Source: Myxococcota bacterium (GTDB taxonomy: Bacteria > Myxococcota_A > Polyangia > HGW-17). From it: 35,567 nt of DNA. Below the pieces are notes generated by a model. The model ran no database searches. It was not told the origin of the DNA and saw only the letters and a list, made by a program, of their open reading frames with translations. The stretch is from NCBI GenBank assembly GCA_018821305.1, contig JAHJMN010000213.1, positions 1-35,567 on the forward strand. The letters are read 5' to 3'. Positions 1 to 35,567 of the stretch are shown piece by piece; the first letter of the stretch is position 1, and each line of letters begins with the position of its first letter. The position numbers were made by a program, and so were the translations under genes.

Positions 1-55
1 AGGGAATCCGAAACAGAAACAGAAACAGATTCAGGAACAGGGAATCAGGGGTCAT
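1..55 (-). repeat. CCTG-phrase intergenic repeat, inverted copy at the window edge
   Basis: The first bases are rich in CAGG words (CAGATTCAGGAACAGGGAATC and onward to AGGGGTCA). Read on the minus strand this gives closely spaced CCTG words, like the phrase at 3732-3776 and at 311-351. It starts with short ACAGAA units. It looks like one arm of the intergenic repeat family seen at three other places in the window. The element is probably cut by the window start, so its true length is unknown. Confidence 0.5.
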
Positions 56-140
56 TTATATTCAGTAAATCATTACTTGATAAAGAATTTCATACTCATG
101 ATCATCACGAATAAACGCTGGCTTTTTAGTCAAGGGTGAT

Positions 141-230
141 GGGCCGGTAAGGCCCAGAACCCGCTCGTCATGAAATGACACTATCTTGGAGTAGCCAGGG
201 GTGAGGGATGCAACGCATCTGAACCCCTGG
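141..230. other. three consecutive hairpins in a gene-free region
   Basis: Three perfect inverted repeats follow each other. GGGCC (141-145) pairs with GGCCC (151-155). GTCAT (167-171) pairs with ATGAC (175-179). CCAGGGGT (195-202) pairs with ACCCCTGG (223-230), and inside that loop GATGC (207-211) pairs with GCATC (215-219). A minus-strand reading frame of about 62 codons (62-250) crosses them, but it starts with GTG, has no clear ribosome site, and its only family-like word is a GFRCVAS stretch such as ends formylglycine-generating-enzyme domains. I favour a structured repeat or small RNA over a gene. The rest of 1-418 holds only the repeats listed beside it. Confidence 0.5.
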
Positions 231-302
231 TAAAAATGCAGCGAACCCACAAGCCATGTAATGGCGGCTCATTCAATCAATAAATTTAGCACAACCTTCA
301 AT

Positions 303-416
303 GTAAACGTCTTGCGCCTGCCCCTGATTTCCTGAATGCCTGTCTACCTGTAGTTAATAAATAGTGTTGTATTTATTAATTATTTTACTTGAAATTCGCT
401 AACCGAGCAGCATTGG
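303..416 (+). repeat. dispersed intergenic repeat, copy A
   Basis: This 114-bp stretch aligns end to end with 3727-3841 at roughly three quarters identity by eye: a shared GTAAACG start, a block of CCTG words, an AT-rich middle around TGTATTTATT, and a shared GCATTG end. Both copies stop just beyond the 3' end of a minus-strand gene, here 2 bp from the prenyltransferase stop codon. The copy lacks the left terminal inverted repeat seen in the 3628-3849 element. It may act in transcription termination or be a decayed mobile element. Confidence 0.65.
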
Positions 417-418
417 TT

Positions 419-1306
419 TTAGATGACAGCAGCGGCGGAGGCGGTGAGGAGAGCGATAGCTTGAGCTGTTATGGTTAACTTCTGCAGATTCGGTATTGCA
501 GTCTTATCGCCGAATTTTCTCACAATTAAAACTGCATGGACAATAAAGATTACCGAAAGAATAACGAGGGGGATTATGGGAAGAATCCCGAAAAAAAACA
601 GGAGAAAAGCGGCTGCGGCGGCAATCAGGTCGTTAAAAACTGCAAACATTAAGGTTTTCCGGTGACCGAAACGGACATTAAAGTTATTTTTGCCACCAAG
701 ACGATCCGCATCCTCGTCGGGTATTTCGTTTATCAGCAGGATGTTCAAAACTGCTGCTCCCCCGGGAATGCCGGCGATAAATCCCGTTAATCCCGTTGTG
801 CCAGTGAGAGCATAGAAGATCCCCGCACTTAGAACAGGACCAAAGGCGGCAAAAATGGCCAGTTCCCCAAGACCGCGGGATTGAAGCCCTCCCCGGGGAC
901 CGGAATAGAGAAATCCCAGGAAAAGCCCCCCAAGACCATAAATGGGAATGAGATTACGATGGTATTTTAACATCACAAAGAGCCCTAAAACCGCAGCAGC
1001 GACAAAAAAAATGACAGTAAAAGTGAGGAAAGTCCCGCGTGAAAATACATTCTGAGGATTATTGCGGCTTCCGCCGTTGAAAGGACTTGCGTTGCGGTTA
1101 AACTTATCTGAGTTGTCCCAGTCGTAGTAGTCGTTGGCTGTGTTTGCTCCGAGATGAAGGAACAAAACCCCTGTGGCGACTGCGATAAAAAGTGGTATTG
1201 GTATGCCGTAACTGCACAGATGCGCGAGAACTGTTGTAAAAACAATGTTCGCAAAAGTTGCGGCAACGAACGGAGAGCGGGTGGAAATAAGAATGTTTTT
1301 AAGCAT
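419..1306 (-). CDS. UbiA-family prenyltransferase, MenA-like
   Basis: This 295-residue integral membrane protein has the marks of the UbiA superfamily, which transfers a polyprenyl chain from its diphosphate to an aromatic acceptor. The first Asp-rich motif is NDYYDWDNSDK (about 58-68) and is followed by NGGSR (about 77-81), an arrangement typical of MenA-like 1,4-dihydroxy-2-naphthoate prenyltransferases. The second motif is NEIPDEDADR (near 195-204), followed by Gly-Lys. Long hydrophobic stretches between them fit about eight or nine membrane helices. The start ATG lies 11 bp after the stop of the polyprenyl diphosphate synthase gene, so the two are very likely one operon: one makes the chain, the other attaches it. 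The superfamily is certain. The acceptor (naphthoate, benzoate or a lipid) is not proven by sequence. Confidence 0.88.
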   Translation of the reverse strand: MLKNILISTRSPFVAATFANIVFTTVLAHLCSYGIPIPLFIAVATGVLFLHLGANTANDYYDWDNSDKFNRNASPFNGGSRNNPQNVFSRGTFLTFTVIFFVAAAVLGLFVMLKYHRNLIPIYGLGGLFLGFLYSGPRGGLQSRGLGELAIFAAFGPVLSAGIFYALTGTTGLTGFIAGIPGGAAVLNILLINEIPDEDADRLGGKNNFNVRFGHRKTLMFAVFNDLIAAAAAFLLFFFGILPIIPLVILSVIFIVHAVLIVRKFGDKTAIPNLQKLTITAQAIALLTASAAAVI

Positions 1307-1317
1307 TGGGGTGCCTT

Positions 1318-2208
1318 TTATAATTTATAGAAGCGATCACTTGAACGGTTGAGAAACATTGCATTAAATTCGCTGGAAAGCTCCTGAACAATCACCGGAA
1401 GCTCCAGAGCCTTCTGATTTATGGTCCTGAGGTATTCATCCATGAAATTGATCACTGTTGGGAGTCCTTCATTTACAAACGGCACGCAGGAGGCAATGGT
1501 GCAGCGGCCCCGAAGAATGTCGGAATTCTTCTGACGGGTTTCCTTACGCCCTTCCATATCAATGATGTCGTCGGAGAGTTGATATGCTGATCCCAGATCC
1601 GTAAAATGTTCGGTTGCTGTTTTCCGGATAGTGGGCTCGACACCCATCAGAATAGCTGGGAGGATGTAACTAAGTCCGAAAAGAGCACCAGTTTTCCCTC
1701 TTATGCAGCGCATATAATAGTCTGAGGAACGATTGGAATCGGAAAAGTGGAGATCCATCATCTGACCCTCAATCATATGGCCGATACACTCTACTGCTTT
1801 GGAAACCAGACTAAGTCGCGTTTGTGCATCCGTTTGGGTGTTCATGAGGAGTTTCAGAGCGCTCGTAAACAGAAAGTTACCGAGATTCATCGCCTGATTC
1901 GTCCCGGTAATAACCCAGCAGCTGGGTTTTAAATGGCGCACTGTATCGGAATCGTGAATGTCATCCAGAATCAGGGATGCACTGTGAATCAGGTGTACAG
2001 CGGCAGCACAGTCCGTTACTGCGGGATCTGTATGATTACCTGCAACGGCATAAACGATTGCTGACCGAAGCATTTTACCTTCCGGGCTGCACCAGTGAAG
2101 TGGATCAAGCTCCGTGTGCGAGAAAGTATCTAAAGATGCCGCATCGGAAATGCTTTGGTAAACAAGGTTTTTAAGATCGTCATTAAGCATAAGAGGAGAA
2201 GTATTCAT
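1318..2208 (-). CDS. trans-isoprenyl (polyprenyl) diphosphate synthase
   Basis: This 296-residue class I prenyl synthase condenses isopentenyl diphosphate with an allylic diphosphate. Both catalytic Asp-rich motifs are present: DDIHD (82-86) and DDIID (213-217). So are the GKTG word (171-174) and a variant of the usual GGKRLRP loop (EGKMLRS, 43-49). Residues 5 and 4 positions before the first motif are Ala77 and Ser78. Small residues there usually go with products longer than farnesyl diphosphate, so GGPP or a longer chain is inferred. I chose the ATG at 2208 because GAAGGA sits about 6 nt upstream; an upstream in-frame extension has no similar site. The gene precedes the UbiA-type gene by 11 bp and is divergent from the dehydratase gene across 184 bp. 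Confidence 0.9.
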   Translation of the reverse strand: MNTSPLMLNDDLKNLVYQSISDAASLDTFSHTELDPLHWCSPEGKMLRSAIVYAVAGNHTDPAVTDCAAAVHLIHSASLILDDIHDSDTVRHLKPSCWVITGTNQAMNLGNFLFTSALKLLMNTQTDAQTRLSLVSKAVECIGHMIEGQMMDLHFSDSNRSSDYYMRCIRGKTGALFGLSYILPAILMGVEPTIRKTATEHFTDLGSAYQLSDDIIDMEGRKETRQKNSDILRGRCTIASCVPFVNEGLPTVINFMDEYLRTINQKALELPVIVQELSSEFNAMFLNRSSDRFYKL

Positions 2209-2392
2209 TTCACATCCTTCGTAAAAAAAACAATAAACTTTTCTTTCTCTTGACCGAATAAAGACAGTATGCAGTGCATGGTTCGGACGCTGGAAATCCA
2301 CAGTCGGATTCCGGAAAAAGACCAAACTATGCGATTTGTGAAAACAACCACAAAGCAGTTTTTATTCCACTGCAGTGTGGTAGGAGTTTACG

Positions 2393-3604
2393 ATGGATCA
2401 GAAACTCATGGCTCGGGTTTTAGGGAGAGAAAAAAGTATTTTTGCGGCAGATCTCACTTCAAAGCACCAGCAGATACTTGAAAAAATTAGGAAATCCAGG
2501 ATTGTAGTAACGGGGGCCGCTGGGTCCATTGGAAGTGCCTTCGTGCGTCTGGTGGCGGCTTTTAAACCGAAAATGATGTACCTGGTGGATCCGTCGGAAA
2601 ACAATCTTGTGGAGCTCGTGCGGGATCTTCGATCGAATCCTGATACCAACTGCAACTTTCAGACCCTTGCCATCGCCACGGGAACGAGGGAATTTGAAGC
2701 ATGGATTAATACGCTTGAACGTTGTGATTACGTAGCGAATTTCTCCGCTTTGAAGCACGTGCGAAGTGAGCGGGATCCGTATACGATGATGCGCATGTTT
2801 CATACAAATACCGCCGCGGTAGCGGATATGGTTGACTTTATGGCCAGCGTGTGGCCGGGATCCAATTTCTACAGTGTTTCCACCGACAAATCCGTAAACC
2901 CCGCTAGCCTGATGGGGGCCACAAAATACCTCATGGAACAGGTAATGGTGGCAGCTTCGGACCGCATTCATGTTAGTTCCAGTCGTTTTGCAAACGTGGC
3001 CTTCTCCGATGGAAGTCTACTCCATGGGTTTTTAAAACGTATGGAAAAGAATCAGCCGCTTAGTGCCCCCAATGACGTTCGGCGGTACTTTTTGAGCCCC
3101 GAGGAAGGGGGAGAACTCTGCGTCCTGTCATGTTTTACCGCAGGGAACGGAGAAATTTTGTTTCCTTCACTTTCTCCTGCCGAAGATATGATGACCTTTG
3201 ACCGCATTGCCGTTACGGTACTTGAGCATTATGGTCTGCGTCCTATCGAGTTTGATGACCCTCATGAAGCAGCGGAGTACGCAAGAACCCGCAAAAGTGA
3301 CGATGCGCAATGGCCCTGCTGTTTTGGTCCTTCAGATACCAGCGGAGAGAAAGATTTTGAGGAATTTTATACGGAGGAGGAACAGGGAAAGGTCGATCTG
3401 AAGCGGTTTTCAGGTATCGGGATCGTTCATAAAGATATGCTCTCGTTTGATGACCGAACCAGACTCGGGCTCACCCTTGAAAAGATGCAGATTCTGCGAA
3501 ACAGCGGTAAATGGACCCTTGATCAGATTCAGGATATCGTATCCGGAGCTGTACCCACCCTGTCTCACATCAAGAGGACAAAAAGCCTCGACGAAAAAAT
3601 GTAA
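2393..3604 (+). CDS. CapD-type nucleotide-sugar 4,6-dehydratase (extended SDR)
   Basis: This 403-residue Rossmann enzyme belongs to the polysaccharide-biosynthesis SDR family that removes water from UDP-N-acetylhexosamines for surface glycans. It has the NAD-binding GAAGSIG (41-47), SALKHVR (118-124, the family's AALKHVR), STDKSVNP (163-170) and MGATK (174-178). The Met in MGATK replaces the usual SDR Tyr, as is normal in the CapD/WbpM branch rather than the PseB branch. There is no N-terminal membrane region, so this is a short soluble form. The C-terminus carries a PCCFGPSDTSGEKDFEEFY stretch (about 304-322) typical of one subgroup. AGGAG lies 7-8 nt before the ATG. It stands alone; no glycosyltransferase is adjacent, so its glycan is unknown. 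Confidence 0.85.
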   Translation: MDQKLMARVLGREKSIFAADLTSKHQQILEKIRKSRIVVTGAAGSIGSAFVRLVAAFKPKMMYLVDPSENNLVELVRDLRSNPDTNCNFQTLAIATGTREFEAWINTLERCDYVANFSALKHVRSERDPYTMMRMFHTNTAAVADMVDFMASVWPGSNFYSVSTDKSVNPASLMGATKYLMEQVMVAASDRIHVSSSRFANVAFSDGSLLHGFLKRMEKNQPLSAPNDVRRYFLSPEEGGELCVLSCFTAGNGEILFPSLSPAEDMMTFDRIAVTVLEHYGLRPIEFDDPHEAAEYARTRKSDDAQWPCCFGPSDTSGEKDFEEFYTEEEQGKVDLKRFSGIGIVHKDMLSFDDRTRLGLTLEKMQILRNSGKWTLDQIQDIVSGAVPTLSHIKRTKSLDEKM

Positions 3605-3627
3605 GCAAATGGTAGATTATGAAGCAG

Positions 3628-3849
3628 TCTAGAATCAATGCTGATCGGTTAATGCGTATTAGTTGATATTGTTAACAAAAACAAGAATAATAAGTATTAG
3701 TAAAAATATTCAGGGAGTCAGACAAAGTAAACGCCCTGTTCCTGACCCCTGTTTTCCTGAATTCCTGTCTGCCTGTAATCATTATATAAAACTGTATTTA
3801 TTGACTAATTTACTCGGAAGTTCACTATCCGATCAGCATTGAGTCTAGA
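3628..3849. mobile_element. 222-bp MITE-like element with 21-bp terminal inverted repeats
   Basis: The left end (3628-3648) and the right end (3829-3849) are inverted copies of TCTAGAATCAATGCTGATCG plus G, differing at one base. The interior includes a CCTG-word block (3732-3776) and the AT-rich segment shared with 303-416. There is no reading frame inside. A 22-bp direct repeat also brackets the element (3626-3647 and 3842-3863), so the motif CAATGCTGATCG occurs three times here. No classic target duplication was recognised. It may be a non-autonomous transposable element or a recombination site. Confidence 0.6.
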
Positions 3850-3863
3850 ATCAATGCTGATCG
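3830..3863 (-). terminator. 34-bp near-perfect palindrome overlapping the MATE stop codon
   Basis: CGATCAGCATTGA (3830-3842) pairs with TCAATGCTGATCG (3851-3863), and the centre TCTAGA is itself palindromic, so only one pair is mismatched. The MATE gene's last codons (Ser-Asp-Gln-His-stop) lie inside one arm. It could end MATE transcription as a strong hairpin, but no T-run follows on the minus strand, so ordinary factor-independent termination is not supported. The sequence belongs to the adjacent 3628-3849 element. Confidence 0.4.
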
Positions 3864-5203
3864 CTTGATTTGAAGGTATTCAGTTCCCTGAGCATCATGT
3901 ACACAGTGACGGCAAAGGCGAGAAGATCGGAAAGGGGGAAGGAGTACCAGATGCCTTTTAATCCCATTACAGAGGACAGGATCAGTACCATGGGAAGCAA
4001 AAACAGAATCTGTCGTGCAATAGACAGAATGAAGCTGGGAAGTGCTTTTCCCGTTGCCATGAACAGGACGCTGCCTACGATTTGAACTCCCAATAGCGGA
4101 AAAGCAAGACAGGTAATGCGCATGACGGCGGCACCACGCTCGATGAGCTCTGCATCCTTTGAAAACACTGCCATAAGAGCATGGGGAAACAGCATAATTA
4201 TTACGAAACCCGCCACGGAAATATATGTACTCCACTTAATGGCCAGCATAACTGCCTGTCGGGCCCGGTGGTAGTTTTTAGCGCCGTAACTGTAGCCCAC
4301 AATGGGTGCAAGCCCCTGACTGATGCCGAACAAGGGCATGAAAAGCAAACTGAGGAGCCTGTGAATAATACCAAAGGCGGCTATATACACAGAAGAACCA
4401 TGGATGGCTATAAGGTTGTTTATTATAACAGCAATGATACTGCCTGCGAACTGCCGAACGAAGGCGCCCGCTCCCATGGCAAGGGTTTCCCGGACAATGG
4501 GTTTTTCCAGGCGCATTTTGGAAAGACGGATGTGGAGAATGCTTTTTTTGCTGAGGAAAAACCAGAATACGAAGATGAAACCAGATATCTGTCCCGCAAG
4601 AGTTGCCCAGGCGGCCCCCTTTATTCCCATGTTAAAAGTGTAAATAAAGAGCGGATCTAAAAGCATATTGAGTCCCGCTCCCACCATCATTGTGAACATC
4701 GCAATGCGGGCATTTCCTTCGGCACGGATCACGTTATTGAGAGCCACTGTGAAGATAAAAAGGAAGTTTCCTGGCAAAACTATACGCAGATAATCCGTAC
4801 TTAAGCCTATAAATTCTTTCTGGGCACCGAACAGCCGGAGCATTGGCTGCATAAATATGGCCGCCATCGCTATAAAAAATGCTCCGGAAAAGAAGACCAT
4901 TGTAATTATGTTACCGAGGGCTTTTTCCCCGGTGTCTTCATCACGGGCTCCAAGACTGCGGCTGATTATGGATGCTCCACCCATGCCGATTGCCTGAGCC
5001 ACGGCCATTACAAAAAGTTGAAATGGGAAGACAACGGTAAGGGCGCTTATGGCATCAGTACCAACAAAACGGCCAACGAAAATAGTATCAACAATATTAT
5101 ATAAAGCGCCAACTATCATACCAACGGTTGCCGGAGCACTCAACTGAATCAGGAGCTTCCATACTGGGGTATGTGCGAGGAAATTGTGACGGGAATCGGA
5201 CAT
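3851..5203 (-). CDS. MATE-family multidrug/toxin efflux transporter
   Basis: This 450-residue inner-membrane protein has the twelve hydrophobic segments and twofold symmetry of the MATE family, which exports cationic compounds in exchange for Na+ or H+. The N-terminal half shows PATVGMIVGALYNIVDTIFVG (near 22-42) and a MGGASIISRSLGARD stretch (near 73-87), and the second half has GISQGLAPIVGYSYGAKN, the matching repeat. The overall pattern is closest to MepA/DinF-like members, though the substrate cannot be read from sequence. AAGG lies about 9 nt before the ATG. The last five codons are made of repeat sequence from the neighbouring element, so the original C-terminus may have been altered by insertion. 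It is transcribed alone. Confidence 0.9.
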   Translation of the reverse strand: MSDSRHNFLAHTPVWKLLIQLSAPATVGMIVGALYNIVDTIFVGRFVGTDAISALTVVFPFQLFVMAVAQAIGMGGASIISRSLGARDEDTGEKALGNIITMVFFSGAFFIAMAAIFMQPMLRLFGAQKEFIGLSTDYLRIVLPGNFLFIFTVALNNVIRAEGNARIAMFTMMVGAGLNMLLDPLFIYTFNMGIKGAAWATLAGQISGFIFVFWFFLSKKSILHIRLSKMRLEKPIVRETLAMGAGAFVRQFAGSIIAVIINNLIAIHGSSVYIAAFGIIHRLLSLLFMPLFGISQGLAPIVGYSYGAKNYHRARQAVMLAIKWSTYISVAGFVIIMLFPHALMAVFSKDAELIERGAAVMRITCLAFPLLGVQIVGSVLFMATGKALPSFILSIARQILFLLPMVLILSSVMGLKGIWYSFPLSDLLAFAVTVYMMLRELNTFKSSDQH

Positions 5204-5306
5204 TTGATAAGCCTTAATCGAAATCTATGACCTGCAGGAGCAGCATCAGCTTTTTAGCAGGTTATATATATTTTTCCAAGACCAATTTCGATTGTTAATT
5301 TTTTTA

Positions 5307-5488
5307 GTTAATGTCCTGTAATACAGGTTTTCAAATTCAGGACGAAACTCAACACAGGACATTAAGAATGATGAACTTGAAATTATTGTAGTGTTCTCTA
5401 CCGCATTCGCTTTGCGAATAGCTTACCTGAATGGCATGTTTTCGTAAACATGCTCAATTTTGATAAAAATTGAATTTCAGGACACGAA
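5307..5488. repeat. intergenic inverted-repeat element with three internal hairpins
   Basis: This accounts for most of the 394-bp gap at 5204-5597. It begins GTTAATGTCCTGT (5307-5319) and contains an inverted copy ACAGGACATTAAG (5354-5366). It ends TTCAGGACACGAA (5476-5488), the reverse complement of the end seen at 35331-35341. Three perfect hairpins lie between: ATTCGC/GCGAAT (5405-5410, 5414-5419), GCATGTTT/AAACATGC (5434-5441, 5446-5453) and TCAATTTT/AAAATTGA (5454-5461, 5466-5473). No gene is visible. The remaining bases up to 5597 presumably hold the kinase promoter. Confidence 0.6.
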
Positions 5489-5597
5489 TTTTTTATTCTT
5501 ATACAATTTAATTCTGTGCCGATTGTCTCTTGTGTTATATATGGGCCTTGTGCCCTATACTTTTCGGCACGCACCTGAAATAGGAGTACTTTTCTGA

Positions 5598-7412
5598 ATG
5601 GATTTTGATCAACCAATTACTGGAGTTATGGAAGAATCGAGTGCTCTCAAGCTCTCCCGGAACTACAAACTGATAAGTAAAATCGGTGAAGGGGGAATGG
5701 GTGAAGTTTTTCTTGGTCAGACATCGGTTGTTGGCGAGAATGTGGAAGTTGCCATAAAAGTTTTTAATAAAGCTGATCCGCCAACGCACGACGCTCTGGA
5801 TCGTTTTCGACGGGAAGCCAGACTTCTCCGACGGGCCCGCCATCCCAATATTGTTTCCTATGTGGATTACTGGGAAAATGAAAAAACCGCTTATCTCGTC
5901 ATGGATTTTATTGACGGGCAGGATATGGAAGATTACGTCCGGAAGGCAGGTGGGTTTCTTTCTCCGGGAAAACTTATCGGCATAATTATCGATGTAATGG
6001 ATGCCCTTTGCAGCATGTACCGGGAATACGGTATGGTCCATCGGGATCTCAAACCCGCCAACATTATTATCCGTGAGAAAACCGGTCTGGATGAAAAAAC
6101 CTATTTGAATGCAGTTCTTATCGACTTCGGAAACTCCAAGGTTATCGAAAACGAACAGAATACTTCTCTCACAATGGTCAGCGGAATTATGACGGGGACT
6201 CCAGGATATACCGCACCCGGTGTGAGCATTGATATTTTTGACGAGCGGGATGATGTTTTTTCTATGGCAGGAACCATGATGTTCGGTCTGCTTGGTGAAA
6301 ACCAGTTGGAAGTTCCAGGAGATATGAACGCTTCAATGATCAGGATCATGAAGCAGGAGTACAATCTCGGAAATTTTGAAAATACAGCAATCGGTCACTG
6401 GATTCGCATAAATTTGAATTCAGATCGTTATAAAAGAATGACTCTGCACGAGGCTCGAAACTGCCTTCTCCGAATTAAAAAGGATCCGCTGGCTCATGTG
6501 TCCGAACGATTTATACGCGTAATCGGAAGTGATGACGCTCTTTATGAACTTACGGAAATTGCGGACAATGCGGGAGACGTTGAAAACGGTGATACCCTTG
6601 CCATTGCCATTGATAAGCTGGGTCGAAAACCCGTTTCAAAACCAATGCAGGCCTCAACTTCATCTTCCGGTTCCGCTTCCGGTTCATCCTCTCATCACAG
6701 TGCTTCAAATAATCCTGTCTCAGGAGTACCTTCAGCGGTTTCCGGCAATAAAACCGTTGAAATGCAAAAGAGTGAAGAGGGCCGTCTGCCTTCCATGGAT
6801 TTTGAACCTGTGAAATCCAAAGACATGGATCCAAATCTGGCAATTCTGGAAAAAGTTATGAATTCGAAAAAGGATTCACGCCCTTCCATTGTCACGGTAA
6901 AATCTGGAAAGAGTTTTGTCCTGATGCTTGTGGGGATTTCCATCCTTTTTATTGTAATAGCTGTTATTTTCCGCGAGCCTATTAAAAATCTGATTAACAA
7001 ACCCTCTTCCAAATCAAGTTCCACAAAGAAATCCGTAAAAGATTCTCCAAAAAGCAATTACCAGATTCTGATGACGCGGGATGATGTTGATAAAGCTATA
7101 AAAGCCAATGGATTTAAAGAAGTTCTCCGGGAAACTGACGAGTTGTTCGGCCAGCGTAAAACAAATCCGAAGATTGTCCCTCAACTTATGGCAAGATACA
7201 ACGCTATACACCGTTATACACAGAAAAAGGCCGATATGGTGACAATTGAAAGGTCTACCCTGGAAAAGATAGTCATCCTCAGTTGCGAAACGTCTGCGGA
7301 AAAAGTCTTTTCTGATTACACACGTATTTTCCTGGCGCGTTTTAAAGATTTGAAGGCAATCCGCTGTGATAATTCAAGTGTTGTTTTTGTTCGCCAGCAG
7401 ATTGAAAAATGA
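5598..7412 (+). CDS. membrane-anchored Hanks-type Ser/Thr protein kinase
   Basis: The 604-residue protein carries a cytoplasmic kinase domain (about 23-300), a Ser-rich linker (352-370), one membrane helix (439-458) and a 140-residue C-terminal part likely in the periplasm. Kinase motifs are intact for phosphate transfer: GEGGMGEV (30-37), VAIK with Lys54, Glu73 of helix C, HRDLKPAN (148-155) and DFG (177-179). The APE motif that normally ends the activation segment reads APG (206-208), so the structural Glu is missing. The C-terminal part has no recognised sensor domain. AGGAG lies about 11 nt before the chosen ATG. A promoter was not identified; the upstream region holds an inverted-repeat element. 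Two FHA proteins encoded at 20416-25071 are candidate readers of its phosphothreonines, which is inference only. Confidence 0.92.
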   Translation: MDFDQPITGVMEESSALKLSRNYKLISKIGEGGMGEVFLGQTSVVGENVEVAIKVFNKADPPTHDALDRFRREARLLRRARHPNIVSYVDYWENEKTAYLVMDFIDGQDMEDYVRKAGGFLSPGKLIGIIIDVMDALCSMYREYGMVHRDLKPANIIIREKTGLDEKTYLNAVLIDFGNSKVIENEQNTSLTMVSGIMTGTPGYTAPGVSIDIFDERDDVFSMAGTMMFGLLGENQLEVPGDMNASMIRIMKQEYNLGNFENTAIGHWIRINLNSDRYKRMTLHEARNCLLRIKKDPLAHVSERFIRVIGSDDALYELTEIADNAGDVENGDTLAIAIDKLGRKPVSKPMQASTSSSGSASGSSSHHSASNNPVSGVPSAVSGNKTVEMQKSEEGRLPSMDFEPVKSKDMDPNLAILEKVMNSKKDSRPSIVTVKSGKSFVLMLVGISILFIVIAVIFREPIKNLINKPSSKSSSTKKSVKDSPKSNYQILMTRDDVDKAIKANGFKEVLRETDELFGQRKTNPKIVPQLMARYNAIHRYTQKKADMVTIERSTLEKIVILSCETSAEKVFSDYTRIFLARFKDLKAIRCDNSSVVFVRQQIEK

Positions 7413-7427
7413 AATCCTGCCTACTTA

Positions 7428-7503
7428 GTTACTGTCCTGAAACTCGAAAATACACCGTTTTCTATAACTTTTTAAGACAAGATAGCAAATTCAGGCCACT
7501 AAC
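7428..7503. repeat. 76-bp intergenic element with 13-bp terminal inverted repeats
   Basis: GTTACTGTCCTGA (7428-7440) is matched in inverted form by TCAGGCCACTAAC (7491-7503) at 11 of 13 positions. The left end is identical, in reverse complement, to 35378-35390. The element fills most of the 122-bp gap between the kinase and U32 genes. It may be a small mobile repeat or a regulatory site. Confidence 0.55.
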
Positions 7504-7534
7504 TTTACGATGTTCTCTGTCCGGAGTTTAAAAT

Positions 7535-9778
7535 ATGCAAAAGACTTTAAATGATAAAAATTCTGCCCCGAATCTAAAAAAGAAACCGGAGCTTTTAGCG
7601 CCCGCAGGTTCCCTTGAATCGGGTATTTATGCCTTTGATGGTGGCGCAGATGGTGTTTATCTAGGATTATCTGATTTCAGTGCCCGTCGCTTTGCTACGA
7701 ATTTTACATTTGAGCATCTTAGAAAGCTTAAATACAGGGCAGAGCAAGAGGGTAAAAAGATATACATCGCGATAAATACAATTATTCGTGAAGACGAATT
7801 AAGACGGCTTTTTGATAATTTATATATGATTTCTTTTCTAAGTCCCGATGCTGTAATTGTGCAGGATGCCGGTATGATTCGGATACTGGGAAAGTATTAT
7901 CCAGACATTGCTATTCATGCTTCCACACAAATGGCTGTGCACAATACCGCTGGCTTGAGGCTCCTTAAGGATCAGGGCGTATCCCGGGTAGTCCTTTCAA
8001 GGGAGCTTACGCTCAGTGACATCAGAACCATCAGGAACAACTGCCCGGACATGGAACTGGAAGTCTTTATCCATGGGGCTTTGTGTTACTCGTTTTCGGG
8101 GATATGTCTGGCAAGTGGATACATTGCAAATCGAAGTGCAAATCGCGGAGAATGTATTCAAATGTGTCGTGATTATTATACACAGGAAGATGGTGTTAAG
8201 CGATATCAATTTTCTTGCCGTGATTTGGGATATTATAATGAAGTTAAAACACTGGCAGATATTGGAGTTGACAGTCTCAAAATTGAAGGACGCATGAAAT
8301 CGCCAGAATACAGCTATCTTTCCTCAGCTTTATACCGTGCCGTATTATCCGGTGAGCCCGAAGAAAAAGTAGAGTTACTGAAACGCGATCTGGCCTTGAT
8401 ATATGAAAGATATAACTCTACAGCATATTTATCATCTCCATCCGGAAAGGATCTTATTTTCAATCGATGGGCTTCCCATCGTGGTATAGAACTTGGCACT
8501 GTGGAAGCCGCCTCTTCCCGAAGTTTCAACATTCTTCTAAAAAATACCCTTGCCTTGAAAGATGGTCTGATGTTTTTTCGTAACGCCGATGATCTTGAAG
8601 GCGTCAGGGTTTCCGTTGAAAATTTGAAAAATGCCTCTGGTAGAGAAGTTCGTTGGTTGGAAAAAGGGCAGAAAGCAACAGTTTTTACATCATTTATCCC
8701 GGCAAAGGGTACACTAATCCATCAGATAAGCCATCGCAATCTTGATATGAAGACTATTAAAGAGTCTTCACTGCCTCCATATTTTGTTCCCATAAAAGCC
8801 AGAATGAATATATACAGTGATTATATTGAAATGGATGGTCAACTTGTTGGTAAGGTTCAAACTGTGATAAAAGAACCTGTAATTACAGAGGAGTCCAGAA
8901 ATTCCATTCCAGATGTTAAATCCCTCTTTTTGAAGCAATTGAAGAGCCGGGAAGAAGAAAACTTATTTGAGATAAATGATATTGAGATACATAATCATAC
9001 ACAATATGCCGATGACAGGCTTTTTGTTCCTCCTTCTCAATTAAAAATTATTCGTCGGAGTTTTATAAGTGCTTTTTCTGAAGCATTTCGTAACGAACTT
9101 GAGAAATCACATGTGCCTGCTGATTCGGATTTGGCGGTTTTACATCTCTCGGAGACATCAGAAATTATTGAAATCCTGAAAGAACGTCATCGAATCAATC
9201 CATCTACTCCAGTTCAGGGCGAATTGACAGAATTACTACCTTTTGCTGACATTTTTCATCTAAAAAATCCGGAACATCTTAAAACTCATGATAATATTAC
9301 ATTTATTCCATTAAAACCAGTGGTTAAAGATAATGATAATTATTATGAAGAACTGGCAAATCTGCTGGAAACAGACAAAAAACGCAAATATATTATTGGA
9401 ATCAATAATATATCTCAGTTGTCGCTTATTGAGAAATACAAGGATATATTATTCTTTGGTGATATTTATCTCTATACAGCCAATTATCATGCCTGTCGTT
9501 TTTATGCATCATTGTCTGATGGAAGGCTTATATCGCTGTATCAATGGATTGAGCAAGGGGAAGATCCCGGACTTAATGATTGTTGTCTTCCTCTAATTCC
9601 TGTATCTCCGGCATTCAGAAGACCTCTCTTTTATTCCCTGGGATGTTATAAAAAGCATAATATGGGTTACAGTTGCTCCGGTTGTAATAAAGAAGGCATT
9701 TATAAATTGAGAAACCGAAGTCGGAAGTACGATGTAATCGTTTACAACTGTATTACTTATATGTTTTTGAAAGAATAA
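7535..9778 (+). CDS. peptidase U32-family protein, RlhA-like
   Basis: This 747-residue protein opens with the U32 signature LLAPAGSLESGIYAFDGGAD (about 21-40) and has the family motif EVFIHGALCYSFSGICLAS (about 175-193), then GECIQMCR with the paired cysteines (about 205-212) and DSLKIEGRMKSPEY (near 246-259). Characterised bacterial U32 proteins such as RlhA and TrhP hydroxylate RNA bases and depend on iron-sulfur clusters, and conserved cysteines here fit that. RlhA is around 650 residues with an added C-terminal domain, so this long form is more like RlhA than the shorter TrhP; a second Cys cluster (GYSCSGC) sits near the C-terminus. CCGGAG lies about 9 nt before the ATG. The gene is visibly more AT-rich than its neighbours. 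Whether it acts on RNA or protein is not settled by sequence. Confidence 0.85.
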   Translation: MQKTLNDKNSAPNLKKKPELLAPAGSLESGIYAFDGGADGVYLGLSDFSARRFATNFTFEHLRKLKYRAEQEGKKIYIAINTIIREDELRRLFDNLYMISFLSPDAVIVQDAGMIRILGKYYPDIAIHASTQMAVHNTAGLRLLKDQGVSRVVLSRELTLSDIRTIRNNCPDMELEVFIHGALCYSFSGICLASGYIANRSANRGECIQMCRDYYTQEDGVKRYQFSCRDLGYYNEVKTLADIGVDSLKIEGRMKSPEYSYLSSALYRAVLSGEPEEKVELLKRDLALIYERYNSTAYLSSPSGKDLIFNRWASHRGIELGTVEAASSRSFNILLKNTLALKDGLMFFRNADDLEGVRVSVENLKNASGREVRWLEKGQKATVFTSFIPAKGTLIHQISHRNLDMKTIKESSLPPYFVPIKARMNIYSDYIEMDGQLVGKVQTVIKEPVITEESRNSIPDVKSLFLKQLKSREEENLFEINDIEIHNHTQYADDRLFVPPSQLKIIRRSFISAFSEAFRNELEKSHVPADSDLAVLHLSETSEIIEILKERHRINPSTPVQGELTELLPFADIFHLKNPEHLKTHDNITFIPLKPVVKDNDNYYEELANLLETDKKRKYIIGINNISQLSLIEKYKDILFFGDIYLYTANYHACRFYASLSDGRLISLYQWIEQGEDPGLNDCCLPLIPVSPAFRRPLFYSLGCYKKHNMGYSCSGCNKEGIYKLRNRSRKYDVIVYNCITYMFLKE

Positions 9779-9813
9779 AAGTCCAGGACGGAAACTAATG
9801 ACAGAAAAGATGT

Positions 9814-11118
9814 TTACTGGGCGGTAACTGTTACATTGTCCACAATCCAGTACCAGTCGAAATATGCAATGTAGTAAAAACGAATTTTAACATTTGCCTG
9901 ATTTGCGGCATAAGAACTTATATCAATGGTTTCATGTACATTGTATGTATTTGAAGACCACTGCCTGATGCCCGTTGTCCATGTGGATCCTCCGTTGGTG
10001 CTGATATCTATTCGCCCCAGGGCATCCTGATAATACTTGAAATAGTGATCAAACTCCAGGGTAACAGTTGAATAACCAGTGCAGTTGAATGTGGGAGAAG
10101 AAAGTCCCTCTTCAAAATCAGCGAAGTCATCACTGTTTACGTAGGCCACACCATTGCTTTTCAGCGTGAAAAGATCATAACCTTCGCAACTTGTGGATGT
10201 ACATTTTACCCATGTGCCTATATCAGCTCCATCATATACGGACCAACCAGTGGGAACCCATGTGCCATCAAAATTTTCTGAAAGCAGGGTTACGGGGCCT
10301 GTTGGTGTAGTGCATTCCGCTGTCGAACCATTAAGAGTACAGATTTGAGATGTCGAGGCGCAATCAGTGCCACTGGACCAGTCGAGGCATCCGTTACCAT
10401 CCGCGGTGCATGTTTGAATGACGGTCCCGCTACACTGAGAAGTACCGGAAGTGCACTGGTCATCACATACGCAGTCAGCATTAAGTCCGTTTACCTGACA
10501 AATCTGGTTAGTCAGGGCACAATCAATTGCTGTATCAAGGTGATAGCAACCCCATGAATCAGCGACGCAATCCGAAGAAGAAGTTCCGTTACAGATGCCT
10601 TCAGTGCAAGAATCATTGCACATGCAGGCAGCAACGCCTCCAACGTCACCGCAAATTCTGAGGGAGTCAGCACAGTCTTCAGAATCGGAGAAATCAAGAC
10701 ATCCACTTGCCTGGGTTTCACAGACGCGCAGGACTGAATCCTGACAAACAGTAGCTCCTTCAGTGCATTGATCCTGACAGTTAACTGAGCATTCGGCATT
10801 ACCTCCATTAAGGATACATACCATGGAAGATTCGGCACAATCAGTTCCTGCAATCCATTCTAAACAGCCGGAAATTCCTGTCTGACAGGTTGTGACAACG
10901 GCTCCTTCGCAGTAACTGGTACCAATGTTACATTCATTCGTGCAATTTGTGTTGTTAGTATTGTTTGTGTTGTTAATGTTAGTGTTGTTAGTGTTATTTA
11001 TATTGTTGCTATTGTTGGAGTTATTAATATTATTGGAATTGTTACTTGTATTGCCCTCAGCGCAGGACAGCATAAACAAGCAGGAAACCAGTGAAATAAT
11101 ACGTGTTTTGGTAAGCAT
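9814..11118 (-). CDS. Cys-rich lipoprotein with Asn-rich stalk and jelly-roll C-domain
   Basis: This 434-residue protein starts with a lipoprotein signal (cleavage before Cys19, MLSC), then an Asn/Thr/Ile-only stalk (about 23-58). Four Cys-rich modules follow (about 59-270), each holding words like GTSQCSGTVIQTC and GCLDWSSGTDCAS. The C-terminal 160 residues begin with LLSENFDG and end DWYWIVDNVTV. The STNGGSTWTTGI and IDISSYAANQANVKIRF words fit the choice-of-anchor J / cleaved-adhesin jelly-roll fold. It is probably displayed on the outer membrane, perhaps for binding glycans or surfaces. The ATG is preceded by GGGAG at about 7 nt. It converges with the U32 gene, 35 bp away, and that gap carries a partial CAGGAC repeat (9783-9795). 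Confidence 0.75.
   Translation of the reverse strand: MLTKTRIISLVSCLFMLSCAEGNTSNNSNNINNSNNSNNINNTNNTNINNTNNTNNTNCTNECNIGTSYCEGAVVTTCQTGISGCLEWIAGTDCAESSMVCILNGGNAECSVNCQDQCTEGATVCQDSVLRVCETQASGCLDFSDSEDCADSLRICGDVGGVAACMCNDSCTEGICNGTSSSDCVADSWGCYHLDTAIDCALTNQICQVNGLNADCVCDDQCTSGTSQCSGTVIQTCTADGNGCLDWSSGTDCASTSQICTLNGSTAECTTPTGPVTLLSENFDGTWVPTGWSVYDGADIGTWVKCTSTSCEGYDLFTLKSNGVAYVNSDDFADFEEGLSSPTFNCTGYSTVTLEFDHYFKYYQDALGRIDISTNGGSTWTTGIRQWSSNTYNVHETIDISSYAANQANVKIRFYYIAYFDWYWIVDNVTVTAQ
10945..11052 (-). repeat. AAY-codon microsatellite encoding the Asn-rich stalk
   Basis: About 36 codons are nearly all AAT/AAC mixed with ACT/ATT/AGT, so the DNA is a degenerate trinucleotide repeat. Changes by whole triplets would lengthen or shorten the stalk without shifting frame. 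It lies between the lipid-anchored Cys19 and the first Cys-rich module. Confidence 0.7.
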
Positions 11119-11153
11119 GAAAATCTCCCGGGTAAAATGTAAGATACTTTGCT

Positions 11154-11181
11154 AATTTACCAGTAATTAACCCAAAAGCAA
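11154..11181 (-). promoter_or_regulatory. possible promoter of the Cys-rich lipoprotein gene
   Basis: Read on the minus strand, TTGCTT (11176-11181) and TAAATT (11154-11159) are 16 bp apart, upstream of the lipoprotein start at 11118. The match to the sigma-70 consensus is moderate and the region is AT-rich, so this is tentative. Confidence 0.3.
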
Positions 11182-11240
11182 CGAAGTTTTAACGGTTTTT
11201 TGAAAAATTGAAATGATAAACAGTGTTGTGGAAAGAGGGA

Positions 11241-12173
11241 TCAGGGAGAATGTTTGAGGGGGGAAACAAGGACTGCACCGGCTTTTCCCCAGGAAATGCC
11301 AAGATCTGTGAGATTTTTTTCGGGAATCAGAGCAACAACACAACCTCCCCCTCCTTTTCCCGTAAGCTTTGCTCCGAGGGCTCCTGCGTTCAACGCAGAA
11401 TCAACAAGTAAATCAAGATGGGGAGTAGAAATCCCAGTGGCTGCAAGTTCATAATGTGCGTCTGTAAGGCATTTACCCATATTTATGAAATCAAGGGATT
11501 GGTAGAAAACAAGAAAATTCTCCATCAGAGCATTTATTTTCTTTGTGAATAAGGAAAGTTTATCCGGTGGATGTTTACGGACCTTTTCAATCATTTCTTT
11601 CGTGAGGGAGGTGTTTCCACTGAAACTTACAGCAAGAGCTAAATTCGGAGGAAGACGAAAATCAAACAGATAGAAGTTGGCACTTATCTTTTTAAGATCA
11701 CCAGCAACGCACAATTCATGAGGTGTGGATGTATATATAATACCTGAGTTATATACAACTGTTGCGTTGTCAAGACCCGATGGACGCCCGTGGAAAATTT
11801 TTTCAAATTCAAAGGAAAGCCCGTTCAGTTCAGAGATTTCTGGATTCTTTTTAAGACACATCGAGGCAAATCCTGCACTTAAAGCAGCAGAAAAACCGAG
11901 GCCGGCACCGGGTGGTATATGTGAAATAATTTCAATTTCTGCAGGCCGGCACCCGTGAGTTTCCAGGATAGTAATTGCATTCCTGATATCCGCATTAGAT
12001 TCAATTGATTTGCCGTTTAAAAATACTTTAAAAGTCGTGGAAGATTTACTTTTTAAATATATTCCCGATGAGACCGGAACACTGAGGCCATGAGAGCCAT
12101 AAAGAATACTGTGTTCTCCAAATAGAATGACTTTCCCGGGAAAAAACAGAGATTCAGTTTTGATTTGTGACAT
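11241..12173 (-). CDS. mvk: mevalonate kinase (GHMP family)
   Basis: The 310-residue GHMP kinase should phosphorylate mevalonate on its 5-hydroxyl in the mevalonate pathway. It opens with FPGKVILFGEHSILYG (11-26), the classic mevalonate kinase start. The phosphate-binding loop is PPGAGLGFSAALS (87-99); a Phe replaces the first Ser of the usual GLGSSAA. HGRPSGLDNATV (around 147-158) carries the catalytic Asp region, and LTGKGGGGC (near 275-283) is motif 3. Its first codons overlap the end of the IPP isomerase gene by 20 bp, so the two are translationally coupled. Phosphomevalonate kinase and mevalonate diphosphate decarboxylase are not in this window. A mevalonate-type assignment is preferred over other GHMP kinases because of the N-terminal motif and the isomerase neighbour. 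Confidence 0.87.
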   Translation of the reverse strand: MSQIKTESLFFPGKVILFGEHSILYGSHGLSVPVSSGIYLKSKSSTTFKVFLNGKSIESNADIRNAITILETHGCRPAEIEIISHIPPGAGLGFSAALSAGFASMCLKKNPEISELNGLSFEFEKIFHGRPSGLDNATVVYNSGIIYTSTPHELCVAGDLKKISANFYLFDFRLPPNLALAVSFSGNTSLTKEMIEKVRKHPPDKLSLFTKKINALMENFLVFYQSLDFINMGKCLTDAHYELAATGISTPHLDLLVDSALNAGALGAKLTGKGGGGCVVALIPEKNLTDLGISWGKAGAVLVSPLKHSP

Positions 12174-13197
12174 TCAGAAATCCGGAAAGAGGTTCTCCAA
12201 TGGAAAAAGGTAGATTGCAGATATCAGAAACGGAATTTGACCCCGTAAGAACCATTGCCATGCGGAATTGATTTATTATTTCAGTTATGTGGTTGAGAAG
12301 ACCGGCCAAACCACCATCAATCCAGGCTTTCACCGCTGTTCCGGCAATGGACGCCAAGGATGCTCCAATAACCAGAGATTTGAAAACATCGAGTCCGTTT
12401 CGGATACCGCCGCCGGCAATCAAGGGAAGCGATTTATTTTTGTTCATAAGTAAGCAGGCAGGAGTTGGTACACCCCAATTTGAAAAAGGAGCCATGGTTT
12501 CGATAAGATCAGAATTGTAATCGAGTTCGATGGAAAGAAAATCCGTGCCACCACTGCCACCAGTATCCAGAGCGCAGGCACCCAACTCAAGAGCACGAAG
12601 CCAGGATTGAGGCCCGAATCCCCAGCCTGTTTCTTTTAGAATTATTGGCGTATGCAGTTTTTCAGAAGCCGTCTTCAGTGTTGTTAATGTCTTGTCAAAA
12701 CAACGATCTCCACCAGCTTGAGCCAGCTCCTGCAGTCTATTGAAATGGATAAAAAGTATATCAGCTTCAATGTCATGAAGGAACGAATCCAGGGCAGATA
12801 GATCAATACTTGATAGAGTTGCTGCTCCAATATTTGCGGCATAAAAAGGGATTCCACTTTTTTTTAACTTAAAAGCAGAAGTCAGATTCGGGTTTTCGAG
12901 AGCGATACGTATACTTCCGCAACTAAGAGGCAGGCGAAAATCAGAAGCAGCCTGGGAAATATCTTCGTTGAAGGATCCTACCTCACTCGTACCTCCCGTG
13001 ATTGATGCGATCATCAAAGGGAATGAAAGTGAGTAAGTTAAAAAGTTAAGTGATGTATCAACATTGTCGAGGTCGATGTCACATAAAGGATTGTTGAAAA
13101 GCTTAATGCAGTCAAAAAGATTGGTATCTGGATAGTCGTGGTTTGTAAAATAAAAGAAATGCCGGTTTTTTCTTTCGCCGATGGAATCCGATTTCAT
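12154..13197 (-). CDS. fni: type 2 isopentenyl-diphosphate delta-isomerase
   Basis: This 347-residue FMN enzyme interconverts isopentenyl and dimethylallyl diphosphate. The family's start word RKNRHF (9-14) is present. So are the barrel motifs FPLMIASITGGTSEVGSFNED (about 59-79), PLSCGSIRIAL (about 89-99), ILKETGWGFG (the family's VKEVGxG), LDTGGSGGTDF, and IAGGGIRNGLDVFKSLVIGA near the flavin phosphate site. Length matches the type 2 family (about 340-350). The start codon shares an ATGA with the stop of the upstream HEAT gene, and its own 3' end overlaps the mevalonate kinase start by 20 bp. Type 2 isomerases usually accompany the mevalonate pathway, which agrees with the next gene. Confidence 0.9.
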   Translation of the reverse strand: MKSDSIGERKNRHFFYFTNHDYPDTNLFDCIKLFNNPLCDIDLDNVDTSLNFLTYSLSFPLMIASITGGTSEVGSFNEDISQAASDFRLPLSCGSIRIALENPNLTSAFKLKKSGIPFYAANIGAATLSSIDLSALDSFLHDIEADILFIHFNRLQELAQAGGDRCFDKTLTTLKTASEKLHTPIILKETGWGFGPQSWLRALELGACALDTGGSGGTDFLSIELDYNSDLIETMAPFSNWGVPTPACLLMNKNKSLPLIAGGGIRNGLDVFKSLVIGASLASIAGTAVKAWIDGGLAGLLNHITEIINQFRMAMVLTGSNSVSDICNLPFSIGEPLSGFLNVTNQN

Positions 13198-15230
13198 TTT
13201 CTAATTCTTCTTCTTGAGACGGACATCGCAGCTAAAATGGCAATGAAAAGTACAGCAAGTGGTCTCAAAGCGTTATTATCCCGCGAGTTGCGACAGGAAC
13301 AACCTCGAGAGTCATCTTTCTGATTATCGAAAGGTAATTTGAGGTTATTGTCTTTTACAACCGCCTTGGCATTGCTGGTTTTTGAAGAATCGTTATTAAA
13401 TGATACTTCAGGAGTGTAGTCCATAAAACGGGCAAGATACCTCATGGAATGAACTCTTACTCTGTGAAGTTCACTGGTTACAATTTTTTGAAAAAGCATC
13501 GATGCCGTTCTTTTTCCGAAGACATTAAGCAAATCGATGAGGAACTCTTTATCAACACTGTTTCGGCCATGAAAGAAAATTCGCTGAAATGCCTGATTGA
13601 AAGCCGTTCGATGCTCGGTTTTCCGACTGGCCATTAAAGCAGCAGCATATATAAAATTGATATAATCATCATTGTTTTTTCCCGCTTCCGCGGCGGCGGT
13701 AATAAGTCTTACTTCAAAGGCGGGACTCCAACTTATGCGACTTAAAGCCAGCCACACTAGTGCCACTACACGTTTGTCTGTTTCTTTTTTCAAAACATAT
13801 TCAAGTGCGGGACCCGCCCAGGGAATATCAAGCATTGCTAAAGCACTCAAAACATGGATTTTGAGGCTTTCATCCTGAGTGTATAGCAGGCTCAAAAGTC
13901 TCCCTGTGTGGTTTTTATTTTTCACAAAAGCAGCGGCAAAAACACCATTCTCTTTTACTCTTGTATTATCACTCATGAGCCATCGGGAGATATTAGTTAC
14001 GAAGGGCTCATTATAATCTGCAGTCCATCGGAGGCTTCGAGCAAGAGCACCAGTTAAAATAATGGACTTTGTTTCTATAAGTTTACGATCTTTTGAAAAT
14101 CGTCTGTCGCCATATTCGCTTAAAAGTTCTATAACTTCAGAGGCCACATTCAAATTGTTGTCATGGATAAGATGATAGACTCTGTTTTTGAGGTCCGCAT
14201 AGGCTGGTCTCAGGATACGAAGAGCCCTGAGGGCAAGAAGCCGCTGTTCCGGGACGGAGCTTTCAAGAAAATATAGTGAATCCTTTACACAATCCATTCC
14301 TCCGAGTCTGGCACAGGCCCATAGATAACCCATTCGGGCCCTTGTGGCAGGATTAAGCCTTAAACGTGAAATAACATCTGGAATAGCATTTCTGAGGTTG
14401 AGATAGGCTGCAACTGAGGCAGCCTTAACACTTATCCTGTCATTTCCATTTTTTATGAGGGCAATAATCTCTTCCTGACATGAGTCACAACCAACCTCTC
14501 CGATGGCATCAAGGACTGCCAGGCGCAGATCATCTTCTTTTGCGGCGAGAAGTGGTTTAAGTTTGTCTTTCAAAAATGATGGATTCAACTTTACAAGGGC
14601 AGTCAGGGCCGCTCTCTTCAATTGAGGATGACCAGTTTCGAAGTACTTTCGGAGGTAAAAAACGGCTTTTTTGTCTTTTAAACCTGCCAGAGCTTTAAGT
14701 GCCGCTGCCCTGACTTCAAAAGAAGGACTGGAAAGTTTCCCCGTTAGAAGTCTGAATGCTTTTGGTCCTCCGAGCTTTCCAAGAGCTTCAATAGCGGCTA
14801 GTCTTTCCCGGATGTCAGGACGATCCAGCAGCGGGATAATGGCAGGTATCGCATCACGATATTCCATTTTACCCAGAGCAATTGCACTGTTAGCACGTAC
14901 AAGCGGGCTGGGATCATGCAGTAGCAATCTGTAGATAGAAATCGCTGTGGATTTAACTTTCAGTTCGCCAAGTGCCTTAATGACTTCACCCCTTACCATA
15001 GGATTAGCATCTTTTAGCCTGCTGATGAGATGCGGAACGGCACTCTTCAATTTTTCAGACCCGATTCGGGATGCTGCTTTTATCCGGTTGTGAATACTGG
15101 AATTGTCCAGGTCAGCAATCAGTGCGGCTCTCTGTTTTGCATTAAGAGCCAGAACAGGAAAATCATCCTCATGTGCGTGAGGCGAATTCGAGATTGCGGG
15201 CACTATAAGAATAAGTAAGGAATTTATCAT
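13194..15230 (-). CDS. HEAT-repeat surface protein with MYXO-CTERM-like tail
   Basis: This 678-residue protein has a short N-terminal hydrophobic segment (about 1-19) that may be a signal peptide. The first half (about 35-340) is a run of HEAT / PBS-lyase-type repeats with words such as PMVRGEVIKALGELK, PLVRANSAIALGKME and FEVRAAALKALAGLK. Weaker repeats continue towards about residue 590. The end reads GCSC (643-646), a polar stretch, a hydrophobic segment, then SRRRIRK. That Gly-Cys / helix / Arg-Arg-Arg layout matches the MYXO-CTERM sorting signal of Myxococcota, so cell-surface anchoring is inferred. The ATG lacks a good ribosome site, and no in-frame ATG, GTG or TTG precedes it. Its stop overlaps the isomerase start (ATGA), placing a likely surface scaffold in an operon with isoprenoid enzymes. 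Confidence 0.8.
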   Translation of the reverse strand: MINSLLILIVPAISNSPHAHEDDFPVLALNAKQRAALIADLDNSSIHNRIKAASRIGSEKLKSAVPHLISRLKDANPMVRGEVIKALGELKVKSTAISIYRLLLHDPSPLVRANSAIALGKMEYRDAIPAIIPLLDRPDIRERLAAIEALGKLGGPKAFRLLTGKLSSPSFEVRAAALKALAGLKDKKAVFYLRKYFETGHPQLKRAALTALVKLNPSFLKDKLKPLLAAKEDDLRLAVLDAIGEVGCDSCQEEIIALIKNGNDRISVKAASVAAYLNLRNAIPDVISRLRLNPATRARMGYLWACARLGGMDCVKDSLYFLESSVPEQRLLALRALRILRPAYADLKNRVYHLIHDNNLNVASEVIELLSEYGDRRFSKDRKLIETKSIILTGALARSLRWTADYNEPFVTNISRWLMSDNTRVKENGVFAAAFVKNKNHTGRLLSLLYTQDESLKIHVLSALAMLDIPWAGPALEYVLKKETDKRVVALVWLALSRISWSPAFEVRLITAAAEAGKNNDDYINFIYAAALMASRKTEHRTAFNQAFQRIFFHGRNSVDKEFLIDLLNVFGKRTASMLFQKIVTSELHRVRVHSMRYLARFMDYTPEVSFNNDSSKTSNAKAVVKDNNLKLPFDNQKDDSRGCSCRNSRDNNALRPLAVLFIAILAAMSVSRRRIRK

Positions 15231-15347
15231 GGGTAGATTTTTATCACAGAAGTTAATTTGACGCTAGCTGAAGGTTTAAGACAAAGAGTGATAACGAAAT
15301 CAATAATGTAGGATTAAGGAACAATCATATTTAATTTTATTTAGTAG

Positions 15348-18300
15348 CTATAGACAATCTTTTGGACAGGAGATTTCCGTTTCCGGTGAGTTACATTGCC
15401 CATCGCCGCAGACTTCACTGCATGTATTACAATCTTCGGGGCAACTGATGCAGCTCTCCGCCGGTCCACATTGCCCATCCCCACAAACATCTCCACAATT
15501 TCCGCAGTCCATTGTGCATGTTTCGCAACTTTCCGTCAGCCCACAGTACCCATCCCCACAAACATCCGCACAAAAACCACAGTCAGCGGGGCAAAGGACA
15601 CAATTTTCCGGAGATTTGCAAAGTCCGTCACCACATGCAGGGCATGTTCCGCAATCCCCCGGGCAGGAAAGACATGTTTCCTTTCGGGAACAGATCCCAT
15701 CCCCGCAAGCCGCAGGGCACGTACCACAGTCTTTGGAGCATCGCTTACAATCTTCCGCTGGACCACATCGCTGATCTCCGCAGTAATCAGGACATTCACC
15801 ACAATCATCTTCGCAACTTGAACAGGTTTCGGTATAGCCACATATTCCGTCACCGCAGACATCAGTACATATTCCACAATCATCCTCACAGATTTGACAG
15901 TTTTCAGTACGACCGCAAAGACCATCCCCACAGGTGTCTTCACAGAAACCGCAATCCCAGGGACATGAAATACATGATTCACCGGCATCGCAGGTGTCAT
16001 CTCCACATTCAGGACAATAACCACAGTCGGCTATGCAGGAAGAACAATTTTCAGAACCATTGCAGTATCCATCCCCACACACGGGAGTACATATGCCACA
16101 GTCGGCACTACAACTTGAACAACTTTCTGAATATGAACATATTCCATCCCCGCAACTTGCGGGACAATACCCACAGTCCGCTTTGCAGTTAAGGCAGTTT
16201 TCACCGAAGGAACAGACCCCATCCCCGCACAATTTACATGTACCGCAATCGGCGGGACAGTTTTCGCAGGACTCGGCTCCAGTGCAATAGCCATCACCAC
16301 AACTATCGGAGCATAATGGATTTTCGCAATCCTCCGGACAAGTGCGGCAGTTTTCTGTTTCAGAACATGTTTCATCTCCACACCCGGGACATATTCCACA
16401 GTCCCCTCTGCAACTGGAGCAACTTTCGCCTTCTTCACAGATAAGGTTACCGCAGATCGAAGGGCAACTGCCACAATCATCGGGGCATGAACTGCAACTT
16501 TCAGCAAAATCGCAGATACCATCCCCACACAGGGGAGCACAGGGTCCGCAATCCAGGGGACATGAACTGCAGGCTTCTCCGTTTTCACAGATTAGATTAC
16601 CGCATCTGGCCGGGCAAGTGCCGCAGTCTGCAGGGCAGGACTTACAGGTTTCAATGCTGCCTTCGCAAATACCATCTCCGCAGGTGGAACTGCAATCGCC
16701 GCAATCCTCCGGACAGGAGAGGCAGCTTTCCTCAAGTTCGCATATAAAATTACCACAGACGCTATCACATGTGCCACAATCCTGTGGGCAGGAATTACAA
16801 GTCTCTACTCCTGAACATTGTCCATCTCCACATGAAGCACATGAACCGCAATCCAGGGGACAGGTATTGCAATTTTCCGATGGAGTTCCCGATGTGTCAC
16901 ATACGGAATCACCACAATAATGATCACAAACTCCACAATCCCCGGGGCAAGTGGCGCAGTTTTCGGACAGACCGCAGATTCTATCTCCACACACATCTCC
17001 ACATGAGCCGCAGTCTGCAGGGCATGCGGCACAACTTTCGGTAGAGCCGCATTTGCCATCACCGCAAACATCAGGACAATTTCCGCAGTCCCAACTGCAA
17101 CTGGAACAGGATTCTGAATTTGAACAAATGCCATCGCCGCATGTAAAATTACAGTTTCCACAGTCTGAAGTGCATGTTACGCAGCTTTCTGAAGCATTAC
17201 AGACACCATCACCGCACCTTGGTGGACAATAACCGCAGTCTCCCGGGCACATGCTGCAGGTTTCAGAAGCTTCACAGATCCCATTTCCGCAATTGGCGCA
17301 GATCCCGCAATCATCAGGACAACTGGCGCAGGTTTCCGATGGGCCACAAATTCCATCACGGCAGGAATCAGGGCATAATCCGCAGTCATCAGAGCAGGTC
17401 AGACAGCTTTCAAGAGGACTGCAGACGCCATCACCGCATATTTCAGTACAGTAACCGCAGTCAGTGACGCAACTCAGGCAACTTTCGATTGGTTCACATA
17501 TACCGTCCCCGCAGATGCCGCTGCAATTTCCACAATCAACAGGGCATGAATAGCAGTTTTCGTCATTCGAACATGTCCCATCCCCGCAATCCGGGCAGAT
17601 TCCACAATCATCGGGGCAGGTAGAACAGTCCTCAGTGGTTTCACATCTTCCGTTGCCGCAAAATGCAGGACAGTTGCCACAATCAACGGGACAGTCGCTG
17701 CAATCTTCCGTTTGCCCGCATATGTTATCACCACAGATGTCAGGACAAAATCCGCAGTCTGTGTTGCAGTTCGTACAGTTTTCCGACGTATCACAAGTTC
17801 CGTTGCCGCAAAGTTGACAATTTCCACAATCAGTAGAGCACGAAAGGCAGTTTTCAAGGGGAGAGCATGTGCCATCTCCGCAGTAGCCACTGCAATTTCC
17901 GCAGTCTGTGTTGCAGTCTGAGCAGTTTTCCGATGGTCCGCATACCCCGTCCCCGCAAGTGTCGGGGCATGTTCCGCAGTCCGTGATACAATTGGAGCAT
18001 GTTTCCTCACCACTACAGTTGCCATCGCCACAACCAGGGCAGACTCCGCAGTCTCTGGGACAATTAGAGCATGTTTCGTTACCGGAACATGTATTGTCCC
18101 CGCAAGTGTCAGGACAGCCCCCGCAATCATCAGGACAGTTTGAACAATCCTCGGTGTTGTTACAGTTTCCGTCCCCGCAGATTTCTGGACATGTTCCACA
18201 ATCAACAGGGCAGGAAAGGCAACTTTCTCCGGCATCGCAGATCCCATTTCCGCAGTCCGGGCAATTCCCACAATCAATCGGGCAACTATAGCAACTCTCA

Positions 18301-18644
18301 TCAACTGAGCATGTTCCGTCCCCGCAGGGATCTGGGCAGTTCCCGCAATCATCAGGACAATTGGAGCATGTTTCATCGGTGTCGCATACGGAATTACCAC
18401 ATGTGCAGATTCCACAGTCTATCTGGCATGATGAGCAGTCTTCTGATTCTTCACAGTCACCGTTTCCGCAAACGGCAGGGCACTCTCCGCAGTCATCGGG
18501 GCAGGAAGAACAAGTTTCTCCGGATTCACATTTATTATTGCCGCATTCGGGAAGGCCTGTGATTCCGGTCCAAGTGCGGCCACAGGAATAAAACATTGCA
18601 GATGAGAAAATAAAAATTATAAATATATATCTAAAGTTAAACAT
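15348..18644 (-). CDS. giant lipoprotein of 43 six-cysteine repeats
   Basis: This 1098-residue protein has a hydrophobic start (1-20) with a loose lipobox before Cys21 (FYSC). From Cys34 to the last residue it is nothing but tandem repeats of 24-25 residues with the pattern CGDGxCxxxExCxxCPxDCGxC. I count 43 units by eye. Nearly all keep six cysteines, so roughly 255 residues, over a fifth of the protein, are Cys. Exceptions are unit 17 (CRDG), unit 23 (a three-residue insert), unit 30 (ends CENPLC) and the last unit, which loses one Cys and stops after DCL. Conserved Asp, Glu and Gly suggest small disulfide- or metal-stabilised modules in a long rod on the cell surface. GGAGAG precedes the ATG by about 5 nt. 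Function is unknown. It lies divergent from the secretin gene. Confidence 0.85.
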   Translation of the reverse strand: MFNFRYIFIIFIFSSAMFYSCGRTWTGITGLPECGNNKCESGETCSSCPDDCGECPAVCGNGDCEESEDCSSCQIDCGICTCGNSVCDTDETCSNCPDDCGNCPDPCGDGTCSVDESCYSCPIDCGNCPDCGNGICDAGESCLSCPVDCGTCPEICGDGNCNNTEDCSNCPDDCGGCPDTCGDNTCSGNETCSNCPRDCGVCPGCGDGNCSGEETCSNCITDCGTCPDTCGDGVCGPSENCSDCNTDCGNCSGYCGDGTCSPLENCLSCSTDCGNCQLCGNGTCDTSENCTNCNTDCGFCPDICGDNICGQTEDCSDCPVDCGNCPAFCGNGRCETTEDCSTCPDDCGICPDCGDGTCSNDENCYSCPVDCGNCSGICGDGICEPIESCLSCVTDCGYCTEICGDGVCSPLESCLTCSDDCGLCPDSCRDGICGPSETCASCPDDCGICANCGNGICEASETCSMCPGDCGYCPPRCGDGVCNASESCVTCTSDCGNCNFTCGDGICSNSESCSSCSWDCGNCPDVCGDGKCGSTESCAACPADCGSCGDVCGDRICGLSENCATCPGDCGVCDHYCGDSVCDTSGTPSENCNTCPLDCGSCASCGDGQCSGVETCNSCPQDCGTCDSVCGNFICELEESCLSCPEDCGDCSSTCGDGICEGSIETCKSCPADCGTCPARCGNLICENGEACSSCPLDCGPCAPLCGDGICDFAESCSSCPDDCGSCPSICGNLICEEGESCSSCRGDCGICPGCGDETCSETENCRTCPEDCENPLCSDSCGDGYCTGAESCENCPADCGTCKLCGDGVCSFGENCLNCKADCGYCPASCGDGICSYSESCSSCSADCGICTPVCGDGYCNGSENCSSCIADCGYCPECGDDTCDAGESCISCPWDCGFCEDTCGDGLCGRTENCQICEDDCGICTDVCGDGICGYTETCSSCEDDCGECPDYCGDQRCGPAEDCKRCSKDCGTCPAACGDGICSRKETCLSCPGDCGTCPACGDGLCKSPENCVLCPADCGFCADVCGDGYCGLTESCETCTMDCGNCGDVCGDGQCGPAESCISCPEDCNTCSEVCGDGQCNSPETEISCPKDCL
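15351..18545 (-). repeat. coding tandem repeat array, 43 units of about 72-75 bp
   Basis: The DNA of the giant Cys-rich gene is a diverged direct-repeat array with a unit of 72 or 75 bp. Units differ at many third positions and at the variable residues, so the array is old rather than recently expanded. Because of the biased composition, other frames on both strands also stay open over hundreds of bases; these are shadows. Confidence 0.85.
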
Positions 18645-18909
18645 CTTAACTCTCCACCCGTTAATCTATATCGGTCATTTCTGTGAGGATATTAATTTGT
18701 ATTTAAGCCCATTGCGGGAAAAGAGCAGATCTACATATGTTCTTCAACTCAATCCTGAGGTAATGATTTGAAACTGACGGCCTTTTAGAGTGTAAATATT
18801 TATTCCACAAATCAAATTTTTATTGTAAAGTACATGCTACCGTATTTTCTTCCTTGACCTGACTCAGTCATATTGGCAGACTCATGTACGGTAAACAGGA
18901 GAAGAGAAA
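18645..18909. promoter_or_regulatory. divergent control region with a TGACTCAGTCA palindrome
   Basis: These 265 bp separate two divergent starts, so both promoters must lie here or overlap. On the plus strand TTGACC (18854-18859) could be a -35 box, but no good -10 follows. It is directly followed by the perfect palindrome TGACTCAGTCA (18860-18870), a possible operator. AGGAG precedes the secretin GTG start. The rest is AT-rich with nothing I recognise. Confidence 0.35.
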
Positions 18910-20340
18910 GTGAAAGCATTATTTTCAACCGCAAAACTTTTTTTGATCAGCGCTATTCTGCTTACGGTTTCAATAGCTTCCGCCCAGCAGATCAGCCAGA
19001 CCATTTCCCTCACTGGAGGCCAAAGCGAAACAATTCGTTTTGATGGTAAGATCACCGGGGCCATCCGGATACTCGATCCCAAAGTCGCCGATGTCGTTAG
19101 TGCCACTACAAATTCGGTTACTGTAGTCGGTATCGGAGCGGGTACGACAGACTTGTATGTAAACGTCGGAAAAGAAAGAGTTCGTATCAGAATCGACGTT
19201 GTGAGTGGAAAAGTCGGTCCTCGAGTACGTTCAGTGCAGGGGTTCCTGGACAAAATCGAAGGTGTTTATGTAAAGCCCGTTAGTGAAAAAATCGTCATTG
19301 ATGGTAATGTTTACACTGCTGCGGATTATTCCAGAGTAATGAAAGCTGTTGACTTATTCGGTAAAGACGTTGTTAACTATACAAAATATCGTCCAAGTGC
19401 CGTGGAAGAAATCAACAAAACCCTTCAGGCTGCTGGCATGACCACAGTAAAAGCAACTCTTGTAGCTGGTGCAGTTTTTATTGAGGGCGCTGTTGGTTCC
19501 AAGGGCGAAATGGAAAAACTGAAGGCTATTATTGATGCAATGCATCTAAAAGTTAACAACCTTGTTTCCATGGGTGAAGGCGCTCAGGTTCAGGTTAAAG
19601 TTCGTTTTATGGAAGTCAGTTCATCAAATCTTGTGAACTTTGGGCTTCAACTTCCCGATGCCCTCGTTCTCAGCGGTGAATTTACCGGAAACGTTCCAAT
19701 TAAAGGACCCGGTCAGACAACCATGGGATTTTCCCTTAAAAGCCCTGAAGCACTTCTGAGTTTCAAACTCAATCTTCTGTTCAAGCAAGGCTATGCTAGA
19801 ATTTTAGCTGAACCAAAACTCGTATGTGGTAGTGGTGGCAAAGCTAAACTTATGGTTGGTGGCGAAGTTCCAATTCCACTTATCACCCAGACGACAGTCG
19901 CCGTTGAGTGGAAGCAGTTTGGTATCATGCTTGAACTTCAGCCTGTTGCTAACAGCCGTGGTAACATTACCTTAACTCTGAAAACAGAAGTTTCTGATAT
20001 TGACTGGTCTTTGGCAGTTATGGGTTATCCAGGATTCAGAAAACGAAAAGTTGAAACTGTTGTTACCATGAAAGACGGTTCAACACTTATTATCAGTGGT
20101 CTTTATAAAAACAATCGTTCCAAAAACGTCAGGAAATTCCCTCTTCTCGGTCACATCCCAATTCTCGGTGAACTTTTCAAATCTCGTGACTATAATGAAG
20201 AAAAATCTTCTCTTGCAATAATGCTTACCCCCACGGTAGTACATTCAGAACAACTGAAAATGAAGGAATCTATTCAACTTGTTGAAAGTAAATTCCTTGA
20301 TTTCAATAAGTACCTTTATTGGGATTTATTCCTTGAATAA
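18910..20340 (+). CDS. cpaC: secretin of a Tad/type II-like system (CpaC/RcpA-like)
   Basis: This 476-residue outer-membrane channel protein has a clear signal peptide cut near SIASA (25/26). The N-terminal pilus-secretin domain (about 26-100) contains GGQSETIRFDGKITGAIRI and VGIGAGTTDLYV. A middle ring-building domain (about 105-225) precedes the secretin domain (about 235-455). The latter holds ARILAEPKLVCGSGGKAKLM and GGEVPIP, the CpaC version of the family signature, then KQFGIMLELQP and LIISGLYKN, followed by PLLGHIPILGELFKSRDY. The start is GTG, with AGGAGA about 7-8 nt upstream. It leads a four-gene run with the FHA-CpaF ATPase, which supports a Tad-type assembly. A TadB/TadC platform, pilin and prepilin peptidase are not visible nearby. 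Confidence 0.87.
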   Translation: MKALFSTAKLFLISAILLTVSIASAQQISQTISLTGGQSETIRFDGKITGAIRILDPKVADVVSATTNSVTVVGIGAGTTDLYVNVGKERVRIRIDVVSGKVGPRVRSVQGFLDKIEGVYVKPVSEKIVIDGNVYTAADYSRVMKAVDLFGKDVVNYTKYRPSAVEEINKTLQAAGMTTVKATLVAGAVFIEGAVGSKGEMEKLKAIIDAMHLKVNNLVSMGEGAQVQVKVRFMEVSSSNLVNFGLQLPDALVLSGEFTGNVPIKGPGQTTMGFSLKSPEALLSFKLNLLFKQGYARILAEPKLVCGSGGKAKLMVGGEVPIPLITQTTVAVEWKQFGIMLELQPVANSRGNITLTLKTEVSDIDWSLAVMGYPGFRKRKVETVVTMKDGSTLIISGLYKNNRSKNVRKFPLLGHIPILGELFKSRDYNEEKSSLAIMLTPTVVHSEQLKMKESIQLVESKFLDFNKYLYWDLFLE

Positions 20341-20415
20341 AGTCAATGTGAATATTTTCGTGGAGTTATGTTTAACTTAACTGCATCCACTTGAGTAGAC
20401 AGGAGATATCACTCA

Positions 20416-22827
20416 ATGATCACTGTTATAGTAACGGAAAAAGGCGGCGAGCCCCGAAGATTGACTTTTGATGACAATATTGGTGAACTGAAAATCGGTA
20501 GAGTTCAAGGCAATGAGATTATTCTTCCGAAAACCAATGTTTCAAAAATGCACGCAAAAATAGTTGTTCGCAATGGCGAGTTTACGATTTTTGATAATCA
20601 ATCTACAAACGGAACCTATGTTGATGGTCGCAGGATTACGGCTCCAAAACAGATTACTGGTGCCAATAAAGTATTCATTGGCGAATTCATGATTTATATA
20701 GAAGATGGCTCAGGAATTCCACACAGTATGGATGACATGCCGGCGACAGGTGCTCCTCCTCCGCGTCAGGCTCCTCCTCCACCCCCGGCAGGTGGAAGAC
20801 CTCCTCAGAGAAATGCCCCGCCTCCGCCTCCCATTAGAGGTGGAGCTTCAGATCTGGATGATGATCTTTTCCCTGCGATGGATGATGGCTTCGGGAGTGC
20901 TCCTCCTCCTCCGAGAAGTAGACCGGCACCTCCTCCAGCAGGTGGTTTTGATGATGATCTTTTCGGAAATGACGACCTTGGTCTGGATGCTCCCCCGGCG
21001 CGACCAGCTCCCGGTGGCCCACCACCTCGTCGTCCAGCCCCGACACCGATACAGCAGTCACCACTTCTTGATGATGACCTTGGTCTGGATGCTCCAGCAC
21101 CTACCAGACCTGCTCCCCCGGCGCGACCAGCTCCCGGCGGCCCACCACCTCGTCGTCCAGCTCCTCCTGCTCTTGAGGATGATCTTGGTCTTGAAGAACC
21201 GGCGTATCAAGCACCGGCTCCTCCGGCAAGACAGGCACCACCACCAGCTCAGGCAGCTCCGCCACCAGCATATCAAGCACCGGCTCCACAAGCGGCTCCA
21301 CCACCGGCGTATCAGCAGCCCTACCAGCAGCAGCAAGCATATCAAGCTCCCCCTGCAGCTCAGGCAGCTCCACCACCGGCGTATCAGGCTCCTCCACCAG
21401 CTCAGGCAGCTCCGCCACCGGCGTATCAGGCTCCTCCTGCAGCTCAGGCAGCTCCGCCTCAACACCAGCATGCCCCGGCTCAGCCCAAACAGGCTCCGAA
21501 ACCCAGTGGTGGGCCTGCGAAAAATAAAAAAGGTGGAATTGATCCTAAACTTGAAAAGATTTCTCTGGTTCAGAAGAAAATCCATGATCGATTGATCGAA
21601 AAAATGGATCTCCGACGAATGAATCTGGACGAAATTCCCGAAGAGGAACTATGGGATCGCACTGATGCCATTATCTGTGAAATAGTCGATCAAATGGCCA
21701 GCGCCGGCGAGCTTCCCAGCTTTGTAGATCAGGATGAACTTATTAAAGACGTCCTGAATGAAGCTCTTGGTCTTGGTCCTCTACAGGATTTCCTTGAGGA
21801 TGACTCTATTTCAGAAATTATGGTCAACCATTCAACCCAGATTTACGTTGAACGAAGTGGTAAATTGACTCTGAGTGAGAAAATTTTCTCTTCTGATCAG
21901 GCTGTATTGGGCGTTATCGAACGCATCGTTGCTCCCATTGGTCGCCGCATTGACGAAAGTTCTCCTTTAGTTGATGCTCGACTCAAAGATGGCTCCCGTG
22001 TTAACGCTATTATTCCGCCTCTTGCTCTCAAAGGTCCTTGTATTACTATTCGTAAGTTCAAGAGGGACGTACTTGGGATTGACGAACTTATTAAGTTCAA
22101 TACTCTCACACGAGGCATGGGCGATTTCATTAAAATGTGTGTTATCGCCAGAAAAAATATTATTATTTCCGGTGGTACTGGTTCCGGTAAAACTACTACC
22201 CTGAACATTATTTCAAACTTCATACCTGAGGGCGAGCGAATCATTACCATTGAAGACGCCGCTGAACTCCAGATACAGAAACTTCACTGGATTCAGTTAG
22301 AATCCCGGCCTCCAAACATTGAAGGCAAGGGCGCAATAACAATTCGCGAACTTATGAAGAACACTCTTCGTATGAGACCAGACCGAATTGTCGTCGGCGA
22401 GTGCCGTGGTGGTGAGGCTCTGGACATGCTTCAGGCAATGAACACTGGTCACGATGGGTCATTAACAACCATCCATGCCAATACTCCGCGTGACGTTCTT
22501 TCCCGTCTTGAAACCATGGTTTTGATGAGTGGTATGGATTTACCTGTTCGAGCCATTCGAGAGCAGATTGCAAGTGCCGTTGATATTATTGTTCAGCAGA
22601 CACGTTACAGTGATGGTTCCAGAAAGATTACATATATTACTGAAGTTACCGGTATGGAAGGAGAAATTATCACAATGCAGGATATTTTCAACTTCCGTCA
22701 AGAAGGCTACGATGCTGAAAATAAAGTTCTTGGCAAGTATGTCGCAACCGGTTTCATGCCAAAATTCTACGACGATCTTCGCAGAAAGGGCATACCAGTA
22801 GATATGAGCATCTTCAGAGAACAGTAA
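20416..22827 (+). CDS. cpaF: FHA domain fused to CpaF/TadA-type secretion ATPase
   Basis: This 803-residue fusion has three parts. Residues 1-97 form a canonical FHA domain: GR (28-29), Ser43 and His46, STNGTYVDG (63-71), so phosphothreonine binding is expected. Residues about 105-375 are a Pro/Ala/Gln linker with AYQAPPPA-type repeats and four short acidic words of the DDDLF or DDLGLD type (near 148, 178, 219 and 254). From about 375 to the end it is a VirB11/CpaF ATPase with Walker [10 protein letters not shown] (about 585-593), Walker B RIVVGE (about 657-662) and the [12 protein letters not shown] His box (about 679-690). It should power secretion or pilus assembly through the upstream secretin. 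AGGAG lies about 10 nt before the ATG; the gap to the secretin gene is 75 bp. The FHA domain suggests kinase control of the motor. Confidence 0.92.
20740..21500 (+). repeat. Pro/Ala-rich linker repeats in the ATPase gene
   Basis: The DNA for the linker contains repeated blocks. GACCTTGGTCTGGATGCTCC occurs at about 20977 and 21076, each followed by matching codons for a Pro-Ala-rich run ending at ArgArgProAla. From about 21200 CAGGCAGCTCCGCCACC-like units follow. The similarity extends to silent positions, so it reflects recent internal duplication, and the linker length probably varies between strains. Confidence 0.6.
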
Positions 22828-22860
22828 TTATCCAGTGTTATCTGGAGAAGGTGGACGCAT

Positions 22861-25071
22861 TTGTGGTATGTTATTGTTTATGATGTAAATGGAGTTGAGT
22901 ATGGTCGTGTTCCTCTTTCTGGAGATCAAACTGTATATCTCGGGAGCGACCCATCCAATAACCTTATTATAAGCGATCTGTCACTACCTCCTCAAGCAGC
23001 GTTTTTCTATCTTGCGGATGGATATCCGGTGCTTGATGATGGTGGCACAAGTGTAGCAATTGTAGATGGATATCCGATTACGCAAGCCGCTTATGTTACG
23101 GCGGAAAGTCAGATATTTATTGGTTCCTGGGCTGTTTATGTATATTACGACGATCAAGCAGCAGCAGTAATTCCACCGTATTCCGGATATGATGACCCAC
23201 TTCCACCACCTCCTCCTCCGGGGGAGGAATTTACACCTTATCAGGAAGGTCATATCAGTGATCCCGGGCTTGGTTACGGGGCGCCAATTCCTTCTGAGCA
23301 ACCAGTGGAAGGTGCCTACGATCCTGCAGCCTATGCCGGATATGATGCACCTCCTCAGGCTGCAAGTATTCAGTTAGGAACTGATGCGGTTCAACTTAAA
23401 GTAAACAAACATCTCAAACTGATTGCACGGGAAGGTTATCTCGACGGCCGTGAATTTGTGCTCGCCTACGATGGATTTTTTGACATTGGCAGGGCTGGAG
23501 ATGTGGAAATAGTAATAGATGACCCATCGGTTTCACGTGTACATGCACGACTTAAACTGGAAGAGGGTGGTACGCTCCTCATTCAGGATCTGCGATCAAC
23601 AAACGGTACATTTATAAATGGAGTGGAATGCAAACGAGACGTTGCCTCTGTAGGTGACAGGATACGAATAGGTGAAATTCCCCTTTTATTGACCACATTT
23701 GATCATGGTGCAGATGGTGAGAAAAAAGCAATAGATTTTAAGGCTTTATTTAAATCAAAATATGCAATTATCGCTCTCACATCCATTTTCTTCCTGATTG
23801 CTGGTTCCATGGTTTTGTCTCTTGCAAGGAAAAATCGACCAAAAAAAGAAAAGACCGCTCTGGTAAAAGAGGATTTTCAGGAGAGTTTGAAAATTCAGGT
23901 TGCCAGGTTGAAATCTGAAGCAAAAGACAACATGCGAGTGGATAAATGGGATGGTGCAATCTCAAAACTCAAAAATGCTCTTGCTCTTGCTCCTGATGAC
24001 AAAGCTATTAAAGAAGATCTGGCATATGCTTCTTTTGAACGCACCAATTACAGGATATTCCAGAATGCTCTTGGGGCGAAAAACCGCATGAAGCATGAAG
24101 ATCGTATTAAAGCCCTTGAGCTTTTCCGGCAGATCGATCCTAAAAGTCAATACCATCGCACGGATATGGCTCCAATTATAATGGATCTCAAAAAGGACCT
24201 GGCCCGCCATTATCGTGATGATGGGATTGCTCAGTACAAAGCATATTACTACGATAAAGCCCACGAAGCTTTGTGTCACTATTTTGAGCTGGATAGCCAA
24301 CTTGATGATATACGAATGGAACAAAAAATCCGACTTGATCTGAAAGATACAGAGCGGCGGATTAAATACAAAAAGAATTTCCATGCCTGTAAAGCAAAAC
24401 GGTTTCTGGAAGAAAGAGTTGCCATTGCAGATATCTGGGCGAAAGAAGCAAAGAAGGCGATTTCAGAGAAATATCCAAAAGGGATCGACGAAATCATAGT
24501 AGTTTATTTTACTGGAAATCCAAAGGACGCTATTTTAAGGCTTACGGAGCTCACAAAAACATATCATGGGCGGAAGAAATTTTCCAAACATATGGGGCTT
24601 ATCAATGATTTGATCAATCAGTTCCAGAGTATTATTCAGGGATACGAAAGCGGCGAGACTCGAATCGCAAATAAAGATATTGAAGGTGCAAAAACTGAAT
24701 ACAATACTGTTCTAAATATTGATAAACAGATCATTCCAGGAAAATTCAAGTCCAGATATGCTAAAAACATTGCTAATCGTCTGGCCTCTGTCTTCTACGC
24801 CGAAGGTAAGAAAAATCTTGACTTAATGCGTTTTGAGGATGCATTCGAACAGTTTAAAAAGGGTCTGGATATGGATCCTGATGACACCACAGAACTCAGA
24901 GACGGTATCAAGCGACTTGAAGAACGCGCCACCGAACTTCTGGCAGATGCTGAGAATCTTAAACAGGGTGGAAACAATGAGCAGGCAAATAAAATTCTGA
25001 ACAGAATTCTCAAAATGACTACCCCCAAAAGTGGCACTCATGTCAAGGCCCAGAAGCTTCTTGTCAAGTAA
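22861..25071 (+). CDS. FHA - membrane helix - TPR protein
   Basis: This 736-residue protein begins with a degenerate FHA-like domain (1-97: GSD in place of GR, no STNG). A Pro-rich spacer (about 103-170) leads to a canonical FHA domain (about 185-280: GR 210-211, Ser225 and His228, STNGTFING 246-254). One membrane helix follows (about 300-322), then a helical C-terminal half with TPR-like pairs (for example WDGAISKLKNALALAPDDKA near 363-382 and FEDAFEQFKKGLDMDPDD near 658-675). The FHA domains are thus cytoplasmic and the TPR part periplasmic, fitting a signal-coupled scaffold of the secretion complex; Tad loci normally include a TPR protein, TadD. The start I chose is TTG at 22861, with GGAGAAGGTGG upstream. 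It ends 32 bp inside the next gene. Confidence 0.85.
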   Translation: MWYVIVYDVNGVEYGRVPLSGDQTVYLGSDPSNNLIISDLSLPPQAAFFYLADGYPVLDDGGTSVAIVDGYPITQAAYVTAESQIFIGSWAVYVYYDDQAAAVIPPYSGYDDPLPPPPPPGEEFTPYQEGHISDPGLGYGAPIPSEQPVEGAYDPAAYAGYDAPPQAASIQLGTDAVQLKVNKHLKLIAREGYLDGREFVLAYDGFFDIGRAGDVEIVIDDPSVSRVHARLKLEEGGTLLIQDLRSTNGTFINGVECKRDVASVGDRIRIGEIPLLLTTFDHGADGEKKAIDFKALFKSKYAIIALTSIFFLIAGSMVLSLARKNRPKKEKTALVKEDFQESLKIQVARLKSEAKDNMRVDKWDGAISKLKNALALAPDDKAIKEDLAYASFERTNYRIFQNALGAKNRMKHEDRIKALELFRQIDPKSQYHRTDMAPIIMDLKKDLARHYRDDGIAQYKAYYYDKAHEALCHYFELDSQLDDIRMEQKIRLDLKDTERRIKYKKNFHACKAKRFLEERVAIADIWAKEAKKAISEKYPKGIDEIIVVYFTGNPKDAILRLTELTKTYHGRKKFSKHMGLINDLINQFQSIIQGYESGETRIANKDIEGAKTEYNTVLNIDKQIIPGKFKSRYAKNIANRLASVFYAEGKKNLDLMRFEDAFEQFKKGLDMDPDDTTELRDGIKRLEERATELLADAENLKQGGNNEQANKILNRILKMTTPKSGTHVKAQKLLVK

Positions 25072-26494
25072 AAACTCAATAATTCCAATCTTGTGTATTC
25101 TGCAGTTTGTTTCCTGTAAAGAACCATATTCCCTTAATAGTTTTACTTTTACAAATCAACTACCGGTTATAGAAATCAAAATACCTGCTACTTCTGTAGT
25201 AAGCATACAGGTAAATTCAATTAAGGTTTCCTGGACTGGAAGAGTGCTGACGGGCAATGCTGAAATAAGCGTGTCGAGTTTAAATAAAAACTCAAACAAA
25301 GTAAGTTTATTTCCTGGGCGAAATATAGTATTTGATAAAATCACAAATTTAAAGGGCGAAACTTTAAAAACAAAGTCAATAACAGATGTTTCCCTTGAGA
25401 AAAACAGTAAGTTTAAGCTGTATTTCACTTTGAAACATGGTGTTTCCCTTGATGGAAAAACTGCATTTTTTTCTGGTTCCAGGTTTTTTCAGGAAGGGCG
25501 GTTTCAGAATCTGGTAGTAAAGGGCACTGTGAATACTGAAGTTCGACACCATTCTCCCTGGAAACCACTGAAGTCAATGATTTCAATTGAAGATGGTTTC
25601 TGGAGTACTTTTGCCACGTATCAGGAAGACATGAAAATCTTGACTTTAAGCAATTTTATTTTAAAGACAACGGATTCAAGTGCTGATGCTTTATTATTTT
25701 TAAAGGATTTTTTCGATAATTCAATTGGTGTTTCCCTTGTGGGAAAAAACAAATTGGAATTGACTGTTATCCGCTCGCTAAGTGGCTTACCAGTTATTCT
25801 CAATGAAAATACCATCGTAGTGTCTTCATCTAAAAACCCCTGTGTACTGCTTGCTTCCTGGCTTGCATCTAATAGTCCATGTAGAAACAATTTAAAAATG
25901 TGTCATACCGGAGTTTTCCTCGCATTAGCTGCGGCAAATATGGAAAAAATAGGAATAAAGGGTACCCATAAATGCTTTACTGGATTGAAAAAACAGTATC
26001 TCAGCGATTTGGAACATAAAAGAGATTCAACTGGCACTTCATACAAGTGTGGTCTTTTAACAGCCAATATTTTTTCGAAATATGTCAATGTGGGCCAGAC
26101 GGTGCCCGATCCTTGCAGGCCATATGAGTCTTTATCAAAGGAAATAAAAACCAGTAAGTATATTAATCCATTGTTTTTTGAAGATGCTTTTTTTAAATTA
26201 CGGATTTATAAAGTCAGACTAAGCCAGAAGGATATTTTTGTCCAGATTGAAAATAAAGGAAAAATCCGATGGTATTCAACCATCTCATTGCGTGTGAAGG
26301 ATTCGATTATAAAAAAAATCTTTTTAGCTCCACCACCCGGTCAGATGGAGGAATTCAAGTTTGAAAACGTAACTGGGGTCAGGGATATGGAGCTTGATGC
26401 GGAAAATACAAGTCTTCTTCTTCCGGCGGGATGGGATTTAACGGGACCCCCTGTAAAGACCGAGGTAAGAATCAATGATGCACCGGATATCTAA
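25040..26494 (+). CDS. lipoprotein of unknown function, coupled to the FHA-TPR gene
   Basis: This 484-residue protein starts at the ATG at 25040, inside the end of the upstream gene, so translation is likely coupled; no ribosome site stands out. Residues 1-25 form a signal with a basic start (MSRPR) and a hydrophobic core, cut before Cys26 (FVSC). I do not recognise a domain. The first 230 mature residues are rich in beta-prone, Ser/Val/Lys segments. A middle region (about 275-370) carries eight cysteines within about 100 residues, suggesting a disulfide-bonded module. A Pro-rich turn (APPPGQMEEF) sits near residue 433. Position at the end of the secretin/ATPase/TPR run suggests an outer-membrane partner of the secretin, such as a pilotin or plug, by context alone. 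Confidence 0.7.
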   Translation: MSRPRSFLSSKNSIIPILCILQFVSCKEPYSLNSFTFTNQLPVIEIKIPATSVVSIQVNSIKVSWTGRVLTGNAEISVSSLNKNSNKVSLFPGRNIVFDKITNLKGETLKTKSITDVSLEKNSKFKLYFTLKHGVSLDGKTAFFSGSRFFQEGRFQNLVVKGTVNTEVRHHSPWKPLKSMISIEDGFWSTFATYQEDMKILTLSNFILKTTDSSADALLFLKDFFDNSIGVSLVGKNKLELTVIRSLSGLPVILNENTIVVSSSKNPCVLLASWLASNSPCRNNLKMCHTGVFLALAAANMEKIGIKGTHKCFTGLKKQYLSDLEHKRDSTGTSYKCGLLTANIFSKYVNVGQTVPDPCRPYESLSKEIKTSKYINPLFFEDAFFKLRIYKVRLSQKDIFVQIENKGKIRWYSTISLRVKDSIIKKIFLAPPPGQMEEFKFENVTGVRDMELDAENTSLLLPAGWDLTGPPVKTEVRINDAPDI

Positions 26495-26559
26495 AGAAAT
26501 TTTAACCTGGATTTAATATTCTTCCTGGAGTGGAAACCCGCCTGAGCCATAAGAAACAA

Positions 26560-26590
26560 AATATTTGCATAGTAAATGCAATATTTTTTT
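26560..26590 (+). terminator. factor-independent terminator of the secretin operon
   Basis: ATATTTGCAT (26561-26570) can pair with ATGCAATAT (26576-26584), with one bulged T and a short AGTAA loop, and is followed by seven T residues up to 26590. It lies 66 bp after the lipoprotein stop and just before a promoter, marking an operon boundary. Confidence 0.65.
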
Positions 26591-26616
26591 GAAATGAAAT
26601 ACTTTTTAGTTATAAT
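26589..26616 (+). promoter_or_regulatory. sigma-70-type promoter of the DUF4388 gene
   Basis: TTGAAA (26589-26594) and a consensus TATAAT (26611-26616) are separated by 16 bp. The promoter lies directly after the terminator T-run and 55 bp before the DUF4388 start, so that gene is probably transcribed on its own. Confidence 0.6.
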
Positions 26617-26670
26617 GGTCACCCGTACAGTTATCTGTCACGGTTAAAATTTAAGCGCTCTGGTTTAAAA

Positions 26671-27942
26671 ATGGATGAAAGTATCAAACTAAGAATTGAA
26701 AAAAACGGTCAAGTCAAAGTACTTGACGAATTCAGTGCCCGGCGGCTTGCCCGTTTTGCCGGGGATTGGAAACTTGCACCTTCGACTTCTTACCTGATGC
26801 TATTCGAACGGACATCCAGTTCCAATGCTGATCTTTCCGGAGAAAGCAGTCTGATAAGCAAAGTTCTTTTCAGTGGAGTAATCAGTGAAGGATCTTTACT
26901 CGAGTTTTTCAATTTTCTCGGTGAAAACAATCGAACTGGTGTTCTGGTTGTAACAACAGAAAAGTTAAAGAAGTCTATCTTTTTTAAGGATGGTCAGGTG
27001 CGTTATGCCACTTCAAACCTGAATGAAGATCGTCTTGGCGAGGTTTTATACAGGTACGGAATTGTTGGCAAAAATATACTTGATGAAGCTCTGCAGGATA
27101 AAAGCAAGCGTCTTGGGGAAAAGCTGGTTCAATTAGGTTATATTACAGTTGCGGATCTCTACAAAGCGATAAAACTGCAACTTGAGGAAATCTGCTACAG
27201 TTCTTTCATGCTTCAGCAAGGGCATTTCTATTTCTATCAACTCGTATCTGAAGATCTTATTCCATCCACAATTCATCTCCAGACTAGAAATATACTCCTT
27301 GAAGGCGTTCGACGCATGGACGAGATGAGTTATTTCAAGAAAAAGCTTCCTTCTCCGGATGTTGTACCTGAAATCATGGCTGAAGCGAGTGTGAGTAACC
27401 TGACTGATCTTGAAACTTCTACATATAATCTGATCGATGGTAAACGAAATCTTAATGAGATTGCCCGTTTAAATCGCATGGGGTTATTTGAAACTACACG
27501 ATTAATTTTTTATCTCATGCAAGGTGGCTACATTCGAGTCCGAACAGTCAGCTCAATTGCCGGGGATACTTCAAGTGGTGATGACAACATTGAACAATTG
27601 CTCGAAGCATATAATCGTATCTTTAAACATATCAGCGAAAAAGCCGGTTCCGTTACTATAAAGTTGAAACACGATCTTGAAACCTTTACTCAAAAGTTGG
27701 ATGGATCTCTGAAACTTATTTTTAATAATGTTCAAGTTGCCGATAATCTTGTTTTTAATACACCAAAAATTATTGAAAATATTGCTAAAATAGACGATAA
27801 CTCTCGAGTGTTTTCAAATCTATACAAGGCTCTTGATGAGATTTTTTATTTCCTTCTGTTTTCCAGTGGCATTACAATTGAACCGGAAATGGAAACGGAA
27901 CTCCAATCCATAGTAAGCAAGATAAGCCAGAATCAGAAATAG
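26671..27942 (+). CDS. DUF4388 (PATAN) domain protein
   Basis: This 423-residue cytoplasmic protein has a DUF4388/PATAN domain (about 66-200): VLFSGVISEGSLLEFFNFL, GVLVVTTEKLKKSIFFKDGQ and YATSNLNEDRLGEVLYRYG are typical of the family, which is frequent in Myxococcota and often linked to two-component or gliding regulation. A second region (about 240-293) with ETSTYNLIDGKRNLNEIARL and TTRLIFYLMQGGYIRV resembles the winged-helix tail of the family. The last 120 residues (about 305-423) are helical and unrecognised. No membrane segment is present. The ATG has only a weak upstream ribosome site. It lies between the secretin operon and cysteine synthase with its own promoter, so a link to secretion is only positional. 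Confidence 0.8.
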   Translation: MDESIKLRIEKNGQVKVLDEFSARRLARFAGDWKLAPSTSYLMLFERTSSSNADLSGESSLISKVLFSGVISEGSLLEFFNFLGENNRTGVLVVTTEKLKKSIFFKDGQVRYATSNLNEDRLGEVLYRYGIVGKNILDEALQDKSKRLGEKLVQLGYITVADLYKAIKLQLEEICYSSFMLQQGHFYFYQLVSEDLIPSTIHLQTRNILLEGVRRMDEMSYFKKKLPSPDVVPEIMAEASVSNLTDLETSTYNLIDGKRNLNEIARLNRMGLFETTRLIFYLMQGGYIRVRTVSSIAGDTSSGDDNIEQLLEAYNRIFKHISEKAGSVTIKLKHDLETFTQKLDGSLKLIFNNVQVADNLVFNTPKIIENIAKIDDNSRVFSNLYKALDEIFYFLLFSSGITIEPEMETELQSIVSKISQNQK

Positions 27943-28140
27943 TCAGTTCGTATCCTGCTGCCCACCAAACACTCTAAATGTAACTGGAATTAATCTTATC
28001 GACTTGAATAAAGACGGCAAAAGTGGTACCTCCTGAAACAACTGTGGATTTCCACTTCATTCTTCTGAAATTGTGACAAAATCCACTTCTATTTTTAATC
28101 AAAGTGCGTTTGATTTGATAGCCGGAGGCTTTAACTGCTT

Positions 28141-29043
28141 ATGAATTACACATCCAATATCCTTGATCTTATAGGTAATACACCACTAGTAAAGCTCGAA
28201 AAATTCTGCAATCATGGCGGACTTTTTGCAAAATGTGAGTTTCTTAACCCTGGTGGATCAATAAAAGACCGCGTTGCAAAAAGAATTCTTGTGGAAGCGG
28301 TAAAGACGGGAAAGATTACTCCAGGTAAAACGGCGATTATTGAGGCCACCAGTGGAAACACCGGCATTGGAATGGCTTTGGTGGGACGAATTATCGGTTG
28401 CGAGGTAGTTATCGTAATGCCGGAAAACATGTCCGAAGAGCGGAAAAAGCTCATTACCGCCCTGGGAGCCAGACTGGTACTGACAGATGCAAAAGAAAGT
28501 CTCGATGGTTGCCTGAGAAAAATTGAAGAACTTAAAGGTGAATATGAACATCATTACATCCCCAATCAGTTTACGAATCCTTTGAATCCCGCGGTGCACT
28601 ATGAGACTACAGCGCAGGAAATTTGGGACGCGCTGGAAGGAAAAATTGATGTTTTTGTTGCAGGAATAGGGTCTGGTGGCACTGTGCAGGGGGTTGGTAG
28701 TTTTCTTAAAGAGAAAAATCCTGCCATCCGGATTGTTGCAGTGGAACCAAGGGCAAATACAGCCCTTTTAGGTCGTGAGCCAGGGCTCCATCAGATTCAG
28801 GGAATTGGAGACGGTTTTATTCCTGACGTGCTGGATAAAAACCTTGTAGATATGGTTATCACCGTTACCGATGATGATGCTATAAATACCACAAGACAAC
28901 TTGCGAAAATCGAAGGGCTTTTAGTAGGCACTTCTTCTGGGGCAAACATATGGGCGGCATCTGAACTTGCAACTCCCGGTCGAAACGTGGTAACGGTTTT
29001 ACCTGACAGAGCTGAAAGATACTTTTCCACAGCTCTAATTTAA
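28141..29043 (+). CDS. cysK: cysteine synthase (O-acetylserine sulfhydrylase)
   Basis: This 300-residue PLP enzyme makes cysteine from O-acetylserine and sulfide. The PLP Lys is Lys42 in NPGGSIKDR (37-45). The substrate loop is TSGNTG (69-74), the phosphate cup is GIGSGGT (about 176-182), and GIGDGFIPDVL and EGLLVGTSSGAN complete the family pattern. The length equals a bare catalytic domain without a CBS tail. GGAGG lies 12 nt before the ATG, a rather long spacing. No cysE or sulfur-assimilation gene is adjacent. CysM-type use of thiosulfate cannot be excluded. Supplying cysteine would matter in a cell that makes the extremely Cys-rich lipoprotein, but that is only a thought. Confidence 0.9.
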   Translation: MNYTSNILDLIGNTPLVKLEKFCNHGGLFAKCEFLNPGGSIKDRVAKRILVEAVKTGKITPGKTAIIEATSGNTGIGMALVGRIIGCEVVIVMPENMSEERKKLITALGARLVLTDAKESLDGCLRKIEELKGEYEHHYIPNQFTNPLNPAVHYETTAQEIWDALEGKIDVFVAGIGSGGTVQGVGSFLKEKNPAIRIVAVEPRANTALLGREPGLHQIQGIGDGFIPDVLDKNLVDMVITVTDDDAINTTRQLAKIEGLLVGTSSGANIWAASELATPGRNVVTVLPDRAERYFSTALI

Positions 29044-29083
29044 AAAAAAAGCATGACTTAATAATGGTCAGCGGAGATTTGAA

Positions 29084-29248
29084 ATGAATACAATTGAATA
29101 CAATAATGTAATGTTTGAAAAAATGCGAAATCTGGAAAAAGCTGTAAAGCTTTCCATGGGTGATCAGAATAAGATTGATGAACATTATGCAAATTTCATT
29201 AGTGAGATTAAGAAAATTAAAAATCCCCTGGAAAGTTGTGTAAAATAG
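29084..29248 (+). CDS. small ORF, 54 residues, unknown
   Basis: A short frame starts with ATG at 29084, preceded by GGAG at a spacing of about 7 nt, 40 bp after cysteine synthase and in the same direction. The predicted protein is charged and helix-prone (MFEKMRNLEKAVKLSMGD in the first half, then ISEIKKIKNPLESCVK). It has one Cys near the end and no signal or membrane segment. No family is recognised. The good ribosome site and ordinary codon use argue for a gene; the short length leaves doubt. Confidence 0.5.
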   Translation: MNTIEYNNVMFEKMRNLEKAVKLSMGDQNKIDEHYANFISEIKKIKNPLESCVK

Positions 29249-29419
29249 TCAGTTATCCGAAAATTCAAAAATCAGTATTTTTAACATACTGTAAAGTACG
29301 GTGAGACCAAGAGATGTTGAAAATATTATTAGTAGTCGGATAGACTTTAAATAAAATTCTTCAAGAAGCTAATTTTCAGCTACAATCAATGGATAGAAGA
29401 GCTTTCTTGTGAAACAAAA

Positions 29420-30214
29420 ATGAAAACAAAATCAAAACCAGTCACTGAAAAAACGAAATCCGGAACAAATTCCAATGTATCTCTACCTGACACAACGGCC
29501 GAAGGAAAATCCGAATCGGAAGATATCGTGGAATGCATGGATATCAATTGTATTTTAAGTAAGAATCACATACTTCACGATGTTTCTTTTAGCGTCAAGA
29601 AGAATGGAATTACAGCACTTATTGGACTCAACGGAGCTGGTAAAACAACAGTTTTAAAAATAATCAGTGGATTACTTGTGCCATCTTCCGGTAGAGTCCT
29701 CATCGGGGGCAAAGATATCGCTGAAAATCAGGATATTCTCGAAAATATAGGTATTTTACCTGAAGATACAATTTTAGATTCCGAGCTTAAAGTCTGTGAA
29801 CAACTATATTTTGCCGCTCGCCTTCGGGGACTGAAATGTTCTGTAAAGGAAGCGGTTGATAGGGTAACCACAATTTTTGAACTTGGAACTGTCTGGAATT
29901 ACCTCACCGGGGAATTATCCCGGGGTTATCGTCAGCGTCTTTCTTTAGCAGTAAGTCTTATACACGATCCGGAAATCATGATTCTGGATGAGCCCACAAA
30001 TGGTCTGGATCCGGGACAAATCGAAAGTTTACATGAATATCTCCTTACGGCCAGAAAAGATCATACAGTAATCCTGTCCACTCACCTCCTTTCTGAAGTT
30101 GTTAAACTTGCGGGGAGAGCTCTGGTTATACGGCAGGGTCGCATCAGTTGGGATGGGACTACGGATGATGAAATGACTCTTAAAACTGCGATACTGGAGG
30201 AAATTCTAAAATGA
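29420..30214 (+). CDS. ABC transporter ATPase (ABC-2 / gliding type)
   Basis: The 264-residue ATPase has a polar 35-residue N-terminal extension, then Walker A GLNGAGKTT (about 70-78), the signature LSRGYRQR (about 166-173), Walker B IMILDEPTNGLDP (about 187-199) and the H-loop STHLLSE (about 216-222). It resembles GldA and other ABC-2 ATPases that pair with a membrane permease. The next gene starts within its stop codon (ATGA), so the pair is translated together. The ribosome site before the ATG is weak; an internal ATG at about codon 40 (MDIN) is an alternative start. Upstream, 29249-29419 holds no gene. Confidence 0.9.
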   Translation: MKTKSKPVTEKTKSGTNSNVSLPDTTAEGKSESEDIVECMDINCILSKNHILHDVSFSVKKNGITALIGLNGAGKTTVLKIISGLLVPSSGRVLIGGKDIAENQDILENIGILPEDTILDSELKVCEQLYFAARLRGLKCSVKEAVDRVTTIFELGTVWNYLTGELSRGYRQRLSLAVSLIHDPEIMILDEPTNGLDPGQIESLHEYLLTARKDHTVILSTHLLSEVVKLAGRALVIRQGRISWDGTTDDEMTLKTAILEEILK

Positions 30215-32376
30215 AATCAGGCGAAAAAGCTCCCGTGTCACTGTTTATTTATTCGGTTTTTATAAGAGAGTTGAGACTTGTATTAGCATCGCCTCTTTTT
30301 TACGCTGCTTTTCTCATGTTTCTGGTCATCGGAGGGATGGGTAGTCTGAATGCTATTCATTCGAGTGGAGTTGTCTCTTTGACTCCATATTTTCAGTTAT
30401 CTCCATGGCTGGTAATGTTTCTGGCTATTTCGGTTTCTGCTCCCATGCTTCTTAAAAAACCCGGTTACAGGGATATTTCTTTAATGATTCCGAACCGCAT
30501 GGGTAGTGCCCTTGCGGGAAAGTTTCTCGCGGGGTTCCTGACGGTATTGCTTCCCCTTTTTTCAGGGTATCTTCTCGTTATATTTATTAATGCTGCCGAC
30601 TGGGGAACGCCGGACAAGGGCATATGGCTGAGCGGGACCATTGGTCTCATCCTCGCAGGAATCTCCTTTTTCTCCCTCGGACTTTTCATCAGTTCTTTCC
30701 AGAAAAATATTACGAGCACATTTATTATCGGTTTTATGACGGCTTTTTTCCTCTGGATTCCCGAATTTGTTGCGGATAAAGCTGGTGAGTCATTGCATTT
30801 TGTGCGATATATTTCAATAAATTACCACATCTCTCGTTTTTCACAGGGGTTAATCCGAATTCAGGATCTCGCATTTTTTGCAGGGATTACGGCTCTATCG
30901 GTCCTGCTAATTGGGATTTCACTCCGAATGCGTTCGGGCAAAAGCTTTTTTCGGGCTCTGAATCCTGTTTATACTCTCCTTGTAGTTCTAATAATTGTAT
31001 TTGTAAACCTACTGGCTATAAAACTTGATACTTCCTTTGACTTGACACGGGACAGGCTTTTTTCCCTTGATAAATCCACAAAAAATACGCTTTCTAATTT
31101 AAAGGTTCCAGTAAAAGCAGTGTTTTTCAGTTCGTCACGTCTCCCCTCGCGCCTCAAGCACCTGCGTAATGATGCAATTACTGTCTTAAAACAGTACGGG
31201 AATGTGAGTTCGAAGTTTTCCTGGACAGTTCTGGACCCCGATACGGATCCTGCGGCAAAGAAACTCGCATCAGACTATCGGATCTCGGAAATAGAAATAG
31301 GCAATTATTCTCATCGCAAAACGAATCTGGAGCGTATCTTTTTCGGAATAGCCATCGTCAGCGGTGAAAAAATAGAAACTATTCCCGAAGCTGTGAACGC
31401 TGTGCGATCAAGAACTCTGGAATATGAACTTACTTTTCGTATAAAAAGAATAAGTTCCCCGGAAATTAATATTCTTTTCTCATCAGGTCACAGGGAAGAT
31501 TCCGGTGATGATTTACGGGCTCCTTTTAATAAGTTTTTTAATAATCTTAAAGAGTTCAAGCTTAAAAGAGTAAACCTTACAACGGATGCTCTGGACGAAG
31601 GAAGTGCCCTGATAATTGCCGGACCTCAGGTGACTTTCAGTAAAAATGAAATTGAAAAGATTACTAAATTCATGGCCAGAGGTGGTGGCGTTCTGTTTTT
31701 TCTCGACGGACTCAAAATGAAGTGGAAGAAAAATATATCCGGCATCCCAATGCATTGGATTATTAATAAAACTGGTCTTGAAGAACTACTGGAAAAGCGT
31801 GGGATTACTCAGAATCACGATATGATTCTATCTTTCCGTGCTCCCAAACTCCCGGTAAATCAGCATCAGACCATGACTTACCCTCTTATGCCGTTTATTG
31901 ACGTCAATAAAAAACTCATGGTAGTGCCCTATACAGTGTCCTCTTTCAGTGTGAAAAATGAAAAAGATTTCAAAAGTGTTATAAAAACCACTAATGAAGC
32001 ATGGAGGCACATTAATGTGTATGAGGAAAATCGTTCCTGGCCCGTTTCAAAGGATCGTGGGCCATTTATCACGGGGCTTTTGAGTAAGGGAAAAGAAAAA
32101 TTCTTTGTTTTCGGGGACAGTGATATTCTCAGGGATCGCGGGTTTGATTCCGTAAATACCCATGTAATTTTCTTGAGACATTTCATAAATGAAGTCTTGA
32201 GTGACGATTCTCTTTCCCATTTGCGATTCAAGGGCCGGGGGGTTGTATGGATCAGTCCCTCAGGAAAGTCTCTCACCTGGATAAACACCAGAGTATGCTT
32301 CATCCCTTCAATTCTTGTGATACTTGCAGGAATTCTGTATAACTTTCTCAGAAGGCGCAGAAAAGGTGCGAAATGA
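30211..32376 (+). CDS. ABC-2 permease fused to a GldG-like periplasmic domain
   Basis: This 721-residue protein joins two usually separate parts. Residues about 1-240 hold six hydrophobic segments of an ABC-2/GldF-type permease. A seventh segment (about 251-271) leads into a large periplasmic domain (about 275-680) of the GldG / ABC_transp_aux type, with LDKSTKNTLSNLKVPVKAVF at its start and ALIIAGPQVTFSKNEIEKI and GGGVLFFLDG further on. A last helix (about 692-710) ends in RRRRKGAK. Stop and start codons overlap with both neighbours (ATGA on each side). In Bacteroidota GldF and GldG serve gliding, but in other phyla related modules have no proven substrate. Confidence 0.88.
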   Translation: MKSGEKAPVSLFIYSVFIRELRLVLASPLFYAAFLMFLVIGGMGSLNAIHSSGVVSLTPYFQLSPWLVMFLAISVSAPMLLKKPGYRDISLMIPNRMGSALAGKFLAGFLTVLLPLFSGYLLVIFINAADWGTPDKGIWLSGTIGLILAGISFFSLGLFISSFQKNITSTFIIGFMTAFFLWIPEFVADKAGESLHFVRYISINYHISRFSQGLIRIQDLAFFAGITALSVLLIGISLRMRSGKSFFRALNPVYTLLVVLIIVFVNLLAIKLDTSFDLTRDRLFSLDKSTKNTLSNLKVPVKAVFFSSSRLPSRLKHLRNDAITVLKQYGNVSSKFSWTVLDPDTDPAAKKLASDYRISEIEIGNYSHRKTNLERIFFGIAIVSGEKIETIPEAVNAVRSRTLEYELTFRIKRISSPEINILFSSGHREDSGDDLRAPFNKFFNNLKEFKLKRVNLTTDALDEGSALIIAGPQVTFSKNEIEKITKFMARGGGVLFFLDGLKMKWKKNISGIPMHWIINKTGLEELLEKRGITQNHDMILSFRAPKLPVNQHQTMTYPLMPFIDVNKKLMVVPYTVSSFSVKNEKDFKSVIKTTNEAWRHINVYEENRSWPVSKDRGPFITGLLSKGKEKFFVFGDSDILRDRGFDSVNTHVIFLRHFINEVLSDDSLSHLRFKGRGVVWISPSGKSLTWINTRVCFIPSILVILAGILYNFLRRRRKGAK

Positions 32377-33845
32377 AAGTAAAACTTACAACTTTAGTCC
32401 CGATTTTCCTCATCGCAAGTCTTGCGGCAGGTGTTTATTTTTTATGGCCGAAGGATATAAATCCCCCAAAACTCGAAGACAAAAACCGCTCCGAAGGAAA
32501 ATACCCACTCATACAGGCGGATCTCATTGGCGTCGACAAGGTGGAACTTAAGAATATTCATGGGATTTTCACTTTCCAAAAGGAAAAAGACGGTTGGTTT
32601 ATGATTTTACCAATTCGTATGAAAACACCGGACAAACTATGGAATGGACTGATGCTTAAATTGTCCGGTATCCGCTATTCAATGAAGGTTTCTGATTCCC
32701 CAAAGCAATTCAAAACATACCTTGTGGATAATAAAAAGGGACTGAAACTGTCGTTTTACGTTGGTGAAACGCTTAAAAAATCGATCATACTTGGCAAATC
32801 CCGCAAATTTACGCTTATCAGAGAAGATAAAAAGAATGATGTCTGGCAGGCTACGGGTTCCCTGAGACAGCTCTTTGTGAAAGACCTTGCAGGGTGGTTC
32901 GATTCGGAAATGGTTAAAGAGAAGTATGAAAATATTTCTAAATTTGAGACTCTGACTCCGGATGGAAACATTGTATTCAGTTTCGAAAAAAATCCTGACT
33001 GGAAAATAGTTAAAGGCCCCGCTGTAAGTAAGTTTGCACCGAAGAATATTGAAAAGGCAGTTAAAGCCCTTTTACGGTTTGATGTACGTAAAATTAACAA
33101 CGATGTGCATCAGCGGGAGAAGTATCTGAAAGGAGGCCCTGGCAAAATTCGGATTACTTCCAAATCTGGACAGACCTGGACTTTTACCCTTGGTATAATG
33201 GAGGGCCAATATCGGAATATGGCCATAGGCGACAGTAAGTGGCTGGGTGTATTGTTTGAGAGAAAGATAAAGCCTGCCATTATCTTCCGTGCTGAAGATG
33301 CCATGGATCGTCGGCTTTTTGATTATAAATATGAAACTATCAAGCGAATTGAGGGCAAGTGTCGTGGAAGTGAGTATGAAATCCTGCGCAATGATGCAAA
33401 AAGCCAGTTCAAATACATAAAAGGCAATGCGACCTTTGTTGTTTCACCGCAAAAAATTAAGAAATACAGTGGTATGTGGGATAGGGGCGCATTTATGGCG
33501 GATCAAATTTATCCTGCAACTGCGGAATTTGATGATGCCAAAACTGGTTTCAGTGACACTTCGGATTTTATCGAGATTGAGTTTTTCGATGGTAAAAAAG
33601 TTCGCTATTCTTTTGGAAAGGAAATTCCTGCGGATATGAAGGGGTTCTTCTGGACCTGGACAAAATCCGATGCAATGAAGGATTACATATATAAAGTTGA
33701 ACGGAAAGCGCTGTACAATTTCTGTCTCACAAGGAAAGATTACATGGCTCCCGCTCCGGATCCCGATGATATTCCCCTTATGCCTAAGGATAAAGGGGCT
33801 GCTCCGGGAAAAATCAAATCAAAAATTAAGGTGTTGAAAAAGTAA
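32373..33845 (+). CDS. DUF4340 membrane-anchored protein
   Basis: This 490-residue protein starts with one membrane helix (about 7-24) and continues outside the membrane. It has the DUF4340 pattern: VDKVELKNIHGIFTFQKEKDGWFM (two shorter pieces near 51-74), LKLSFYVGETLKKSIILG and a WQATGSLRQLFVKDLAGWFDSEM-like run that usually marks these proteins. The tail (about 465-490) is Pro/Lys-rich. DUF4340 genes commonly follow GldG-like ABC genes, as here. Its start is in an ATGA overlap with the permease and its TAA shares one base with the pyrF ATG (TAATG). The molecular function of the family is unknown. Confidence 0.85.
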   Translation: MKVKLTTLVPIFLIASLAAGVYFLWPKDINPPKLEDKNRSEGKYPLIQADLIGVDKVELKNIHGIFTFQKEKDGWFMILPIRMKTPDKLWNGLMLKLSGIRYSMKVSDSPKQFKTYLVDNKKGLKLSFYVGETLKKSIILGKSRKFTLIREDKKNDVWQATGSLRQLFVKDLAGWFDSEMVKEKYENISKFETLTPDGNIVFSFEKNPDWKIVKGPAVSKFAPKNIEKAVKALLRFDVRKINNDVHQREKYLKGGPGKIRITSKSGQTWTFTLGIMEGQYRNMAIGDSKWLGVLFERKIKPAIIFRAEDAMDRRLFDYKYETIKRIEGKCRGSEYEILRNDAKSQFKYIKGNATFVVSPQKIKKYSGMWDRGAFMADQIYPATAEFDDAKTGFSDTSDFIEIEFFDGKKVRYSFGKEIPADMKGFFWTWTKSDAMKDYIYKVERKALYNFCLTRKDYMAPAPDPDDIPLMPKDKGAAPGKIKSKIKVLKK

Positions 33846-34555
33846 TGGAAAAACCTCAACTTGCTTTTGCTCTTGATGTTTCTGATACTGAAGCGGCCGT
33901 GGCTCTGGCCCATAAAATTTCTCAGCATGTGGATATTTTCAAAATAGGTCTTGAACTGTTCACATCTGAGGGCCCCGCCGTCGTTTCCGAGATAAAAAAA
34001 ACCGGAAAGAAGATTTTTCTCGATCTGAAACTCCATGATATTCCTGCTACCGTAGCCGGTGCCGTTTCCAGCGCCTCAAAACTGGGCGTTGATTACCTGA
34101 CCATTCACACAGCAGGGGGCCTTGAAATGATGAAAGCCGCCGCCGCCGCCGCAGGTAATATAAAAATACTCGGCGTAACGGTGCTTACGAGCATGGATGA
34201 GCAGGCCCAGGCGGCAACAGGTGTTAATCTTTCTGTGGGAGAAACAGTCCTCAAGCGGTTCGACCTGGCCTGCACCGCAAAAATTGCCGGTATCGTCGCT
34301 TCGGGAAAAGAACTGGAACTTTTATCTTCCGTTGATAAAAAATCCATGCTCTACGTTATTCCCGGAATCCGTGAGAACACCGCAGTTGGCGATCAGAAGC
34401 GGGTAATGGATGCTAAAACGGCGGTCAGTCTGGGAGCTGACATTCTGGTTGTAGGCAGACCAATTCGTGATGCGGCAGATCCAGCATTCGCCGCGGCAAA
34501 TTTCCAGAAAAAAATAATGGAGGCTTTCAGTGAGAAAAAAAGCAACGCCAAGTGA
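33845..34555 (+). CDS. pyrF: orotidine 5'-phosphate decarboxylase
   Basis: The 236-residue TIM-barrel enzyme makes UMP from OMP, the last step of pyrimidine synthesis. The catalytic set is intact: Asp11, Lys33 and the Asp60-x-Lys62-x-x-Asp65 motif (DLKLHD). IHTAGG, GVTVLTSM and VIPGIR further along are typical of the bacterial short form (230-240 residues). It begins inside the DUF4340 stop (TAATG) and its end overlaps the rlmB start by 26 bp, so a housekeeping gene is carried in the ABC operon. The C-terminal GADILVVGRPI contains the phosphate-binding Arg. Confidence 0.95.
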   Translation: MEKPQLAFALDVSDTEAAVALAHKISQHVDIFKIGLELFTSEGPAVVSEIKKTGKKIFLDLKLHDIPATVAGAVSSASKLGVDYLTIHTAGGLEMMKAAAAAAGNIKILGVTVLTSMDEQAQAATGVNLSVGETVLKRFDLACTAKIAGIVASGKELELLSSVDKKSMLYVIPGIRENTAVGDQKRVMDAKTAVSLGADILVVGRPIRDAADPAFAAANFQKKIMEAFSEKKSNAK

Positions 34556-35288
34556 AGGTGACAGTCTGGTCTTCGGAATCCATCCGGTAACTCAGGCTTT
34601 AGAGTCCGCAAAACCCGTTTCCATGTGCATTACATCTTCGGCCCCTGCGGAACTTGTAAAAGAAGCTCACAGGCGTAATATACCTGTTGAAAATCTAACT
34701 ACATCCGAAATGGACGTGCTCACCGGCAACGGAACCCATCAGGGCATTGTTCTTTTTATTGAAGGTTACAAGTATGCCCGTTGGGACGATTTTATTGAAG
34801 AAATGCACAAACCTTCAAAGGAAGGTCGCACCGTTGTGTTCCTCGATCGCATCACAGACCCCCGAAATCTTGGGGCCGTTTTGCGTTCAGCTTATCTTTT
34901 CGGCGTTCGGGCTACAGTACTTCCATTTAACCAAAGTGCAAAGGTCACCGCTGGCACGATTAAGAGCTCCGTGGGTGCTGCCCTTCTTACGGATGTTATC
35001 CGCGTTACAAATCTTGCAACAGCCTGTCGCGAAATGCGGGAAGCAGGCTTCAAGATAGTGGGCCTTAAAATGGACGGTAAACCGATTTTCGAATCCGATT
35101 TATCCGGTGATGTAGTAATCATAACGGGCAGTGAAGATCGCGGCATACGTCCGGGCCTTGAGTCCCTCTGTGACGAAATGATCTCAATTCCCATGATGTC
35201 TTCAAGTGTAGGTTCTTTCAACGCCTCCGTCTCCGCCGGTATAGCCCTCTACGAAGTAACCCGCCAGAAATCCCCAAAAACAAACTGA
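34530..35288 (+). CDS. rlmB: 23S rRNA (guanosine-2'-O-)-methyltransferase RlmB (SpoU/TrmH family)
   Basis: This 252-residue SPOUT methyltransferase has an N-terminal substrate-binding domain with FGIHPVTQALES (15-26) and a C-terminal knot domain. Motif 1 is DPRNLGAVLRSA (about 110-121), motif 2 GSEDRGI (about 200-206) and motif 3 IPMMSSSVGSFNASVSAGIAL (two pieces near 219-239). GTHQGIV (about 70-76) is also typical of RlmB. Related TrmH-type enzymes act on tRNA, so the target is likely but not certain. The start is GTG at 34530 with GGAGG 7 nt upstream, lying 26 bp inside pyrF. It is the last gene of the run; no terminator was recognised after it. Confidence 0.9.
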   Translation: MRKKATPSEGDSLVFGIHPVTQALESAKPVSMCITSSAPAELVKEAHRRNIPVENLTTSEMDVLTGNGTHQGIVLFIEGYKYARWDDFIEEMHKPSKEGRTVVFLDRITDPRNLGAVLRSAYLFGVRATVLPFNQSAKVTAGTIKSSVGAALLTDVIRVTNLATACREMREAGFKIVGLKMDGKPIFESDLSGDVVIITGSEDRGIRPGLESLCDEMISIPMMSSSVGSFNASVSAGIALYEVTRQKSPKTN

Positions 35289-35329
35289 ATCACATAGACG
35301 TAAATGATCACACCCGTGAATCCTGAATA

Positions 35330-35390
35330 GTTCGTGTCCTGTAATACAATAAATCAAATTTTTCGCCGATTTTTGGCTCAGGACAGTAAC
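35330..35390. repeat. 61-bp intergenic element with TGTCCTG terminal inverted repeats
   Basis: The left end GTTCGTGTCCTGT (35330-35342) and the right end TCAGGACAGTAAC (35378-35390) are inverted relatives. The core from TGTCCTG to CAGGACA is 51 bp, against 50 bp in the copy at 5312-5361, and both continue with TAATACA after the left motif. It belongs to the family also seen at 7428-7503. A frame of 63 codons starting in the repeat (35334) is not taken as a gene. Confidence 0.55.
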
Positions 35391-35469
35391 CGCAAGGTGT
35401 TGAAAATATTACTAGACCGCTTCCTTAGTAATACGATTGTGAGTTATTTTAAAGAAATGCTTCAGGAAA

Positions 35470-35567
35470 GAGCCCCTGATTTCCTGTTCCTGCTACTGAT
35501 TTCCTGTTTATCTGAAATTTTTTAACAGGGACTCAGGTAGTCAGGCAAACAGGATCAGGATCAGGTC
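35470..35567. repeat. CCTG/CAGG phrase repeats at the window end
   Basis: CCTGATTTCCTGTTCCTG (about 35476-35493) and a second CTGATTTCCTG are followed, after about 15 bp, by an inverted set of CAGG words (35527-35566). The plus-strand phrase closely resembles that at 322-350. The arms could fold into a long imperfect hairpin. The element may be cut by the window end. Confidence 0.5.

Follow-up and report, generated by a model that had tools for sequence, protein, structure and literature searches.

The minus-strand gene at positions 15348-18644 of the window, by which we mean the whole stretch of 35,567 nucleotides analysed (contig JAHJMN010000213.1 of a Myxococcota bacterium), encodes a putative lipoprotein of 1098 residues that consists almost entirely of 43 cysteine-rich units. 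The number of units is about constant, at 43-45 in full copies, across taxonomic families. We propose that the product is probably a rod or spacer of defined length that is acidic, locked by disulfides and anchored by a lipid.

The gene and its product

The preliminary description of this DNA had placed the gene correctly at 15348-18644. The open reading frame runs on the minus strand from an ATG at 18644 to a stop at 15348, whereas the corresponding frame of the plus strand is interrupted by stops; the coding sequence is defined by this translation together with its orthologues. A Shine-Dalgarno-like GGTGGAGAG, read from the sequence at 18651-18659 (minus strand) just upstream of the ATG, supports the start. 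The N-terminus of the translation is hydrophobic and leads to FYS-CGRT, so that a signal peptide and lipobox ending at Cys21 (MFNFRYIFIIFIFSSAMFYS followed by CGRT) are predicted at 18582-18644 (minus strand). Cys21-Gly-Arg is unchanged in all 6 full-length sequences aligned, which agrees with the earlier claim of a lipoprotein, and the lipoboxes of the orthologues include VAA-C, TAA-C and SVS-C. The residue at -3 of the F-Y-S-C lipobox is atypical, which counts against the proposed explanation. Judged by signal peptide and lipobox, the predicted assignment as a bacterial lipoprotein is supported. The protein is strongly acidic, with 196 D+E against 25 K+R+H and a pI of about 4.

C-G-R-[S/T] also opens the mature part of many otherwise different repeat lipoproteins (L043, L044, L052, L053, L055-L060, L063, L065, L069, L072 and L073), where it possibly acts as a sorting signal.

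The repeat unit

Unit parsing places the array at residues 34-1098 (15351-18545, minus strand), head-to-tail and up to the last residue of the protein. Each unit follows the pattern C1-G-[DN]-x-x-C2-x3-E-x-C3-x2-C4-x2-D-C5-G-x-C6 and ends with a linker 2 or 3 residues long; the consensus is CGDGxCxxxExCxxCPxDCGxCPxx and the units are 23-28 residues long. Units 23 (28 residues), 26 (26 residues) and 30 (27 residues, with DCENPLC) are irregular, and the last unit, 43, is shortened, C3 and C6 being exactly the cysteines that it lacks. The 43 units described previously are confirmed, and the cysteines, estimated then at about 255, number 257: six in each of 42 units, four in the last unit and the lipobox Cys21. 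They make up about 24% of the protein.

Units are about 54% identical to one another in protein sequence. Their DNA identity has a mean of 56% and a maximum of 72%, the longest exact internal repeat is 20 bp, and Tandem Repeats Finder detects only one 2-copy array of 21 bp in the gene. Such diverged DNA with so short an exact repeat indicates an old repeat at the protein level and not a recent or mis-assembled expansion. An assembly artefact, which had been raised as a possible objection, is ruled out by the 20-bp longest repeat together with the orthologues in at least 7 other genomes; independent assemblies carry an array of equal length.

A six-unit model predicted by AF2 from 99 rows (pLDDT 75.7, pTM 0.28) is fairly confident for single units and not for the geometry between them. 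It shows one short helix of one turn per unit, at C4-P-x-D. A full-length AlphaFold prediction with six orthologues reached a pLDDT of 34, and both this value and the low pTM count against a stiff rod. The modelling thus supports compact single units, and the rod shape is deduced from the short linkers and the repetition. The long stiff surface fibre imagined in the preliminary description may exist in the form of such a rod. If each small disulfide module is taken, as a rough estimate, to span 1.2-2 nm, the array would measure 50-85 nm, which exceeds the usual width of the periplasm.

Unit number and linker order in orthologues

On its contigs 90 and 56, the genome that carries the gene (G000; 5.2 Mb, 97.7% complete) also encodes smaller proteins that contain this unit. 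A match to the repeat protein was found in 36 of 59 related genomes, and 35 of 318 genomes of the class have one at E ≤ 1e-60. In the phylum sample, 1e-90 was reached by a single genome from outside the class, whose protein of 2096 residues has a different architecture. The purity of the array and its repeat number had been called unusual: such arrays proved common in relatives, and it is the 43-unit copies that are rarer.

Orthologues are 56-69% identical to the protein over most or all of its length. Full-length ones come from two genomes of the same family (G001, G002), from a further family of the order (G010) and from a different family of the class (G016, G033, G041, G025). The G033 copy ends at the end of its contig, and the G025 copy (L041, 7520-11131, minus strand) has an in-frame stop near unit 36 that reflects either decay or a sequencing error. 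A 1684-residue open frame antisense to a GC-rich orthologue (L039, 5707-10758, minus strand) most likely results from the composition of the repeat.

The copy number of tandem repeats usually differs from strain to strain. In this case, 43 units were counted in G000, G001, G002 and G016, 44 in G041 and 45 in G010, as well as 42 in G033, whose copy is cut at the contig end. The order of 2- and 3-residue linkers is identical at every comparable unit among G000, G001 and G002. Between families it matches at 41 of 42 units for G016 and at 40 of 41 for G033, and in the offset copies at 39 of 42 for G010 (with a shift of two units) and at 40 of 42 for G041 (with a shift of one). Ten short linkers can be arranged among 42 in about 1.5e9 ways; early in the array they fall at units 4, 7, 10 and 13, that is, at every third unit. 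Identity at variable residues also peaks in register, at 0.51 against a background of about 0.23 and at 0.33 against about 0.21 in the nearer orthologues, and at 0.27-0.32 against about 0.21-0.24 in other families, the peak of G010 being only slight.

A shorter version in G100 has about 30 units and the same order of unit lengths in its tail. This copy, those of 44 and 45 units and the same-family genomes that lack the gene indicate that the length is not universal and that the gene is not indispensable. Other families of the class have a sister subfamily of CGR[S/T]-type lipoproteins, seen at L052, L053, L055-L060, L063, L065, L072 and L073. These proteins resemble the 43-unit protein in the unit and in the CGR[S/T] that follows the lipobox, but differ in their shorter arrays of 14-16 units, in their mostly uniform, near-constant unit lengths and in a separate C-terminal cysteine domain common to them. 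Their unit number looks conserved too. The paralogous proteins at L045 (8734-10590, minus strand), L018 and L102 contain another cysteine-rich module, roughly C..PGC.GC.C..CVC..D..CC...WD..C...C, and Pfam has no match for the L045 protein.

Selection on the cysteines and the conserved acidic residues

In the nearest orthologue, 256 of the 257 cysteines are kept, and 114 of these 256 codons are silently changed. All comparable cysteines are kept in the remaining class-level orthologues (overall range 99.6-100%), while identity at positions other than C, G, D and E is 22-28% outside the genus. In G033 and G016, a less diverged pair, 251 of 251 cysteines are kept, and dN is 0.077 against a dS of 0.36. 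The cysteines are under strong purifying selection over class-level distance, and the objection, anticipated in the preliminary description, that relatives might lack such selection is contradicted by these values. Over 7 orthologues, the residues invariant in nearly every unit are the cysteines, Gly2, the Glu after C2, the Asp before C5 and the Gly after C5. A conserved patch of residues other than C, G, E and D is absent from almost every unit. This restriction of invariance to C, G, E and D fits a scaffold and not a receptor.

The binding of Ca2+ or another metal suggested in the preliminary description is compatible with the invariant acids. They could serve to hold Ca2+, together with the [DN] at position 3, which is mostly conserved, and the array would then be a calcium-stiffened rod or a calcium sink, a reading that can be combined with that of a rod or spacer. 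As this reading expects, practically every unit of every orthologue has the Glu and the Asp, and the strong acidity of the protein suits it as well. However, small disulfide folds also use invariant acids to cap helix turns and tight loops, and no Ca2+-repeat family matched in Pfam or NCBIfam. The Lin-12/Notch repeat (LNR, PF00066) is a small three-disulfide module that uses Ca2+ and has a D-C close to its end, but its cysteine spacing differs from that of the unit described here. A Pfam search at E up to 10 did not detect it in the protein. A Foldseek search (PDB, viral) with the six-unit model, whose unit-to-unit geometry is unreliable, returned nothing significant; the weak matches at its best E of 3.4 (TM 0.17) were to PAPP-A, a protein that contains LNR modules. 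We regard Ca2+ binding by the units as rather unlikely.

Comparison with TraA and other cysteine-rich repeats

The protein (P0001) has no match among Pfam and NCBIfam models at E up to 10, and a sequence search of the PDB gave nothing significant. We found no description of the CGDG motif or of such high-cysteine proteins in the open-licence literature, where broader searches yielded TraA-related work at best; a description elsewhere is possible. The myxo_disulf_rpt/DUF4215 repeat (TIGR02232/PF13948) is a cysteine-rich acidic repeat that occurs in the same genome and begins with CG[DN]G..E.C, and one protein of this genome matches both P0001 in our search and TIGR02232. P0001 itself gave no match to this family at E up to 10, and 1 of 99 repeat fragments matched it at E = 2.

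The closest functional analogue is TraA (TIGR04201), the kin receptor of myxobacteria. In Myxococcus xanthus, TraA is an exported surface protein whose tandem cysteine-rich repeats have been proposed to form a rigid stalk (PMC3325183, PMC6372800). Tandem cysteine-rich repeats are common to both proteins, but TraA has few repeats, of about 20 residues with three invariant cysteines each, and carries a ligand domain resembling PA14 as well as a MYXO-CTERM anchor at its C-terminus, whereas the protein described here has 43 units, nearly all with six cysteines, lacks any other domain and bears its lipobox at the N-terminus. No NCBIfam family, TIGR04201 included, was matched at E up to 10. We favour the view that the protein works like a disulfide-rich stalk. 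As TraA does, particular units might also bind prey, kin or substrate, and the protein would then be an adhesin or receptor, in keeping with the stalk proposed for TraA and with the frequent action of surface lipoproteins in contact. This appears improbable: unlike TraA, the protein has no ligand domain, its units extend to the last residue, almost none of them shows a conserved surface patch, and no family was matched.

Paired cysteines and oxidative folding

The co-variation of the cysteines was analysed over 939 distinct units from all loci fetched, collected by a scan that required at least 3 of C1-C5. C1, C2, C4 and C5 are present in all 939 units selected in this way. C3 and C6 are both present in 811 units and both absent from 115, and they are discordant in 13, of which 11 have C6 only; several of these look like mis-called cysteines in other spacings. 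The units are related to one another, so that a nominal p value overstates their independence. Units with four cysteines also occur in an archaeal record (L007). C3 and C6 thus come and go as a pair, a pattern that points to disulfides rather than to metal ligation, supports the disulfide bonding surmised earlier and suggests, from co-variation, a predicted C3-C6 disulfide within the unit.

Reduced cysteines might alternatively make the array a thiolate metal store of the metallothionein type, as the cysteine content, the CxxC spacings and weak, non-significant matches to copper storage protein profiles (best E 0.067) could suggest. We consider this very unlikely, since the protein is an exported lipoprotein with an even number of cysteines per unit, C3 and C6 are lost as a pair with the other four untouched, and a store needs neither a fixed number of units nor a linker pattern. 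The alignments to the cytosolic copper storage protein (Csp) look driven by cysteine and alanine composition, and its helical-bundle fold differs from the AF2 model, with its single helical turn per unit.

The heavy load on the periplasmic disulfide machinery that had been predicted from the sequence is plausible. The genome encodes about five DsbA-fold proteins, which indicates that capacity for oxidative folding is present; no VKOR was found in it. One open reading frame of about 824 residues (L103, contig 21 of G000) contains three DsbA-like domains with CPWC, CPYC and CPFC motifs.

Neighbourhood and history of the gene

The repeat gene lies between the gene of a HEAT-repeat protein with a MYXO-CTERM-like tail (13194-15230, minus strand; domain matches) and that of a divergent pilus-type secretin (18910-20340, plus strand; domain matches), as it also does in G001 and G002. 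The C-terminus of the HEAT protein consists of GCSC, a hydrophobic stretch and SRRRIRK, and scores 14.7 with TIGR03901 against a cut-off of 20 bits. The secretin gene is followed by that of an FHA-CpaF-like ATPase (20416-22827, plus strand), which has a Pro/Ala-rich tandem-repeat linker (DNA repeat at 21340-21458). In four relatives, G003, G004, G006 and G007 (L076-L079, L092-L094 and L096), the HEAT gene adjoins the secretin gene at a distance of about 170-410 bp, and the repeat gene is absent; several same-family genomes that lack the gene at this site are 70-88% complete. In other families, the repeat gene stands beside genes with a laccase domain and an OmpA domain, or beside an aminotransferase gene. 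An operon with the HEAT protein or the secretin was rejected because of these four relatives and of the other neighbours in other families, and the HEAT protein is probably not a functional partner, as its gene adjoins the secretin gene without the repeat gene. The empty site indicates that gain or loss affected the 3.3-kb gene as a whole and, together with the differing neighbours, that the gene moves or is lost as a unit with no conserved operon partner. In a tree of eight orthologues with long branches and biased composition, G010 groups with the copies of the other order (support 92/92), and horizontal transfer of the gene is possible on this evidence.

The gene might also be accessory cargo that has spread between lineages and is of little use to its present host, or else an assembly artefact, but this reading scarcely deserves credence: the empty sites, the changing neighbours, the grouping of G010 and the in-frame stop of the G025 copy would fit it, but the strong purifying selection on the cysteines over class-level distance, the 20-bp longest exact repeat and the same array in several independent assemblies largely refute decay or artefact, and leave horizontal spread itself possible.

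Other genes of the window were also noted. A lipoprotein-like product encoded at 9814-11118 (minus strand) has an Asn/Thr-rich low-complexity stretch (DNA repeats at 10946-11044) followed by cysteine-rich modules, and its C-terminal domain has no Pfam match. Genes of isoprenoid type surround the locus at 419-2325 and 11241-13197 (minus strand), UbiA-like and polyprenyl-synthase-like by eye. They include an FMN-dependent protein, like a type 2 IPP isomerase, and a GHMP kinase, which suggests a mevalonate route.

Discussion

We infer the disulfide state, the rod shape, the outer-membrane or surface position and the role as a spacer from the features described above. The protein would be exported unfolded by Sec, lipidated at Cys21 and oxidised by the DsbA-type enzymes of the cell, and it would be anchored in the envelope, most likely in the outer membrane. 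Three disulfides, one of them C3-C6, would hold each module, and the 43 small modules would be joined in line through their 2- or 3-residue linkers into one rod. Its job would most likely be mechanical or geometric, as a spacer, tether or fibre for which length and twist matter and surface chemistry hardly does.

A more specific form of this proposal, which we put forward tentatively, is that of a molecular ruler: a lipid-anchored, disulfide-locked rod, selected for its length and twist, that would fix a distance across or beyond the envelope. Conceivably, the twist and the total length of such a ruler are set by its 2- and 3-residue linkers, whose order is conserved. The array might, by the same tentative reading, have been held at about 43 units since before the families of the class diverged or exchanged it.

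With up to 128 disulfides in one chain, the protein poses a demanding test for oxidative folding in the periplasm. The array keeps its count of more than 40 units, its cysteines and its linker order while the rest of each unit drifts, and the family thus offers a natural test of selection on the length of a repeat protein. The unit occurs in many genomes of the class, yet neither Pfam nor NCBIfam has a model for it, and we found no solved relative; one family model and one structure would allow a large number of envelope lipoproteins to be annotated.
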